A DNA stretch of 64,000 nt, from positions 1-64,000 of the forward strand of contig JAFZUS010000210.1 in the NCBI GenBank assembly GCA_017618275.1. The letters run 5' to 3'. How positions within the stretch are numbered: the stretch's first letter is position 1; every line of letters begins with the position of its first letter. The translations under genes were made by a program, and so were the position numbers. Below, piece after piece: positions 1-64,000 of this stretch. This stretch comes from Prevotella sp. Lineage in GTDB: Bacteria > Bacteroidota > Bacteroidia > Bacteroidales > Bacteroidaceae. The notes under the pieces were generated by a model. That model did no database searches, was not told the origin of the DNA, and saw only the letters and a program-made list of their open reading frames with translations.

Positions 1-2
1 AT

Positions 3-1277
3 ATGACGAATTGTGCATTGGTGCCAGCAGAGACTCCAGGAGCCTCTCTGGAAGGAACGCTTGTGATCGAGCAGTTCCTCATGGCGAACTATCGTTTCCG
101 TAGGAATATCCTGAATGGAAAGGTTGAGTTTGCGGTTCTGCCAAAGGCTGACAACAAGGCCGAAGGCAATACTGTCGAAGCATTCGGCAGTCTCTCGATC
201 GCCTCAGAAAAAGAGGCTGAATTGGATTACCGTCCTCTGACGCAGGCGGCCCTCAACAGCATCGTGATTCGTGCCAAGCGCGAGGAAGTGCTCGAAAAGG
301 GAAGCCCCAAGACGGAGATTACGGAGTATGTGACCTCAGAGGAGGTGCCTGAACACAATCCTGTGCAGGCCTTTCTCAAGAGCCTGCCTGAATGGGACGG
401 CCAGAACCATATTGCCAAGGTTTTCGGACGTCTGCCTGGCATTACCTCCGAACAGCTGAACTATCTCACGATCTGGCTGCGCTCGTCTGTGGCTCACTGG
501 CTACAGATGGACATGCTGCATGGTAACGAATGTGTCCCAACGTTCATCGGCAATCAGGGCTGTGGAAAGACCACCTTCGTGCGACGACTGCTGCCCTTGA
601 ACCTGCGTGAGTACTATCTGGACCACCTGAACCTGGCCAACAAGTTCGACAAGGAGATGGCGCTGACAAACAACCTCTTCGTGAACCTCGACGAGTTGGA
701 GGCCATCCGCCCCTCCCAGCAGTCGTCGCTGAAGCAGACCTTGTCTGTGAGCAAGGTGAATGGTCGCCCGATCTTTGGCAAGACTCAGGAAGACCGTCCT
801 CGATTCGCGTCGTTTGTGGCTACCACCAACAATCGTCATCCGCTGAAGGATGTCACAGGCTCGCGTCGCTACATCTGCATCCTGATTCCAGACGGGCAGA
901 TGATCGACAATTCTGGCGAGATCGACTATGGTCAGCTTTATGCGCAGGTCATATATGAACTGCAGGAGCAGAAGGCGCCCTACTGGTTCAACAATGATGA
1001 GGTGGCCCGTATCCAGCAGTTGAATCAGGACTTCATGGAGAAGAAGGACATTGGTGAGATGTTCATCGCCTGTTTCCGTCAGCCGAACGAAGGTGAAGTG
1101 GTGAAAACGATGAACTGCGACCAGATGATCGGCATGATGCAGAAGGAGTATCCAACGCTGCAGAATACGATTGGTAACAGGGTCAGGCTTGGTAGGGCAA
1201 TCTCTGCTCTGGGATTCGAACACAAGGAGCACTCTCACGTGGCCTATTACAAAGTGGTTCCACTCAGGGCTGCATAA
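3..1277 (+). CDS. VapE-type P-loop ATPase, probably 5'-truncated by the window edge
   Basis: The protein resembles the virulence-associated E (VapE) family, superfamily-3-helicase-like ATPases common in Bacteroidales mobile elements, phages and satellites. A Walker A motif GNQGCGKTT lies at residues 183-191, a Walker B-like stretch LFVNLDELEAI near 225, and a polar sensor ATTNNR near 275, followed by GSRRYICI as in this family. Only 424 residues are visible and the frame is open to the left edge; relatives are often longer with an N-terminal primase-like part, so the first ATG here may be internal. The family is thought to act in element replication, but its exact role is unsettled. The small gene at 1419 follows closely. 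After the stop the DNA carries G-rich repeats that end in a hairpin (1308-1332). Confidence 0.8.
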   Translation: MTNCALVPAETPGASLEGTLVIEQFLMANYRFRRNILNGKVEFAVLPKADNKAEGNTVEAFGSLSIASEKEAELDYRPLTQAALNSIVIRAKREEVLEKGSPKTEITEYVTSEEVPEHNPVQAFLKSLPEWDGQNHIAKVFGRLPGITSEQLNYLTIWLRSSVAHWLQMDMLHGNECVPTFIGNQGCGKTTFVRRLLPLNLREYYLDHLNLANKFDKEMALTNNLFVNLDELEAIRPSQQSSLKQTLSVSKVNGRPIFGKTQEDRPRFASFVATTNNRHPLKDVTGSRRYICILIPDGQMIDNSGEIDYGQLYAQVIYELQEQKAPYWFNNDEVARIQQLNQDFMEKKDIGEMFIACFRQPNEGEVVKTMNCDQMIGMMQKEYPTLQNTIGNRVRLGRAISALGFEHKEHSHVAYYKVVPLRAA

Positions 1278-1307
1278 GTCGGACGGGAGGGATGACGGGA
1301 GAGAGAT

Positions 1308-1332
1308 GGGAGGGATTGGAAACATCCCTCCC
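1308..1332 (+). other. Hairpin after VapE gene
   Basis: Perfect 9-bp arms, GGGAGGGAT and ATCCCTCCC, with a 7-base loop, preceded by related G-rich units from about 1280. There is no U-tract, so an intrinsic terminator is unlikely; it may be an mRNA-end structure or a remnant of the element that carried the VapE gene. Confidence 0.5.
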
Positions 1333-1418
1333 GTGCTCAAGCCCCTTTGTACAAAGTCGTTTCCGGAGATTTAGGGAGATATGAAAGTTTTTTCGAGACA
1401 GTTTTAAAAAAAACAGAT

Positions 1419-1859
1419 ATGGAAGAAAAAGTATTGAATCGTAAAGATATTCCAATGGGATATGCATTGTGCTTCAATGGTGAATGCACAAAGAAGGATT
1501 GTTGTATGCATTATCAGGCCAGGTTGCTGATGCCTGAAGATCGATATTCTGGACATGCTGTCTTTCCGACGGCCTGGCAGGGCGGAACGTGCAAGTGTTT
1601 CCGCGAGAAGCGACTGGTGCAGAAGGCTTGGGGCTTTACCCATCTCTATGACAATGTCCCACAGCGGGATAAGCCCGAGGCCCGCTATTGTGTGCGCTCA
1701 TTCTTCAGTGGCGGCAACGGGCCGTATTACCGCTATCATCACGGCGAGAACCAGCTTTCGCCAGAGCAGCAGGACGAAATCATGAAAATCATCGCCCAAT
1801 ACGGCAGCACGGAAGGCATCAAGTTCGACCACTACGTAGAGGGCTGGGACTTCGACTGA
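1419..1859 (+). CDS. Small cysteine-rich DUF6078-like protein
   Basis: This 146-residue protein has no domain of known function that I can see. Its N-terminal part holds a cysteine cluster (residues about 18-28, C-x4-C-x4-CC) and a further CKC, which could bind metal; the rest is rich in aromatic residues and charged. I associate it with DUF6078, a Bacteroidales family often found near VapE-type genes, from memory. The frame is open upstream to 1347, but the ATG at 1419 (MEEKVLNRKD) is preferred because the upstream residues look non-coding and the cysteine region starts soon after. It ends just before a strong bidirectional terminator. A role in the same accessory element as the VapE protein is inference. 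Confidence 0.7.
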   Translation: MEEKVLNRKDIPMGYALCFNGECTKKDCCMHYQARLLMPEDRYSGHAVFPTAWQGGTCKCFREKRLVQKAWGFTHLYDNVPQRDKPEARYCVRSFFSGGNGPYYRYHHGENQLSPEQQDEIMKIIAQYGSTEGIKFDHYVEGWDFD

Positions 1860-1876
1860 TCGCTTTTCGAATCACA

Positions 1877-1910
1877 CAAAGGCGCGACTCAACAACGAGC
1901 CGCGCCTTTG
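1877..1910. terminator. Bidirectional intrinsic terminator
   Basis: Ten-base arms CAAAGGCGCG and CGCGCCTTTG pair perfectly, with a further CTC/GAG pairing inside and a short loop. It lies between the convergent ends of the DUF6078-like gene and the amide hydrolase gene, with A/T-rich tracts on both sides (gaatttgttttatt to the right), so it can serve both strands. Confidence 0.8.
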
Positions 1911-1918
1911 AATTTGTT

Positions 1919-2980
1919 TTATTTCTTCAATTCAAAGTGCAATGGCTTGTCGAAGTGGCGGCGCGAGTAATAGGTGACAGACGGGTGCTTCAGGTCCATG
2001 ACCATCGTCCAAGCCGTGCCTAAGAAGCCTTTTCTTTCTGGTTGTGATACAGCCTCGATGGCTTCGGTCAGTTGCGTTTCGTTCATCACACCTCCAGCCT
2101 GTTCATAGCGCTCGCAAAGTTGAGCATAACGATCATCGCCCTCAATATGGCCCACATTGAGTTTGGCTTCACACAGATAGTGGTTGGCGACAGCAGGCGA
2201 CTCCACAACCACCATCTCGTTATCGACATATTCTACGACCACATGTTTGCCCGTTGCATCAGCCATCGCATAGTGATGGGCAGAACCGATGTCGGAATGC
2301 ATGTCTATGCCACGAAGCAAATCGAGCGCCTCATCCACATTAGCCGCATTCTTTAAGAGGTAACTGATGGCTGCCGTTGTCGTCAGGTCGGGTTTGCTGG
2401 TGCGCTGGTGCGTCTGAATCGTGTCACCAGCCATCAGGTCGGCAATGGCGAGACCTTTCTCGTTGATGCCGTCGAGTGCAAGAAACAGTGCCGCAAGCGC
2501 CTGATATTGCTTGGTGAATCCCTCAGGTTTGTAATCCTCGCCAAATCCGAAGAAATTGACATTGAAGGTGGTGATGGTCTCGTAGCCACGATCGGGAATC
2601 GTATGCAGCACGACGCCTAAGGCCGACGGGAAATCGAAATTCCGTCCCATCAGTACACCGCCTTCAGGTGTCTTTACCGTCAGCGCAGAGCATCCGAAGT
2701 CGGTCTTCTGGGTGTGCACTTCTGGCTTGTAATGGCCTTTCGACAGGAATTCTTTAATATAACTGACCATCTGGTCGGCACTTTCAAAACCGCCTTGGGC
2801 TATTAGTTTGTCAAAGCCGTCATCACCCCGATACTCCATATAGTAGAGTCCGTCGTCCATCTTTTCAGCCGAAAGGGCTCCCTTTACCAATGGACCGAAC
2901 TCCATCCACATGAACACACCAAAAACGACTAACAGTCCTAATACGCTCAGCAGCGCCACCTTAATTATTTTCTTCATCAT
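1919..2980 (-). CDS. Membrane-anchored linear amide C-N hydrolase (choloylglycine hydrolase/AAT superfamily)
   Basis: An Ntn-hydrolase of the family that includes bile salt hydrolases, penicillin acylases and acyl-CoA:6-aminopenicillanate acyltransferase. Cys97 in the sequence FGCSALTV is the likely nucleophile, exposed by self-cleavage before it; the conserved GRNFDF follows at 112-117. One membrane helix (residues 7-27) precedes the catalytic domain, so the enzyme probably faces the periplasm, unlike cytoplasmic bile salt hydrolases. The substrate cannot be read from sequence; N-acyl amides, peptides or conjugated bile acids are possible. It has its own promoter (3006-3037) with four 20-bp-spaced direct repeats just upstream, and the adjacent gene encodes a LytTR regulator, which suggests direct control. 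Confidence 0.85.
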   Translation of the reverse strand: MMKKIIKVALLSVLGLLVVFGVFMWMEFGPLVKGALSAEKMDDGLYYMEYRGDDGFDKLIAQGGFESADQMVSYIKEFLSKGHYKPEVHTQKTDFGCSALTVKTPEGGVLMGRNFDFPSALGVVLHTIPDRGYETITTFNVNFFGFGEDYKPEGFTKQYQALAALFLALDGINEKGLAIADLMAGDTIQTHQRTSKPDLTTTAAISYLLKNAANVDEALDLLRGIDMHSDIGSAHHYAMADATGKHVVVEYVDNEMVVVESPAVANHYLCEAKLNVGHIEGDDRYAQLCERYEQAGGVMNETQLTEAIEAVSQPERKGFLGTAWTMVMDLKHPSVTYYSRRHFDKPLHFELKK

Positions 2981-3005
2981 GATTATAATTTAATGTTTGA
3001 CGCTA

Positions 3006-3037
3006 CAAAGGTATCATGAATTGCTGAATCCGCCAAA
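3006..3037 (-). promoter_or_regulatory. Promoter of the amide hydrolase gene
   Basis: Read on the minus strand: -33 box TTTG (3034-3037), 20-bp spacer, -7 box TACCTTTG (3006-3013), matching the Bacteroidetes housekeeping consensus. The start codon is 25 bases downstream of the -7 box. Confidence 0.8.
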
Positions 3038-3044
3038 TATGCCG

Positions 3045-3119
3045 GACAGACGACTAAAAAGGCTGACAGAAAACTAACCCGACAGACGAATGACTATTAA
3101 AAAGGACGAATGACTAACC
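3045..3119 (-). promoter_or_regulatory. Four direct repeats at 20-bp period, likely LytTR binding sites
   Basis: On the plus strand the units start at 3045, 3065, 3085 and 3105: GACAGACGACTAA, GACAGAAAACTAA, GACGAATGACTAT and GACGAATGACTAA. The proximal unit lies 7 bp upstream of the -33 box of the hydrolase promoter; the distal one overlaps the stop codon of the LytTR gene. LytTR domains are known to bind pairs of direct repeats about two helical turns apart (AgrA, ComE), so the exact 20-bp period fits an activator array. Binding by the neighbouring protein is inferred. Confidence 0.6.
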
Positions 3120-3935
3120 TAAAAACGAACGCAGTTTGGGCACGTAGGTGCGTGAAACCGGTACCATTGTAGGGCTCTGGCCGAGCTTCAGTTGGTAGCC
3201 ATTTGAATTGCCCTGGGCTGAGGTGATATTGTTCAGGTTTACTACAAACGAGCGGTGGCATTGGAAGATATTCTGATAGTCCTTCAGGTCGTCGAGCACA
3301 GCGGCTAAGGTGGTATGCAGTTCAGTGGTGGCCACCTTTCCATCCTTCACGTAACTGACGGCCACATTGTTCTTCTGAGCCTCGATAAAAAGAAGATCGT
3401 TGATGGGCAACTGAAGGTCATAGCCTCTTACAGTCGTATCGCGGATGGTAATAGTGATATCGGTTTGCTGGTCGGTGGTCTTATCGAGCAACGCCTCAAG
3501 TTGGTTACGAAGATATCGATAGTAGTTAAGGCCAACCGAGCAGACGGCGACAAACACGCTGACAATCAGCGTCCAGTAAAGGAACATCAGGAAGTTGTCG
3601 AGTATAATCGGATAATGGTATACAAAAGAGAAGACGAAGAAGTTACAGATGGCAATAAATAGTATTTGGATCAGTAACGACAGGGCTTCGTGCCATACCC
3701 GCCAAGGTGAAATACGCTGATGAAAAGGGCGCGCTGCCAGTCCGAATACCACACAGCCACCAAAGGTGACGGCTCCGAACAGCAGCGATACCAGCAACTT
3801 GTTACCTTGATACGTGTTGAACCCAAACGGTTGCAACAAGTACATAATCAGGAAAACAATGACACTATACAGGAGACAGTCTCTGAGCCAGTGACTGTCC
3901 GATGTAAATGGATATTTGCGCGTTAATATGGACAT
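3114..3935 (-). CDS. Membrane-bound LytTR DNA-binding regulator
   Basis: 273 residues: four predicted membrane helices (about 19-37, 48-66, 86-107, 113-135), a short linker, and a LytTR DNA-binding domain at about 166-273 (LFIEAQKNNVAVSY, FQCHRSFVVNLNNI, VPVSRTY). LytTR proteins usually are response regulators; this form lacks a receiver domain and would sense a signal in or across the membrane as a one-component regulator. It starts 12 bases after the aldo/keto reductase gene and is probably co-transcribed with it, while the downstream amide hydrolase has its own promoter preceded by a LytTR-like repeat array overlapping this gene's end. Confidence 0.9.
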   Translation of the reverse strand: MSILTRKYPFTSDSHWLRDCLLYSVIVFLIMYLLQPFGFNTYQGNKLLVSLLFGAVTFGGCVVFGLAARPFHQRISPWRVWHEALSLLIQILFIAICNFFVFSFVYHYPIILDNFLMFLYWTLIVSVFVAVCSVGLNYYRYLRNQLEALLDKTTDQQTDITITIRDTTVRGYDLQLPINDLLFIEAQKNNVAVSYVKDGKVATTELHTTLAAVLDDLKDYQNIFQCHRSFVVNLNNITSAQGNSNGYQLKLGQSPTMVPVSRTYVPKLRSFLG

Positions 3936-3947
3936 TTTGAAATGTGC

Positions 3948-4919
3948 TTACAGCTCTTCGTCGAAGGGGGCGGCGCTGACACAACGGAGATTCTTCTCCA
4001 GTTGTGCGACGCTACTGGCGCCTACAAGTACGGAAGTGACTCCTTTCTGGTGGAGGATCCAGGCGAGCGCCATCTCGGCGAGGGTCTCTCCTCGGCTCTC
4101 GGCCATCTCGTTATATCCGCATAGTTTCTCCAGAAGTGATGGTGTCAGCATTTCTTTCCTCAGGAACTTTTCTTTAGCCATCCTACTGTCTGTCGGAATG
4201 CCGTTCAGATAGCGGTCTGTCAGTAAGCCCTGTGCCAGAGGAGAGAAGGCAATGAATCCCACACCCTTCTCAGCACAGAAGTCGAGAATACCCTCGTCCT
4301 GTGGTTGGCGGTCAAGCATATTGAGGCGTCCCTGATAGATCAGCAGGGGTACATCGTGGGCTTTCAGATAGTCATAGCCGAACCGCAGCGGTTCAAGGGG
4401 CCAGTTGGAGATGCCGACATATAAGGCTTTGCCCTGACGGACGATGTCCACCAACGCCTGCAACGTTTCTTCCAACGGTGTGTTGGGGTCGTAACGGTGA
4501 CTGTAGAAGAGGTCCACATAGTCTATTTTCATCCGCTTCAGACTCTGATCGAGTGAGGTCATCAGGTACTTACGACTGCCCCAGTCACCGTAGGGACCAG
4601 GCCACATGTCATAGCCCGCTTTTGTTGAGATGAAGAGTTCATCGCGGTAGGGACGGAAATCCTCGTCCATCAAGCGTCCCATCGTTTCCTCGGCAGAGCC
4701 ATAGACAGGGCCGTAATTATTGGCCAAGTCGAAGTGGGTGATACCGTGGTCGAAGGCGAAGTGGGTAATCTCCCGACTCCGTTCGTAGGGGTCTACACTT
4801 CCGAAATTATGCCAGAAGCCGAGACTGACCTTAGGCAGTAATATACCTGAACGTCCGCAGCGCTCATATTCCATTCCATTTGTGTAGCGGTCTTTGTCCG
4901 CGAGATAATGTTCCTTCAT
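3948..4919 (-). CDS. Aldo/keto reductase, YghZ/GPR-like (AKR14)
   Basis: NADPH-dependent aldehyde reductase resembling E. coli YghZ, which reduces glyceraldehyde 3-phosphate and methylglyoxal. The AKR tetrad is visible: Asp64 and Tyr69 (FDLANNY), Lys100 (STK) and His141 (YSHRYD). Length 323 residues is normal for the family. The frame is open upstream to 5054, but those codons cross the divergent promoter, so the ATG at 4919 (MKEHYLADKD) is chosen. No signal peptide, so cytoplasmic. A promoter -7 box lies at 4946-4953, and the LytTR gene follows after 12 bases. A role in aldehyde detoxification is family-based. Confidence 0.92.
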   Translation of the reverse strand: MKEHYLADKDRYTNGMEYERCGRSGILLPKVSLGFWHNFGSVDPYERSREITHFAFDHGITHFDLANNYGPVYGSAEETMGRLMDEDFRPYRDELFISTKAGYDMWPGPYGDWGSRKYLMTSLDQSLKRMKIDYVDLFYSHRYDPNTPLEETLQALVDIVRQGKALYVGISNWPLEPLRFGYDYLKAHDVPLLIYQGRLNMLDRQPQDEGILDFCAEKGVGFIAFSPLAQGLLTDRYLNGIPTDSRMAKEKFLRKEMLTPSLLEKLCGYNEMAESRGETLAEMALAWILHQKGVTSVLVGASSVAQLEKNLRCVSAAPFDEEL

Positions 4920-4945
4920 ATTGTTTGGTTTTTGCCTTTTGTCTG

Positions 4946-4953
4946 CAAAGATA
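4946..4953 (-). promoter_or_regulatory. -7 box of aldo/keto reductase promoter
   Basis: TATCTTTG on the minus strand, 26 bases before the chosen start codon. The -33 box is weak. Three 10-bp repeats of the type AATCTGTGA (4959-4987) lie between this and the opposed promoter at 4996. Confidence 0.65.
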
Positions 4954-4995
4954 AAAATAATCTGTGAGAATCTGTGAAATCTGTGGCTTTTTTTA

Positions 4996-5003
4996 TAATT
5001 TTG
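4996..5003 (+). promoter_or_regulatory. -7 box of the PD-(D/E)XK protein gene
   Basis: TAATTTTG, a fit to TAnnTTTG, 16 bases before the ATG at 5020. The divergent reductase promoter lies 42 bp away. Confidence 0.6.
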
Positions 5004-5019
5004 CAGCCAAAACAGAAAA

Positions 5020-5853
5020 ATGATGACAACAAAAGAGAAAATGCAGTCCTTCACCGATGCAGGGTTGTATGAGCAGGATCAATACATCGACTTTGAGCCT
5101 GAGGGACACATCTATACGTACAAAGGGCAACAGCGACTCTTATCCGTCAGTTCACTGATAGCCTATTTCTTTGAACGCTTCGATGCAGAGGCAGCCGCCC
5201 GACGACAATGGGAGCGCTATGGCATCCCCATCGAGGAAACATTGACCAAATGGGACAGGAACAGTAAGATGGCCTGCGAGGTGGGTACGTTCGTACATGA
5301 ACAGACAGAGAATTATTTTCGTGATGGGACATTTGGGACCGACTGCGCCTTTGAGTATGCGGGAACCGTCGAACATATTAACGTAGAACGGGAAAGACAA
5401 CATTTCCTTCGTTTTATTGAGGATTACCGGATTGCTCCCTACCGTCAGGAGTGGCCTGTCTTCGACACAGAACTGAACATCGCTGGTACCATCGATATGA
5501 TCTGTAAGGAGGCCGACGGTGAGTTTACCATCTACGACTGGAAGCGCAGTGGTAAGGTCGTGAACACCCAAGGGGCTCCCATTGTCGAAGGGTTTGCTGG
5601 CAAGCGCGGCTTCAACGGTATCAGTCTGCCCGATACACCTTATTATCATTATTGTATGCAGCAGAACCTCTACCGCTATATGCTTGAGAAGAACTACGGC
5701 ATTCGTGTCAAGGCGATGAACTTAGTGGTGCTCTGTCCTGACTACCCCACTTACTATGTGGCCTCCGTCCCCAAGATGGACGAGGTCATCGGACAAGTCA
5801 TTGCCGCCTGCCACACCAATAACTTAGGCCACAGCCTATTGCCTAAATCATAA
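5020..5853 (+). CDS. PD-(D/E)XK nuclease superfamily protein (RecB/Cas4-like fold)
   Basis: 277 residues with the motifs of RecB/AddB-type nuclease domains: His93 in FVHEQTENYF, Glu144 in EWPVFD, Asp159 in GTIDMI, the catalytic Asp173 and Lys175 in IYDWKR, and a Q-rich motif MQQNLYRYML near 215-224 like the QxxxY motif of the superfamily. It lacks helicase domains, so it is a stand-alone nuclease that would act on DNA ends or flaps. The role is unknown; phage exonuclease-like or repair activity is possible. It has its own short leader and no partner gene. The DNA-binding and metal residues support an active enzyme. Confidence 0.8.
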   Translation: MMTTKEKMQSFTDAGLYEQDQYIDFEPEGHIYTYKGQQRLLSVSSLIAYFFERFDAEAAARRQWERYGIPIEETLTKWDRNSKMACEVGTFVHEQTENYFRDGTFGTDCAFEYAGTVEHINVERERQHFLRFIEDYRIAPYRQEWPVFDTELNIAGTIDMICKEADGEFTIYDWKRSGKVVNTQGAPIVEGFAGKRGFNGISLPDTPYYHYCMQQNLYRYMLEKNYGIRVKAMNLVVLCPDYPTYYVASVPKMDEVIGQVIAACHTNNLGHSLLPKS

Positions 5854-5870
5854 TATAATCATCTGTGGTT

Positions 5871-8378
5871 TCAGATGTTCGGGGTGTCCCAGATCTTGGT
5901 CTGGCTACAGGCGGTGGGAACTGCCTGGTTGCCAACCTTCAGGACGAAGTCGCCCTCTTCGAGCGTCCAACGGCCATCAGCCCCTACGAAGGCGAGGTTC
6001 TTGGCAGGCAGACGGAAGGTGACGGTCTTCATTTCCCCTGGTTCCAATGATATCTTCGTGAAGTCACACAGACGTTTGTTGTCTGGCACGATGCTGGCGA
6101 TGAGGTCGCTGCTGTAGAGCAGCACGGCTTCCTTACCTGCCCGGTTACCCGTATTCTTCACATTGACGGTGACGGTGAGGATATCGTCAGCGGTGAAGGC
6201 AGCCTTATCGACCTTCAGGTCGCTGTATTCGAAGGTGGTATAACTGAGACCGTAGCCGAAGGGCCACAGCAACGACACCTTCGCGTCGTAGTTATAGGCA
6301 CCAGCCATCGTGCCCACTTCTTCGCTTACCTTATAATCATAGGTGTTCAACGAATTGATCTCACGGGGATAGGTGTAGGGCATCTTTCCGGAGAAGTTTG
6401 CATCGCCAGCGAGGAGGTTGGCGAGGGCATCACCACCGTAGTTGCCTGGGATGAGGATATCCACGACAGCCTTAGCCAACGGTTCGATGTCTGTGATGAG
6501 ACGTGGACGACCCTCATTCAGCACGAGGATGATGGGCTTACCTGTCTTGGCCAGTTCCTTCACGAGGTCACGCTGGTTGTTGGAGAGCCAGAGGTCTGTG
6601 AGGTTGCCGGGGGTCTCGGTATACGAGTTCTCACCGATGCAGGCGATGATGACATCTGCCTGAGCCGCAGCGGCGACGGCCTTGTCAATCTCAGGCTTGT
6701 TCTCGTCATAGTAGGCACCATTCTCATTATAGGTCACACCCTGTTCCAGGATGATGTTCTCCTTACCATATTTATTGCAGAGTGCCTCGTAGATGGTGTT
6801 GTATTTCTCTGAGAGATCTTCTGCCCTCGAACCCTGCCAGGTGTAACTCCAACCACCGTGCAGACAACGCATCTGGTTGGCGTTAGGTCCAGTGAGAAGG
6901 ATTCTCTTACCTTTAGCCAATGGCAGAATACCGTCGTTCTTCAGCAGTACCTCCGATTCCTCGGCGGCTTGGAGGGCAGCGGCAGCATGTTCGTCGGAAC
7001 CGAACTTCTCATAGCCCTTGCCACCTGTGTTCGGCTGTTCAAAGAGTCCTAAACGGTATTTCACACGGAGGATTCGGCGTACGGCATCATCGATACGGGC
7101 CATAGAGACCTTACCCTCGTTGACAAGTTCCTTCAACAGGATGCAGAACTCAACACTATAAGGATCCATCGACATATCGATACCGGCATTGATGGCGATG
7201 CGGATGGCGTCTTTCTTATCCTTCGCCACCTTCTCGCGAGAGAAGAGATTATTGATGTCGGCCCAGTCGGTGACGAGCATACCGTCCCACTGCAAGTCTT
7301 CCTTCAACCACTTCGTCAGGTATTCATAACTGGCATGAACGGGCACACCGTTGATGGAGCCGGAGTTGACCATCATGGTCAGCGTACCAGCAAGGGCAGC
7401 AGCCTTGAAGGGCTCGAAGTATTTCTCACGTAGCATCAGCGGCGAGAGGTAGGATGGTGTACGGTCCTTACCCGTCCACGGAGCACCGTATGCAAAATAG
7501 TGCTTGGTGCTGGTGCCTACATGATACTGGTCGATGTGGTTGGGGTCATCCCCCTGATAACCCTTGATCTCTGCCTCTACCATACGGGCATTGACAATGG
7601 CATCCTCACCGAAACTCTCATAGACACGGGGCCAACGGGGGTCACGACTGAGGTCAACCACAGGGTTGTATACCCATGGGCAGTTGGCTGCCCGACTTTC
7701 ATAGGCCGTAATCTCCGCACCTATGCGGGCCATTTCTGTATTAAAGGTGGCTCCGATATTGATGGGTTGTGGGAAGAGTGTACCACCTTGCGTGTAGGTG
7801 ACACCGTGGTTATGGTCAAGACCATAGATATCAGGAATACCAAGATGTTTCATCGACTTCTCCTGAATCACGCGAATCCACTGTTGCCACTGATCCACAC
7901 TGGGCGCACGGGTGCCTGGGGCATTCAGGATAGAACCTACCTTCCACTTGGAGATGAGCGTGTCGAGCATCACCTCGTTGAGTTTCCAGATGCGCTTGGT
8001 CTCTCCCTGATAGATATCCACAGGAAAAGAGCCTAACTGGTCGATGATCTGCTGGTCAGTCTTCTTCAGTGTGGCATCTATTTCCTGTGCCGACCGGCCA
8101 TATTGCTGCAACACGGAACGGACCTTCTCACGATCCACCTTGGCATTCTCAACGGTCATCTTGCCTATGATGTCGAGATTCAGTTCGAGCATCTGGCCAA
8201 CCTTCTCGTCGAGGGTCATCTTGGCGAGTGTCTTCTCAATCTTCGCCTCCAACTTCGCATCACGGGGGATGGCGGGTTTTTGGGCCGAAGTCGTTAAAGG
8301 TAAAAGGGTAAGAAGGTAAAAAGGTAAAATACCTTTTGCCAATCCCATTACCTTTGTTCTAAAAACATTGTTTGTCAT
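5871..8378 (-). CDS. Secreted GH3 beta-glucosidase
   Basis: 835-residue glycoside hydrolase family 3 enzyme that would release glucose from beta-glucan or cello-oligosaccharides in the periplasm. The (alpha/beta)8 domain carries SRDPRW (244-249), KHYFAYG (292-298) and the nucleophile Asp371 in LVTDWADI; the alpha/beta sandwich domain holds [15 protein letters not shown] with a likely acid/base Glu near 588; a fibronectin-III-like domain ends the protein. The signal peptide core (residues 17-28, [12 protein letters not shown]) is encoded by an octamer-type simple repeat also found in the spacer just upstream. It lies 34 bases after the GH9 gene on the same strand, so the two form an operon for cellulose or mixed-linkage glucan breakdown. 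Confidence 0.95.
8295..8329 (-). repeat. Octamer-type simple repeat inside GH3 signal-peptide codons
   Basis: On the minus strand the run is made of units such as TTTTTACC, TTCTTACC and CTTTTACC. It encodes residues 17-28, the hydrophobic core of the signal peptide. The same family (TTACTTTT, TTACCTTT) fills the spacer at 8391-8415. Confidence 0.75.
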
Positions 8379-8390
8379 AATCTTCTATTA

Positions 8391-8415
8391 TTACTTTTTT
8401 ACCTTTTTACTTTTA
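8391..8415. repeat. Simple repeat in GH9-GH3 spacer
   Basis: Units TTACTTTTT, TACCTTTT and TACTTTTA fill the spacer between the GH9 stop and the GH3 start, of the same type as the repeat inside the GH3 signal peptide. Confidence 0.7.
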
Positions 8416-10761
8416 TCTGATGGCATAGAGATAGGCGAGCAGGGCCATCTTGCCACGCATGGTCTCACGCGGGGTGAACTCACCGTTGACCCACATATAC
8501 CGTTGGTTGAAATACGACTCCTGACGCGGCCATCCACTCCAAGCGGGATAGCAACGATCTAACAGGATACGGGCATCACCGCCATTATTTGGCGACCAAG
8601 TCTCAGTGCCGTTGAAGGGAGTCTGTCCGGGATGAGTGCCAGGCTCTCCGTCGTTGCGGCCCGTCGTATAGACATCGGTGATATGGCGCTCTCCCAAGCC
8701 TGTCATCTCTACGATATTACCAGGATTGCGCCCCAGAGCCCAGCCTGCCTCGGTGTACATGATTTGTTCCAACTGCTTCTTACGCGACTTGTCGGCGATG
8801 TAATGGGCCAGCATCACCAGTTGCAGGTTCTGCGAGGTCTGCCAACGGCTGTCGTTGGCTGCGCGACGTGAAGGTCGCTCGGCGACATGGCTGATATTAT
8901 ATGCCTCTGCCTGTGCATTGATGCTGGCCTTCAGGTTCTGGTAGAGGTCGGCATAGTGGCGCGGATGGGGACAGGTGATGTAGGCGGCAGCGGCCCAGAG
9001 TTGACAGAAGGGAATGGCTCTGGCATCAAATTGGTTGGTGACACCGACACCGAAGAAACCCTGTCTGCCCTTGTTGAAGAGCAACGACTGACCGTCTTTG
9101 ATCATGCTGTCCTCTGCCATGATCTTCTCCCACTGCTCGTCGCCGGTGAGGTTATAGAGGAAGGCGGCAGCCAACTGACGGAAGTCGCGCCCCCGCATCT
9201 GCATGCTGCCGATGTCCTGCATATCGTCGAGTTGCTGGTTCTCCTGTCGACTAGCAAAGCGGAAGGCCTTGATGGCCTCGTCGGTATAGTACTGTCGCAG
9301 GGAGTCATTCTTCTGCAGACGGAATGCCTCACCCAGCACGGCACAGTTGGCAGCATTGGCCCAGGCCGCCATTGTGGTACAGCCTGCCTGGAACATCACG
9401 CTCCAGTCGGCGCAGGGGTTGGTGACACCCTGTGAATAAGCCTCGCCGTCGCGGATGCTGAGGAAGAAGTCCACCTCGTTGCGGGCCTCGTCGATGAGGT
9501 CGGGAATGCCGTTGCCGCTTTCTCGGATACCCAGAGCATCCTCCATCAGACGGCCGTTCGTGAGGATATATGGCAGGAGCATGTCGTAGATATTACTGAC
9601 ATGGGCCAGATGACGGTCCCAGTCGAAGGCATCAGAGTGACCGCCCTTCACCTCTGTGTTCACAGGATTGCCCGGCAGACGGTGCTGCCAGAAGATGGAA
9701 GCCTTCAGGGGCTTGAAGTGAGGCTCGTCCCAGACATCCGTGCGCAGTTCGCGCCAACCCGGACTCCAGGGATGGAAGTCGGTTTTATAGACAGTGAACC
9801 CCTTGGGGTCTGTCTCGGGAATAAACTGCGGTTGACGGGGTACGGGCCATACATGCTTGGGGTCGATGGGCTCGCCCAGACGCATGTAGTAGTAGCCCCT
9901 GACGGAGTAGCGGTAAGGCTCGTAATATACCTCACTACCGATCTCGAAGTCCATACTGCAGCCCACATCCTCTACCACCAGACGGTAGCAGCTGGGTGTG
10001 GTGCCCTTGAAGTCGATGTTCCACACATCGGTGCCCACGAGGTTCTTGCCGCCTGCCTCTTTCTCGGCAGCGGCGGCCTGTTTCCAGAACTTCACCGTAC
10101 CCACGCTCTGCTTCTTCTTCGTGTTGACCTGATAGAGCCAGACCTTCCGGCCCTCCCACGACTTGTAGTCGCGCTGTCCGCCGTCGCCCAGCCACTGGTA
10201 GAGATCTGCGGCGTGCAGGGCCTCGGCGGGTGAATAGCCCATGATATTGACGTGGATGGCTTCCGACTGCGCATTCCAGATGTCGAAGCAGACGGTGGCC
10301 GTCTCCTTGTCGGAGCCGATACCCTTGGGGATGGTGACCGTATAGGTGCGTCCCTGCTTCATCGGCTGCGGCATCTGCAGGAAGAGCCAGTGGTCGAGTT
10401 CACTCTTCAGCGTATTGTCGGTGTTCATCGGCTTCGACTTGCGCCAGACGTTCAGCGGCTGTGTAGCCGTAAACGACTTGTCGTCGGAACTGATCCGCCA
10501 GAGATTGGCTTTCTGAGCCTCGCCCACCTTCAGGCGTTCGCCAAATACGAGGAGCGTGTCGTCGCCCTCGGCGAAGGAGTGGCCGAGGTAGGCGCTGGTC
10601 CCAGTGCCGCTGTCCCTGTAATGAACTTCACCGTCACGGAAGTGCACCATGAGGTAATCCTTGTCAATCACTTTGAGCCCGATGAGTTTGGTGGCCGTTG
10701 CGGGGGAGGCTGTCAGGAGTAGCAATCCTACCACGACAGCATGGATTCGTTTTATTGTCAT
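8413..10761 (-). CDS. Secreted GH9 endo/exo-beta-glucanase
   Basis: 782-residue family 9 glycoside hydrolase acting on beta-1,4-glucan by inversion. After a signal peptide (about 1-24) comes an N-terminal immunoglobulin-like region, then an (alpha/alpha)6 barrel. GGHSDAFDWDRH (373-384) carries the catalytic base Asp residues, GNGIPDLIDEAR (416-427) is the usual barrel signature, and Glu766 in PRETMRGKMALLAY is the likely proton donor near the C-terminus. The ATG at 10761 is chosen; an upstream GTG at 10770 is possible. It is the first gene of an operon with the GH3 beta-glucosidase, a fitting pair for cello-oligosaccharide release and hydrolysis. A -7 promoter box lies at 10786-10793. Confidence 0.93.
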   Translation of the reverse strand: MTIKRIHAVVVGLLLLTASPATATKLIGLKVIDKDYLMVHFRDGEVHYRDSGTGTSAYLGHSFAEGDDTLLVFGERLKVGEAQKANLWRISSDDKSFTATQPLNVWRKSKPMNTDNTLKSELDHWLFLQMPQPMKQGRTYTVTIPKGIGSDKETATVCFDIWNAQSEAIHVNIMGYSPAEALHAADLYQWLGDGGQRDYKSWEGRKVWLYQVNTKKKQSVGTVKFWKQAAAAEKEAGGKNLVGTDVWNIDFKGTTPSCYRLVVEDVGCSMDFEIGSEVYYEPYRYSVRGYYYMRLGEPIDPKHVWPVPRQPQFIPETDPKGFTVYKTDFHPWSPGWRELRTDVWDEPHFKPLKASIFWQHRLPGNPVNTEVKGGHSDAFDWDRHLAHVSNIYDMLLPYILTNGRLMEDALGIRESGNGIPDLIDEARNEVDFFLSIRDGEAYSQGVTNPCADWSVMFQAGCTTMAAWANAANCAVLGEAFRLQKNDSLRQYYTDEAIKAFRFASRQENQQLDDMQDIGSMQMRGRDFRQLAAAFLYNLTGDEQWEKIMAEDSMIKDGQSLLFNKGRQGFFGVGVTNQFDARAIPFCQLWAAAAYITCPHPRHYADLYQNLKASINAQAEAYNISHVAERPSRRAANDSRWQTSQNLQLVMLAHYIADKSRKKQLEQIMYTEAGWALGRNPGNIVEMTGLGERHITDVYTTGRNDGEPGTHPGQTPFNGTETWSPNNGGDARILLDRCYPAWSGWPRQESYFNQRYMWVNGEFTPRETMRGKMALLAYLYAIR

Positions 10762-10785
10762 AAGTTCCACTATAATTTTCCGCTA

Positions 10786-10793
10786 CAAAAATA
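10786..10793 (-). promoter_or_regulatory. -7 box of the GH9-GH3 operon
   Basis: TATTTTTG on the minus strand, 24 bases before the ATG. The -33 box is imperfect (TTTC at the right distance). Confidence 0.5.
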
Positions 10794-10856
10794 CAAAATA
10801 AATGGTGCATTTGAAACTTTTTCGGTAATTATTTCGCTTTTTGTTGCAAGATTTAG

Positions 10857-10864
10857 TAATTTTG
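10857..10864 (+). promoter_or_regulatory. -7 box of the FecCD permease gene
   Basis: TAATTTTG fits TAnnTTTG and ends only 10 bases before the ATG at 10875, so the transcript would be nearly leaderless. This leaves no room for a cobalamin riboswitch. Confidence 0.55.
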
Positions 10865-10874
10865 TCACGCAGAA

Positions 10875-11885
10875 ATGAATAAAGGTACGTTATATTGTAT
10901 CGGATTGGGTGCGCTGATGGTCGCTCTCTTCGTACTGAATCTCCTGATGGGTTCCATTCGGATTCCTGCATCCGATGTACTTGCCATCCTGATGGGCGAT
11001 GAGGCGCAGAAAGCCTCCTGGCGGTTCATCATCCTCGAGTCGAGGCTCCCGCAGGCTATCACCGCCATGCTCTGCGGCGGTGCATTGGCCGTCAGCGGAC
11101 TGATGTTGCAGACGGCCTTCCGCAATCCGTTGGCAGGTCCGAGCATCTTCGGTATTAACAGCGGTGCAGGTCTCGGCGTGGCCCTCGTGATGTTGCTTCT
11201 CGGGGGGAGTATCTCTGCCGGTTCCGTCAGTATCTCGGGCTTCGTGGCAATCCTCGTGGCGGCGTTTATCGGGGCCATGGCGGTGATGGCGGTCATCTTC
11301 TTCTTTTCCAGCGTTGTACGCAACAATGTCATGTTGCTCATTATCGGTATCATGATAGGCTATATCGCCAACTCAGCCATCTCGTTGCTGAATTTCTTCG
11401 CCACCGATGAGGGCGTGAAATCATATATGGTATGGGGTATGGGCTCCTTCGGCGGTGTGTCGATGAAGACCATGCCTGTCTTCGCCACCATCACCATTAC
11501 TGGGCTTGTCGGGGCGCTCTTACTCATCAAGCCGCTGAACGCCCTGATGCTGGGTGACCGCTACGCGGAGAACCTGGGCATCAACATCTTGCGCACCCGC
11601 AACTGGCTACTTATTGTGACGGGCATCCTTACCGCTATCACTACCGCTTTCTGCGGACCCGTAGCCTTCATCGGACTGGCCGTGCCGCATATCGCCCGTC
11701 TGTTGCTGACCACCGACAACCATCGCGTGCTCTTGCCCGCCACCATCCTCTGCGGAGCGGTTGTAGCGCTGATATGCAACCTCATCTGTTTTCTCCCGGG
11801 CGAGAACGGTGTCATCCCCCTGAATGCCGTCACCCCCATCATGGGTGCCCCGGTCATCATCTATGTCATCATAAAAAAGAACTGA
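10875..11885 (+). CDS. FecCD/BtuC-type ABC transporter permease
   Basis: 336-residue inner-membrane permease with about nine or ten hydrophobic helices, of the family that imports iron siderophores, haem or vitamin B12. The signature SGLMLQTAFRNPLAGPSIFG and the ATPase-contact region EN-LGINILRTRNW are present, as is GPVAFIGLAVPHIAR. No substrate-binding protein or ATPase gene adjoins it; the best-fitting ATPase and a CobD-like enzyme lie on the other strand at 22797-20959, which hints at cobalamin and at an inversion. The next gene, a GH3 enzyme, starts only 3 bases after the stop, an odd operon partner. Confidence 0.92.
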   Translation: MNKGTLYCIGLGALMVALFVLNLLMGSIRIPASDVLAILMGDEAQKASWRFIILESRLPQAITAMLCGGALAVSGLMLQTAFRNPLAGPSIFGINSGAGLGVALVMLLLGGSISAGSVSISGFVAILVAAFIGAMAVMAVIFFFSSVVRNNVMLLIIGIMIGYIANSAISLLNFFATDEGVKSYMVWGMGSFGGVSMKTMPVFATITITGLVGALLLIKPLNALMLGDRYAENLGINILRTRNWLLIVTGILTAITTAFCGPVAFIGLAVPHIARLLLTTDNHRVLLPATILCGAVVALICNLICFLPGENGVIPLNAVTPIMGAPVIIYVIIKKN

Positions 11886-11888
11886 GAT

Positions 11889-14081
11889 ATGAAGCCAACA
11901 ATGAAGTATCATCAACTGTTTTTGACCATAGTCCTCTGTCTGATAGGTAAGATGGTCAGTGCACAACCTTACGACTTTCAGAACACGAAACTGAAGGACG
12001 ACAAACGTGTAGAACTCTTCTTGCAGCATCTGACGCTCGACGAGAAGATGCAGTGGCTTTCTCCGATGCTCGGTTCGCCGCGCTTAGGCATACCTATCAC
12101 CAGTTGCTACGAGGGACTGCATGGTCTCGCTCTTGGCGGTCCGTCGCGCAACAATGGTGTGAAGACCGTTGATGGCAAGGAGGTACCTAACGACCTGCCG
12201 ACAACGATTTTTCCACAGGCCTATGGTATGGGTTGTACGTGGGATCGCTCATTGATCCAGCGTATCGGCCAGATTGAGGCCGAGGAGGTGCGATGGTATG
12301 CTCAGGGCAATATTGCCCGCAGAAAAGGTCTTATCGTCTTTGCACCCAATGCCGACCTCGCCCGTGATCCGCGCTGGGGACGTACAGAGGAGAGTTACGG
12401 TGAGGATCCGTACCTCGTGGGACAACTCGCTGTGGCGATGGTAAAGGGTTTGCAGGGTGACGATGTGCGCTACTGGAAGACCGCTGCGCTGATGAAGCAT
12501 TTCCTGGCTAACAGCAACGAGGACGGGCGCGACTCTACGTCGAGCAACTTTGACGAGCGCCTGTTCCGCGAGTACTACTCCTATCCGTTCTATAAAGGTA
12601 TCACCGAGGGTGGCAGCCGTGCCTTCATGGCCTCATATAATAGTTGGAACGGCATTCCGATGGCTGTGCATCCCTGTCTGAACGAGATTACCCGCAACGA
12701 GTGGGGCAACAACGGCATCATCTGTACCGACGGCGGTGCTTATGCGATGCTTGTCAACGCCCACCATTATTATCCAGACCTGCCATCGGCCGCTGCCGGT
12801 GTGGTGAAGGCAGGTACCAGCCAGTTCCTTGACCGCTACCAGCCTTATATGAAGGAGGCTGTCGAAAAGGGCATGGTGACGGAGGCGGATATCGATAAGG
12901 TCATCAAGGGCAATATCTACGTGGCCCTGAAGTTGGGCCTGCTCGACGATAAGTGTCCTTACACTGAGATAGGCAAGGACTCTACCGCTATGCCGCCTTA
13001 CGAGCGTGAAGATGTCAAACAGTTCGTACGCGAGGTAACCGCCAAGAGCATCGTACTGCTGAAGAACGAGGGTCAGACGTTGCCTATTAGTAATAAGGTG
13101 AAGAAGATTGCCGTCGTGGGACCTTATGCTGATAAAATTGTGTATGACTGGTACAGCGGCACGGCACCTTACGAGAACACCATCCTGAAGGCTATGCAGG
13201 AGGCTGGTCGTGAGCGGGGTATCGAGATTCTGTATGCACCTGACAATCAGTTCGGTCGTGCTGAGGATCTCGCCAAGCAGGCCGATATGGTACTTGTCTG
13301 CACGGGTAATCATCCTTACGGCACTGACCGCACGTGGAAGGTCTGTCCTGTGCCCTCCGATGGTCGAGAGGCTAACGACCGCCACTCGCTGCAATTGCCC
13401 GACGAGGACGAGATCCGTCGCCTCTATAGCATCAATCCGAATACCGTGCTGGTGCTCGTCAGCAGTTTTCCATACGCCATCAACTGGAGCAACGCCAACC
13501 TGCCCGCTATCCTGCATGTCACTCATTGTTCGCAGGAACAAGGTCACGGTGTCGCCGATGTGCTCTTTGGTAAGGTGAACCCCGCTGGTCGCACCAATCA
13601 GACGTGGGTGCGCGACATTCTCGACCTGCCCCACATGATGGATTACGACATCCGCAACGGACGTACCTATATGTATTTCGAGGGTCAGCCGCTCTATCCC
13701 TTCGGCTACGGACTCAGTTACACCCGTTTCGAGTATGGTGAGGCGAAGATCATGAAGCAGGACAAGCAGAAGGTCTATGTCTCTGTGCCAGTGAAGAATG
13801 CCGGTAGTTGCGATGGCGACGAGGTTGTGCAACTTTACGTCAGTTATCCCGAGTCACAGGTGGAGCATCCGAAGCGCCAACTGAAGGCCTTCGAACGTGT
13901 GACGATTCCCGCTGGCGAGAACCTTGATGTCGTACTGGCTGTCGATAAGGCCGACCTTACCTATTGGAGTCCAGAGGCTCACGCCTTCATTCCCGAGATG
14001 GGCCGTATCCATTTTGAGATCGGTGCTTCCTCAGCCGACATCCGTACAGGAACGGACTATAAGTTACCGTCACTCAAATAA
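11889..14081 (+). CDS. Secreted GH3 glycosidase (beta-glucosidase/beta-xylosidase type)
   Basis: 730-residue GH3 enzyme of a subgroup different from that at 5871. A signal peptide covers about 1-25; LARDPRWGR (157-165) and KHFLANSNE (203-211) shape the active site and Asp281 in IICTDGGA is the nucleophile; the alpha/beta sandwich and a fibronectin-III-like domain (about 640-715) follow. Sequences with SCYEGLHG near residue 73 and a short insert are often annotated xylan 1,4-beta-xylosidase or beta-glucosidase; specificity is not readable. It starts 3 bases after the permease gene. If the block 11886-22797 were turned round, this gene would directly follow the esterase gene, a more natural partner. 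Confidence 0.92.
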   Translation: MKPTMKYHQLFLTIVLCLIGKMVSAQPYDFQNTKLKDDKRVELFLQHLTLDEKMQWLSPMLGSPRLGIPITSCYEGLHGLALGGPSRNNGVKTVDGKEVPNDLPTTIFPQAYGMGCTWDRSLIQRIGQIEAEEVRWYAQGNIARRKGLIVFAPNADLARDPRWGRTEESYGEDPYLVGQLAVAMVKGLQGDDVRYWKTAALMKHFLANSNEDGRDSTSSNFDERLFREYYSYPFYKGITEGGSRAFMASYNSWNGIPMAVHPCLNEITRNEWGNNGIICTDGGAYAMLVNAHHYYPDLPSAAAGVVKAGTSQFLDRYQPYMKEAVEKGMVTEADIDKVIKGNIYVALKLGLLDDKCPYTEIGKDSTAMPPYEREDVKQFVREVTAKSIVLLKNEGQTLPISNKVKKIAVVGPYADKIVYDWYSGTAPYENTILKAMQEAGRERGIEILYAPDNQFGRAEDLAKQADMVLVCTGNHPYGTDRTWKVCPVPSDGREANDRHSLQLPDEDEIRRLYSINPNTVLVLVSSFPYAINWSNANLPAILHVTHCSQEQGHGVADVLFGKVNPAGRTNQTWVRDILDLPHMMDYDIRNGRTYMYFEGQPLYPFGYGLSYTRFEYGEAKIMKQDKQKVYVSVPVKNAGSCDGDEVVQLYVSYPESQVEHPKRQLKAFERVTIPAGENLDVVLAVDKADLTYWSPEAHAFIPEMGRIHFEIGASSADIRTGTDYKLPSLK

Positions 14082-14093
14082 GCTTTTTTACTT

Positions 14094-14117
14094 GCCATCT
14101 GCCATCCGCCATTTTTT
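14094..14117. repeat. Simple repeat GCCATCT after GH3 gene
   Basis: Three near-identical units, GCCATCT, GCCATCC and GCCATTT, lie just after the GH3 stop. Another member of the short tandem repeats found in spacers across the window. Confidence 0.5.
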
Positions 14118-14121
14118 ATGC

Positions 14122-14153
14122 TTTTCAGCATATTTCCGCTCTCTTGCTGAAAA
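14122..14153 (+). other. Hairpin downstream of GH3 gene
   Basis: Perfect 9-bp arms TTTTCAGCA and TGCTGAAAA around a 14-base loop, followed by TTTTCC. It may be a weak terminator for the permease-GH3 transcript. Confidence 0.4.
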
Positions 14154-14260
14154 TTTTCCATAGGGCATGGCAGCCATTTTTAGTTAACAAACTGATTTAC
14201 AACATTTTCTGCTTTGCATATTTTCCATAGGCAACCGATACAACTTATGGAAAAATATCG

Positions 14261-14268
14261 TATCTTTG
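14261..14268 (+). promoter_or_regulatory. -7 box of the TPR regulator gene
   Basis: TATCTTTG, 19 bases before the ATG. No good -33 box. A phrase TTTTCCATAGG occurs at about 14154 and again at 14221, a possible operator repeat. Confidence 0.6.
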
Positions 14269-14287
14269 CAGCAGAATTACAACAAAT

Positions 14288-15673
14288 ATGTATACGCGAA
14301 CATTATACGTATTCATTTTAGGCGTTCTGCTGATGGCTTGCAGTCAACCAAAGCAGGGGGCAGATGCTCAGACAGCAGCAAGTTGTCTGGAGGAAGCGGA
14401 GACCGCCTTGGCCAACGATAGCATCCGTCTGGGTGAGACTTTGTTGCGTAAGACGATCCAACTGTCGGAAGGCTCTGAGGATTGGCACACCAATTACATC
14501 GCATACCAGCGACTGGCTGGAGCCTTGTCGCAGAGCAATCCAGAGGAGGCCTTGCGACTGATGAAGAAAGCCCTGACCATCTATGAACAGCATCCTGATG
14601 ATGAGCGTAATCGTGTCATTCTGCTCGACTATGCAGGCACTTATGCCTCTCAAGTGGCATACACCACAGAGGGCCCCTTTGACGAAGCACTCGATTTCGT
14701 CCATCGTGCATACGACATAGCCAAGAAAAGTCAGATGACCGACCTCATGTGTCAGACGCTTACGAGTCTTGCAAATATCGCCTGGGCAAAGGAAGAATAC
14801 CACGAGGCACTCGACTATGCGCATCAGGCAGAATCTGTGGCAACAGCCGACCTGAAACCTGGCACCTTACAGGTATTGGCTCGCAGTTATCTTGACCTTG
14901 ATATGCTTGACTCTGCAGAAACCGTCTATCGTCAGATTGAGCCTGGCGATGATGTCCATCTGGCATATATCGTGCAGAGTAACCTCGCCAAGATAGCGCT
15001 TCGACGGATGGGAGCCAAACAGGTGGAGGACGATATTGATGATGCTTTCGAACAAGTGGAGGACTTTTATTACAAGGCACTCGAACAGAAAGATCAGTAC
15101 TATCAGGAGTCGTTGCGTCAGGAAATGGAGAATCAACAACTCGAATACCGTTCTAAGATGTACGCACGTACACTACTTATTACCATTATTGCATCACTCA
15201 TTGTTATCTTGGCAATTGTATTGGTGGTTAGGTACAGAATACAGGCACAACGTCAGGAGAAACGTCAACTCCAGCAGGAGGCAGAGCATCAGAGGGCCCA
15301 ACTGCATCAGACAAGCGAAGTGGTAGCATTCCTGCAAGACTTCATCCTCGAACGAACAGAAGCAGTGAAGAAACTCAACCAGAGCGGCGATTCGCTCATC
15401 TATCTCAGTCCTCACGAATGGAACGAGGTAGAACGCACGCTCAACGCCATCGACAACAATCGCTTTGCCAACATCCGTGAGCAGTACCCCAATATGCAGG
15501 AAGACGACATCCGCCTGTGTCTGCTCACCCGACTCGGCATCAGCAACCGCACCATCGGCAACATCTACTGCATCACCGTCTCGGCCGTCCAGCATCGCAA
15601 ACTCAAACTGAAGAAAGACGTGTTCGGAGAGACCAATCCCGACGTTACTCTGGAACAGATACTCAACAGTTAA
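14288..15673 (+). CDS. TPR membrane regulator with lipobox and C-terminal HTH
   Basis: 461 residues. A lipoprotein signal ends with LLMAC (Cys18); tetratricopeptide-like helices fill about 30-260; one membrane helix spans 294-314; a coiled coil follows (about 318-362); the C-terminus (about 405-445, RLGISNRTIGNIYCITVSAVQHRKLKLKK) looks like a LuxR-type helix-turn-helix. This layout places the TPR sensor in the periplasm and the DNA-binding part in the cytoplasm, a one-component regulator type common in Bacteroidales. Two BspA-like genes follow 25 bases downstream and are the likely targets or operon partners. The HTH assignment is from residue pattern only. Confidence 0.75.
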   Translation: MYTRTLYVFILGVLLMACSQPKQGADAQTAASCLEEAETALANDSIRLGETLLRKTIQLSEGSEDWHTNYIAYQRLAGALSQSNPEEALRLMKKALTIYEQHPDDERNRVILLDYAGTYASQVAYTTEGPFDEALDFVHRAYDIAKKSQMTDLMCQTLTSLANIAWAKEEYHEALDYAHQAESVATADLKPGTLQVLARSYLDLDMLDSAETVYRQIEPGDDVHLAYIVQSNLAKIALRRMGAKQVEDDIDDAFEQVEDFYYKALEQKDQYYQESLRQEMENQQLEYRSKMYARTLLITIIASLIVILAIVLVVRYRIQAQRQEKRQLQQEAEHQRAQLHQTSEVVAFLQDFILERTEAVKKLNQSGDSLIYLSPHEWNEVERTLNAIDNNRFANIREQYPNMQEDDIRLCLLTRLGISNRTIGNIYCITVSAVQHRKLKLKKDVFGETNPDVTLEQILNS

Positions 15674-15698
15674 GAATAATAACAAAAAAGACAAAATT

Positions 15699-17390
15699 AT
15701 GAAGAAATTACTTTTATTACTTACACTGATGTTGCTGCCTTTGGCAGTTAGTGCAGTCAATCTCATTGATGGCATCTATTACAACCTAAATTCCGATACT
15801 AAAACAGCAGAAGTAGTAAAATACATTTCAAAGAAATATAGCGGAGATTTCGTCATACCGTCATCGGTAACTGTAGAAGGAATCAATTATAAAGTGACTA
15901 GCATAGCAGCAAGTGCATTCGCCGGATGCAGCGACTTGACATCCATAACCATCCCCAACAGCGTCACGACCATTGGAAAAAAAGCATTTTCTGGTTGCAC
16001 TGCCCTAACTTCTGTAACAGTTCCAGACGGTGTGACGAGCATTGGAGATATGGCATTCTATTATTGCACTAGCCTAACCTCTATTACTATCGGTAAAAAC
16101 GTGGAAACAATCTATCATGAGACATTCGGTTTTTGCAATCTAAAAAAGGTTGATATTAATAGCAGTGCGATAGTTTCAAAAGACTACCAACTTACTTCAT
16201 TAAACTATTATTTTGGCTATCAAGTAGAGGAATACATTATTGGAGAAAGTATAAAAAGCATCGGAAACTATGCATTCTTTATGAACGAACAATTGACATC
16301 TATTTCTATCCCAAACAGTGTAACAAGTATTGGAGACTTTGCATTCCGTGCATGTTCAGCCCTAACTTCCATCACAATTCCAAACAGTGTGACGAGCATG
16401 GGAGAGGGAGTGTTTTTCTTATGCGAGAATCTATCTTCTATCAATTTGTCCACAAGTTTGACAATTATTGAAAAAGAGGCATTCTTTAAGTGTAAAGGTT
16501 TGACTTCAATTGATATTTCAAATAGTGTAACGGAGATTAGAGAAAGTGCGTTTGCAGAATGTGAAAAACTCTCCTCAATCACTATCCCCGATGGAGCGAG
16601 CATCGGATTAAAAGCGTTTGACGACACAGCGTGGTATACCAGTCAACCAAATGGAGTCGTGTATTTGGGAAATCATTTATATACATATAAAGATAGATAT
16701 AACATGCCAGAAAATACGTCTATTGATATAAAGGAAGGTACATGCAGTATTGCAGAGTATGCATTTCAATATTGCCATAATATTGTCTCCATCACAATTC
16801 CCAATAGTATGAAGAGAATCGGAATGTGTGCATTCAATGGTTGCAAAAGCCTGACCTCCATTACCCTTCCCAATAGTATCAGTAGCATAGGGAGTTTTGC
16901 TTTTTTTGATTGCTCTGCCCTAATATCAATAGCCATACCTAACAATGTGACGACCATAGAAGGTCTGTTTCCTTTGTGCACAAGCCTTACCTCTGTCATT
17001 ATTGGCAATGGTGTCACGAGCATACACGATGAAGCATTCATGAAATGCCAGAGTCTGAAAGATCTGTATTGTTATGCAGAGCAAGTCCCAGAAACTAACA
17101 ATCCTTTGGTTTTTGATCGGTCAAACTATAGAAATGCTACGCTCCACGTGCCTGCTGGTTCTATGGAAGCATATAGAAATGCAGAGCAATGGAAGGATTT
17201 TGGTAGTATTGTTGCATTGAGCGATGAGGACCCCAAGCCAACAATGGATATCAATACACCCGCTGTTACACAAATGCCTGCTATTGTCGAGTGCTATTCT
17301 ATTGATGGTAAACACATCAGTTCACCCCAGCGTGGCCTGAATATCATTCGCATGAGTGATGGTACAACAAAAAAGGTCGTTATTAAGTGA
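15699..17390 (+). CDS. BspA-like leucine-rich-repeat surface protein
   Basis: 563 residues: signal peptide (1-19), then many copies of the BspA-type LRR_5 repeat with the phrases SVTSIGDFAF, CSALTSITIPNSV. The last 35 residues (YSIDGKHISSPQRGLNIIRM, then SDGTTKKVVIK) resemble the short C-terminal tails seen on Prevotella exported proteins and type IX secretion clients, so cell-surface display is likely. BspA proteins are known adhesins binding fibronectin, fibrinogen or partner bacteria; this one's ligand is unknown. It follows the TPR regulator by 25 bases and shares its leader sequence (ATAATAACAAAAA) with the next gene, a sign of tandem duplication. Confidence 0.9.
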   Translation: MKKLLLLLTLMLLPLAVSAVNLIDGIYYNLNSDTKTAEVVKYISKKYSGDFVIPSSVTVEGINYKVTSIAASAFAGCSDLTSITIPNSVTTIGKKAFSGCTALTSVTVPDGVTSIGDMAFYYCTSLTSITIGKNVETIYHETFGFCNLKKVDINSSAIVSKDYQLTSLNYYFGYQVEEYIIGESIKSIGNYAFFMNEQLTSISIPNSVTSIGDFAFRACSALTSITIPNSVTSMGEGVFFLCENLSSINLSTSLTIIEKEAFFKCKGLTSIDISNSVTEIRESAFAECEKLSSITIPDGASIGLKAFDDTAWYTSQPNGVVYLGNHLYTYKDRYNMPENTSIDIKEGTCSIAEYAFQYCHNIVSITIPNSMKRIGMCAFNGCKSLTSITLPNSISSIGSFAFFDCSALISIAIPNNVTTIEGLFPLCTSLTSVIIGNGVTSIHDEAFMKCQSLKDLYCYAEQVPETNNPLVFDRSNYRNATLHVPAGSMEAYRNAEQWKDFGSIVALSDEDPKPTMDINTPAVTQMPAIVECYSIDGKHISSPQRGLNIIRMSDGTTKKVVIK

Positions 17391-17473
17391 AAGTAACTAC
17401 AAATAAAGGAGACACACCGTTCCAGTGTGTACACGTGATTCATACAATTAAAGATAATAACAAAAAGACAGAT

Positions 17474-19900
17474 ATGAAACATACATTATTATTTATTTTG
17501 TTACTCGTGTCTATAATGCCATTGGCAGTACATGCTGCCGCAAAATATGAAATTGACGGCATCTATTACTATTTAAAATATAGTACTAAAACAGCAGAAG
17601 TAACGTATAATAATCAAAATAAATATAGCGGAGATATCGTTATTCCGTCAACAGTAACACTTGACGATGTAGAATATAGTGTAACGGCAATTCTGGGACA
17701 GGTATTTGCAAAATGCCCTGATTTAACCTCAGTAACTATTCCCAGTAGTGTAACGAGTTTGGGGAAGTCTGTATTCGAGAATAGTGCCAATCTTACCACT
17801 ATCATAATAGAAGAAGGGAATCCCGTGTATGATTCTCGTGAAAACTGTAATGCGGTTATTGAAACAGCCAGCAACAAACTGTTATTCGGATGTAAAGGTA
17901 CGATGATTCCTAATAGTGTGACGACCATTGGGGAATCAGCATTCTATAATTGCTCAGGGCTGACTACTATCAATATTCCAAACAGTGTAACGAATATAGA
18001 AAAAGAATCTTTTAGGAATTGCTCTGGTCTTACTTATATTAAGGTAGGTAATGGCGTGACGACAATAGGGGAAGGGGCTTTCGCTGGTTGCAGTTACATG
18101 ACAAAGGTTGAACTTAATTGTAATGAGATTATTTCAAAAGACTATGACCCTAATGAATATTATCGTCCTCCCTCTTATTTTGGCAGTCAAGTTAAAGAGT
18201 TTATTTTAGGAGAAGATGTGACGAGAATTGGTGAATATGCCTTTGCGAGGTGTGGTATAAACACCATGAACATTCCCAAAAATGTGACAAGCATCGGTGA
18301 CTATGCTTTCAGTGATTGTTATTATCTGGTGGAGGTTGGCATATCCAGTAGTATATCAGAGATTCCGCAATGGACTTTTTATATGTGCCAAAAATTATCC
18401 AAAGTTGTAATAAACAGCAATGCATTAGTATCAAAAAATTACGAATCACGACCTTCCATATTCGGTTTTACTTGTAAGGATATAAGTGAGATTATTTTAG
18501 GAGAAGACGTGAAGGACCTTGGATCGCATGTATTTTGCAACTTGCCCAAACTGTCCTCTGTCACCATTTCTAATAGTCTTACAAGAATGTCTGCTGGTGC
18601 CTTCAAAGACTGCCCCAGTTTGACAGATATATATTGCTACGCAGAACAGGTGCCAACCATTTATGATTATTCTGTAGAAGAATTCAATTATACAAATGCA
18701 ACGCTCCACGTGCCAGAAGGTTCTTTAGATGCCTATCGTAATACAGAACCATGGAAAGACTTCAAAGAAATCGTAGCATTGTCGCATCGTGAATATCACC
18801 CATTCATCGAAGAGAACAAAGTGTGGAAAGTAGGAGTCGATAGTAGATACAATCCTGTACAGTTAGTTGAGTATTACTATTTCGATGGTGAAACCATCAT
18901 CGGCGGAAAGACCTGCAAGCAGATGATGCGCCAACGGTATGTCAACCCTGACTATCCGGAATACGATGCTGTTTCGCAACAACCCTCCTTAAGTTATGTA
19001 GGAGCATGGTACGAAGAGGATAAGAAAGTGTACTTTTACGACGCAAATAGCAAACAGATGAAGTTGATGTACGACTTCTCCCTCGATACTAATGAAACAC
19101 TGGAGATTGATGATCAACAATACTTAATAGGTCCAGAGCTGACTGGGGCTATTAAAGGTTTCAAGGGCGTAAGTAGAGAAATTACGTTGTGTTCAGAAGG
19201 AATGCCGTTCATTTACGATACCACTTGGTTGGAAGGTGTCGGTGGTATTGGTGGCCCCACAGTAAATAACTTTTATGGTAATAGAGATAATCTGGCATTG
19301 TTCATGATGTCGTGTACCGTTGGCGATGAAGTCATCTACCTCAACGACGAATATGAGGACGGAGCAAGTCCTAGTATGGGAGCCAGGAAGCGCCGCATAG
19401 ACTTCACCCATACTATCAAGATAAAGCCAAAGACACGGATTAAGAAAGAGAAGAACGATGCTGGCATCGATTCTTCCGAACGTGAGGTGGCTCGACCGAA
19501 GGTCAAGGGGCGTACAAGGGGCGAAACGGAAGAGTCGGTGTATGGCGAATACAATGACCAGCAGTTATGTATCAATCTTGACCCGCTCGATGATACCTAT
19601 CTGGTAAGCATTACAAGCGAATCGGGTAAACCCGTCTATGAAAAAGAAATCAATGCAGGTAACATCGTAGGCCTCAACATCGACATTTCTTCCTATGTGG
19701 AAGGGCGTTACACCGTCATTGTGGAGAATAGTCGTGAGTCATTCAAGGGTGAATTCGGAGCACAGACGACGGGGATTAAGGAAGTCAGTAGGAAACAGGA
19801 AGCTCTAAAGGATCATATCTACAACTTCCAAGGTCAGCGACTCAATTCCTTGCAGAAAGGATTGAATATCGTTAATGGACAAAAGATTTATGTTAAGTAG
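17474..19900 (+). CDS. BspA-like leucine-rich-repeat surface protein with extra C-terminal domains
   Basis: 808 residues from the ATG at 17474, where a signal peptide starts (MKHTLLFILLLVSIMPLAVHA); a longer reading frame begins at 17387 but its first 29 residues look like untranslated leader. The N-terminal half repeats the same LRR_5 motif and opening (YEIDGIYYYLKYSTKTAEV) as its neighbour, showing duplication. After about residue 425 comes a different region with an aromatic-rich domain, a basic segment (about 645-690) and an immunoglobulin-like DUF3244-type part, ending in the tail FQGQRLNSLQKGLNIV and KIYVK. Exported and probably surface-anchored. Function beyond binding is not known. 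Confidence 0.88.
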   Translation: MKHTLLFILLLVSIMPLAVHAAAKYEIDGIYYYLKYSTKTAEVTYNNQNKYSGDIVIPSTVTLDDVEYSVTAILGQVFAKCPDLTSVTIPSSVTSLGKSVFENSANLTTIIIEEGNPVYDSRENCNAVIETASNKLLFGCKGTMIPNSVTTIGESAFYNCSGLTTINIPNSVTNIEKESFRNCSGLTYIKVGNGVTTIGEGAFAGCSYMTKVELNCNEIISKDYDPNEYYRPPSYFGSQVKEFILGEDVTRIGEYAFARCGINTMNIPKNVTSIGDYAFSDCYYLVEVGISSSISEIPQWTFYMCQKLSKVVINSNALVSKNYESRPSIFGFTCKDISEIILGEDVKDLGSHVFCNLPKLSSVTISNSLTRMSAGAFKDCPSLTDIYCYAEQVPTIYDYSVEEFNYTNATLHVPEGSLDAYRNTEPWKDFKEIVALSHREYHPFIEENKVWKVGVDSRYNPVQLVEYYYFDGETIIGGKTCKQMMRQRYVNPDYPEYDAVSQQPSLSYVGAWYEEDKKVYFYDANSKQMKLMYDFSLDTNETLEIDDQQYLIGPELTGAIKGFKGVSREITLCSEGMPFIYDTTWLEGVGGIGGPTVNNFYGNRDNLALFMMSCTVGDEVIYLNDEYEDGASPSMGARKRRIDFTHTIKIKPKTRIKKEKNDAGIDSSEREVARPKVKGRTRGETEESVYGEYNDQQLCINLDPLDDTYLVSITSESGKPVYEKEINAGNIVGLNIDISSYVEGRYTVIVENSRESFKGEFGAQTTGIKEVSRKQEALKDHIYNFQGQRLNSLQKGLNIVNGQKIYVK

Positions 19901-19955
19901 AATCTGTTCCCCTGTGAGGTGAGGGCAAATGAAAAGATTATATGCCTGAAAAAAC

Positions 19956-19992
19956 ATCTCTCTGTTTGCTCGAAATAGAGCGGCAGAGAGAT
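19956..19992 (+). other. Hairpin downstream of second BspA-like gene
   Basis: Arms ATCTCTCTG and CAGAGAGAT pair perfectly, with GCTC/GAGC inside around GAAATA. There is no U-tract, so termination is uncertain. Confidence 0.45.
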
Positions 19993-20000
19993 AAATAACA

Positions 20001-20054
20001 CATATTATTTGGAGTGATGTGATATTTCATAAAAAAATACGCATATTATTTGGA
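20001..20054 (+). promoter_or_regulatory. hicA: Two 13-bp direct repeats, likely HicB operators
   Basis: CATATTATTTGGA occurs at 20001-20013 and 20042-20054, 41 bp apart (about four helical turns). The second copy overlaps the -33 box of the hicAB promoter. A dyad ATTTGG/CCAAAT (20048-20068) is also present. HicB-type antitoxins repress their own operon, so these are the natural candidate operators. Confidence 0.6.
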
Positions 20055-20080
20055 AGTTAGTACCAAATTTAGTATCTTTG
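20049..20080 (+). promoter_or_regulatory. hicA: hicAB promoter
   Basis: -33 box TTTG (20049-20052), 20-bp spacer, -7 box TATCTTTG (20073-20080), 18 bases before the hicA ATG. Confidence 0.8.
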
Positions 20081-20098
20081 CGCCCAAAAGTAACAAAT

Positions 20099-20359
20099 AT
20101 GGGTTCAAAGGACAAATTAGTTGAACGATTCAAGAAGAGACCTAAGGACTTTACGTATGAAGAAACGCTGAGTCTTCTGGCACACTTCGGCTATCAAGAG
20201 CATACAAAAGGCTCTACTTCTGGTTCGCGTGTGAGATTCAAGAACGAGACTACGGGTGCCTATATTGACATTCATCGACCACATCCAGGAAGCATCATGA
20301 AGGAGTGGATGGTGAAGACGATCTATCAGCATTTAAAGAATAATGGTTTAATAAAATAG
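20099..20359 (+). CDS. hicA: HicA-family mRNA interferase toxin
   Basis: 86 residues with the compact dsRBD-like HicA pattern. Classical HicA toxins carry the catalytic His in GSHH; here the same place reads GSRVRF (42-47), and a conserved HRPHP (59-63) follows, as in another recognised HicA subgroup, so activity is likely but the catalytic His must be elsewhere. The ATG at 20099 is chosen over an upstream TTG at 20078 that lies inside the promoter. The antitoxin gene starts 10 bases downstream; toxin-first order is usual for hicAB. As in other HicA toxins it would cleave mRNA when HicB is lost. Confidence 0.88.
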   Translation: MGSKDKLVERFKKRPKDFTYEETLSLLAHFGYQEHTKGSTSGSRVRFKNETTGAYIDIHRPHPGSIMKEWMVKTIYQHLKNNGLIK

Positions 20360-20369
20360 AAGGACGATA

Positions 20370-20717
20370 ATGGATTATCTGGAATATAAAGGCTACAAGG
20401 GTAGCGTGGAGTACAGCAAGGAAGATAATTGCCTGTTTGGGAAGGTGCAGGGCATGAGTAAGGATCTGATTGCGTATGAGGGTCAGACACTCGATGAACT
20501 GCGCAAGGATTTTGAAGATGGTATCGACAGTTATCTTGAAGGTTGTGAGGCTGATGGTGTAGAACCTGCAAAGCCCTATAGCGGCAAACTGAATCTGCGG
20601 ATGTCATCAGAACTTCATTCACGTGTGGCTGCTTTTGTGGCTTCGACAGGTACTACTATTAATGACTTCATCAACCGTGCCATCAAAAATGAGTTGAAAA
20701 AGGTGGCGGCATTGTAA
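20370..20717 (+). CDS. hicB: HicB-family antitoxin
   Basis: 115 residues. The N-terminal part (about 1-65) has the degenerate RNase H-like HicB fold (GSVEYSKEDNCLFGKVQGM, DLIAYEGQTLDELRKDFEDG), and the C-terminal part (about 70-113, LNLRMSSELHSRVAAFVAST) is a ribbon-helix-helix DNA-binding domain. It would neutralise HicA and repress the operon through the repeats upstream. Confidence 0.92.
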   Translation: MDYLEYKGYKGSVEYSKEDNCLFGKVQGMSKDLIAYEGQTLDELRKDFEDGIDSYLEGCEADGVEPAKPYSGKLNLRMSSELHSRVAAFVASTGTTINDFINRAIKNELKKVAAL

Positions 20718-20760
20718 AACATGGAGTTTGGAACTGCGTGGAATTACACAATAGTCCTTA

Positions 20761-20820
20761 CCCGCTCATCCTACCTATCCCACACGTAAGATTTTTTACT
20801 TTTAGTGTGGGATGAGCGGG
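20761..20820. other. Long bulged hairpin downstream of hicB
   Basis: GTGTGGGATGAGCGGG (20805-20820) pairs with CCCGCTCAT (20761-20769) plus CCCACAC (20779-20785), leaving a 9-base bulge. The bulge and the bases after the hairpin (GGGACAGGTGGGAT) are themselves related, so the element is built from repeated G-rich units. The G-rich units downstream of the VapE gene (about 1280-1316) are similar in style. Confidence 0.55.
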
Positions 20821-20871
20821 ACAGGTGGGATAAAAAGTGGATATAATAAGTATACGCGCGTGGCGCGTGAA

Positions 20872-20928
20872 GACAGTACTATTTTTCGTTACGACACTAC
20901 TATTTTTTCTATCGACAGTACTATTGGG
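20872..20928. repeat. Three iteron-like direct repeats at 21-bp period
   Basis: Units GACAGTACTATTTTT, GACACTACTATTTTT and GACAGTACTATTGGG start at 20872, 20893 and 20914. They lie between the convergent ends of hicB and the CobD-like gene, with no promoter nearby. They could be protein-binding iterons left by a replicating or integrated element. Confidence 0.6.
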
Positions 20929-20958
20929 GAACTGCAACGCTGCAAATGAAAGGTGTCT

Positions 20959-21987
20959 TTAGTGGGATTTCACCTCCTCACGGAATGCCTTGATGGCGGC
21001 GACGAGGGCATCGTTCTCCTCGGGTGTCTGAGAGGCCACACGGAAGCAGTGGTCGTCGAGGCTGTAGAAGTTGGAGGCGTCGCGGATCAGGATGCCGTGG
21101 TGCTCGATGAGCCAGTTCTTCAGTTGGAGACTAGTAGCCCAGTCGATGTTCACCAGCATGTAGTTCGTCTGCGTATCCATCACCATCAGTCCCTCGATGT
21201 CAGCCAGTTGCTGCTTAAGGCGCTGGGCCTCGTCGAGGTATTCCTTCAGGTTGGGCAGCACCTTCGGGTCGTGCTCCACCAGCCACTTGCCAGCCTCGAT
21301 AGCCAATGTGTTCACTGTCCAGGGCTGTCGGATGTCGCGCAGGCGCTCGATAATAATAGGTGAAGCCGTCAGGTATCCGAGGCGCAGGCCTGGGACACAG
21401 TATTTCTTGGAGAGCGACTGGATAATCATCACGTTATAGCAGTCGAGCATCTCCTTTGGTACAAGCATCGGCTGGAGTGTGTAGTTGGCGTAACTCTGGT
21501 CGACGACGTGCAGGAAGCGCGGGTGCTTGCGGATGAGGTAGGTGACGAGCGACTTCAGCAGCACGTTACCCGTCGGGTTGTCAGGATTGCACATCCAGTA
21601 GATACGGTCCTCCGGCAAGATGTTGAGATCGTCATTACGCTCGTAGGAGATGGTATGGCCGAACATCCTGCAGGCGTCGGCATATTCTGTATAGGTGGGC
21701 TGCGGAATCACGGAGGCCCAGCCGCGATAGAGTTGCGCGATGAGGTAGATGGCCTCGTTGGCCCCATTGGTCACCATCACCATATCGGCAGGTATCTCCA
21801 GTTTCTCTGCTATCAGTGCTTCCAGTTGCCGAGGCTCCGGCTCTGGATAATTGCCTATCGCGTCGAGCCGCGTAGCAAGATATTGTTTCAGTTCCGTCAG
21901 GTCTGCCCGTTGGTAGACGTTGGAACTGAAGTTCATCTTTACTTGGTCGCCGTAGCGGTACGTGTCGTCTCCGTGTCCGTAAGTCAT
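20959..21987 (-). CDS. cobD: CobD-like threonine-phosphate decarboxylase (PLP fold type I)
   Basis: 342-residue PLP enzyme of the histidinol-phosphate aminotransferase fold. It starts with GHGDD as in Bacteroidales CobD proteins, and has CNPDNPTG (Asn134 region), Asp163 in VVDQSY and the PLP lysine Lys194 in SLSKKY. CobD makes aminopropanol phosphate for the cobalamin nucleotide loop; histidinol-phosphate aminotransferase is the main alternative. It lies 30 bases after the ABC ATPase gene, with a short repeat in the spacer. In relatives, CobD-like genes accompany B12 transport genes, which supports the reading and links it to the permease at 10875. Confidence 0.75.
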   Translation of the reverse strand: MTYGHGDDTYRYGDQVKMNFSSNVYQRADLTELKQYLATRLDAIGNYPEPEPRQLEALIAEKLEIPADMVMVTNGANEAIYLIAQLYRGWASVIPQPTYTEYADACRMFGHTISYERNDDLNILPEDRIYWMCNPDNPTGNVLLKSLVTYLIRKHPRFLHVVDQSYANYTLQPMLVPKEMLDCYNVMIIQSLSKKYCVPGLRLGYLTASPIIIERLRDIRQPWTVNTLAIEAGKWLVEHDPKVLPNLKEYLDEAQRLKQQLADIEGLMVMDTQTNYMLVNIDWATSLQLKNWLIEHHGILIRDASNFYSLDDHCFRVASQTPEENDALVAAIKAFREEVKSH

Positions 21988-21995
21988 TTCTATTT

Positions 21996-22017
21996 CTATT
22001 TGACAATTTACAATTTA
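21996..22017. repeat. CAATTTA-type repeat in operon spacer
   Basis: The spacer between the ATPase stop and the CobD-like start contains GACAATTTACAATTTATT, the same simple repeat type as at 55508-55546. Confidence 0.55.
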
Positions 22018-22797
22018 TTATTCGACTCTGACAGAGAGAGTTTGGGGGTCGAAGTTGATGCCTGGGCGCTCCACATAGCGCGCCAGCGCCCCCGCGTCGG
22101 CCAGTTCGCGCGGGGTACCCACGCTGAAGCCCTGTGGTTCCATCAGCCAGAGGGTGTCGGCCACCTGCAGGGCCAGTTCGAAGTCGTGTGTCGAGAGGAA
22201 GATGGTCTTCTGCTGCTCCCTGGCCAGCCGCCGGAGCAGTTGCATCATCTCCACCTTACTGGGGAAGTCGAGGAAGGCCGTGGGCTCATCGAGGAAGATC
22301 ACGGGTGTCTGCTGCGCCAGTGCCTTGGCAATCATTACCTTCTGGCGCTCGCCGTCGGAGAGGGTGTGGATCATCCGTGCCCGCAACGGTTCTATCCCCA
22401 CGGCGCGGATGGCCTCGTCGACCACTTGCCAGTCGTCTTCATGCAGCGTGCCCCAGAACCCTGTGTAGGGCGATCGACCTAAAGCCACGAGTTCGCGCAC
22501 CGACATATTCCTCACGTCGGGCTTCTCCGTCAGTACCACGCCAATCAGTCGACTCAGTTCTTTGTCGCTGAAGGATGCAATCTCACGCCCCTCAATCAGC
22601 ACCTCGCCTTCCAACTTCGGCTGGAAGGCAGCGAGTGTGCGGAGCAGTGTAGACTTTCCCACACCGTTGGCACCCAACAGACAGGTCAGTTCCCCGCTTC
22701 TGATGGCCGTACAGATACCGTCCGCCACCACCCGCGTACCGTTCTTACCACGATACCCGATGCTCAGGTTACTCAGTCGGATGGTCTCGCTATTCAT
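22018..22797 (-). CDS. FecE/BtuD-type ABC transporter ATPase
   Basis: 259 residues with Walker A GANGVGKST (42-50), signature LSDGERQK (LSGGQ-like with Asp), Walker B VIFLDEPTAF and the switch STHD. It powers import of iron chelates, haem or B12 with a FecCD permease; the only permease in the window is at 10875-11885 on the opposite strand. Its ATG overlaps the esterase stop (ATGA), so the two are translationally coupled, although their functions do not match. The CobD-like gene follows. The odd partners are discussed as a possible inversion. Confidence 0.92.
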   Translation of the reverse strand: MNSETIRLSNLSIGYRGKNGTRVVADGICTAIRSGELTCLLGANGVGKSTLLRTLAAFQPKLEGEVLIEGREIASFSDKELSRLIGVVLTEKPDVRNMSVRELVALGRSPYTGFWGTLHEDDWQVVDEAIRAVGIEPLRARMIHTLSDGERQKVMIAKALAQQTPVIFLDEPTAFLDFPSKVEMMQLLRRLAREQQKTIFLSTHDFELALQVADTLWLMEPQGFSVGTPRELADAGALARYVERPGINFDPQTLSVRVE

Positions 22798-24407
22798 TTC
22801 TGTCGTTTGTTAAACTCGTCGAGTTGCTTGAAGCAGTGGCGGTTGATGATTTCCTCCAACTTGCGGTCGTGGTTGTAGTGGAGACCATAGAGGACGTCGC
22901 CAAAATCCATCACACAACCGTTCTCCTTGGTATAGGGTTCCCAAGCAGGTAATTTTTGTAAAACAGGAAAAGCCGGTGAATTGCGAATCTCAGGCGCATC
23001 GGGATTACCAGTGTGTGCGAAATGAGCCCAGACAGCACTCATTATAGTAGCCCAGGGCTTGTTGTATGTGATTTCTGCCACTGGTATTTGGTTGGCGTAG
23101 TGGTGAAGCACGTCGAAGCAGTACTTCAACTCGGCACCGTGGGCGGAGCCTTTCGAACCAGCGCCCCCCTCTTTTACCGTGTATATATATACATAGGTGT
23201 CGGCCTTGCGCTTGCCACCGATGGCATCAGCGGTGATGATGGTCTTGGGACGGAACAGCCAGTCGATGCTCAGCAGGTCCTGTGGCAACCGCTCGTAGGT
23301 TCCTAACGGATAGGCTTCCATAAACGCACTGATGTAGGCATCGGTCTCGTCGCCGAAGGTGCGTTCCAGTTCCTTGTGGGCTTGTTCGAAGGTGACCTTC
23401 TGTCCATACCTTACACGCTGCAACTCATTAAAGGTTGTACCAATCATCAGGGGGACATCGTCGCTGATGCTGGCGAAGGCGGGCTGGAAAGGCTGTTGCA
23501 GGAGCACCTCCCCATCGGGTGTGGGTCCGAAGCCCCACATCATCGGTGTGCCAGGACGACGGGTGCCGATGCTGGCTGCCATTGCCCGCTGACCAGCAGC
23601 GTAGAGATCCTTATATGACACCTTATTTATTTTATCTACATGCTTTTTGTCGATACCCAATTCCTTCAGAACGGCCTCGCCCAGTTCCTCCGTCATCGCC
23701 TTGGTATTGACGTTGAGGATGGTGCCGCTCATGATGATGGCCTTGTGGAAGAGTCCCTTGGCCTTGGGCATACACATCAGCGTACCCACCTTACCGCCTC
23801 CGCCCGACTCGCCAAAGATCGTGACGTTGTTGGGGTCGCCGCCGAAGTTGGCGATGTTGTCGCGTACCCACTCCAAGGCCTGCACGGCATCAAGCATACC
23901 CACATTGCCGGAGTACTTGTATTTCTTGGAAACAGTCGAAAGGTCAAGGAAACCGAGGATGTTCAGACGGTGGTTGATGCTGACGACCACGACATCCTTC
24001 TTCGCCAGACACATGCCAGGATCCCATTCCGAGGTGCCTGAGTCGAAGCCGCCACCGTGCAACCAGAACATGACGGGCTTCTTGGCCTTCGTGTCTGTTG
24101 TCCACACGTTGAGCACACAACAGTTCTCCGACATCTGCTCTTCCGTCATCGGACGGTTCTGCTGCTGCATGGTCATCGGGCCCCAGTGGTCGCAATTGCG
24201 TACGCCCTTCCACTTCTTTACGGGCTGGGGAGGCATAAACCGCTCCACCTTCGCATACGGGATGCCGAGATAGGCCATAGTGCCCTCCTGCATGATTCCG
24301 CTCACTTTTCCACAGGTGGTATTGACCACCGCCGTCTTACTCTCCTGAGCCATTGCCAACCCTGTGGCAAACAGCATACCGATTAGGCCTAAAGTTATTC
24401 TTTTCAT
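22794..24407 (-). CDS. Secreted type-B carboxylesterase
   Basis: 537 residues from ATG 24407 (another ATG at 24416; the longer frame to 24569 crosses the promoters). Signal peptide about 1-20; oxyanion-hole HGGG at 117-120; nucleophile Ser201 in FGESGGGG; the His of the triad is probably in GSAHGAELKY. Alpha/beta hydrolase fold, COesterase family. Bacteroidales members near glycoside hydrolases often deacylate xylan or pectin (acetyl or feruloyl groups); that is inference. The end overlaps the start of the ABC ATPase gene by four bases. The -7 box of its promoter is at 24429-24436. Confidence 0.9.
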   Translation of the reverse strand: MKRITLGLIGMLFATGLAMAQESKTAVVNTTCGKVSGIMQEGTMAYLGIPYAKVERFMPPQPVKKWKGVRNCDHWGPMTMQQQNRPMTEEQMSENCCVLNVWTTDTKAKKPVMFWLHGGGFDSGTSEWDPGMCLAKKDVVVVSINHRLNILGFLDLSTVSKKYKYSGNVGMLDAVQALEWVRDNIANFGGDPNNVTIFGESGGGGKVGTLMCMPKAKGLFHKAIIMSGTILNVNTKAMTEELGEAVLKELGIDKKHVDKINKVSYKDLYAAGQRAMAASIGTRRPGTPMMWGFGPTPDGEVLLQQPFQPAFASISDDVPLMIGTTFNELQRVRYGQKVTFEQAHKELERTFGDETDAYISAFMEAYPLGTYERLPQDLLSIDWLFRPKTIITADAIGGKRKADTYVYIYTVKEGGAGSKGSAHGAELKYCFDVLHHYANQIPVAEITYNKPWATIMSAVWAHFAHTGNPDAPEIRNSPAFPVLQKLPAWEPYTKENGCVMDFGDVLYGLHYNHDRKLEEIINRHCFKQLDEFNKRQK

Positions 24408-24428
24408 TGTAGTCATTAAATTTTGTTG

Positions 24429-24436
24429 CAAAGATA
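24429..24436 (-). promoter_or_regulatory. -7 box of the esterase-ATPase-CobD operon
   Basis: TATCTTTG on the minus strand, 21 bases before the chosen ATG. An opposed -7 box lies 24 bp away at 24461, so the two promoters overlap. Confidence 0.65.
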
Positions 24437-24460
24437 ATAAGAATATCTGAAAAAACTTCG

Positions 24461-24468
24461 TATCTTTG
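24461..24468 (+). promoter_or_regulatory. -7 box of the MscS gene
   Basis: TATCTTTG, 14 bases before the ATG at 24483. It faces away from the esterase promoter. Confidence 0.65.
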
Positions 24469-24482
24469 CACAAAAAGAATGA

Positions 24483-25598
24483 ATGACGATGGAAAAGATT
24501 CAGTTTTATGTGGAACAACTGGTTGCCTCCTGGGGTTTGGAGGGTGATACAGTGGATATGATCGGTCATGGTGTCTTAGTGGTTATTGCCGTTCTGTTGG
24601 CAGCAGCGGTGGGTCTGCTTTGTAGGAAGGTACTCATGCCCGTTCTGGTGAAGTTGACGGAGAAGACGGAGGTGAAGTGGGACGATGTGATCTTCAGCCG
24701 TCGGGTACTGCTTTCTGCCTGTAGCATCGTGCCCGCCATCGTGATATGGCAGTTGCTGCCCTGGATCTTCTATGACTATCCGACGGCACGTGAGGTGCTG
24801 ACGAGGCTCACGGCTATATACATTACTATTATGTCAGTGCGCACGTTGATGGTGTTCATCGACTCATTCAAGCAGTTGGAGGGCAGTCAGCGCACGGCCC
24901 GCCAGCAATACCTCTATTCTTTCTGTGGTGTGATGAAGATCATTATAATCTTCATAGCCATCATCGTCGTGGTAGCCATTGCCATCGACAAGGATCCTAC
25001 CACGCTCTTCGCAGGACTGGGAGCAGTCTCGGCCATATTGATGTTGGCCTTTCAGGACACCATCAAGGGACTTGTGGCCGGCATCAGACTTACCACCAAT
25101 GAGATGGTGCATATCGGTGACTGGATCACCGTGCCTTCAGCCGGAGCCAACGGTCGGGTAGAGGATATCACCCTCACGACGGTAAAAATCAGAAACTTCG
25201 ACAACACCATTGTTACTGTCACCCCGCAGACACTGGTTGATGGTTCCTTCCAGAATTGGATCGGTATGGAGCAGAACGAAGGTCGTAAGCAGGTACGCAA
25301 GGTCTATTTCGATTTCCGTTCGCTGACGGTAGATGAGAATGGCGTGGCCAATATTACCAAGTTCCGCCACCATATAGAGCAGTGGCTCCGCGACAATCCG
25401 AAAGTGATAGCCGAGAAGAATCCGTTGGTGCGTCAGGCTGAGGCTGCTCAGGCTGGTTGCTGCGTGGAATTCATCTTCTGGCTCAGGGCTCAGGCGGCAC
25501 TCGACTATGAGCACGACACCAGCGATATTATGGAGTATATCTATGCTTCCAGCGCGGATTACGGCCTGCGTATCTACCAGCAATTTCCAGAGCAATAA
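24483..25598 (+). CDS. MscS-family mechanosensitive channel (YbdG-like)
   Basis: 371 residues. Hydrophobic helices at about 27-48, 75-97, 105-125 and 148-168 lead into the pore helix (TTLFAGLGAVSAILMLAFQD, then TIKGLVAGI), with the beta domain motif VHIGDWITVP and NFDNTIVTVTP after it. The C-terminal cytoplasmic part is present. Like E. coli YbdG it would release solutes on hypo-osmotic shock. It is a single gene with its own promoter. Confidence 0.92.
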   Translation: MTMEKIQFYVEQLVASWGLEGDTVDMIGHGVLVVIAVLLAAAVGLLCRKVLMPVLVKLTEKTEVKWDDVIFSRRVLLSACSIVPAIVIWQLLPWIFYDYPTAREVLTRLTAIYITIMSVRTLMVFIDSFKQLEGSQRTARQQYLYSFCGVMKIIIIFIAIIVVVAIAIDKDPTTLFAGLGAVSAILMLAFQDTIKGLVAGIRLTTNEMVHIGDWITVPSAGANGRVEDITLTTVKIRNFDNTIVTVTPQTLVDGSFQNWIGMEQNEGRKQVRKVYFDFRSLTVDENGVANITKFRHHIEQWLRDNPKVIAEKNPLVRQAEAAQAGCCVEFIFWLRAQAALDYEHDTSDIMEYIYASSADYGLRIYQQFPEQ

Positions 25599-25729
25599 AA
25601 AAATTTTTCGTTGTTTTTTAAACCTTTTCTATTCTGTTGCGTCAAAGAGACAAAGAAACAAAAATCACGACAACAAAAAAGTCAGGATAACAGAATAAAA
25701 AACAGGATAACAAAAAAATAAAAAGAACA

Positions 25730-26092
25730 ATGAAAAAGATTATTTTAACGGTAGTAGCCGCAATGACAATGACCTTCGGGTTCGCAGAGACTGAGAAAAA
25801 TCAGGCAGTAGTAAATAACACAGAGCGTTACGACATGAGTTTCGACGTACGCAGACTGGCAGACAAACTGCAGTTGACCGCTGAACAAATGGAAGCCGTA
25901 GAGGCTATCAGCAGCAGCCTGAACACCGAACTGGCATCAGCCGCTCAAGCGAAAGGATTTGACAGAATGATCCAGTATGAGAAGGCAATCAGAAAGGATG
26001 TGCGCAACATGCGCCGTGTGCTGAACGACGAGCAGTATAACACCTATATGATGCTCTTCGGGGCTACCATCCAGAATCAGAGAATGAGGTAA
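25730..26092 (+). CDS. Small secreted helical protein
   Basis: 120 residues: signal peptide (about 1-19), then a helical part with LADKLQLTAEQMEAVEAISS and VLNDEQYNTYMML. The spacing of LTxxQ and L-DEQY recalls Spy/CpxP-like periplasmic proteins, but similarity is loose. Function unknown; a periplasmic stress or chaperone role is a guess. No TAnnTTTG box lies upstream. Instead AAACCTTTT at about 25619 and GTTGCGTC at about 25637 form a pair that may be an alternative (ECF) sigma promoter. A terminator follows at 26130. Confidence 0.75.
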   Translation: MKKIILTVVAAMTMTFGFAETEKNQAVVNNTERYDMSFDVRRLADKLQLTAEQMEAVEAISSSLNTELASAAQAKGFDRMIQYEKAIRKDVRNMRRVLNDEQYNTYMMLFGATIQNQRMR

Positions 26093-26129
26093 AAGAGAAA
26101 GAAGTAAAAAGATTAAGGGTAACAAGAAA

Positions 26130-26168
26130 CGGCCGTTGCAGGAATCTCCCGCAGCGGCCGCTTTTTTT
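26130..26168 (+). terminator. Intrinsic terminator of the small secreted protein gene
   Basis: CGGCCGTTGC pairs with GCAGCGGCCG (one G-U), with an 11-base loop and a run of seven T (26162-26168). Confidence 0.85.
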
Positions 26169-26192
26169 GTGCCTCAAAAAACTATCTATAAA

Positions 26193-26224
26193 TTTGGTGG
26201 CTTGGCTGTTTATTTGTATCTTTG
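26193..26224 (+). promoter_or_regulatory. Promoter of the DUF6057-like gene
   Basis: TTTG (26193-26196), 20-bp spacer, TATCTTTG (26217-26224); the ATG is at 26247. Confidence 0.8.
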
Positions 26225-26246
26225 CACCCAAATCAGAACAACAAAC

Positions 26247-28079
26247 ATGAAAATAAAACAAAAGTATCTTGCCTTAGCGATATGGCTGGTGGCATTGTTG
26301 GTAATAGCCGGTGCCTTGCTGATATTTGAGAGTGACCAACTCTGGAAGGTGCAGGAGAAGAATCTCTTCCTTTGTTCTATGCTCTACTTGAAGGAGCAGT
26401 TGGTGGTGCCTGGTGGGTTCCTGACTTGGTTGGGAACGTGGTTCACGCAGTTCCTGTATTATCCCTGGCTGGGTGTGCTGTTCCTCTGTGCCTGGTGGTT
26501 ATTGCTTATGGCCATTACAAAACGTGCTTTCCGTATCACTGACCGTTGGGCCATCCTGATGCTAATCCCCGTTGCCATTCTGCTTTTGGCCAATATGAGC
26601 ATAGGCTATTGGCTATATATGCTGAAACTGAGGGGTTATTTCTTCATATCGACCATTGGGACGACTGCCCTAGCGGCTCTGTTGTGGGGATTCCGCTGTA
26701 TTCCCGACAAGAACTATCTGCGGGCCGTCTACATTTTCATCGCCTGTGCCTTGGGCTATCCGCTCATGGGTATCTACGGACTTGCAGCCGCTCTGATTAT
26801 GGGCATCTGGTCGTGGCGATTGTCGGCTACCCGTATGGAAGCAATTGTCAATAGCGTGGTGGCTATCCTGAGTGTCGCTGTTGTACCATTGGTCTGCTAC
26901 CGATACATCTATTACCAGATTAACTTAGACAACGCCCTATGGGCGGAATTGCCGCTCTTCTTCGTCACTGAGGAATACCATGCCTATTATATCCCTTACT
27001 ATCTACTGGCCCTCTTCTTTGTGGTTCTGGCCGTTACCTACCGTGCCGACCGAGAGACAGGCAAGCCCATGAAGAAACTCTATTATCTGGTGTGCCAAGC
27101 CCTTGTAGCCATCCTGTTGGTGGGCAGTGTCTACCACTTCTGGATGAAAGACGAGAATTTCCACCACGAACTGACCATGCAGCATCGTATTGCTAATCTC
27201 GACTGGATGGGCGTATTAGAAGAGGCTGCTGACCAAAAGGACGAACCGACACGTGCTATTGTGATGATGCGCAACCTTGCCCTTTCGCGACTCGGCAAAC
27301 AAGGTGACACCATGTTCCTTTATAAGAATGGTGCTAAAGCCTACGCCGCACCCTTTGGCATGCGTCTGATGCTGGTGGCAGGACCAATGATCTATTATCA
27401 ATATGGTATGTTGAACTACTGTAATCGCCTGTGTATGGAGATGGGTGTGGAGTTCGGTTTCCGTACGGAGGATTATCAGTTGTTGGTGAATTGTATCCTT
27501 CTTGAGAATGATCAGCCTCTGGCTCGTAAGTATATTAACATCCTGAAACAGACCATCTTCTACAGCGACTGGGCTGAACAGGCAGAAGCCCTATTAGGTC
27601 ATCCCGAACTGATTGCCAAGGATGCGGAACGCGAGCCTATTACCCACATGCTCCATTATGGCAACTATCTCGGGGGCGATGATGGTTACACGGAACGTTT
27701 CCTGATGAATCAGTTGGTGAGGAGCGCCTATACAGGCGATCCTATCTTCCAAGAGCAGACCTTACTGGCTTCCTTGTGGACTAAAGATATCAAACAGTTC
27801 TGGTATCATTTCTATGACTATGTCAGACTACACCCCAAAGGTCCTATACCACGTTACTATCAGGAAGCCGCCTATCTTTACGGTAAATTACAGGATAGGA
27901 AGGATTTGGAAAGGATGCCTTTCGATAAAGGCATTAAGGATACGTTCGAGCGTTTTATGACCTCAGCATCCAACTACGAAAATAAGAGGGTAGAGGAGGG
28001 GCGTCAGGGGCTATACCCCTTCTATGGCGAGACCTACTATTACGACTACTACATGATGAAGAATTTACCGGAATACTAA
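26247..28079 (+). CDS. DUF6057-like polytopic membrane protein
   Basis: 610 residues from the ATG at 26247 (MKIKQKYLALAIW); the open frame upstream to 26136 crosses the terminator and promoter. The N-terminal half (about 1-300) holds around nine to ten membrane helices; the second half is a soluble, helical, probably periplasmic region with repeat-like pairs resembling TPR. I associate it with DUF6057, a Bacteroidales family of unknown function, from memory. The next gene starts 7 bases later and encodes a propeller lipoprotein with a haem-binding motif, so the pair probably works together in the envelope. Confidence 0.75.
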   Translation: MKIKQKYLALAIWLVALLVIAGALLIFESDQLWKVQEKNLFLCSMLYLKEQLVVPGGFLTWLGTWFTQFLYYPWLGVLFLCAWWLLLMAITKRAFRITDRWAILMLIPVAILLLANMSIGYWLYMLKLRGYFFISTIGTTALAALLWGFRCIPDKNYLRAVYIFIACALGYPLMGIYGLAAALIMGIWSWRLSATRMEAIVNSVVAILSVAVVPLVCYRYIYYQINLDNALWAELPLFFVTEEYHAYYIPYYLLALFFVVLAVTYRADRETGKPMKKLYYLVCQALVAILLVGSVYHFWMKDENFHHELTMQHRIANLDWMGVLEEAADQKDEPTRAIVMMRNLALSRLGKQGDTMFLYKNGAKAYAAPFGMRLMLVAGPMIYYQYGMLNYCNRLCMEMGVEFGFRTEDYQLLVNCILLENDQPLARKYINILKQTIFYSDWAEQAEALLGHPELIAKDAEREPITHMLHYGNYLGGDDGYTERFLMNQLVRSAYTGDPIFQEQTLLASLWTKDIKQFWYHFYDYVRLHPKGPIPRYYQEAAYLYGKLQDRKDLERMPFDKGIKDTFERFMTSASNYENKRVEEGRQGLYPFYGETYYYDYYMMKNLPEY

Positions 28080-28086
28080 AGAAGTT

Positions 28087-29586
28087 ATGATTAGAAAATT
28101 AGCATATATCGGTTTTTGTCTGGTAATGATAGGCTGTTCAGGTCCTTCCGTACCAGAGGTGTTTAATGACTCCAAGGCCTTGCCTAAGATTTATCCCGAC
28201 TATACCAACGTGACTATCCCCATCAACATGGCTCCGCTTTCTTTCGAACTTGATGAGGAGGCAGACGATATGATTGCTCGCTATGCCTTTGGCGATGAGG
28301 AGATTGTCTGTGCCGGAAAGGCCCAGCCTGAGATAGACGAATGGCGCACACTGACAGAGAAGGCAAAAGGCAATGCCATCACTGTGGATGTCTATGCCCT
28401 CAAGTCAGACCAGTGGACCCACTACAAACCCTTCAGCATCTTTGTTTCGCCGGATAGTATCGACAGTTACTTGAGTTACCGTCTCATCTATCCCTCCTTT
28501 GTCAGTTATGAGGCTCTGACCATTAATCAACGTTGCTTGGAGAATTATGACGAGAGTGTCATCTACGACAATGTACTTTGCAGTTTCGAGAAAGATGGCC
28601 AGTGCATCAACTGTCACAACTACCAGCAGTATAATCCTGAGCGCATGCAGTTCCACGCTCGTCAGAACAACGGTGGTACTGTCATCACTTACGACGGACA
28701 TATCAAGAAGGTGAACATGCGTAACGACTCTATCGTGTCGGCTGGTGTATATCCCGCCTGGCACCCTTGGCTGAAACTGATTGTATATTCCTCCAACAAA
28801 ACCAACCAGAGTTTCCACACCACCCACCACAATAAGATTGAGGTCTACGACTCACAGAGCGACCTCATTGCCTACGACATCGATAAAGGTGAGATTACCA
28901 ACCTTGAGAACGACACTACTGAACTGGAAGTGTTTCCTGCCTGGGCTCCCGATGGCAAGACCCTCTACTACTGTAGTGCTCATTATGTGAAACAGGATTC
29001 AACCCTTTCGAGACCCCGCGAAGTTGCAAAGCGTTCGCAGGAAATAAAATACAATATCTACAAGAAGAGTTTCGACCCAGAGACGATGGCGTTTGGTCCA
29101 CGTGAACTGGTCTTTGCTGCCGATAGTCTCAACAAGAGTGCCACCCTGCCGCGTATCTCACCTGACGGACGCTATCTGATGTTTGCCCTTGCTGAGTACG
29201 GTGTGTTCCACATCTGGCACCATGATGCCGACCTTTGGTTGCTCGACCTTCAGACAGGTGAAGCGCGAGCCGCAGATGAGATCAACTCACCCGATACGGA
29301 GAGTTATCACTCTTGGTCGAGCAACGGCAAGTGGGTTGTCTTCAGCAGTCGCCGTGACGACGGAACTTATACCCGTCCTTTCTTTGCCCACATCGACAAG
29401 GATGGGCACGGTACTAAGCCCTTTGAGTTGCCGAGTGCCGACCCAAACTATCACCGTGAATTTATGAGGTGTTATAACATCCCGGAATTCATGTATGGGC
29501 CTGTCACAATCAAGCCGCAGACCTTTGCAGACATCCTCAAAGGTGACGGTGAACCCGTGAAATACGTGCAGAAACTGACGAAGTAG
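28087..29586 (+). CDS. PD40 beta-propeller lipoprotein with a CxxCH haem motif
   Basis: 499 residues. A lipobox ends at Cys17 (MIGC). Residues 173-177 read CINCH, a c-type haem attachment motif. The second half has WD40-like PD40/TolB repeats (VFPAWAPDGKTLYY, LPRISPDGRYLMFA, SYHSWSSNGKWVVF). Such proteins are exported and lipid-anchored; with haem attached it could be a sensor or electron-transfer protein, but a chance motif cannot be excluded. It is co-transcribed with the DUF6057-like gene and ends 3 bases from the convergent butyrate kinase gene. Confidence 0.82.
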   Translation: MIRKLAYIGFCLVMIGCSGPSVPEVFNDSKALPKIYPDYTNVTIPINMAPLSFELDEEADDMIARYAFGDEEIVCAGKAQPEIDEWRTLTEKAKGNAITVDVYALKSDQWTHYKPFSIFVSPDSIDSYLSYRLIYPSFVSYEALTINQRCLENYDESVIYDNVLCSFEKDGQCINCHNYQQYNPERMQFHARQNNGGTVITYDGHIKKVNMRNDSIVSAGVYPAWHPWLKLIVYSSNKTNQSFHTTHHNKIEVYDSQSDLIAYDIDKGEITNLENDTTELEVFPAWAPDGKTLYYCSAHYVKQDSTLSRPREVAKRSQEIKYNIYKKSFDPETMAFGPRELVFAADSLNKSATLPRISPDGRYLMFALAEYGVFHIWHHDADLWLLDLQTGEARAADEINSPDTESYHSWSSNGKWVVFSSRRDDGTYTRPFFAHIDKDGHGTKPFELPSADPNYHREFMRCYNIPEFMYGPVTIKPQTFADILKGDGEPVKYVQKLTK

Positions 29587-29589
29587 GAA

Positions 29590-30660
29590 CTACATATAGA
29601 CCTTGGCCTGGCGCTTGCCGCGAAGTACGGCAAGGGCATTGAGGGCCAAGGCTTCCATTTCATCCTCACCAGGGAAGCAGCGGACGGGTGCAAGGAACCC
29701 GATACGCTTGCGCAGACGACTGACCACATACTCGCTACGGGCCAGTCCGCCTGTGAGCAGGATGGCATCAATACTCCCACAGAGTACAGCCGACTCGGCT
29801 GCAATGTTCTTCGCCACATGATAGATCATCGCATCAAGGATCAGACGGGCATGCTCGTCACCATAGTCCTCGATACGCCGTATCACCTCCTTCACGTCGT
29901 TGGTGCCAAGATGGGCATTCAAACCGGCCTTGCCCGCAATACGCTTCAATAGTTGCTTCTCATTATATTTCCCACTAAAGCAAAGACGGATCAGGTCTGA
30001 GGCGGGTAGTGATCCTGCTCGCTCAGGAGAGAATGGCCCTTCGCCATCCAATGCATTATTGGCATCTACGGCCCGCCCGTGATCGTGGGCTGCCACAGAG
30101 ATACCACCACCCATATGACAGATAATCAGGTTCAGGTCCTCATACTCCTTACCTATCTCAGCCGCATAGCGACGGGCTATGGCCCGCTGATTCAAGGCAT
30201 GCCAGATACAGATGCGGTTCATCAGCGGGGAGCCAGAGATACGGGCATAATCGTTCAGTTCGTCGACAACACCAGGGTCGGCAATGAACGAACGGCAACG
30301 AGGGATGGAGGCTGCAATCTCATGGGCTATCAGACAACCGAGGTTGCAGGCATGGTTGTGGAGGGCAATACCGCTATGGGTGTCCTGAATCATTAGGTCG
30401 TTGATCTCATAGACGCCACCTTCGAGGGGTTTTACCAGTCCGCCACGTCCGATGACGGCATCAAACTCCACAGGGATATCGGCTTGGTGCAATTCATCGA
30501 GTACCAGTTGTTTGCGGAAGTCCTGCTGTTCTATCACATCGTCGAAGCCAGCCAGTTCCTCGGGGCTGTGAACGATATTACGCACCAGCACAGGGGTCTC
30601 ATCCTCGAAGACAGCCATCTTCGTAGAGGTGGAGCCGGGATTGATCACGAGGATTCTCAT
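29590..30660 (-). CDS. buk: Butyrate kinase
   Basis: 356 residues of the acetokinase family: INPGSTSTKMAVFED at the N-terminus, GRGGL near 71, HMGGGISVAAHDHGRAVDANNA in the middle, and LTGGLARSEYV near the C-terminus. It transfers phosphate between butyryl phosphate (or branched-chain acyl phosphates) and ADP, making ATP. The start overlaps the ptb stop by ATGA, so the pair is one operon. No butyryl-CoA synthesis genes are seen here; the pair could also act on isobutyrate or isovalerate, or run backwards to activate such acids. Confidence 0.95.
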   Translation of the reverse strand: MRILVINPGSTSTKMAVFEDETPVLVRNIVHSPEELAGFDDVIEQQDFRKQLVLDELHQADIPVEFDAVIGRGGLVKPLEGGVYEINDLMIQDTHSGIALHNHACNLGCLIAHEIAASIPRCRSFIADPGVVDELNDYARISGSPLMNRICIWHALNQRAIARRYAAEIGKEYEDLNLIICHMGGGISVAAHDHGRAVDANNALDGEGPFSPERAGSLPASDLIRLCFSGKYNEKQLLKRIAGKAGLNAHLGTNDVKEVIRRIEDYGDEHARLILDAMIYHVAKNIAAESAVLCGSIDAILLTGGLARSEYVVSRLRKRIGFLAPVRCFPGEDEMEALALNALAVLRGKRQAKVYM

Positions 30661-31493
30661 ATAGCGGCAAGGGCAAGGGAGTAGTATTTCGATTCAGGAC
30701 TATCAGCACGGGAAGGCAGCACGCAGCAGCACTGGGTACCTTGTAGTACACCCGCCGTCTTGGCATAGCCGAAGAGGGTGAGTGTCTTGTAAAAGACATT
30801 ACCCGCTACAATATCGGGGAAGATGAGTGCATCTGCCTGTCCGTCGATAACGGAGTGGATACCCTTCTCCCGCAGACTCACACTATCCAATGAGGTTTTC
30901 AGGTCGAGCGGTCCGTCGATGATGCAACGTCCGAACTTACCTGTCTGTGCCTCAGCAATAATCTCCAGATAGTCGACCGTATAGGGGAAGGTCTTGGCAC
31001 TCACTTTCTCAGCACAATGGATTAGCGAGATGCGTGGTTCCTCAATGCCAAGTGCATGACAGACATAATTCATATAGTGAATCTGCTGACGGCGCTGGGC
31101 TTCCGTAGGCACAGGAATCACAGCCGCATCAGTAAAGAAGAGCAGTTTCTCGTATTTTGGAATCTCAGCCATTGCCACATGGGTCAGCACATGACCAGGA
31201 CGGAGGATGCCATTCTCCTTATCTAATATCGCGCGCAGGATGACATCGGTATTGATGAGGCCCTTCATCAGGATATCTGCCTCACCGTTTTTACAAAGAG
31301 CCACTGCCCTGCGGGCACACTCGTCCTTGTCGTCACCATCCACGTAGATGGGTTCGATAAATCCCATCTCCTTGCCTTTCTCCACGGCATAACGGGTGCT
31401 TGCATCATTGGCACACACCACCGCCACACGCTTCTTGTCACCCCGCTGTTGGAGGAAAACAATCATGTCGTTCAATGTCCTGATAGACTGCAT
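30657..31493 (-). CDS. ptb: Phosphate butyryltransferase
   Basis: 278 residues from the ATG at 31493 (MQSIRTLNDM). The PTA_PTB fold is shown by CANDASTRYAVEKG, LMKGLINTDVILRAIL, HVAMAEIP, DGPLDLKTSLD and ADALIFPDIVAGNVFYK. It exchanges CoA for phosphate on butyryl-CoA. Together with Buk it gives acid plus ATP. The promoter box at 31521-31528 sits head-to-head with that of the GH95 gene. Confidence 0.95.
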   Translation of the reverse strand: MQSIRTLNDMIVFLQQRGDKKRVAVVCANDASTRYAVEKGKEMGFIEPIYVDGDDKDECARRAVALCKNGEADILMKGLINTDVILRAILDKENGILRPGHVLTHVAMAEIPKYEKLLFFTDAAVIPVPTEAQRRQQIHYMNYVCHALGIEEPRISLIHCAEKVSAKTFPYTVDYLEIIAEAQTGKFGRCIIDGPLDLKTSLDSVSLREKGIHSVIDGQADALIFPDIVAGNVFYKTLTLFGYAKTAGVLQGTQCCCVLPSRADSPESKYYSLALAAI

Positions 31494-31520
31494 AACTTTA
31501 TAATTTTTGGTTTTATGCTG

Positions 31521-31528
31521 CAAAGATA
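31521..31528 (-). promoter_or_regulatory. ptb: -7 box of ptb-buk
   Basis: TATCTTTG on the minus strand. Together with the plus-strand box at 31541 it forms a perfect inverted repeat with arms TGCAAAGATAC and GTATCTTTGCA (31519-31550), so the two promoters share the same stretch and cannot be filled at the same time. Confidence 0.7.
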
Positions 31529-31540
31529 CATTTTTTTTCG

Positions 31541-31548
31541 TATCTTTG
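31541..31548 (+). promoter_or_regulatory. -7 box of the GH95 gene
   Basis: TATCTTTG, 19 bases before the ATG at 31568; divergent with the ptb box. Confidence 0.7.
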
Positions 31549-31567
31549 CAAGCGAAAGCAACTAAAA

Positions 31568-33952
31568 ATGATAATAATGAGGAAATATCTGCTTTTTACG
31601 GCTCTTATCACAAAGTGTCTGACACTTTGTGAGGCTCAGACAGCACAGGCACCGATGGTGCTGCAATACGATAAGCCTGCCACTTATTTCGAAGAGTCGC
31701 TCCCCATCGGCAACGGGAAGATGGGGGCTCTTGTCTATGGGGGTACCGACGATAATATCATCTATCTGAATGATATCACCCTGTGGACGGGTAAGCCAGT
31801 GGACAGGAACCTTGACAAGAATGCCCACCAGTGGATACCTGCCATTCGCGAGGCTCTCTTCGATGAAGACTATGCCCGGGCCGACTCGCTGCAACTGCAT
31901 GTACAGGGTCCCAACTCACAATATTTCCAGCCATTAGGAACCTTGCATATCAAGGACCTGGGATTGGGAGAGGTCAGTGGTTATCACCGAAGCCTCAACC
32001 TCGATAGTGCCATTATTAGAGATAGGTACGTGCGCAATGGCAAATCCATTTCAAGAGAGTATTTTGCCTCGAACCCAGATAAATTTATTGCCATCCGTCT
32101 GCAAGGCGACATCAACTGTCGTATTGCCCTGACGGCCCAGGTGCCTCATAAGGTGAAAGCCATCCCCACACAACTCACCATGACGGGCCATGCTACTGGT
32201 AATCCACAGGAGAGCATCCATTTCTGCACCATGCTTAACGTGAAGACCGATGGTGAGGTGACAGCAGCAGATTCTTCCCTAACCATCACCCATGCCAAGG
32301 ATGCCATCATCTATATCGTCAATGAGACCAGTTTCAACGGTTTTGACAAACATCCCGTGAAAGAGGCTGCGCCCTACTTAGAAAATGCCGCCAATGACCT
32401 CTGGCACACTCAGAACTTCAACTATGAGCAGTTTTATGAGCGCCATCTTGCTGACTATAAGGATATCTATGACCGAGTGAAGATCAGGCTGTCAGGAGAT
32501 TCCGAAAATTCCGGTACATCCGGCTTTCAAGGTAATACCGATGACCTCCTCAAAGAATATACTGATGGCGGGGGTAACAGCCGATACCTCGAAGAACTCT
32601 ATTTCCAGTTCGGACGTTATCTGCTGATTTCCTGTTCCCGTACATCCGGTGTACCCGCCAATCTGCAAGGTCTTTGGACACCCCACCTCTGGTCACCTTG
32701 GCGAGGCAACTATACCGTGAACATCAACCTCGAAGAGAACTATTGGCCTGCCTTTGTAGCGAATATGGCAGAGATGGCACAGCCGCTTGACGGTTTTGTT
32801 GAGGCTCTTGCCACCAATGGTCAATATACCGCCAAGAACTATTATCATATAGATGCAGGTTGGTGTTCCAGTCATAACTCCGACATCTGGGCCATGACTA
32901 ATCCTGTTGGCGAGAAGCGTGAGAATCCGATGTGGGCCAACTGGAACATGGGCGGAGCCTGGTTGGTGAATACCCTCTGGGAACGGTACCAGTTTACACA
33001 GGATAAAGACTATCTGAAGACTGTCGCCTATCCATTGATGAAGGGAGCAGCCGACTTCTGTCTTCGCTGGCTCGTCGAGAACCCCAAGGCACCAGACGAA
33101 TTGATTACAGCCCCCAGTACCTCACCGGAGAACGAATACATCACCGACAAGGGCTATCACGGTGTAACTTGTTATGGTGGTACGGCGGATCTGGCAATCA
33201 TCCGTGAACTCTTCATCAACACCATAGCTGCAGGAAAGATTCTTGGAGTAAAGGATAAGGAGATGGAAAAGGCCCTCGTCCGTCTGCACCCCTATACTGT
33301 CGGACACATGGGTGACTTGAACGAATGGTACTACGACTGGGACGACAGGGACTTCAAACATCGTCACCAGAGTCATCTGATAGGGCTTTATCCAGGTAAT
33401 CACCTGACAGATGCCGTCCTTCAGAAGGCGGCAGAAAAGTCACTGGAGATTAAAGGCGACGAGACCACTGGTTGGAGTACAGGCTGGCGCATTAACCTAT
33501 GGGCACGACTGAAGAACGGAGAACAAGCCTATCATATATACCGCAAACTTCTGACTGCCGTAGCACCAGAGAGAAGCGGAATACCCAACTATAGCAAGGG
33601 AGGCGGTACCTATCCCAACCTCTTCGACGCTCATCCCCCCTTCCAGATTGATGGAAACTTTGGCGGTACGGCTGGTGTCTGCGAGATGCTGATGCAGAGT
33701 CAATGCACAATGCAAAATGCACAATACACAATTGAACTCCTGCCCGCTTGTCCTGATGCATGGAAGGACGGAAAGGTCAGTGGACTCTGTGCCCGTGGTG
33801 GCTATGAGGTCAGTTTCGAGTGGAAGGATGGTAAGGTGCGCGACTGTAGCATCAAGGCCAGGAAGAACGGAACCGTCACCTTATTATATAATGGACAGCA
33901 GAAGACGGTGAAGTTGAAGGCTGGACAAACACAGCCCATAAAGACTTGGTGA
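31568..33952 (+). CDS. Secreted GH95 alpha-L-fucosidase/alpha-L-galactosidase
   Basis: 794 residues, inverting family 95 hydrolase for terminal alpha-1,2-linked L-fucose or L-galactose. The N-terminal beta-sandwich has LPIGNGKMGALVYGG (45-59); the barrel holds YTVNINLEENYWP with the catalytic Asn pair (about residue 380), APSTSPENEY with the acid Glu near 521, and QIDGNFGGT with the base Asp near 695. The signal peptide (about 4-25) is encoded across a perfect 25-bp palindrome (31608-31632), and residues 711-722 are encoded by five 7-bp units (33701-33735), both unusual. Its substrate would be fucosylated or galactosylated xyloglucan or mucin glycans. Confidence 0.94.
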   Translation: MIIMRKYLLFTALITKCLTLCEAQTAQAPMVLQYDKPATYFEESLPIGNGKMGALVYGGTDDNIIYLNDITLWTGKPVDRNLDKNAHQWIPAIREALFDEDYARADSLQLHVQGPNSQYFQPLGTLHIKDLGLGEVSGYHRSLNLDSAIIRDRYVRNGKSISREYFASNPDKFIAIRLQGDINCRIALTAQVPHKVKAIPTQLTMTGHATGNPQESIHFCTMLNVKTDGEVTAADSSLTITHAKDAIIYIVNETSFNGFDKHPVKEAAPYLENAANDLWHTQNFNYEQFYERHLADYKDIYDRVKIRLSGDSENSGTSGFQGNTDDLLKEYTDGGGNSRYLEELYFQFGRYLLISCSRTSGVPANLQGLWTPHLWSPWRGNYTVNINLEENYWPAFVANMAEMAQPLDGFVEALATNGQYTAKNYYHIDAGWCSSHNSDIWAMTNPVGEKRENPMWANWNMGGAWLVNTLWERYQFTQDKDYLKTVAYPLMKGAADFCLRWLVENPKAPDELITAPSTSPENEYITDKGYHGVTCYGGTADLAIIRELFINTIAAGKILGVKDKEMEKALVRLHPYTVGHMGDLNEWYYDWDDRDFKHRHQSHLIGLYPGNHLTDAVLQKAAEKSLEIKGDETTGWSTGWRINLWARLKNGEQAYHIYRKLLTAVAPERSGIPNYSKGGGTYPNLFDAHPPFQIDGNFGGTAGVCEMLMQSQCTMQNAQYTIELLPACPDAWKDGKVSGLCARGGYEVSFEWKDGKVRDCSIKARKNGTVTLLYNGQQKTVKLKAGQTQPIKTW
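31608..31632 (+). repeat. Perfect 25-bp palindrome inside the GH95 signal peptide
   Basis: Arms TCACAAAGTGTC and GACACTTTGTGA flank a single T. It encodes part of the signal peptide (residues about 14-22, ITKCLTLCE). Confidence 0.9.
33701..33735 (+). repeat. Five 7-bp units inside the GH95 gene
   Basis: CAATGCA, CAATGCA, AAATGCA, CAATACA, CAATTGA lie in succession and encode residues 711-722 (about SQCTMQNAQYTI), where other GH95 proteins usually read straight from LMQS to a short strand and LLPALPDAW. Confidence 0.85.
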
Positions 33953-33961
33953 CCCCTAACC

Positions 33962-34579
33962 TTATAGATACCCCTGCGCTTTCAACTCTTTTACGGTATC
34001 AAGCAACTCCTGATACCAGGCTTCGCCAAAGCGTCGGATGAGTGGATCTTTCAGAAACTGATAGAGGGGAAGGTTCAGTGCCTTCCCTTTTTCAATGGCT
34101 GCCTTGCAGACATCCCAACGGTTATAATTCAGACCGATGAGATTCTCGCCAATCTTCTTGGCGCGAATAGGATACAGTGCACAACTCACAGGCTTGCAGA
34201 ACCGAGTCTTACCTGCCCTGTAAGCCTTCTCCAACGCACAAAGACAACAATCGGAAATTCCTCCAAGTTCACCATAGTAAGTAAAGACACAATCCTTACC
34301 ACGGACAATACTCGTTACAAGGTCACCCTCCTGATCGGTATAAGCCACACCCTGTTTGTCGATTACGCTCTGAGCCGAAGCAGAGAGATCAGCCCATACG
34401 GCATCCAGACAATCCTCAATCTCTGCGATCTCTTCCATGGTTACAGGGGCACCTGCATCACCCTCCACACAGCACTGGCCCTTGCAGACGCTGAGGTCAC
34501 AACAGAACTCCTCCGTCAGAATCTCTGACGAGAGCAGCACGTCGCCGACTTGGATGATGGGAGGAAGAGCGGGCATCAT
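33962..34579 (-). CDS. DUF3109 family cysteine-cluster protein
   Basis: 205 residues with many cysteines: FCCDLSVCKGQCCVEGD near 25-41, then DCCLCALEKA, CKPVSCALYPIR and WDVCKAAIEKG. The pattern fits DUF3109, related to the YkgJ zinc/iron-chelating cluster family; metal binding is likely but the role is unknown. It lies downstream of ung with 36 bases of simple repeat (AATTAGTAATGAG) between, and is convergent with the GH95 gene. Confidence 0.9.
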   Translation of the reverse strand: MMPALPPIIQVGDVLLSSEILTEEFCCDLSVCKGQCCVEGDAGAPVTMEEIAEIEDCLDAVWADLSASAQSVIDKQGVAYTDQEGDLVTSIVRGKDCVFTYYGELGGISDCCLCALEKAYRAGKTRFCKPVSCALYPIRAKKIGENLIGLNYNRWDVCKAAIEKGKALNLPLYQFLKDPLIRRFGEAWYQELLDTVKELKAQGYL

Positions 34580-34613
34580 AATTAGTAATGAGTAATTAGT
34601 AATTAATAATTAT
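34580..34613. repeat. AGTAATTA-type repeat in ung-DUF3109 spacer
   Basis: The spacer is made of units AATTAGTAATG, AGTAATTAGTAATTA and ATAATTA. The same type occurs between sufD and sufC (46190-46204). Confidence 0.7.
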
Positions 34614-34615
34614 GA

Positions 34616-35281
34616 TTACCAAGATATTGGAGTCTGGCCGTTCGCCTCAAGATATTGATTGCAGCGCGAGAACTGATGCTGACCAAACCAGCCTCCACGA
34701 TTCGCTGAGAGCGGAGAGGGATGCACGGACTCAAGCACCAGATTCTTTGACTTGTCAATCATATAGGCCTTCGAGCGGGCATAGCCACCCCAGAGCATAT
34801 AGACGATATGTTCGCGATGAGCAGCCAGTGTCTGAATGGCGGCATCTGTAAATTTCTGCCAACCCAGTGCGGAATGGCTGTTGGCCTGATGGACACGCAC
34901 CGTCAGTGAGGCATTCAGCAGCAGCACGCCCTGCTCAGCCCAACGTGTCAGATTACCTGATGTCGGAATCGGCGTACCGAGATCATCGTGTATCTCCTTG
35001 AAGATGTTTTGTAGCGATGGTGGGAACATCACCCCGTCCTGTACCGAGAAACTCAACCCGTGGGCCTGGCCTGGTTCGTGGTATGGGTCCTGTCCGATGA
35101 TTACCACCTTCACCTTGTCGAACGGACAAAGGTTGAAGGCGTTGAATATCAGTTTGCCAGGAGGATAGCAGACGGTCTGCGTATACTCCTTCCGCACAGC
35201 CTCAGTCAACTGTGCAAAATAAGGCTTCTCGAACTCAGCGCCAAGGTGCGCCTTCCAAGTCTCTTCTATCTGTACATTCAT
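34616..35281 (-). CDS. ung: Uracil-DNA glycosylase
   Basis: 221 residues, family 1 UDG. The water-activating motif GQDPYHEPGQAHGLSFSV is at about 63-80, LLLNASLTV lies near 120, and the DNA-intercalating motif HPSPLSANRGGWFG near 187. It removes uracil from DNA to start base excision repair. It is first in a two-gene run with the DUF3109 gene. Confidence 0.98.
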   Translation of the reverse strand: MNVQIEETWKAHLGAEFEKPYFAQLTEAVRKEYTQTVCYPPGKLIFNAFNLCPFDKVKVVIIGQDPYHEPGQAHGLSFSVQDGVMFPPSLQNIFKEIHDDLGTPIPTSGNLTRWAEQGVLLLNASLTVRVHQANSHSALGWQKFTDAAIQTLAAHREHIVYMLWGGYARSKAYMIDKSKNLVLESVHPSPLSANRGGWFGQHQFSRCNQYLEANGQTPISW

Positions 35282-35341
35282 CTACAAAAACTATTTTGGC
35301 TGCGAAGTTACTCATTTTATCCCGAATAACGTCACATTTTC

Positions 35342-35358
35342 CAAGAAAAGTTTTCTTG
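35342..35358. promoter_or_regulatory. Palindrome upstream of the BadF-type gene
   Basis: CAAGAAAA and TTTTCTTG flank a single G, 8 bp upstream of the -33 box at 35367. The position suits a regulator binding site. Confidence 0.45.
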
Positions 35359-35366
35359 ATAAAAAT

Positions 35367-35397
35367 TTTGTGGTTTCGAGATAAAAATGTATCTTTG
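35367..35397 (+). promoter_or_regulatory. Promoter of the BadF-type kinase gene
   Basis: TTTG (35367-35370), 19-bp spacer, TATCTTTG (35390-35397); the ATG is at 35427. Confidence 0.75.
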
Positions 35398-35426
35398 CCG
35401 TTGGAAATAACTAATGATTCCATCAA

Positions 35427-36338
35427 ATGATGAAAAATAGCATAATACTGATTGCTGACAGTGGCAGTACAAAGACCGACTGGACACTTCTCAACCCATC
35501 CGACCGTGATGGTAACGGCGTCATCGCCACGTTTCACACCCAAGGTATCACACCTATCCATCAGACACCAGAACAGATCAGGCAGATCATCGGACAAGAA
35601 CTGGTACAACAGTTATCGTCCTTCCCCCGAGCCCGTCTGATAGACTCCGGCGTCCTGGAGACACCATTGTTGTCGAACCTCAACATCGTGTTCTATGGCA
35701 GCGGATGTACACCGGTACATGCGCCCCACATGCGTCAGTTGCTGATGAGCGTCCTCTCAACACAGACTGTCGAGGTGTATAGCGACCTGATGGGTGCTGC
35801 CCGTGCCCTTTGCCAACAGGAGGAAGGTATTGCCTGTATCCTGGGAACAGGGGCCAACAGTTGCCTGTATGACGGACAAGCCATCGTGCAGAACACCCCA
35901 GCGCTAGGCTATATCCTGGGCGACGAGGGTAGCGGTTCTGTACTGGGACGAATGTTCATGAACGCTATATTCAAGAATCCTGACTTTGCCGATATCCGCG
36001 ACGAGTATCTGGCTAAGGAAAAACTGACACAGGCTGATGTCATCCGTAAGGTATACCATGAGCCTATGGCCAACCGTTTCCTTGCTACCACGTCTTTATT
36101 TATTGGCGAACATCTGGACAACCCGTTGCTGCAACAGTTGGTGGTCGACAATTTCCGCAGTTTCTTCCAACGTAACATCAAACCCTACGGACGTCGCGAC
36201 CTACCTGTCAGTTTTGTAGGCAGCATGGCCGAACATTATCCTGATCAGTTGGAAGCAGCAGCCCGTGCCGAAGGCTTTACCATCGGCCACGTTGCCAAGA
36301 GTCCGATGGAAGGACTGGTTGCATACCACAAGAAATAA
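35427..36338 (+). CDS. BadF/BadG-type ATPase, probable N-acetylglucosamine kinase
   Basis: 303 residues of the ASKHA fold. Phosphate-1 motif ADSGSTKTDW is at 9-18; GTGANSCLYDG and LGDEGSGSVLGR follow; the second adenosine motif FVGSMAEHYP lies near 273. Bacteroidales members of this size are usually annotated BadF/BadG/BcrA/BcrD ATPase or GlcNAc kinase and would phosphorylate an amino sugar from glycan or cell-wall turnover. The substrate is inferred. A terminator lies between its end and gpmI. Confidence 0.88.
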   Translation: MMKNSIILIADSGSTKTDWTLLNPSDRDGNGVIATFHTQGITPIHQTPEQIRQIIGQELVQQLSSFPRARLIDSGVLETPLLSNLNIVFYGSGCTPVHAPHMRQLLMSVLSTQTVEVYSDLMGAARALCQQEEGIACILGTGANSCLYDGQAIVQNTPALGYILGDEGSGSVLGRMFMNAIFKNPDFADIRDEYLAKEKLTQADVIRKVYHEPMANRFLATTSLFIGEHLDNPLLQQLVVDNFRSFFQRNIKPYGRRDLPVSFVGSMAEHYPDQLEAAARAEGFTIGHVAKSPMEGLVAYHKK

Positions 36339-36375
36339 CAAATACTTATTAGATAATAACCCTGCCTTATTGAAA

Positions 36376-36413
36376 AATAACCCACCCTTATTGAGCGATA
36401 AGGGTGGGTTATT
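36376..36413 (-). terminator. Terminator of gpmI, possibly bidirectional
   Basis: Perfect 16-bp arms AATAACCCACCCTTAT and ATAAGGGTGGGTTATT with a 6-base loop. On the minus strand it is followed by TTATTTTTC, giving a U-tract for gpmI. On the plus strand the tract is poor. A half-copy of the left arm (ATAACCCTGCCTTATTGA) lies just before it at 36355-36372. Confidence 0.8.
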
Positions 36414-36445
36414 CAAATTGTACCTTTTATTATATATACAATCCG

Positions 36446-37966
36446 TTAATCGCAAATCAAATTCTCACCCGTCATGTCTGCAGGCTGCTCCAGGCCCATG
36501 ATATGGAGGATGGAGGGAGCCACGTCTGCCAAACGTCCGTCCTTCACCGTTGCCGAGTTATTGTTCGTCACGTAGATGAACGGAACAGGATTCAGTGAGT
36601 GGGCGGTATTCGGCGTACCATCAGGGTTGATGGCATTATCAGCGTTACCGTGGTCGGCAATGATGATTGCCTCATAGTCGTTGGCCTTGGCAGCCTCGAT
36701 AACATCTTTCACGCAGTTGTCGACAGCCCAGACGGCCTTGGCAATAGCGTTGTAGATACCCGTGTGGCCCACCATATCACCGTTGGCGAAGTTCACCACG
36801 ATGAAGTCATACTTATTCTCGTTGATAGCAGCCACGAGCTTGTCCTTTACCTCGAAGGCGCTCATCTCGGGCTTCAGGTCGTAGGTAGCCACCTTTGGAG
36901 AAGGAACCAGAATACGGTCCTCACCCTCGTAAGGAGCCTCGCGACCACCATTGAAGAAGAAGGTCACGTGAGCGTACTTCTCAGTTTCAGCGGTGTGCAG
37001 CTGCTTCTTGCCCTGCTTGGAGAGATACTCGCCCAGGGTATCCTCTACGTTCTCCTTGGGGAAGAGAATGTGAACACCCTTGAAGTTGGCGTCGTACGGA
37101 GTCATGCAATAGTACTGCAGGCCAGGGATGGTCTTCATGCCCTGCTCAGGCATATCCTCCTGAGTCAAAGCGATGGTCATCTCCTTGGCACGGTCGTTAC
37201 GGAAGTTGATGAAGATAACGACATCACCCTCCTCAATCGTGCCATTCACTGAAGAATTGTGGATAGGCTTGATGAACTCATCTGTCACACCCTCGTCGTA
37301 TGATTCCTGCATAGCAGCAACCATATCAGTAGCCTGCTTACCAACGCCGTTGACAATCAGGTCGTAACCCTCTTTCACACGCTCCCAACGCTTGTCGCGG
37401 TCCATAGCGTAGAAACGACCAACGATTGAGGCGATAGCAGCATCATTCTCAGCACATACCTTCGATACCTGCTCGATGAAGCCCTTACCGCTCTTGGGGT
37501 CGGTGTCGCGTCCGTCCATATAGCAATGCACAAACACCTGATTCTTCAGGCCGTATGCCTTACCAATCTCAATGAGTTTAAAGAGGTGGTCGAGGCTTGA
37601 GTGAACGCCTCCGTCAGAGGTCAGACCCATCAGGTGGAGTTTCTTATTGTTCTCCTTGGCGTAGGTATAGGCAGCCTTTACCTGGGGATTCTCCATGATA
37701 GAACCATCCTTGCAGGCACGGTTGATCTTCACAAGGTCCTGATACACGATGCGTCCAGCACCAATATTGAGGTGACCCACCTCAGAGTTACCCATCTGTC
37801 CGTCAGGCAGACCAACGTCCTCACCAGAGGCCTGGAGTTGAGAGTGGGCTGATGTTGCTGTTAAAAGGTCGAGATACGGGGTCGGCGTATTGAAGATGAC
37901 GTCACCCTTACCATGCTTACCGATTCCCCATCCGTCGAGAATCATCAAAAGTGCTTTCTTTGCCAT
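36446..37966 (-). CDS. gpmI: Cofactor-independent phosphoglycerate mutase
   Basis: 506 residues, alkaline-phosphatase superfamily. The metal ligands and nucleophile are visible: Asp11 in ILDGWG, Ser61 in MGNSEVGH, then [22 protein letters not shown] and ADHGNADN. It interconverts 3- and 2-phosphoglycerate with Mn2+. The promoter's -33 box is provided by a palindromic element (38029-38063) that also covers the rnhB stop codon. Confidence 0.98.
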
Positions 37967-38007
37967 AACTTATTACTATTTTACACGTACGTTTTATTTT
38001 GCGGGTG

Positions 38008-38039
38008 CAAAGGTACAAATTATTTTGGAATTACACAAA
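38008..38039 (-). promoter_or_regulatory. gpmI: gpmI promoter
   Basis: TTTG (38036-38039), 20-bp spacer, TACCTTTG (38008-38015) on the minus strand. The -33 box lies inside the left arm of the palindrome at 38029-38063. Confidence 0.8.
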
Positions 38040-38063
38040 AGGGACGGTTCTTTTTGTGTAATT
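38029..38063. repeat. Palindromic element between rnhB and gpmI
   Basis: Arms AATTACACAAAA and TTTTGTGTAATT (12 bp, perfect) flank an 11-base centre GGGACGGTTCT. It holds the gpmI -33 box in one arm and overlaps the rnhB stop codon in the other. The core and the ACACA/TGTGT ends resemble the elements in sufS. Confidence 0.85.
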
Positions 38064-38775
38064 ATTCACCGAAATCAAGACTCAACTGTCCGTCACCTAA
38101 GAGATTATAACTCTTGCGGTGGTAGGGCGTAATGCCGAACTGCTTGATAGCCTCACGGTGTTTTTTGGTAGGATAGCCCTTATTCGAGAACCAGTCGTAT
38201 TGCGGATATTCCTTGGCAAGTTCGTTCATATAGTCGTCACGATAGGTCTTGGCAAGGATGGATGCAGCAGCGATGGAGAGATACTTCCCATCACCCTTTA
38301 CAATGGTGGTGTGGGGTAAAAGCAATTGCTCTCCCCCTTCAGGGGGAGCAGGGAGGGGGGCTCTATAGGGCTTGAAGCGGTTGCCGTCTACGATGATAGC
38401 CTCAGGGCGCACTTTAAGCTGATCGAGGGCGCGATGCATGGCAAGAATGGAGGCATTCAGGATGTTGATCTTATCGATTTCCTCTGGGGTGACGATACCC
38501 ACGGCCCAGGCTACAGCATCGCGCTGGATGATCTCACGAAGTTGGTAGCGACGCTTCTCCGTCAACTGCTTTGAGTCGTTGAGGAACTCGTTCTTATAGC
38601 CATCGGGCAGTATGACAGCAGCAGCATAGACGCTGCCTGCCAAGCAACCACGACCAGCTTCGTCGCAACCAGCCTCAATCTTGCCTTCGTAATAATGACT
38701 TAGAAGACCTTTTCCCAGCCCCTCCCTAATATGGAGGGGTGTAGATATTGCATCCTTTATTGTCTCTTTCTTCAT
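38062..38775 (-). CDS. rnhB: Ribonuclease HII with two in-frame palindromic insertions
   Basis: 237 residues. Catalytic residues Asp38 and Glu39 (GCDEAGRG), Asp130 (IVDGNRF) and Asp180 (KTYRDD) are all present, so it should remove ribonucleotides and RNA primers from DNA. It is longer than usual for the family (about 200). The extra parts match two palindromic DNA elements: residues about 11-22 ([15 protein letters not shown] 38719-38739) and 138-153 ([19 protein letters not shown] 38331-38348). The second falls between GNRF and [10 protein letters not shown], which are close together in Bacteroides proteins as I recall them. It starts 3 bases after sufS. Confidence 0.95.
38331..38348. repeat. 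rnhB: Palindromic element inside rnhB (second)
   Basis: Arms CTCCCCCT and AGGGGGAG with a 2-base loop, followed by a further G-run (GGGAGGGGGGCTC). In frame, encoding PAPPEGGE. Confidence 0.85.
38719..38739. repeat. rnhB: Palindromic element inside rnhB (first)
   Basis: Arms CCCCTCC and GGAGGGG around 7 bases, with a C/G-run beside it (cccagc). In frame, encoding TPLHIREGL near the N-terminus, before the first conserved residues. Confidence 0.8.
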
Positions 38776-38778
38776 TCT

Positions 38779-40056
38779 CTAAAACATTTGGGCGACGCGA
38801 CGGATACCAGCCACAAGCGTATCAATCTCTTCCTTTGTATTGTAGAGGGCAAAGGAGGCACGGACGGTACCAGAGATACCCAGACGGTCCATCAGGGGCT
38901 GGGCGCAATGATGGCCTGTGCGTACAGCAATACCCAGACGATCCAAGAGGGTTCCCATATCCAAATGGTGGATATCACCCACGTTGAAAGAGACTACTGC
39001 GTCGCGCACACAGGGGACAGTCCCCCTGCAATTCGCTTCGCTGCTCACAGAGGGGACAGTCCCCATTGTGCCCTGAGAGCCGTAGATATTCATTCCTTCG
39101 ATGCTCTGGAGTTGTTCCATGCAGTAGCGGGTGAGTTCCTGCTCATGCTGTTGGATGGTGTCAAAGCCGATAGACTCGATATACTCGATGGCTTTGGCGA
39201 GACCGTGGGTGGCTACATAGTCGGGAGTGCCAGCCTCAAACTTAAACGGTAGACGCTCGAAGGTGGTTTTCTCCCACGTCACCTTGTCGATCATCTCGCC
39301 TCCGCCCTGATAGGGAGGCAGTTTATCGAGCCATTCCTCTTTGCCATAGAGCACTCCGATACCCGTAGGTCCGTACATCTTGTGTCCACTGAAGGCGAAG
39401 AAATCACAATCCATTGCCTGCACATCCACCTTAAAGTGGGGTGCGCTCTGGGCTCCGTCCACCAAGACAGGGATACCGTGTGCATGGGCGATACGGATAA
39501 TATCCTCTACAGGGTTGATGGTTCCCAGTACATTGCTGACGTGGGCCACACTGATGAGCTTAGTGCGCTCGGTTATGTATGTTGCGATGTCATCGCAACA
39601 TACCAAACGGCCATCGTCCGTAATGGGAAGATGCTTGACGATAATCCCCCGTTTCATCGCCTGGAGTTGCCAACTGACGATGTTCGAGTGGTGCTCCATC
39701 TCCGTCACAATCACCTCATCGCCTGCCTGCATCTGACTTTCGCAGAACGACGAAGCGACCAGATTGATGGCCTCCGTCGTACCACGGGTAAAGACAATCT
39801 CCTCTGTCTTCGAGGCATTGATAAACTGACGTACCTTCTCTCGTGCCGCCTCATGCAGATCCGTCGCCTGCTGACTCAGGTAATGCACTCCACGATGCAC
39901 ATTGGCATTCACATTGAGGTACTCGTCTCGCATCGCATCAAGCACACACAGCGGCTTCTGCGTGGTTGCCGCATTGTCGAGATACACCAGCGGCTTGCCA
40001 TACACCTCTCTGGATAATATCGGAAAATCCTCGCGTATTTGACTGATATCAAACAT
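38779..40056 (-). CDS. sufS: SufS-type cysteine desulfurase with an in-frame repeat insertion
   Basis: 425 residues, PLP enzyme that releases sulfur from cysteine for Fe-S clusters. The PLP lysine is Lys226 (SGHKMYGPTG) and the persulfide cysteine is Cys384 (RTGHHCAQPL). Residues about 329-350 (QGTMGTVPSVSSEANC and RGTVPC) are encoded by two GGGGACAGTCCCC palindromes; relatives run directly from MRIYG to a short link and DAVVSF. Usually sufS follows sufBCD; here it is 5 kb away, separated by a PSD-like and a PP2C gene and a secreted protein gene. A -7 box lies at 40078. rnhB follows after 3 bases. Confidence 0.96.
   Translation of the reverse strand: MFDISQIREDFPILSREVYGKPLVYLDNAATTQKPLCVLDAMRDEYLNVNANVHRGVHYLSQQATDLHEAAREKVRQFINASKTEEIVFTRGTTEAINLVASSFCESQMQAGDEVIVTEMEHHSNIVSWQLQAMKRGIIVKHLPITDDGRLVCCDDIATYITERTKLISVAHVSNVLGTINPVEDIIRIAHAHGIPVLVDGAQSAPHFKVDVQAMDCDFFAFSGHKMYGPTGIGVLYGKEEWLDKLPPYQGGGEMIDKVTWEKTTFERLPFKFEAGTPDYVATHGLAKAIEYIESIGFDTIQQHEQELTRYCMEQLQSIEGMNIYGSQGTMGTVPSVSSEANCRGTVPCVRDAVVSFNVGDIHHLDMGTLLDRLGIAVRTGHHCAQPLMDRLGISGTVRASFALYNTKEEIDTLVAGIRRVAQMF
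39013..39064. repeat. sufS: Paired GGGGACAGTCCCC palindromes inside sufS
   Basis: Two copies, at 39013-39025 and 39052-39064, 39 bp apart (13 codons), each framed by CACA and TGTG-like ends (CACAGA and ATTGTG on the second). Confidence 0.88.
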
Positions 40057-40077
40057 ACCTATTCAATAATTGCGCGA

Positions 40078-40085
40078 CAAAGGTA
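40078..40085 (-). promoter_or_regulatory. sufS: -7 box of sufS-rnhB
   Basis: TACCTTTG on the minus strand, 21 bases before the sufS ATG. No good -33 box. Confidence 0.6.
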
Positions 40086-40103
40086 CAAAATAAATATCAA
40101 AAG

Positions 40104-40136
40104 TTTGGTTACATTAAAAACTTTTTTGTATCTTTG
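40104..40136 (+). promoter_or_regulatory. Promoter of the secreted protein gene
   Basis: TTTG (40104-40107), 21-bp spacer, TATCTTTG (40129-40136); the ATG is at 40168. Confidence 0.75.
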
Positions 40137-40167
40137 CACCCAAACCTGACTTTTAAACTTATTGCGT

Positions 40168-40944
40168 ATGAAACAACTTGTACTTTTAATGATTGTGGCG
40201 ATGGGGCTGAGTACTACGGCCTTAGCACAAAAGAGAGTGAAGAACATTTACGCCAGTTCCCCTAAACTGGACATAGAGTTGATGCAGAACAGCGAGCAGA
40301 CGATTCAGTTGAACCGCTATTTCTATGCAGGTTACAATACACTCTGCCTGCCCTTCTCCCTGACAGCCGAACAAGTGGCAGTTGCCGCCAAAGACCTGAA
40401 GGTGGAACGTCTGGCTGGCATTCAGCAGGAGGGAGCAACGCTGAACCTCTATTTTGTAGATTGTACTGACGAAGGCATTCAGGCTGGTGTACCTTATCTG
40501 ATCTTCTCACCTACATCACAGTATCTGAGGGTGAAGAATACCGATGTCCTGAATTTCGACCAAGAACTCAAGTCCGTCCGTATGACTGACGACAAGGGAA
40601 ACATCGTGACTTTTGGTAGCAGTTGGGAGAGTTTGGAGAAGGTGGGACGCTATGGCATCCCCGCCAAGCAGAACGTGGCACCACTGGAAAGTGTGCTTAT
40701 AAAGACTGAGGGAGACAAGACCTTCTTGCCCACACGTTGTGGTTTCACCTGGGTGCAACAGGCTGCATCAGCCAACGACCTGAAGATTCAGCACGCAGCC
40801 AGCAAGGGTGAGGTAACAGCCATCTTAGGGGTTAAGTGGGACAAATCTTTTAGCAGCGATTCCTACGACCTGCAGGGCCACAAGACTTCCCAGAACGCCA
40901 AAGGTATCCGTATCCAAGACGGTAAGAAGACAATCGTTAGATAA
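40168..40944 (+). CDS. Secreted protein of unknown function with short T9SS-like tail
   Basis: 258 residues from the ATG at 40168. A signal peptide (about 1-20, ending in ALAQ) is clear. The rest is beta-rich, with LNRYFYAGYNTLCLPFSLTAEQV, a phrase common in Prevotella exported proteins of unknown role. The last 28 residues (YDLQGHKTSQNAKGIRIQDG, then KKTIVR) match the short C-terminal sorting-like tails on the BspA and GH10 proteins. Surface or secreted; no function assigned. It has its own promoter and a terminator at 40967. Confidence 0.82.
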   Translation: MKQLVLLMIVAMGLSTTALAQKRVKNIYASSPKLDIELMQNSEQTIQLNRYFYAGYNTLCLPFSLTAEQVAVAAKDLKVERLAGIQQEGATLNLYFVDCTDEGIQAGVPYLIFSPTSQYLRVKNTDVLNFDQELKSVRMTDDKGNIVTFGSSWESLEKVGRYGIPAKQNVAPLESVLIKTEGDKTFLPTRCGFTWVQQAASANDLKIQHAASKGEVTAILGVKWDKSFSSDSYDLQGHKTSQNAKGIRIQDGKKTIVR

Positions 40945-40966
40945 CAATCCACAGATTTCAGTCACA

Positions 40967-40998
40967 GGCAGGGAGTCCAAAAGATTTCCTGTCTTTTT
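40967..40998 (+). terminator. Intrinsic terminator of the secreted protein gene
   Basis: GGCAGGGA pairs with TTCCTGTC (two G-U pairs), 11-base loop, followed by TTTTT. Confidence 0.65.
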
Positions 40999-41212
40999 CT
41001 TGTTTGTCTCAAAAATTATGTGACCATTTTCCGTCATATCTGACGTTTTTTCCAGAAACAGACAAATTTGGCTATTTTTATGTCTGTTTTTGTGTCTGTT
41101 TTTCTTCAGAAATGGTCAAATCTGACCTTTCTGTTATTAATCATAACACTTCATCATTTCTTTTATGATCTTCTTCATCTATGTACTGAAACGATTAATA
41201 GTTTTGGGTGTT

Positions 41213-41313
41213 AGTATTAATACTAGCAATTGCTAGATTTAATGCTAGCAATTTTTCCCAGGCTGGGAATTATTTTTCCCCAGGCTGGGAATATTTTTTC
41301 CCTAGGCAGGGAA
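41213..41313. repeat. Run of six palindromes
   Basis: In order: AGTATTAATACT (41213-41224), CTAGCAATTGCTAG (41223-41236), TGCTAGCA (41243-41250), TTCCCAGGCTGGGAA (41255-41269), TTCCCCAGGCTGGGAA (41276-41291), TTCCCTAGGCAGGGAA (41298-41313). The last three repeat every 21-22 bp with T-rich links. Confidence 0.85.
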
Positions 41314-41395
41314 CAAATTTTATATAGTTATCGCGTAAAAATGGTTACACTCAACCCTGTTGGATGAAGTCCCCTATAAACACTGGCAATATGGT

Positions 41396-41424
41396 GGGGT
41401 GGGTGTTCAAGCAACACCCACCCC
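41396..41424. terminator. Perfect 12-bp hairpin, possible terminator
   Basis: Arms GGGGTGGGTGTT and AACACCCACCCC with a 5-base loop. It may end the minus-strand PP2C transcript, though it lies 140 bases past that gene's stop and the flanking tract is poor in T. Confidence 0.5.
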
Positions 41425-41564
41425 TTTGCAATGCATAGCTGGCAAAAGTCTCAACGGAATCTGGGGCATGAAATTCTTGCGTCCCGATGGTAGCAAGCGC
41501 CCCCAAGGGGTCGAGCGCCGACCTGGGGAAAACGTCAACCGAATCACGGGCTTGATTTCCCGCC

Positions 41565-43538
41565 TTATGAATGACGATATTGGATGGCGAGCATCGTCAG
41601 GTCATCACTCTGCTCAGCATCGCCCACAAAACGATGGACTGCCTCTTCCATCTGACTGACGATGGCGACAGGTTCAAGTGCTCCATCAACAATCTGCTTT
41701 TCTGCCACGCGGAGCATACGCTCTTCACCGAACTGGGCTTGTGCACTATCCTCGGCCTCGTTGAGGCCATCGGTATAAAGGAAGATGGTGGTCTGCGGTT
41801 CCAACTGTATCTCCTGAAGCGTAAACGCCCATCCGTCAAAGGCTCCGACAGGCAGGTTTGGGTCGCAATCCAAAGTCCTGACATCACGGCCAATCAGCAA
41901 GGGAGAGTTGTGTCCTGCATTGCAGTATTGGAGTACCCCCGTGTGCAGGTCGAGCACGCCCAGGAAGAGTGTCACGAACATATTTTGCTCATTCCCTTTG
42001 GCTATTGACTCGTTGAGAGCCTCCACAATCACATTCGGCTCTGACACATGTAGCGAGATATTTCGGAACAGCGAGCGCGTCACGGCCATCACCAAGGAGG
42101 CTGGAACACCCTTGCCAGATACATCACCAATACAGAAGAACAATTTCTCGTCGCGGATATTGAAGTCGAACAGATCACCGCCCACATCCTTCGCTGGGGT
42201 TAACTTACCGTAAATATCCACATCATCACGCTCCGGATAGGGCGGGAAGGTCTTGGGGAGCATCGACATCTGGATGTCGTGGGCCACCTTCAGTTCATTC
42301 TCGATAGCAGCCTTCGAGGCGGTGGTCATTTGCAGTTGGTCGATATATTGCGTCAACGATATCTGCATGTTCTCAAACGAGTCACGCAACTCACGGATCT
42401 CGTCTTGTGTCTTGATTGCAGGCAGTTCGGCATGAAAATCTCCCTTTGCCACTTCCGATGCTGAATGAGCCAGCGTCTTTAGTGGGAAGAGTTGTAAATG
42501 GATAACCCTTCTCAGCACAATACCGATTACCAATAGGAGAATAATGAGCAGGAACAGCATGCTATGTTGCAGACGATTAGGTTGTTCCATGATTTTCGAT
42601 TCAGGAATGGTGAAACAGACAGACCATTGCACTCTGGACACAGGCGCATAGAACACCAGTGATGCCTCACTGTTCTTCTGGGTTGCACTTGAAGTGAATA
42701 GTGAGAGGTCGCTGACTGTATCGACACCCTTTCCTCCTCTTAGCATCTTGTTGGCCAGTATTGATGCTTCTTCGCTTTTCCTCTTCTCGAGTTGAGTGAT
42801 GGCATTGTGTGTCTGAATCCATTGTATATCTGGATGGCATACGAACTGCGAGTCGCGTCCCAAGATAAAAACCTCTGAATAGTCGTAGGGCTTGGCACTC
42901 TCCACAATCTGCTGCACCCAGCGCAAGTCTACATCAGCACAAAGAATGGCATAGGTCTCACCTTTCTCGTCGTGCAACGGTACAGAGTATGACACCATAG
43001 CGCGCTTGGTGGACATAGAGTCGATGTAGGGCAGACACCAGTATCCTGCATCGAGTTTGTTGCTGTATACCCAGTTGCTGTCGGTCTCCAGATAGCAGAA
43101 ATCGTTTTCAGGACCGCCTATCTCATCCTCCTCCAGCGCCCCTGTAATGGGGTCGCGCGAAATGGTTGGCGCGTAGTAGCGTCCATGATTGGGGAAATAG
43201 TCGGCTTTATACATCAGCGTCACAGCAGCAATGTCTTCGTTGGCTTCTATGAGTCGTTGCAACAGAGTGATCCCCAACACCTCGTGCGGTGCCATCATAT
43301 AGGCATAACTGGCAGCCGTATTAACCGCAGTCTCTACATTCGACACGCGGTTGTCTAAGACCTTGATAGCACTCTCCATTGAACGGCTGGCCTGACGATG
43401 CGTCTCTTCCGTAACAATCTCACGCATATAGTTTATTTGCCATAATCCCGCTACAAGCATAATGACAGTAACGATACCCAACACCAGGATGGTGGTGCGT
43501 AGCGCAACAGATCTGTCCAGCAGTTTTGGTAGTCTCAT
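41565..43538 (-). CDS. Membrane sensor PP2C/SpoIIE serine phosphatase (first copy)
   Basis: 657 residues: membrane helix about 16-36, a Cache-like periplasmic sensor to about 320, a second helix about 325-345, HAMP (about 346-400), then a SpoIIE/RsbU PP2C domain (about 425-655). Metal-binding motifs [30 protein letters not shown] and QSDDLTMLA are intact. RsbU-type phosphatases dephosphorylate STAS anti-anti-sigma factors; no such partner is in the window. Two paralogues at 48567 and 50611 share near-identical catalytic domains but different sensors. It lies 24 bases after the PSD-like gene and is last in the long minus-strand run. Confidence 0.93.
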   Translation of the reverse strand: MRLPKLLDRSVALRTTILVLGIVTVIMLVAGLWQINYMREIVTEETHRQASRSMESAIKVLDNRVSNVETAVNTAASYAYMMAPHEVLGITLLQRLIEANEDIAAVTLMYKADYFPNHGRYYAPTISRDPITGALEEDEIGGPENDFCYLETDSNWVYSNKLDAGYWCLPYIDSMSTKRAMVSYSVPLHDEKGETYAILCADVDLRWVQQIVESAKPYDYSEVFILGRDSQFVCHPDIQWIQTHNAITQLEKRKSEEASILANKMLRGGKGVDTVSDLSLFTSSATQKNSEASLVFYAPVSRVQWSVCFTIPESKIMEQPNRLQHSMLFLLIILLLVIGIVLRRVIHLQLFPLKTLAHSASEVAKGDFHAELPAIKTQDEIRELRDSFENMQISLTQYIDQLQMTTASKAAIENELKVAHDIQMSMLPKTFPPYPERDDVDIYGKLTPAKDVGGDLFDFNIRDEKLFFCIGDVSGKGVPASLVMAVTRSLFRNISLHVSEPNVIVEALNESIAKGNEQNMFVTLFLGVLDLHTGVLQYCNAGHNSPLLIGRDVRTLDCDPNLPVGAFDGWAFTLQEIQLEPQTTIFLYTDGLNEAEDSAQAQFGEERMLRVAEKQIVDGALEPVAIVSQMEEAVHRFVGDAEQSDDLTMLAIQYRHS

Positions 43539-43562
43539 TCTCTCCCTCTTAATCCGTTCCCC

Positions 43563-44822
43563 TTATTTCACATTCAGTTCAGCATATCCTTCTCCCATCA
43601 GCAAGAAGTCGTCATGATGCAAAAGAGTCACCTCGACACCCCGCTGGAAAATCAGCACGATGTCGGAACCGCCAAACTGGAAAAATCCCATCTCATCGCC
43701 CCGCTGTAGTTGCTGACCTACGTGCAGAGAGGGAATCCAGTTGACACTACATATCTGCGACATACCCACAGGCAACATCGCCACGAGTCCGTAGTCCTTC
43801 GTCTCTATGATGGCACAGGCACGCGTCTCCACCATCTGGAATCCTATGTTGTTCTGATAGTAGTACAACTTCTGTTCATTGTCCCAAAGGGTATATCCGC
43901 CACCAGCAGCAACACCGGGAATCTTACGTAACTCCACCAGTTTGCCATCCACAGGTGCATGGTAGCGATGGTAACAGTTGACATCCAGGAACGTATGTGT
44001 CAGTGTGCCTCCAGCAAAGGCTTCCTTATAGGCCGAATCATCACCGATGAGTTGAGAGATATCGCTGATCTTGGCGGTCTTGATTTGCAAGTCGTCATAT
44101 ACCAGTTGATTGTTGTCATCAATAGCCCATGTCTTCTTAGGCCAGGAGTCGGCGGGTGCTATCACGTCCACATCAGCAAGAGGGCGCATGTCAGGTGATG
44201 CCAGGCTACGGGCAAAAAACTCGTTGAATGTCTTCCATTGGTTCCCTTCCCCATACCAGCCTTCCGTCAGTCCCCAGTCTGGATCGGTAGCCACCATCTC
44301 ATAGTAGTCATCATTCCAACTCTCTTCCGTATCCAGGAAGTCTCCCCATGACTGACTATAGGTGGTGAGCCAGGTAGCGAAGGGTTCCACAAACTCCACG
44401 GTGGGATAGTAGAAACCACGGTCCTTTAATGCCTCCAGTGGCTGGTCAACCACAAACCAGAAGTAGCCAATACCCTGATCCACTCTTCCGTAGAGCGACT
44501 GTCCATAGTCGTTAGGGGCTGGATAGAGCATCACATCCCAGGGCAGGCAACGGATGTTGCGGTCAACAAAGTCGTAGAACTCGTCCAGGTTTTGTGCTGG
44601 ATTATACCGTCTGTCGGGATTGATTGTTGCAGCCTGACTGATAGCCTGTTCAAGCAACTGCCTTACTTCTATGTTTTCGTCACAGATGCGTATCAGTTCC
44701 TGAACCGCTTTGGTGTGCTGTTTCTGTGGTGGCACCACAGGACTGTCTTCCACACTACATGAGGCGTAGAAGAGGCAGAAAACCGTTGTGAAGGCAAATA
44801 GCCTGAGATGGTACTTATTCAT
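43563..44822 (-). CDS. Phosphatidylserine-decarboxylase-like lipoprotein
   Basis: 419 residues. The lipobox ends at Cys22 (YASC). The second half follows the PSD proenzyme pattern: NCYHRYHAPVDG with the His residues of the decarboxylase, and FGGSDIVLIF with the Gly385-Ser386 bond where PSDs cleave themselves to make a pyruvoyl group (LGST in classical PSD). The N-terminal part (about 60-200) resembles the associated domain found in fungal PSD-like and PsiD tryptophan decarboxylases. A lipid-anchored, exported PSD-like enzyme is unusual, so the substrate may be an amino acid or lipid outside the cytoplasm. It lies 5 bases after sufD. Confidence 0.8.
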   Translation of the reverse strand: MNKYHLRLFAFTTVFCLFYASCSVEDSPVVPPQKQHTKAVQELIRICDENIEVRQLLEQAISQAATINPDRRYNPAQNLDEFYDFVDRNIRCLPWDVMLYPAPNDYGQSLYGRVDQGIGYFWFVVDQPLEALKDRGFYYPTVEFVEPFATWLTTYSQSWGDFLDTEESWNDDYYEMVATDPDWGLTEGWYGEGNQWKTFNEFFARSLASPDMRPLADVDVIAPADSWPKKTWAIDDNNQLVYDDLQIKTAKISDISQLIGDDSAYKEAFAGGTLTHTFLDVNCYHRYHAPVDGKLVELRKIPGVAAGGGYTLWDNEQKLYYYQNNIGFQMVETRACAIIETKDYGLVAMLPVGMSQICSVNWIPSLHVGQQLQRGDEMGFFQFGGSDIVLIFQRGVEVTLLHHDDFLLMGEGYAELNVK

Positions 44823-44827
44823 AAGAT

Positions 44828-46189
44828 TTATTTACAGAGACGACAGCCTGCGCACTTGTTGAGTTCACCACGGAAACGCTTCTCCACGAGGTAGTGGAGG
44901 CGGTCACGGAGAGGTTCGAGTGCCATATGGTCGATAACCTCATTGATGAAGGCATTCTGCAGGAGGAGTTTGGCTTCTTCGAGGGAGATACCTCTCTGGC
45001 GCATATAGAAGAGGGCAGCATCGTTGAGTTGACCAACAGTTGAGCCGTGGGCACACTTCACGTCATCAGCATAGATTTCCAACATCGGTTGGGTGTACAT
45101 ACGAGCCTCCTTTGTGGCAGTGAGGTTCTGGTTGGTCATCTGCGAGGCAGTCTTCTGAGCGCCATGTTCTACCAACACACGTCCTGCAAAGGCACCAGTG
45201 GCCTTGTCGTCGAGGACATATTTATATAGTTCGTTCGAGGTGCAATGTGGCACTTTGTGGGTAATCAGCGTGTTGTTATCCACATGCTGTTGCTTGTCGG
45301 CTATCACACAACCGTAACAGCCGCATTCTGCCCCTTCGCCAGAGAAGGTGATGTCGAGTTTGTTGCGGGTAATGCCATTGTGGAGGGTGATGACGTTGTG
45401 GTTCACACGACTGTTGCGATGCTGGTCGATATAGACATTGCTCACGCGGACATTCTTGGCGTGGGTTTCCTCCAGACAATACAGATCCAACGAGGCATTG
45501 TCACCTACATAGGCCTCGATGACCTGGGTAGCAAGGAAATTCCTGTCATCGGCAGCATGATCGCAGAAGAGCATCTTAATCTCTGCACCTTCTTCGAGGA
45601 TGATGAGCACGCGACGGTTCACCATCAAGTCAGGCACAACACGCTGGGCATTGCTGGGTGTGGCCTTTAAGATATTAATGACCTGAATGGCACGATCGAC
45701 CTTGACGTTCTTGGGTACATAAACCAGCATACCATCCTGCGCCAACATCGTATTCAGAGCCGTAATGGCATCTTCGTTGGTCTTGGCGAGTTTGGTATAG
45801 TATTTCGCTACAAGTTCAGGATAGTCGCGTATCGAGCCAACTATCACACCCTCAGGCAGATGGCCTTTTGGCTTATCATCGCGATAGAACATATCGTTCA
45901 CCACGAAATAAAGACTCGTGGAGAGGTTTGGTACATCGCAACGAAAAGCCTGATAGGGATCGACAGGGATTTCAAGGCGATTTAGATTGACGCCATAATC
46001 AGGTGCGAAGAGTTTCTGAATATCAGTATATTTATAGCGTTCCACCTTTTTCATTGGAAAACCTTGCTTACGGAAGTCCTCAAAGGCTTGATCACGCACA
46101 GCATTCATTGCCTCAGGCGCATGACTGAAGATCATCTGCCGAGCCTGCTCATAAAGTTCTATATACTGTTGCTCACTTGAAGTAATCAT
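44828..46189 (-). CDS. sufD: Fe-S assembly protein SufD
   Basis: 453 residues of the SufBD beta-helix family; it forms the SufBCD scaffold with SufB and the SufC ATPase. Recognisable parts are the N-terminal FPMKKVERYKYTDIQ, the core YVGDNASLDLY and CYGCVIADKQQHVDNNTLI, and the C-terminal AALFYMRQRGIS-EEAKLLL. An extra cysteine tail KCAGCRLCK ends the protein. It lies 15 bases after sufC; the spacer is a simple repeat (AATTACTAATTAA). Confidence 0.97.
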   Translation of the reverse strand: MITSSEQQYIELYEQARQMIFSHAPEAMNAVRDQAFEDFRKQGFPMKKVERYKYTDIQKLFAPDYGVNLNRLEIPVDPYQAFRCDVPNLSTSLYFVVNDMFYRDDKPKGHLPEGVIVGSIRDYPELVAKYYTKLAKTNEDAITALNTMLAQDGMLVYVPKNVKVDRAIQVINILKATPSNAQRVVPDLMVNRRVLIILEEGAEIKMLFCDHAADDRNFLATQVIEAYVGDNASLDLYCLEETHAKNVRVSNVYIDQHRNSRVNHNVITLHNGITRNKLDITFSGEGAECGCYGCVIADKQQHVDNNTLITHKVPHCTSNELYKYVLDDKATGAFAGRVLVEHGAQKTASQMTNQNLTATKEARMYTQPMLEIYADDVKCAHGSTVGQLNDAALFYMRQRGISLEEAKLLLQNAFINEVIDHMALEPLRDRLHYLVEKRFRGELNKCAGCRLCK

Positions 46190-46204
46190 AATTACTAATT
46201 AAAA
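46190..46204. repeat. AATTACTA repeat in sufC-sufD spacer
   Basis: The spacer reads ATTACTAATTAAAAT, the same type as in the ung-DUF3109 spacer. Confidence 0.5.
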
Positions 46205-46960
46205 TTACTCTTCTCCAATTTCTTCCTTTATCCAGTCGTAGCCATGCTCCTGAATCTGTACAGCGAGTTCAGGACCGCCCGTCTTGACAATCCTACCTTT
46301 ATATAATACGTGTACATACTGTGGACGGATCATCTCCAGCAGACGATCATAGTGGGTAATCACGATACAGGATGTCTCAGGTGTCTGTAACTTGTTCACA
46401 CCCTCTGCCACAATGCGCATAGCATCCACATCAAGACCAGAGTCCGTCTCGTCGAGGATGCTCAGTTTCGGCTCCAGCATCGCCATCTGGAAAATCTCGT
46501 TGCGCTTCTTTTCACCACCGCTAAAACCTTCGTTCACGGAGCGGTTAGCCAATTTCGAGTCGAGTTCCACAATCTTACGCTTCTCGCGCTGCAACTTCAG
46601 GAACTCTGCCGCATTCATGGGTTCCAAGCCCTGATACTTGCGCTTCTCGTTGATGGCAGCCTTCATAAAATTGGTCATTGACACACCTGGAATCTCAACG
46701 GGGTATTGGAAACTCAGGAAGAGTCCCTCGTGAGCCCTGTCCTCAGGCTTCATCTCGAGCAGGTTTTTACCGTTGAAGTAGGCCTCACCCTCTGTGACCT
46801 CGTAGAGCGGATTGCCCACAAGCACAGCACTCAACGTAGACTTACCTGATCCGTTGGGGCCCATAATGGCATGTGTCTCACCATCGTTAATAGTCAGGTT
46901 GATTCCTTTCAGAATCTCCTTATCACCTATTCTTGCATGTAAGTTTCGAACTTCTAACAT
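46205..46960 (-). CDS. sufC: Fe-S assembly ATPase SufC
   Basis: 251 residues from the ATG at 46960 (MLEVRNLHARIG); a TTG two codons upstream would give the longer frame. ABC ATPase with Walker A GPNGSGKST, signature FSGGEKKRNEI, Walker B LSILDETDSGLD and the switch His in ITHY, all typical of SufC. It works with SufB and SufD to build clusters. A 108-bp foldback element lies directly before its start. Confidence 0.98.
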   Translation of the reverse strand: MLEVRNLHARIGDKEILKGINLTINDGETHAIMGPNGSGKSTLSAVLVGNPLYEVTEGEAYFNGKNLLEMKPEDRAHEGLFLSFQYPVEIPGVSMTNFMKAAINEKRKYQGLEPMNAAEFLKLQREKRKIVELDSKLANRSVNEGFSGGEKKRNEIFQMAMLEPKLSILDETDSGLDVDAMRIVAEGVNKLQTPETSCIVITHYDRLLEMIRPQYVHVLYKGRIVKTGGPELAVQIQEHGYDWIKEEIGEE

Positions 46961-46967
46961 TTTCAAG

Positions 46968-47075
46968 CCCCCTAAGTTAGGGGGATGGGGGTCTGAACAA
47001 GCGTTTACCAGACCATTTATTGTTTCTACTGAGAGTCTGCGCCTGTTCAGACCCCCTACCCCCTAACTTAGGGGG
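46968..47075. repeat. 108-bp foldback (MITE-like) element between sufB and sufC
   Basis: Two 36-bp arms (46968-47003 and 47040-47075) are inverted copies with 33 of 36 matches. Each arm begins with the palindrome CCCCCTAAGTTAGGGGG, then a G-run and GTCTGAACA. The 36-base centre contains CAGAC/GTCTG pairs. It starts 7 bases before the sufC ATG and ends 5 bases before the sufB stop. Confidence 0.92.
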
Positions 47076-47080
47076 TTCTA

Positions 47081-48574
47081 TCATCCTACCGTACCCTCGA
47101 GGGAAACGGAGAGCAGTTTCTGAGCCTCAACAGCAAACTCCATGGGGAGTTTCTGGAGGACTTCCTTGGCATAGCCGTTGACTATAAGACCTACGGCCTG
47201 CTCGGTAGGGATTCCACGCTGGTTGCAATAGAACAACTGGTCTTCCGAGATCTTTGAGGTTGTGGCCTCATGTTCGAAGACGGCAGTGTCGTTATGTACA
47301 TCCATATAGGGGAAGGTATGTGCACCACAATTAGAACCCAATAGCAGCGAGTCGCAACTGGAGTAGTTACGGGCATTATCTGCGGTAGATGCTGCACGCA
47401 CCAGACCACGGTATGAGTTCTGCGAGTGACCTGCCGAGATACCCTTCGAGATGATGGTCGACTTGGTATTCTTGCCAATATGGATCATCTTCGTACCTGT
47501 ATCAGCCTCCTGATAGTTGTTGGTCACAGCGACGGAATAGAACTCCGCCTGAGAGTTGTCACCTCGCAAGATGCAAGAGGGGTATTTCCAGGTAATGGCA
47601 GAACCTGTCTCCACTTGTGTCCATGAGAGTTTGGAGTCTGCACCACGTAGGTCGCCACGCTTCGTCACGAGGTTTAAGACCCCCCCCTTGCCGTTTTCAT
47701 CGCCAGGGTACCAGTTCTGAACGGTAGAATACTTTACCTCTGCACGGTTCATCACGATAATCTCAACGATAGCCGCATGCAACTGGTTCTCGTCGCGCAT
47801 AGGAGCGGTACAACCTTCAAGATAAGAGACATAGGCATCGTCATCTGCAATAATCAGCGTACGTTCAAACTGGCCTGTATTCCTGGCATTGATACGGAAA
47901 TACGAACTGAGTTCCATGGGGCAGCGCACACCCTTGGGGATATACACAAACGAGCCATCGCTGAAGACAGCACTATTCAGGGCTGCAAAGAAATTATCCT
48001 TATAAGGCACCACAGTTCCCAGGTACTGACGCACCAGGTCGCCATGTTCCTTGATGGCCTCACCAATGGAGCAGAAAATGACCCCTTTTTCACGGAGTTT
48101 CTCTTTGAAGGTGGTCTTTACGCTCACAGAGTCCATGATAGCATCGACAGCGGTATTACCTGATAGTGCAAGACGTTCCTCAAGGGGAATACCCAGTTTA
48201 TCGAAAGTCTTTTCGAGTTCGGGATCGATAGTAGCAGATTGTCCGGATTGTCCGGATTTTCCAGTTGTAGGGTCTGCATAATATGAGATCGCCTGATAGT
48301 CAATCTCGGGCACATGAACATGTCCCCACGTAGGTTCCGTCTGTTCTTTCCAATAACGAAACGCTTTCAAGCGGAAGTCAAGCATCCATTCCGGCTCCCC
48401 CTTTTTGGCTGAGATAAGTCGGACGACATCCTCGTTAAGACCTTTCTCAATAATATCTGTATGCACATCCGTCGTAAAGCCGAATTCGTATTTTTGTTCG
48501 GCAATACTGCGCACAAAGTCATTTCCATTCTTTGGTGCTGATCCAGTGTTTTGACGGTTGTTCTTTTTATCCAT
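47081..48574 (-). CDS. sufB: Fe-S assembly protein SufB
   Basis: 497 residues of the SufBD family, the main scaffold subunit. Typical motifs are [16 protein letters not shown] near the start, [76 protein letters not shown] with the conserved Cys, and [20 protein letters not shown]. Residues about 104-113 ([12 protein letters not shown]) are encoded by a 9-bp repeat (48238-48262). Its ATG overlaps the end of the PP2C gene by 8 bases, so it is coupled to that gene instead of following infB directly. Confidence 0.98.
48238..48262. repeat. sufB: 9-bp repeat inside sufB
   Basis: ATTGTCCGG occurs twice and is followed by ATTTTCC, encoding KSGQSGQS, between YYADP and the conserved [14 protein letters not shown]. 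Confidence 0.65.
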
Positions 48575-50636
48575 TTATTCTCATATATTTGATGGCGAGC
48601 ATCGTCAGGTCATCACTCTGTTCAGCATCGTCAACGAAGCGATGGACAGCCTCTTCCATCTCACTAACAATCATGGCAGGCTCAACCGTTCCTTTAGTCA
48701 TCTGTGACTCCGCCACACGGAGGATACGACCTTCGCCAAACTGGGCATGCAAACTGTCCTCTGCCTCGTTGAGACCATCGGTATAGAGGAAGATGGTGGT
48801 CTGCGAGTCCAGTTGTATCTCCTGACGCGTAAATGCCCAGTCGTCCATCACACCGATAGGCAAGTTAGAGTCGCAATCCAGCATTCTGACGTCTCTATCT
48901 ATCAACAACGGTGAGTTGTGCCCTGCGTTGCAGTATTGGAGAATACCCGTGTGCAAGTCGAGTACTCCAAGGAAAAGTGTAACGAACATAAAAGTCTCAT
49001 TCCCGTCAGACACAGCAGCATTGAGAGCCTTCACAATGACGTTCGGTTCTGCTACATGCAGGGAGATGTTACGGAAGAGTGAACGCGTCATAGCCATCAC
49101 CAGAGAAGCAGGAACACCCTTACCTGAGACATCACCGATACAGAAGAACAGTTTCTCATCACGGATATAGAAATCGAACAAGTCGCCCCCCACATCCTTC
49201 GCAGGCATCAACTTACCGTAAATATCCACGTCATCACGCTCAGGATAGGGTGGGAAGGTCTTGGGCAGCATGGACATCTGGATGTCGTGGGCTACTTTCA
49301 GTTCATTCTCGATAGCGGCCTTTGAGGCAGTTGTCTCCTTGAGTTCCTTGATATATTCAGTCAGAGAATGCTGCATGCCCTCGAACGAGTTGCGCAACAG
49401 TCTGATCTCATCGTTATGCTTGATAGTCGGCAGGGGCGTATTGAAGTTGCCTTTTGCCACCTCGTCAGCAGTCTGAGCGAGTTTTCTCAGCGGCTTGGCA
49501 GCCCGTTTGATGGTGATACGTCCGGCAATACGAGTCACCAACATAGCGAGTCCGATCAATATCACCAAAACGAAAGCAATAGCAAAGGCAGTCCAGTCAA
49601 TCGCGACCCTTGGTACAACTGAGGCGATACTCCATGTTGTCTTCCCAATTGGCTCATAGAACACATAGGCTTTAGACCCGAACTCTATATCGAAGAACTC
49701 TATAGAACTAGGAAGCGCCCACGAAGAAGATCTTATGCCAGCCACCATCTGATGTCCGACATGATCATCCAGTGTATCGGTAGTCAGTTTGGCATGATTG
49801 AAATAGTTCTCATTGATAACATAACTGCTGTCAGGATGAGCCAAGAACGTACCATCGCTGTCGATAATGAAATTGGTGGCTGCTAACCGCCATTTCTTAT
49901 CCATAAAGTTTATGCCCATCGTGTTACTGTCTTCTGAGTTAGGATCAGAATTGTCATTGACATCAATGCGGGCTTCACCATGATAATTCATGCCAATGCC
50001 AGTTATCCTGCTCCCACTTAGCCAATGGAGCGAAAGATCGGCTCCGAGAATAGCAACAGTCTTGCCCTCTTTGTTGTGAATGGGAATCATGTAAGATATC
50101 AGCGGAGTGATGGAATCAGTAGAATCGAAGAAAGGTTTCGACCAGTAACTGCTGTCGGCTTTTAATGCCTCAGTGAACCACTCGGCCTTCAGGTAGTCAT
50201 GATTTTTATCGCCAATGAAACGCTGTTCAATCTGCGTACTGTCATTCCTCACTGCATAGGGACAGTACCAACGTCCTTTCTGAGGATAGTAATCTGCCAC
50301 GAAACTGATACCGCAACTGCGGATATGAGGATTCTGGGCGACAACCTCTTTCATGATGGCAATCATTTTGTCTGGCTCATTGATGTGTTCCTCAATCTCA
50401 TTCACACGGTTCTCCGTACTGGCAGAGACCTCTTGTACTATCTGCTCCACATTGGCCTTAGCCGTCCATAGGTAACTCTTATAGAGGTCTGTTTCCTCTA
50501 TTGTGAACATGAACTTGGCAAAAAGATAAATGAGCCAGGAGACCAATCCCATCACAACCATCTGCGAGAGAGCAATCCACCACGTCAGTCTTTTGGCAAA
50601 TGAATGTATCTTAGGCTTCTTTTCCTTGGTTCCCAT
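48567..50636 (-). CDS. Membrane sensor PP2C/SpoIIE serine phosphatase (second copy)
   Basis: 689 residues: membrane helix about 15-37, periplasmic Cache-like sensor, second helix (about 350-372), HAMP, and a PP2C domain (about 450-685) nearly identical to that of the first copy over [20 protein letters not shown] and onwards. Motifs [30 protein letters not shown] and SDDLTMLA are intact. It overlaps sufB by 8 bases and the third copy by 26 bases, so the genes are translationally coupled. The target is likely a phosphorylated STAS protein encoded elsewhere. Confidence 0.93.
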
Positions 50637-52650
50637 CAGACTTTAAATATTTAATAGCCAGCATCGTCAGGTCATCACTCTGCACAGCCTCACCTACAAA
50701 GTCACGGACAGCCTCTGTCATCCTTTCAATAATCTCTGCGGGCCTGTTCTTGTCTTCTGACAACAATTCCTCAGCGAGACTCATGACACGCTCGGTGCCA
50801 AACTGAACGTGTTTGATATCCTCGGCCTCGTTTAATCCGTCAGTATAGAGGAAGATAGTGGTCTGCGGTTCAAGTGTCAACTCCTGGAGAGAGTACTTGC
50901 TCCCTTGTATAGCACCAAGAGGAAGATTCGGATTACAAGGTACCAAAGAAACGTTCTGTCCTATGAGCAACGGTGCATCGTGACCAGCATTACAATAGCG
51001 CATATGTCCGCTGGTAAGATCAAGAATACCTACGAAGAGTGTTACGAACATATTCGTCTCGTTGCCGTCGGCCAGTGCCTCATTGAGGGCACTGACAATC
51101 TGATCAGGTTCTGACGTATGTGTTGCGACATTACGGAATAGCGAGCGTGTTACTGCCATTACCAACGACGCAGGCACCCCCTTTCCAGATACGTCGCCGA
51201 TACAGAAGAAGAGGCTGTTGTCTATGATAAAGAAATCGAACAGATCGCCACCCACTTCCTTTGCTGGGGTTAGTGAGCCGTATATATCAACATCTTTACG
51301 TTCAGGGAATGGAGGGAAGATTTTCGGCAACATCGCCATTTGGATATCATGGGCAACCTTCAACTCGTTTTCGATAGCCGCTTTCGAGGCCGTTGTTGTC
51401 TGGAGTTCACTCACATATTTTGTCAGCGAATGCTGCATATCCTCGAATGAGTCGCGTAACAGACGAATCTCATCATTGTGCTTGATATTGGGAAGCAGCG
51501 TATCAAAATTTCCTTTAGCCACCTCATTTGCTGAGGAAGATAACTGCTTCAACGGCTTGGTGGTACGTTTAATGGAAATCCGAGTGACAAGCCATACTAT
51601 GAGGACAGCAAGAAGAATGAAGAAGACAAGAATACCACCGATAACGTAGGCGATTAAGTCAAGTGCCATTTCTGGTGCGAACAAGACCATCGACCAACCA
51701 GTGTGTTTGATAGGCTTGTAGAACACATAACCATCACGGCCCTCGAAATCCTTGCAACTGTAGTTGTTGTCATTAATCAATTCAAAATTCTTACTGGCTT
51801 TCCCTTCCATAATACGTTGAACCATCACAGTAACGACAGTATCCTTGGAAGCCTTTGCAATAGAACCGATACTATCATGGATGATACGCTTTTCGTCAGG
51901 ATGCACAATGAATGTTCCCTTTTTGCTGACAAGCATGCTATATGCCATCCATTCCTTAATCTCTTTTTCTCGTCTTTTCTCGGTCATTCCTGCCCACTGC
52001 TGGGTATACAGTTTCCAGTCCGCTTCTTTCATCTTTTCTCTCAGCCAGTCGAGAGAGATGTCAGCCCCAATCACTGCTACAGGACGTCCTTGCTTGTCAC
52101 GGATAGGATGAAGGTAAGCAACCAAGGGTAGAGTGCTGTCATTTTTCTCAAAAAAAGGCTCCGACCAGTATCCTTCCTCTGCTTTCAAGGCATCTAGAAA
52201 CCAGTCCTCACGAAAATAGTCTTCACACTTGGTTCCAATATCTGATACCTCGATACTGTTACTGTCTCGTCTGACGGCATAGGGCATATAGCAACGGCCC
52301 TTGTTAGGATAAAAGTCCTCAATGAAACTGATACCGCAACTACGTATGCGAGGATTCTGGGCAATGGTGCGCTCAACTAGTGTCATCATCCGATCAGGAC
52401 GGTCAAGGCTCTCCTCTATCTCTGGTAACTGATTTCTCACTGCCACATAGACATCGGACACCACCCGGCAAATATTCTCTGTCGTTGCCTTAACCATTGC
52501 CTCATGACGAAAGATTTCTTCCTCTTGGGCAAAAGATGCTCCCAGGACAAAAAGCCAATAGGAGGTTAGCCCCATGATGATTAACAACACGAGTACTATC
52601 CTCCAGGTAAGCCTTCCTGCAAAGGTGCGCACCTTGCGTTTCTTCTTCAT
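50611..52650 (-). CDS. Membrane sensor PP2C/SpoIIE serine phosphatase (third copy)
   Basis: 679 residues with the same layout: membrane helix about 11-33, Cache-like sensor (RSCGISFIEDFYPNKGRCYM resembles the second copy's [20 protein letters not shown]), second helix about 325-350, HAMP, PP2C domain about 430-665 with all metal-binding motifs. The catalytic domain is more divergent than in copies one and two. It starts 3 bases after infB, at the place where many Bacteroidales carry a cvpA gene before sufB, as I recall. Confidence 0.92.
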   Translation of the reverse strand: MKKKRKVRTFAGRLTWRIVLVLLIIMGLTSYWLFVLGASFAQEEEIFRHEAMVKATTENICRVVSDVYVAVRNQLPEIEESLDRPDRMMTLVERTIAQNPRIRSCGISFIEDFYPNKGRCYMPYAVRRDSNSIEVSDIGTKCEDYFREDWFLDALKAEEGYWSEPFFEKNDSTLPLVAYLHPIRDKQGRPVAVIGADISLDWLREKMKEADWKLYTQQWAGMTEKRREKEIKEWMAYSMLVSKKGTFIVHPDEKRIIHDSIGSIAKASKDTVVTVMVQRIMEGKASKNFELINDNNYSCKDFEGRDGYVFYKPIKHTGWSMVLFAPEMALDLIAYVIGGILVFFILLAVLIVWLVTRISIKRTTKPLKQLSSSANEVAKGNFDTLLPNIKHNDEIRLLRDSFEDMQHSLTKYVSELQTTTASKAAIENELKVAHDIQMAMLPKIFPPFPERKDVDIYGSLTPAKEVGGDLFDFFIIDNSLFFCIGDVSGKGVPASLVMAVTRSLFRNVATHTSEPDQIVSALNEALADGNETNMFVTLFVGILDLTSGHMRYCNAGHDAPLLIGQNVSLVPCNPNLPLGAIQGSKYSLQELTLEPQTTIFLYTDGLNEAEDIKHVQFGTERVMSLAEELLSEDKNRPAEIIERMTEAVRDFVGEAVQSDDLTMLAIKYLKSDGNQGKEA

Positions 52651-52653
52651 TCC

Positions 52654-55506
52654 TTACAGTTTCTGTTCTACCTCGATCTCTGTGAAAGTCTCGATGATAT
52701 CACCTACCTGTATATCGTTGAAGTTGACCAATGAGATACCGCATTCTAAGCCAGTTGCCACTTCCTTGGCATCGTCCTTGTAGCGCTTCAGGGCATCAAT
52801 CGGAGCGGTGTGAATCACGATACCATCGCGGATTACACGAGCCTTATCCTTGTTATGTACTTTACCATCGGTAACGAGACCACCGGCAACGGTACCCACC
52901 TTAGAAATCTTGAACACCTGCTTCACCTCGATCTCACCAGAGATTACCTCCTTCTTCACCTTGTCAAGCATACCCTGCATGGTCTGCTTCACATCATCGA
53001 TGGCATCATAGATGATAGAATATGTGTTGATCTCGACACCTTCGCGCTCAGCAGCACGACGGGCATCAGCAGAAGGACGTACCTGGAAACCAATGATGAT
53101 AGCCTGGGAAGCCGAAGCCAGCATGACATCGTTCTCTGATATCTGACCCACAGCCTTTGAGATTACATTCACCTGAACCTTCTCTGTAGAGAGTTTGATG
53201 AATGAGTCTGACAGAGCCTCGATAGAACCGTCGGTGTCACCTTTCACGATGATGTTCAGTTCATGGAACTCACCCAGAGCGATACGGTGTGACAGTTCAT
53301 CAAGACCGAGTTTGGTAGTGGTACGCAAACTCTGCTCGCGTTGCAACTGGATACGTTTGTTGGCAATTTCGCGAGCCTCTTGCTCTGTCTCCATCACGTG
53401 GAATGAGTCACCAGCGGTAGGAGCACCGTTAAGACCCAGAATAATGGCGGGCTCGGCAGGACCAGCCTCCTCAATACGCTGATTTCGTTCATTGAACATG
53501 GCTTTCACCCTGCCCCATGCTGTTCCAGCAATGACTACATCACCAATCTTCAAGGTACCATTCGATACGAGAACCGTAGAAACATAACCACGACCCTTGT
53601 CAAGCGAAGACTCGATGATAGAACCAGTAGCCTTGCGGTTGGGGTTTGCCTTCAGGTCGAGCATCTCGGCCTCAAGCAACACCTTCTCCAACAGTTCATA
53701 GACACCAATACCCTTCTTAGCCGAGATTTCCTGGCATTGGTACTTTCCGCCCCAGTCTTCAACTAAGAGGTTCATGTTTGCTAAGTCTTCACGAATCTTA
53801 TCAGGATTAGCACCTGGTTTATCAATCTTGTTGATGGCAAACACCATCGGTACATTAGCAGCCTGTGCATGGGCAATGGCCTCCTTGGTTGTAGGCATCA
53901 CAGAGTCGTCGGCAGCGACGATGATGATGGCGATATCCGTCACCTGGGCACCACGGGCACGCATAGCGGTGAAGGCCTCGTGACCAGGGGTGTCGAGGAA
54001 GGTAATGCTATGACCGTCCTTCAACGTCACGTTGTAGGCGCCGATGTGCTGTGTGATACCACCGGCCTCACCGGCAATCACGTTAGTGTTACGGATATGG
54101 TCGAGTAGCGAAGTCTTACCATGATCAACATGACCCATTACGGTGACAATCGGCGCACGCGTCACGAGATCATTCTCGTCATCCTCTTCCTCAGTAATAG
54201 CATTCTGCACTTCAGCACTCACATACTCAGTCGTGAAGCCGAACTCCTCAGCCACGATGTTGATGGTCTCAGCATCTAAGCGCTGATTGATGGACACCAT
54301 GATACCGATGCTCATGCAGGTACCGATGACCTGGTTCACACCTACGTTCATCATGGTGGCAAGTTCTGATACCGTCACAAACTCGGTCAGTTTCAGTACT
54401 TTGCTCTCTGCTGCCTCTGCTGCCATCTCTTCGTTCATGCGCTCAGCCACGGCGTCACGCTTCTCACGACGGTACTTGGCACCTTTCTTGTTCTGGTTCT
54501 TCGAGGTCAGACGGGCCAGTGTCTCCTTTACCTGACGGGCTACTGCTTCATCATCCACCTCAAGTGGCTTCACGGGACGGTTCTTCTTATTTTTCTTACC
54601 ACCCTGCTGCTGATTACCGCTGTCTTGGAAGTTCTGGTTACCGCCCTTGGACTTGTTGTTCTTCTTATTGTTCTTGCCGTTGTCCTGATTGGCAGCAGCC
54701 TCAATATCCACACGTTCCTTGCCACCACGGATACGCTCACGCTTTCTTTTCTCGCCGTTGGTGCCATTGTGCAACTGAGCCTGTTTCTCTTCACGCTCCT
54801 TACGGCGCTCTTCCTTAGACTTTTTCTTCGGACGAGTACTCTGGTTGAGCGAGTCAAGATCGATCTTACCGACAACATTGAGGTTGGGTGCGGCCTTTTG
54901 TTCCGTCTTCAGTTTGAAAACCTTGACCTCTTCCGGTTCTTCCTGTTGTTCTTCCGTAGGCGTTGCCTTTTCTGGTCGTTCCTGAGTCGACACAGGTTCT
55001 GTAACAGGTTCCGGTTTGGTTTCTTTTGTTTCAACTTTCTGTGCAGGCTTAACCTCTTCCTTCACTTCTTCAACCTTCATGTTTTCCTTCACCGGGCTCT
55101 CGGCAGCAACCGCTTTTGGTGCAGGTTTCTCCTCCTTGGCAGGTTCCACTGCAGGCTTAACTGGAGCGGATTTCTTACCATTGAGGCTATCAAGGTCTAT
55201 CTTTCCTAAGGGTGTGAACGTCTGGCGAGGCTCTTCTTTGGGCTTCACCTCTACTGTCACCGTCTCCTTGGGCTTCGGCTTTTCCTTCTTTTCCTTCTTG
55301 GGGAAGATCATATTGGCCTGAGTCTTCACGTCCTTGTCACCCTTGAACTCCTTGACGAGTGCTTCATACTGTTCATCGGAGATCTTGGTGTTGACATTGG
55401 CATCATCCTTTATCTCACCCAGACTTTTCTTATTTTTCAGGTAATCAACTGCCGTTTGAAGACCTATGTTCAGTTCTGTTAATACTTTATTTAATCTGAC
55501 TCCCAT
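52654..55506 (-). CDS. infB: Translation initiation factor IF-2
   Basis: 950 residues. A short IF2_N part opens the protein, then a long K/E/P/N-rich low-complexity extension (about 60-330), a second N-terminal domain, and the GTPase domain with G1 GHVDHGKTS (458-466), G3 DTPGHE and G4 NKID, followed by the initiator-tRNA-binding C-terminal domains. It brings fMet-tRNA to the 30S subunit. It follows nusA, in the classical rimP-nusA-infB order. The spacer before it is a CAATTTA repeat. Confidence 0.98.
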
Positions 55507-55507
55507 C

Positions 55508-55546
55508 TAAATTTACAATTTGACAATTTACAATTTGACAATTTAC
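55508..55546. repeat. CAATTTA/GACAATTTA repeat in nusA-infB spacer
   Basis: Units ACAATTTG and ACAATTTA alternate four or five times in the spacer, running into the last codons of nusA. Confidence 0.75.
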
Positions 55547-56802
55547 TCAAACTCCGAACGGAGCACTTCCAGCAGATGATCTACCGTCTCCTCCTCCAGG
55601 TCGGCCTTCTCAATCAGCATCTCACGCGGTGCATTGAGCACAGCCTTGGCTGTATCCAGACCAATGGCCTTGATGGAGTCGATGACCCACTGGTCAATCT
55701 CGTCAGCGAACTCATCCAGATAGATATCCTCGTCGGCCTCGCTCTCGTTGACCACACGATAGACATCGATCGTATATTCCGTCAGCATCGAGGCTAGTTT
55801 GATGTTCATACCGCCACGACCGATGGCCAGCGATACCTCTTCGGGCTCCAGATAGACCTCAGCCTTGTGATTCTCCTGATCGATAGTGATGCTGGAAATC
55901 TTGGCGGGGCTCAGTGCACGGGTAATATACAACTGTATATTGCTCGAGTAGTTGATCACATCGATGTTCTCATTGCCAAGTTCACGCACGATGCCATGTA
56001 CACGACTACCCTTCACACCTACACAGGCGCCTACTGGGTCGATGCGCTCATCATAACTTTCCACAGCCACCTTGGCACGGTCGCCTGGCATACGAGCCAC
56101 CTTCTTGATGGTAATCAGACCATCGTTAATCTCAGGCACCTCGGCCTCCAGCAGACGCTCTAAGAACAATGAACTGGTACGTGACAAGATGATTCGTGGG
56201 TTGTTGTTCTCGTTCTGCACCTCCTTTACGATGGCACGAACGGTCTCACCCTTGTGATAGTTGTCGTTGGGAATCTGCTCACCCTTCGGCAGATGGAGTT
56301 CATTACCCTCATCGTCGATGAGCAGTACTTCGCGCTTCCAGATCTGATAGACCTCGCCACTGACAACCTGTCCCACACGATCCTTATATTTCTGATAAAG
56401 TGAGTCGTGTTCCAACTCGAGGATTTTTGAGGCCAGTGTCTGACGTAGGTTCAGGATGGCGCGACGGCCAAATTTCTGGAAGTTAACCTCTTCTGAAACT
56501 TCCTCACCGATCTCATAGTCAGGCTCAATCTCCTGAGCCTCACTCAGAGCGATTTCCTTGTTCTCATCCTCCACCTCACCGTCGGCTACCACCACACGGT
56601 TACGGTGAATCTCAAAGTCACCCTTGTCGGGATTGACAATCACGTCGAAATTCTCGTCTGATCCATAGATCTTGGCGATCACATTGCGGAAACTCTCTTC
56701 TAGGACACTCACCAGCGTGGTGCGGTCAATGTTCTTCGTCTCTTTAAATTCCTGAAAGGTCTCAATCATTGAGGGGCCTTTCGCATCTTTTTTTGTTGCC
56801 AT
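55543..56802 (-). CDS. nusA: Transcription termination/antitermination factor NusA
   Basis: 419 residues: N-terminal RNA-polymerase-binding domain (about 1-130), S1 domain (about 135-205), and KH1-KH2 (about 235-350, DPVGACVGVKGSRVHGIV and LAIGRGGMNIKLA). It lacks the C-terminal acidic repeats of E. coli NusA, as is usual in Bacteroidetes. NusA promotes pausing and intrinsic termination, which is relevant to the hairpin in this operon's leader. Confidence 0.98.
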   Translation of the reverse strand: MATKKDAKGPSMIETFQEFKETKNIDRTTLVSVLEESFRNVIAKIYGSDENFDVIVNPDKGDFEIHRNRVVVADGEVEDENKEIALSEAQEIEPDYEIGEEVSEEVNFQKFGRRAILNLRQTLASKILELEHDSLYQKYKDRVGQVVSGEVYQIWKREVLLIDDEGNELHLPKGEQIPNDNYHKGETVRAIVKEVQNENNNPRIILSRTSSLFLERLLEAEVPEINDGLITIKKVARMPGDRAKVAVESYDERIDPVGACVGVKGSRVHGIVRELGNENIDVINYSSNIQLYITRALSPAKISSITIDQENHKAEVYLEPEEVSLAIGRGGMNIKLASMLTEYTIDVYRVVNESEADEDIYLDEFADEIDQWVIDSIKAIGLDTAKAVLNAPREMLIEKADLEEETVDHLLEVLRSEFE

Positions 56803-56833
56803 TAATTATTATTTTTGTTTTACTTTTTTCTCA

Positions 56834-57301
56834 TTACTTGAAAGCCAGCACATATTTGGCATATTTCACATTGTCCATGGAATAGGTCCTGTCCACATCC
56901 GTCAGAACGGGGCGCTTCTTGCCTTCTACGGTCTGCTTCTCCTTCACAGTCAGTACGAACTCACGTCCGTTGACCTCTTTCAGGATGCCCTGCACCTTCT
57001 TGCCGTCGCTACCAAGTACTTCCAGTTCGTCACCGATATGGTTTACGTATTGTTGCTCCACCTTGAACGGCTGTCCGATACCAGCACTGCCTACTTCCAA
57101 TTCGAAGTCGCCTAATTCATCACCCAAGCGCTCCTGTAGGAAGCGGCTCAGTTCTGCACAGTCTTCAATCCATACGCCGTCGGCATGGTCAATCTCAATC
57201 ACGATGCGATCGTCTGCACCAAACATGATGTCTACTAGAAAATAGTCGTTGCCCTGCAACCACTCTTCCACTAAAGTCTTAACTGTTTCCTTATTAATCA
57301 T
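56834..57301 (-). CDS. rimP: Ribosome maturation factor RimP
   Basis: 155 residues of the RimP (YhbC) family for 30S maturation: FLVDIMFGADDRIVIEIDH, CAELSRFLQERL, YELEVGSAG-type ELEVGSAGIGQP, and the SH3-like C-terminal part. It opens the rimP-nusA-infB operon. Its leader holds a stable hairpin with U-tract (57326-57352) downstream of the promoter. Confidence 0.95.
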   Translation of the reverse strand: MINKETVKTLVEEWLQGNDYFLVDIMFGADDRIVIEIDHADGVWIEDCAELSRFLQERLGDELGDFELEVGSAGIGQPFKVEQQYVNHIGDELEVLGSDGKKVQGILKEVNGREFVLTVKEKQTVEGKKRPVLTDVDRTYSMDNVKYAKYVLAFK

Positions 57302-57325
57302 CGATAACTGTTTGTATTTATAATG

Positions 57326-57352
57326 AAAAAGAGAGGCCCTTGCGGGTCTCTC
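57326..57352 (-). terminator. rimP: GNRA-looped terminator in the rimP leader (possible attenuator)
   Basis: On the minus strand GAGAGACCC pairs with GGGCCTCTC (one G-U) around a GCAA tetraloop and is followed by TTTTT. It lies downstream of the rimP promoter (57370-57401) and 25 bases before the rimP ATG, so it can both end the S41 protease transcript and act on transcripts of rimP-nusA-infB. Confidence 0.8.
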
Positions 57353-57369
57353 ATTCCACTGAACGGGTG

Positions 57370-57401
57370 CAAAGGTACTACTTTTTCCCTATTCTACCAA
57401 A
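57370..57401 (-). promoter_or_regulatory. rimP: Promoter of rimP-nusA-infB
   Basis: TTTG (57398-57401), 20-bp spacer, TACCTTTG (57370-57377) on the minus strand. Confidence 0.8.
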
Positions 57402-57416
57402 TATTTAGCCATTTTT

Positions 57417-59174
57417 TTATGATAATGCACTAAAGATTTCCAAATTCTTTGGTTTCAGCGAGATGTTTTCAATTGGTTTTTGACCAATTTTGATCAGCGA
57501 CGAGGTTTCTTTAGGTTTCTTTGGAGCCAGTATTTTTTTGTACTCCTCAGGATTCTTCAGCAGGCGTTCGGCCTCTTTCAGTTGACGGTCATAATTTAGC
57601 CCTGCCTCGATGGCACCAGCCTGATAATAGTAGGCTGCAATAATGTCACTCTCCAAAATCTGCAGGAGCACGGCCTTGTGCTTCTCCAGGTCGAAGGCGA
57701 CATCATGGTTCAACTTCGACGCCAGATTATCAAAAGCAGCCTTCGCATCTTCGTAATATCCTTCGAACTGGGCTGTTTTCACCAACTGGTCAAATTGTTT
57801 CTTACTCACAGGGTCATAAGTAAAGCCACTCTTGATGACACGCGCCTTGAACTCTTCCCAGTCAGCATCGGTAAGATGGAATTCTGCGGGCTTGGCGATA
57901 ACAGGGTGCTTGGCGATATAATCCACCACATAGTCGAACATCACCTCAGTAGAATCCTGACCTGTGGCAGAGAGATAAAAGGCGATATTGGGAATGGTGT
58001 CGGCCTTTATCTCTATATCGGGCTTAATTCCGCCTCCGTCACGCACCTCACGGCCTATAGCCGTATGGAACAATTTCGTCAGCGAGTCGGGGATATGTTC
58101 CAGATAGCCGCCGCTACTATGCTTGTAGTTGATGGCCTGTATGCATCGTCCGCTGGGGATATAATACTTCGAGGTGGTCACTTTCAGATTGGTATTATAG
58201 GGTAGGTCAATAGGAATCTGTACCAACCCCTTCCCGTACGTGCGTGTACCTAAAATTATTGCGCGATCCAAATCTTGTAAAGCACCACTGGTGATCTCAC
58301 TGGCACTGGCTGACTCACCATTTACCAACACTACGATGGGCATTATTGTATCAACTGGCTCCAACAAGGTCTTATATGTACGAGATGCTTCTTTCAGTTT
58401 ACCTCTGTTCTCTACGACAGTAACACCTTTAGGTATCCAGAGGTTTACGATGTTCACTGCCTCTGCCTCTGAGCCGCCGCCATTGTTGCGCAGGTCGAAG
58501 ATCAACGAGGTGGCACCTTGCTTCTTCAGGTCGACAAAGGCACGGCGCACCTCCTTACTACTCTCCTGAGTGAACGAGTTGTAATTGATGTAGCCGATAT
58601 TGCCTTCGCGCATGCCATAATAAGGCATTTCCGGTAGTTTGATATTCTTGCGGGTAATCTTGAAATTCATCTCTTTGGCCGTTGAGGGACGGAATACCTT
58701 CAACAAGAAACTTGTACCAGGTTCGCCCCGAAGATGGTTGCTGACATAGTTCACGGCCTTGTCTGTCATCAGCGAGTCATCTATGCTTAAGATAATATCC
58801 CCTTTTTTCAAACCTGCCTCAGCGGCTGGCATATTGGCATAAGGTTCATCTATAACCACACGATCCAGTTTCTGGTGCTTACGGATGAGTGCTCCTATAC
58901 CTGCGTATTTACCCGTCAGCATCATCCGCAAGTCCTTGGTGTTCTCCTCTCCATAATACTCCGTATATGGGTCTAAACTGTTCAACATCGCATTGATGGC
59001 TGTACCGATAGTTTCCTTCGGATTGAGCGTGTCGACATAAAGCAGTTCAAGGTTCTTGTATATATTATTAAATATGTCAAGATGCTTGGCCACCTCGAAG
59101 TGATGGTCATTCTGAGTCTGTGCCGACAATGTGATTGGCACCACCAGAACCCATACTAAGAACCATTTCCTCAT
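57417..59174 (-). CDS. C-terminal processing protease (peptidase S41, CtpA/Prc type)
   Basis: 585 residues. Signal peptide about 1-18, N-terminal helical part, a PDZ domain (about 85-175, KYAGIGALIRKHQK, AGLKKGDIILSID), then the S41 core with nucleophile Ser290 in NGESASASEI and Lys315 in RTYGKGLVQ. It cleaves exported proteins near their C-termini in the periplasm. It overlaps the GH5 gene by ATGA and so belongs to the xylan operon, an uncommon place for this usually stand-alone housekeeping protease. Confidence 0.93.
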   Translation of the reverse strand: MRKWFLVWVLVVPITLSAQTQNDHHFEVAKHLDIFNNIYKNLELLYVDTLNPKETIGTAINAMLNSLDPYTEYYGEENTKDLRMMLTGKYAGIGALIRKHQKLDRVVIDEPYANMPAAEAGLKKGDIILSIDDSLMTDKAVNYVSNHLRGEPGTSFLLKVFRPSTAKEMNFKITRKNIKLPEMPYYGMREGNIGYINYNSFTQESSKEVRRAFVDLKKQGATSLIFDLRNNGGGSEAEAVNIVNLWIPKGVTVVENRGKLKEASRTYKTLLEPVDTIMPIVVLVNGESASASEITSGALQDLDRAIILGTRTYGKGLVQIPIDLPYNTNLKVTTSKYYIPSGRCIQAINYKHSSGGYLEHIPDSLTKLFHTAIGREVRDGGGIKPDIEIKADTIPNIAFYLSATGQDSTEVMFDYVVDYIAKHPVIAKPAEFHLTDADWEEFKARVIKSGFTYDPVSKKQFDQLVKTAQFEGYYEDAKAAFDNLASKLNHDVAFDLEKHKAVLLQILESDIIAAYYYQAGAIEAGLNYDRQLKEAERLLKNPEEYKKILAPKKPKETSSLIKIGQKPIENISLKPKNLEIFSALS

Positions 59175-60340
59175 TTGTCTGCCTCCAATTTCTTACCCGA
59201 CATCAGGAGTTCCACCAGAGGACGATCCTTGTAGGTATGGCGCTGCTGGTCCCAGAAACCGAAATCGGCATCATAGCACCACGTAGTCCAAGCAATGTTG
59301 AACTCATCGAACACCGTCAGCATATCCTTTGTCCAGTTATAAGCCAACTCGCGGTCAACGGGCTCATAAACACCCCACTCGCCACAGAACAACTGCAGAT
59401 CGTATTTCTTGGCAGCCTCGATGGCATCCTTGAACTGTTCGCGAATCTTGTTGATATCCCACACCTCCTCAGTATATTGCTTCAGTTGGTCTTTGATGTC
59501 GGCAGGGGCAGCATCATAGTCTTCCTTAGATATCAACACACCGGGATAGTTCACCTTACCCTTATATTTTCCTAATGGTGTCCACCATGCCCCGTAGTGG
59601 GTCAGAATCATCGGGTTATAGTAATGGAAACTGAGAATGATGTTTTTGTCCCCCTCGGGCACCTTCAGGTATTTCATTGTCTCGTGGCCCTGCCAACGGT
59701 TTGAGCCGATAACCAGTGTACGCTGAGGCTCCCTTTCACGGAGGGCTTTATGTACTTTTGCCACGAGAGCATTCCACTGCTCGTGTTCATCGGCCACAGG
59801 CTCGTTCATAAACTCATAGGCCACCCAGTCACAACTGCGGTCTTTCAGGAAGTCAGACAATTGATACCAAAGGTTAATCAGTCCCTGTTGGGCCTCTTCG
59901 GAAGTGAAGAGTGTATTGGCTGACTGTCCCCCCTCATTTACAGCATTGAAATAGTGTGAGCGGATGATATGCAGATCAACGATGGCACGAAGATTGTGCT
60001 TGCGAGCCCAGTCGAGGGCATCCTTCAGCAGATTCCATGCCTCAGGCAGTTTGTTCCCCTGCTCATCCCAGAACTGTACCTCGTCAATGGGGATGCGTAC
60101 GAAGTCGAAGCCCAACTCCTCCAATCGTGCGAAGTCATCCTCTTGGATGTGCAGCCGACGGGCCTCGCCACGCTGTTCCGATTGTGAAAGCCAGTGACTG
60201 ACATTTGTACCGCGTTTGATGCGGAAGTTATTCACGTGTCCTGTCTGATTATCATTTTCACTTTTGCTTTTGTTCTGACAAGACGTAGTTACAAACAATG
60301 CCGCAAAAATGATGGTCAGGGTGAAGATACTTTTTCTCAT
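59171..60340 (-). CDS. GH5 endoglucanase-type lipoprotein
   Basis: 389 residues from the ATG at 60340; the longer frame begins with TTG at 60346. Lipobox ends at Cys21 (VTTSC). TIM-barrel family 5 hydrolase: RIPIDEVQF, HYFNAV-type substrate loop, acid/base Glu180 in FMNEPV, HYYNP and nucleophile Glu321 in FCGEWGVY. It would cut beta-1,4-glucan, mannan or mixed-linkage glucan while fixed to the membrane. It stands between the DUF3237 gene (24 bases upstream to the track start, 30 to this ATG) and the S41 protease gene. Confidence 0.93.
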   Translation of the reverse strand: MRKSIFTLTIIFAALFVTTSCQNKSKSENDNQTGHVNNFRIKRGTNVSHWLSQSEQRGEARRLHIQEDDFARLEELGFDFVRIPIDEVQFWDEQGNKLPEAWNLLKDALDWARKHNLRAIVDLHIIRSHYFNAVNEGGQSANTLFTSEEAQQGLINLWYQLSDFLKDRSCDWVAYEFMNEPVADEHEQWNALVAKVHKALREREPQRTLVIGSNRWQGHETMKYLKVPEGDKNIILSFHYYNPMILTHYGAWWTPLGKYKGKVNYPGVLISKEDYDAAPADIKDQLKQYTEEVWDINKIREQFKDAIEAAKKYDLQLFCGEWGVYEPVDRELAYNWTKDMLTVFDEFNIAWTTWCYDADFGFWDQQRHTYKDRPLVELLMSGKKLEADK

Positions 60341-60370
60341 AATCAAAGGGTATCTTTAAAAAATGCTTAA

Positions 60371-60880
60371 CTATTTGACGCGCCAGACGTTCAGGACGAT
60401 GCCTTGGAAACCTTGAGAGAAGGAGGGGGCGCATAGGAAGAGCGAGTTGTTCAGCCACGCATATTTACTATCGGCAGGTGCTTCAAACTGGGGAGCGCAG
60501 CGGAAATAGAATGAGGGGTTGCCCTGTGCATCCTTGCTGTTAGCGATGATACCGCGGTTGCGGATATGGATATAGACGCCATCATCAGTCTTGATGCTGT
60601 AGATGGCCTCTATTTCAGTGCGTCCTCCATTTGCCAACTGGTAGTCGGCACCACCATTGAGGATGGTTCCTTTGATATTCGGTCCTTCAAAGGTGCCGCC
60701 TGTGATGGGGATAACGGTACGACGACCATGCTGTGTCTCACCGCAAGAATAAGTTTCACCCAATGTGACCTTCAGTTGCATGACGAACTCCGCCTGCGGA
60801 GCCTCTGGAATATTATCCTGTGCGCTGACATTCAGTACGAATGCCAGCAGCACAGCGATCATTGTTATAGTCTTTTTCAT
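60371..60880 (-). CDS. Secreted DUF3237 family protein
   Basis: 169 residues: signal peptide (about 1-20), then a beta-barrel-like DUF3237 domain (FVMQLKVTLGETYSCGETQH, GGTFEGPNIKGTIL, GGADYQLANGGRTEIEAIYSI, GVYIHIRNRGI). The biochemical role is unknown. It is common as an accessory gene next to xylan and pectin enzymes. Its ATG overlaps the GH10 stop (ATGA), which shows coupling. Confidence 0.9.
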   Translation of the reverse strand: MKKTITMIAVLLAFVLNVSAQDNIPEAPQAEFVMQLKVTLGETYSCGETQHGRRTVIPITGGTFEGPNIKGTILNGGADYQLANGGRTEIEAIYSIKTDDGVYIHIRNRGIIANSKDAQGNPSFYFRCAPQFEAPADSKYAWLNNSLFLCAPSFSQGFQGIVLNVWRVK

Positions 60881-63534
60881 TTGTTAATATATTTTTTACC
60901 GTTTCTGATGATGATACCCTTATAGTTGTTGTCTACCTTGCGGCCGAAGAGGTCGTAGGAATTCTGGTTGGTAACAGGAACGTCATAGAGCATGTCATGG
61001 ATACCTGCAGTGAGACACTTCAACTCAACCTTATCGATGTTGCAGTTAGCACCTGTAATCGTGAAGCGGAGAATCTGTTCGCCAGCCTCCAGTTCTTTGC
61101 TGAACTCGCCTTCTACGGTAGTGTATGTGTCCCAGTTGTTGTTCCCTGTTTGCGGAACGTTTATTGTGGCGAGTATAGGAGTGGTTACTCTACCGTTTTT
61201 GACCAGATTGATTTTGAAGCCTGAACCAGTCGTGCCAGAAGAGACTGTTGCTATGTACGCATATTTGCCTGCCTCCTTGACATTGATGGTGTATTCCAAC
61301 CATTCGTTGGCAGCAGTATAGCCGATACAGGTGCCACCATTACCCTTTACGAAGTCAATGCCTTCGCCATCAGTACGATAGTTGGTGTCGCCTTCTCTGT
61401 TGCTGTCGGAATCGTGGAAGGTCATGCCCTCTCCACCCTTGTCGAAGTTCTCGGCCTGAATGATACCTGGGATTTCAATGACACCCTTATAAGGCTCGCG
61501 TTTGCCATTGACCGTTAGTTTCTTCTTCGAAGAGATGTTCTCCTTGCCTTCTGTACTGGTGGCAATAGCCGTAATAACATAACTGCCTTTTGCGGTGGGT
61601 TCATATTCCATCGTATAAGGCGCCTCTTTCATGGTACCAATCAATAAGTCGTTGGCATAGACATTTACATGATCAATGGTGCTGGTGGAACTCTCAGCCT
61701 TCACCTCGATAATGGCCTTGTCGCCCAACTCAATGGTATTGGACCTGCTGGAGGGATTGAAATATGAAGAAGAGGGGATAGAGACTTTGATGTTCTTGTC
61801 CTGCTCGCAGCGGTTGAAGGTCATACTCTTAAGATAGAAGCCACCTTTATCGATGTTCACACATAATATGTGGCGACCAGCCGTCAGAGTGTCCTTCAAC
61901 ACGACATGCATGGTTTGGAAATCAGTGGTGCTGCCCGTCTTAGGAACTTCAATGAAATCGGTGAGATAGGTCAGATTGTCGAGCGAATACTCTGCCAGAT
62001 GGAAGGTGCCGCCTGTTTGCGTGGAAGCAATTTCCACATCCATAGAATAGAGAGCTTTCTCTGCGACATCAACAGTGTATTCCATCCAAGCATTGGCCTT
62101 AGTGGCTGTGGTGGTGTTGCGTGATGCGTTACTATAGGATACGCCTGATGCACCATTATCATATTCTTCTGCCTTGATGGTACCGGGTAATGTCGGTACA
62201 GTCTCATTGTAGGGGGCACGTTTTGTTGTAGAACTAAGCACATTGAAGCGCCCATAACGTTCGTATGTAGAACCGTCGGTAGTTGTGACGACAGCCTTGA
62301 GGAACTTCCAACCATTTTTTGCATCAGTTGGCACGGCATATTCTGTCACATAAGGAGCCTCTGTAAGTGTGGTCATCAACTCCATGTTGTTTTCTTTTTC
62401 GCCAACGTACAGGTCAATCTTCTGAATGGTTTTTGTTGCCATACTAGCGCGTACCTTGATAGGGAGTACATCACCCTTGGCAACCTTCAAATCGCGAGGT
62501 CTTATATAAATGGAGGCCTCTTTCTTCATGCCGGGGAAGGGGCTCTTGGCGTTCTTGGCTGCATCGGTAGCCATGTATTCGCGCAGCCAGGTCATGGCAG
62601 GACGATCCTTGCCGTTCTTGATGATACCAGAGTTACCGTCGGTAGTCCAAGTGGCACCATAGATATAGCCCCACAGGGTAATACCGGCGCAATAGTCATT
62701 CTCCCACATATATGGAATCTGCTCCTTATAGCGCTTCAATTGAAGAGCGTCATCACTTGTACCGATATCATATTCTGTACTGTACATCGGCATTCTCAGG
62801 GCATCCTGGATTTTTTTGTCAGCGGTCTTGAATTTATTAACATCGCAGTCCGTCAGGTCGTGCGACTGGCAGCCGTATGCATCAATGGGTGCACCAGAAT
62901 CGCGCAGATATCTTACAAGGTCGATGTACTCATCGGTGTTCCATTGGAATGTGTTATAGTCGTTGTAAATCAGGATAGCATCCGGCCAACGCTCATAGGC
63001 CAGTTCAAAAGCCTTAATGAGCCAGTCGTAACCAGTCTTGCCACCACCGCCTAAAGACTCCTTCATCATCGGGTTGCCTGGCTGGTGTGTTCCAACGGCC
63101 TCATTCACCACATCGATCATGGGTAGGGTCTTGTACTTTTTCTTCACAGCGTCGAACCATGTCGTAATAGCGTTGTAGCGGTCTTTGATAGACATACTGG
63201 TGCTAAACCAGTTAGGATACTGTGCACCCCATACCAATGCATGGAACTTATAGGTAAAATTATGGTTTTTGGCATAGTTGAAAGGTGTGTCGCAACCCCA
63301 GTTATAACTACCTTTCGTTCCTTCCACAGAGCCCCATTTCGACTCGTTCTCAGGGGTAACCTGATTCCAAAGTTCGTAATACTTCTGTACACCACCCCCG
63401 GCATCCATTTGATACCTTGTTGTAATGTTGCCCAGGAACTTGTCGGGATTAGATGATAACTGTGCTGAAGCCTGTGTGGTAATAAGGCCAGCACCAAACA
63501 AACAGATTAGTGTTTTTTTACAAAATTGATTCAT
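60877..63534 (-). CDS. Secreted GH10 endo-beta-1,4-xylanase with CBM6-type modules
   Basis: 885 residues. Signal peptide about 1-24; GH10 barrel about 30-340 with acid/base Glu145 (DVVNEAVG) and nucleophile Glu254 (YSTEYDIG). After that come an Ig-like part, a CBM6-like module (about 445-590, PGTIKAEEYDNGASGVSYSN), a second Ig-like part and another CBM6-like module (about 690-845, PGIIQAENFDKGGEGMTFHD), and a short tail (LFGRKVDNNYKGIIIRNGKK) like those of secreted Prevotella proteins. It cuts the xylan backbone. First gene of GH10-DUF3237-GH5-S41. A -7 box lies at 63566-63573. Confidence 0.95.
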   Translation of the reverse strand: MNQFCKKTLICLFGAGLITTQASAQLSSNPDKFLGNITTRYQMDAGGGVQKYYELWNQVTPENESKWGSVEGTKGSYNWGCDTPFNYAKNHNFTYKFHALVWGAQYPNWFSTSMSIKDRYNAITTWFDAVKKKYKTLPMIDVVNEAVGTHQPGNPMMKESLGGGGKTGYDWLIKAFELAYERWPDAILIYNDYNTFQWNTDEYIDLVRYLRDSGAPIDAYGCQSHDLTDCDVNKFKTADKKIQDALRMPMYSTEYDIGTSDDALQLKRYKEQIPYMWENDYCAGITLWGYIYGATWTTDGNSGIIKNGKDRPAMTWLREYMATDAAKNAKSPFPGMKKEASIYIRPRDLKVAKGDVLPIKVRASMATKTIQKIDLYVGEKENNMELMTTLTEAPYVTEYAVPTDAKNGWKFLKAVVTTTDGSTYERYGRFNVLSSTTKRAPYNETVPTLPGTIKAEEYDNGASGVSYSNASRNTTTATKANAWMEYTVDVAEKALYSMDVEIASTQTGGTFHLAEYSLDNLTYLTDFIEVPKTGSTTDFQTMHVVLKDTLTAGRHILCVNIDKGGFYLKSMTFNRCEQDKNIKVSIPSSSYFNPSSRSNTIELGDKAIIEVKAESSTSTIDHVNVYANDLLIGTMKEAPYTMEYEPTAKGSYVITAIATSTEGKENISSKKKLTVNGKREPYKGVIEIPGIIQAENFDKGGEGMTFHDSDSNREGDTNYRTDGEGIDFVKGNGGTCIGYTAANEWLEYTINVKEAGKYAYIATVSSGTTGSGFKINLVKNGRVTTPILATINVPQTGNNNWDTYTTVEGEFSKELEAGEQILRFTITGANCNIDKVELKCLTAGIHDMLYDVPVTNQNSYDLFGRKVDNNYKGIIIRNGKKYINK

Positions 63535-63565
63535 ATCGATTGCTGTTAGTTATTATTTTCGGATG

Positions 63566-63573
63566 CAAAGATA
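63566..63573 (-). promoter_or_regulatory. -7 box of the GH10 operon
   Basis: TATCTTTG on the minus strand, 31 bases before the ATG. No clear -33 box, which may point to activator control. Confidence 0.6.
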
Positions 63574-63607
63574 TACATTATTTATGATTTCTGTTTTTAT
63601 GCGACAC

Positions 63608-63628
63608 TTAAAAAATGTTATTTTTTAA
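63608..63628 (-). terminator. A/T-rich hairpin directly after the FadL-type gene
   Basis: TTAAAAAAT and ATTTTTTAA pair perfectly around GTT, directly next to the stop codon at 63629. Weak stem; possible terminator. Confidence 0.35.
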
Positions 63629-64000
63629 TTAGAACTTGTAGTCAATACCCAAGCCAATGACATGGTTAGTGCGGCTATAGGTCTCTATGCCGTAGGAGGC
63701 CTGTTTCTTGTAATCGCTGTAGATACTACAAAAGTATCCTGCATTTAGGCGGACTTTCTCGTTGATGTTCCATGCTCCACCGAAGCCAACGCTGTAACTG
63801 TCACAGGCGAAAGAGGTGTTCTGTTGATAACCGTCGGAGAGTCCGTAGTCGGTACGCTGACCACCACAACTGATAGTGAACTTATCATTGATATCGTATT
63901 CGACACCAGCAAGAATCTCGTGGGTGCCGTGGGTCAGTTCCTTCTGGCGATCGTTGGCCATTTTGGCGTTCTTATCGTCAAAGAAATGGTACTCAAGGGT
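63629..64000 (-). CDS. FadL/OmpP1-type outer-membrane protein, C-terminal part
   Basis: The frame is open to the right window edge; only about 123 C-terminal residues are seen. Alternating beta-strand pattern with AGVEYDINDKFTISCGGQRT, AWNINEKVRLNAGYF, TNHVIGLGIDYKF, and a final Phe typical of outer-membrane barrels. The phrases match the OmpP1/FadL family (uptake of fatty acids or aromatic compounds) as seen in Prevotella. Substrate not known. The gene runs toward the GH10 operon, which has its own promoter. Confidence 0.8.
   Translation of the reverse strand, partial: TLEYHFFDDKNAKMANDRQKELTHGTHEILAGVEYDINDKFTISCGGQRTDYGLSDGYQQNTSFACDSYSVGFGGAWNINEKVRLNAGYFCSIYSDYKKQASYGIETYSRTNHVIGLGIDYKF

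Follow-up and report, generated by a model that had tools for sequence, protein, structure and literature searches.

What are the two palindromes that lie inside rnhB, and how can the gene for RNase HII have come to carry them in frame? The gene belongs to a stretch of 64,000 nucleotides of Prevotella DNA (the window), and the closest named relatives of its locus are Prevotella and Prevotellaceae genomes, chiefly rumen metagenome assemblies. It stands between sufS and gpmI (36446-37966), all three on the minus strand. A first-pass annotation had described an over-long RNase HII whose extra stretches coincide with two palindromes and whose catalytic residues are kept, and our comparison bears this out (Table 1). 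With respect to insert-free relatives, in which the protein starts with MLxSHYY and the loop is short, the source enzyme has an excess of 23 residues at the N terminus and of 13 residues in the loop; residues D38, E39, D130 and D162, which we take to be the catalytic ones, are invariant over the 37 proteins aligned.

Table 1. Features of the rnhB region (positions in the window; a point marks a feature given without strand).
Feature	Position	Strand	Basis
rnhB, RNase HII of 237 aa, carries both element copies	38062..38775	minus	ORF; PF01351, 141 bits
N-terminal insert, 69 nt (23 codons), directly after the ATG; borders uncertain by a few bases	38704..38772	minus	upstream DNA of 29 orthologues
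Half-element 1 in rnhB (footprint of model R1)	38702..38752	minus	51.8 bits, training sequence
Palindrome of half-element 1, 7-bp arms, 7-base loop	38719..38739	.	CCCCTCC-n7-GGAGGGG
Loop insert, 45 nt (15 residues), replaces two codons of the short form	38320..38364	minus	orthologue loops
Half-element 2 in rnhB (footprint of model R1)	38318..38365	plus	47.6 bits, training sequence
Palindrome of half-element 2	38331..38348	.	CTCCCCC-TTCA-GGGGGAG
Another palindromic repeat, unrelated to the first; GGGGACAGTCCCC twice, in frame in sufS (38779-40056, minus)	39013..39064	.	copies at 39013 and 39052

Any RNase HII made from this gene must contain both inserts. There is no in-frame ATG, GTG or TTG between the N-terminal insert and the catalytic DEAGRG motif, and the loop insert sits between the conserved D130 and D162. 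In the AlphaFold model most of the core is confident, residues 1-23 are predicted to be disordered (pLDDT < 50), and the loop insert is a low-confidence coil with strands 126-130 and 155-158 on either side; solved RNase HII chains, when aligned, show a 15-residue gap at this place. Taken alone, each palindrome is unremarkable as a fold (DNA folding z = -2.0 and -1.1, with 8/200 and 28/200 shuffles folding equally well). The two half-elements are in opposite orientation. If the extra segments were an ordinary part of the protein, most orthologues should carry them; only 5 of 81 genes had an N-terminal copy. On a tree of the 81 sequences a minimum of 17 changes is needed for the loop insert and of 5 for the N-terminal element, a weak result since 39 of the 77 inner branches are open.

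A search of the genome revealed other copies of the rnhB palindromes, as the first-pass annotation had expected. In the source genome, CCCTCCn3-10GGAGGG matches 29 times per strand, with two of the matches overlapping, vs 0 for the reversed pattern. We trained a covariance model, R1 (50 positions, 9 pairs), on 19 half-elements of this genome, both rnhB half-elements among them. At E<1e-3 the model found 28 places in the source genome, and since 19 of the 28 had served to train it, these matches are largely there by construction; the independent evidence for the family is in other genomes. Twenty of the 28 copies form 10 divergent pairs, a minus-strand copy followed by a plus-strand copy with the tails outward (10/10), and 8 are single. 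The 28 include a weak copy in UvrA (C183:8855, 27 bits), which may be a chance match because orthologues have sequence of similar length there; matches in IlvD and in a TonB receptor (L081 and L082, E about 0.003) stand outside the 28. The half-element reads approximately GTATCTACT-CCCCTCC-n-GGAGGGG-CYGGGGG-WRGGTCT, and full elements elsewhere have AGACC...GGTCT ends, i.e. the imperfect terminal inverted repeats of a MITE.

R1 matches were present in 43/60 genomes of the genus at E<=1e-4, with copy numbers that are lower bounds, at most the best 99 candidates per genome having been scored. At the stricter E<=1e-7, 18/111 genomes of the family had matches, spread over 8 of 30 genera. The host genomes are mostly metagenome assemblies. 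In an alignment of 95 copies (93 distinct) from chosen loci, fitted to the R1 model, 98.9% of the stem cells were paired; 16 cells were altered on both sides, vs 1.5 in shuffles (none of 500 shuffles reached 16) and 0-8 in slid controls. We thus consider, with a probability of roughly three in four, that both rnhB palindromes are copies of a non-autonomous, REPIN- and RPE-like mobile element of Prevotella and of some other genera of the family.

The copies are mostly translated. Among the 18 elements of the source genome (10 pairs and 8 singles), 16 are translated, one is intergenic and one, the weak UvrA copy, is uncertain. Pfam matches show that 12 of the 14 hosts are real genes. We classified 38 full pairs, all 10 of the source genome and a further 28 found in other genomes at 24 loci (20 regions taken from the best-scoring paired matches, plus four rnhB loci). 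Of these, 20 are read through within one long ORF, counting the hemW pair (L058), which was read from the upstream start, and the weak pair L146:1885-2079. In 17 others the first ATG of the fused ORF lies in the spacer, in frame with the next gene; 14 of these fusions use the same phase (TPLPxREG), and 8 have no ATG, GTG or TTG within the next 20 codons. The last pair is intergenic, between ackA, whose start was read from the sequence, and a gene that we take to be pta. When the 37 typed pairs were inserted at random into the window, the long ORF stayed open in 145/2280 insertions for the read-through type and in 29/2160 for the others. An earlier run with the 10 source pairs gave 1.5% open for full pairs and 51% for half-elements, vs a baseline of 70%, and single half-elements in frame are therefore far less telling than pairs.

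Several translated copies were observed in other settings. In another genus of the family, an NtrC-type regulator carries two in-frame elements in linkers, and the adjoining histidine kinase carries one (L292, 1320-2804 and 20-1315). An element apparently forms part of the signal peptide of a putative SusD-like lipoprotein (L154, 1300-1457; MKEKILQIFRTVIYMFLPLIGGGWVGVSCSDFLEV), and another forms the C terminus and stop codon of an ORF for an AcrB/D/F-family (RND) transporter (L067, 1512-3050).

We compared the element-bearing sites with their orthologues. At six source junctions (hsp15, patB, AMP-ligase, chrA, lpd and a Tat-signal oxidoreductase), 19 of 20 orthologous segments were without the element, the sole exception being chrA in genome G051 (L172), where an element occupies the same junction. 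The AMP-ligase gene of G050 (L155) also bears an element at the same junction. Within genes, L066 has an exact 45-nt insertion relative to 3/3 orthologues, the hairpin of L079 is absent from 3/3, and for hemW a similar right hairpin is present in one of three (L177). As read from the aligned DNA, these empty sites show what are most probably insertions of the element; they have diverged at the borders beyond the reading of target-site duplications. Since hemW, chrA and the AMP-ligase gene share sites with relatives, some copies are old or some sites have been hit repeatedly. The spacers of the hemW pair and of the pairs at the two GOGAT-like loci, L157 and L146, are conserved host sequence, and each of these pairs is thus two half insertions and not one unit.

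At four of the source junctions (hsp15, patB, chrA and lpd) the element gives both the stop of the upstream gene and the ATG of the downstream one. The upstream reading frame extends a few codons into the left half before it meets a stop (e.g. TYKQTLPSPSL* before lpd), and the downstream frame opens at the spacer ATG, as in MINTASQIPSIPLPHREGQGGRSDLIIIGAGPGGY for Lpd. The orthologous genes at these junctions abut or overlap, for instance by ATGA in L198 and L171. Since hardly any DNA separates these genes in the relatives, the downstream ATG was brought in by the inserted element. The AMP-ligase and Tat junctions raise the question for the start alone, because a native stop lies upstream of the element and later starts are possible.

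The loop of rnhB has received more than this element. Inserts of many kinds were found there in 37/81 sequences, and the loop is a recurrent insertion site. As a set, the inserts show autocorrelation at lags 7, 14 and 21 (z = 10.3, 8.7 and 10.2 vs mononucleotide shuffles), with lags 3 and 8 also above 4. Runs of period 7 numbered 26 in 406 kb of Prevotella-like loci vs 1 in 98 kb of Bacteroides-like loci. Heptamer repeats are known from other bacteria, some Bacteroidetes included, according to the available part of PMC4679880. Two rnhB genes that are 96.4% identical outside the loop (L207 and L214) have loops of equal length, built on TGAACCC in one and on TCAGCCC in the other, in the same phase; in a second nearby ORF, of 498 codons, TCTTCCA units face TCAGCCC units. 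The two loci come from near-identical Prevotella genomes, and at 3340-3400 and about 4640 of L207 the comparison with L214 looks like a replacement of words in place, unit by unit. At the L054 site the source genome has the hairpin element, and 3/3 relatives carry different arrays of inverted words. When loop inserts were tested for 9-mers shared with the remainder of their 4-7 kb locus, only 5 of 36 reached p<=0.05, and the local data thus do not show the loop words to be repeats. Genome-wide searches gave a mixed picture: CAACTGT arrays occur in 5/60 genus genomes, the source genome not among them, the reversed-pattern control being uninformative since the pattern is identical when reversed, and TSARCCC arrays gave 1, 4, 2 and 0 matches in four genomes. 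One further rnhB loop (L264) holds a 171-nt segment made of the 21-bp unit GAACCAATAACCAATAACCGG, i.e. three 7-mers, which puts a repeated REPITNN peptide into RNase HII.

Two explanations do without a mobile element. The inserts might grow and change in place wherever a loop or junction tolerates any sequence, through slippage and through template switches between inverted words, the sites then being conserved through structural tolerance and the word differing by lineage. The varied, 7-periodic inserts of the rnhB loops would fit such growth, as would the exchange of units in phase between L207 and L214 and the other word arrays at the L054 site. The hairpin element, however, is not a 7-bp tandem array: its conserved 50-bp footprint turns up at scattered sites, it accounts for the exact insertion at L066, and no period-7 runs were detected in the window or in the source-genome loci tested. 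We regard growth in place as an unlikely origin for the rnhB palindromes. It is still far harder to maintain that the copies are ordinary RNA hairpins, terminators or attenuators, in frame by accident. Their hairpins are indeed GC-rich, and among the CCCTCC palindromes that were read at least two, L008 and L021, resemble plain terminators; yet most source copies lie in or across coding sequence, with a single one of the 18 elements clearly intergenic, a G-rich tail and a paired architecture are common to the copies, and the region 38000-40100 has no Rfam match at gathering scores. This reading is very improbable.

As a possible mobiliser, the first-pass annotation had proposed a RAYT-type transposase acting in trans; RAYTs are Y1 enzymes that move the REPINs of Pseudomonas in this way. 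The inverted hairpin pairs are REPIN-like, and the RAYT gene that it expected does exist, as one PF01797 gene in the source genome. The expected link to the element failed: this gene (L022, ORF 1108-1947) has GGGGACAG at 1086 on one side and CTGTCCCC at 2013 on the other, and not the hairpin element. Scanned with R1, 0 of 30 RAYT loci had the element as flanking repeats; six matches at E<=1, in four loci (L099 and L111 among them), were weak or remote. The element is present in 16/25 genomes without a PF01797 match and in 27/35 with one, and reaches at least 87 copies where PF01797 is absent; these counts should be read with the provisos that PF01797 could miss a diverged Y1 enzyme and that the RAYT loci read are a part of each genome's RAYTs. 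Mobilisation of this family by a RAYT is accordingly unsupported and improbable. Among the 30 RAYT loci and the longer-spaced match pairs L292, L294 and L295, a non-exhaustive search, we found neither an autonomous copy nor a mobiliser. These three, which enclose host genes according to their ORFs, were the ones examined out of eight regions with widely spaced matches (in G107, G141, G147, G029 and G084); two contigs of G107, C70 and C72, are the same sequence (3,980 bp identical).

The RAYT belongs with another repeat. GGGACAG/CTGTCCC words bracket RAYT genes at 5/30 loci (L022, L101, L103, L104 and L105), and the GGGGACAGTCCCC word in sufS is the word that brackets the only PF01797 gene of the source genome. 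Two different palindromic repeats are thus in frame in adjacent genes, and since the GGGGACAG word brackets the RAYT, the RAYT linkage belongs to that word. The orthologues of sufS that were read have other loops where the source has GGGGACAGTCCCC. This in-frame word in the neighbouring gene had been missed by the earlier annotation. The window has further candidates for repeats. An inverted palindrome pair, CCCCCTAAGTTAGGGGG at 46968-46984 and ACCCCCTAACTTAGGGGGT at 47058-47076, about 90 bp apart, possibly represents another family, and CCTAAGTTAGG cores similar to these palindromes occur at C191:22707 and C206:20898. A strong palindrome with 11-bp arms, GGGGTGGGTGTTCAAGCAACACCCACCCC, lies at 41396-41424, and GGGACGGTT words at 38041 and 54574, one of them in the rnhB-gpmI spacer, are possibly a further repeat.

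Coming back to the mobile hairpin element, we propose the following course of events. The unit is a half-element of about 45-50 bp, composed of the hairpin CCCCTCC..GGAGGGG and a G-rich tail that ends in GGTCT, and the full element consists of two half-elements, divergent and with the tails outward, around a spacer. It would move as DNA, in trans, through an enzyme that acts on hairpins, insert into genes and gene junctions, and persist where translation stays open; purifying selection against closed frames could then explain the coding bias. In permissive loops and inter-domain linkers the element would be kept as an in-frame peptide. At tight operon junctions the left half can stop the upstream gene, the spacer ATG would start the downstream gene and the right half would become its N-terminal extension. 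In rnhB, one half-element would have given the N-terminal extension and another the loop, and the host proteins probably stay active.

A broader version of this reading is put forward tentatively, as one that may well prove wrong. The element would be a mobile translation-junction cassette, whose left half ends the upstream ORF, whose spacer offers a start without a ribosome-binding site and whose right half continues into the next ORF in a constant phase; by inserting between operon genes that abut or overlap it would then silence neither of them. Positions would be conserved but their content exchanged, each lineage writing its own repeat words (the hairpin element or heptamer arrays) over the same loops and junctions, and the outcome would be fast-evolving, lineage-specific filler peptides in Prevotella proteins.

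Rickettsia and Wolbachia have supplied most descriptions of in-frame palindromic DNA, and reduced genomes are often invoked there. How selfish DNA survives in proteins can be tested more richly in a free-living genus of gut and rumen, with its dozens of translated copies per genome. The junction copies offer a testable case of a mobile element that gives stop and start codons at once, and the tolerance of proteins for particular inserts could be studied in the RNase HII loop, at the HemW sites and at the operon junctions. On the practical side, start codons in these genomes may be set wrongly by annotation pipelines.

In-frame palindromic elements as such are a known kind, as the accessible parts of PMC2229807, PMC3733652 and PMC10969869 make clear. 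In open-licence PMC papers we found no description of the hairpin element, and three aspects are apparently undescribed in that literature: a family in this phylum, the near-exclusive coding location of the full copies examined, and the stop-plus-start anatomy. RPE are palindromic repeats with open frames that lie in frame in unrelated conserved protein genes, at tolerated places (PMC2229807 and PMC10969869, in the parts available). The first-pass idea of an RPE-like family in Prevotella stood up well, with many copies inside genes and the empty junctions reported above: like RPE, the Prevotella element is palindromic, multi-copy, in frame in unrelated protein genes and absent from orthologues. 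RPE, however, are single palindromes of 105-146 bp, whereas the full Prevotella element is made of two inverted hairpins whose halves also occur alone. It also has another sequence, comes from another phylum and gives a start codon in 17/38 pairs. Length and architecture set it apart and suggest that there is no sequence relation to the RPE families.

REPINs are built of short tailed hairpins, in most cases paired in inverted orientation around a variable spacer. The Prevotella element resembles them in its two short inverted hairpins around a spacer, the arrangement of 20/28 source copies. It differs in that the constant GTAG or CGTC tag of REPs is absent from its consensus (GTAG occurs in 6/28 tails), in that a cognate RAYT flanked by the element was seen at 0/30 loci, and in that its copies are mostly coding and not intergenic. 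Intragenic REPs, and REPs in nucleotide-excision genes, are described in the available part of PMC3733652. For ERIC/RU-1 and other enterobacterial MITEs, the accessible portion of PMC2759123 reports ORFs fused in frame and, in one gene, the loss of the normal stop to a copy of RU-1 at the 3' end. These too are non-autonomous elements with an in-frame fused ORF, but such fusions are exceptional there, whereas nearly all full Prevotella copies examined are translated and four source junctions have both stop and start. Among repeats of related bacteria, the sections available to us describe PINSR of Prevotella intermedia as a 188-bp intergenic repeat without terminal inverted repeats (PMC4755523) and BrickBuilt of Porphyromonas gingivalis as always intergenic (PMC4596501); both are intergenic, in contrast to the Prevotella element, which is mostly coding.
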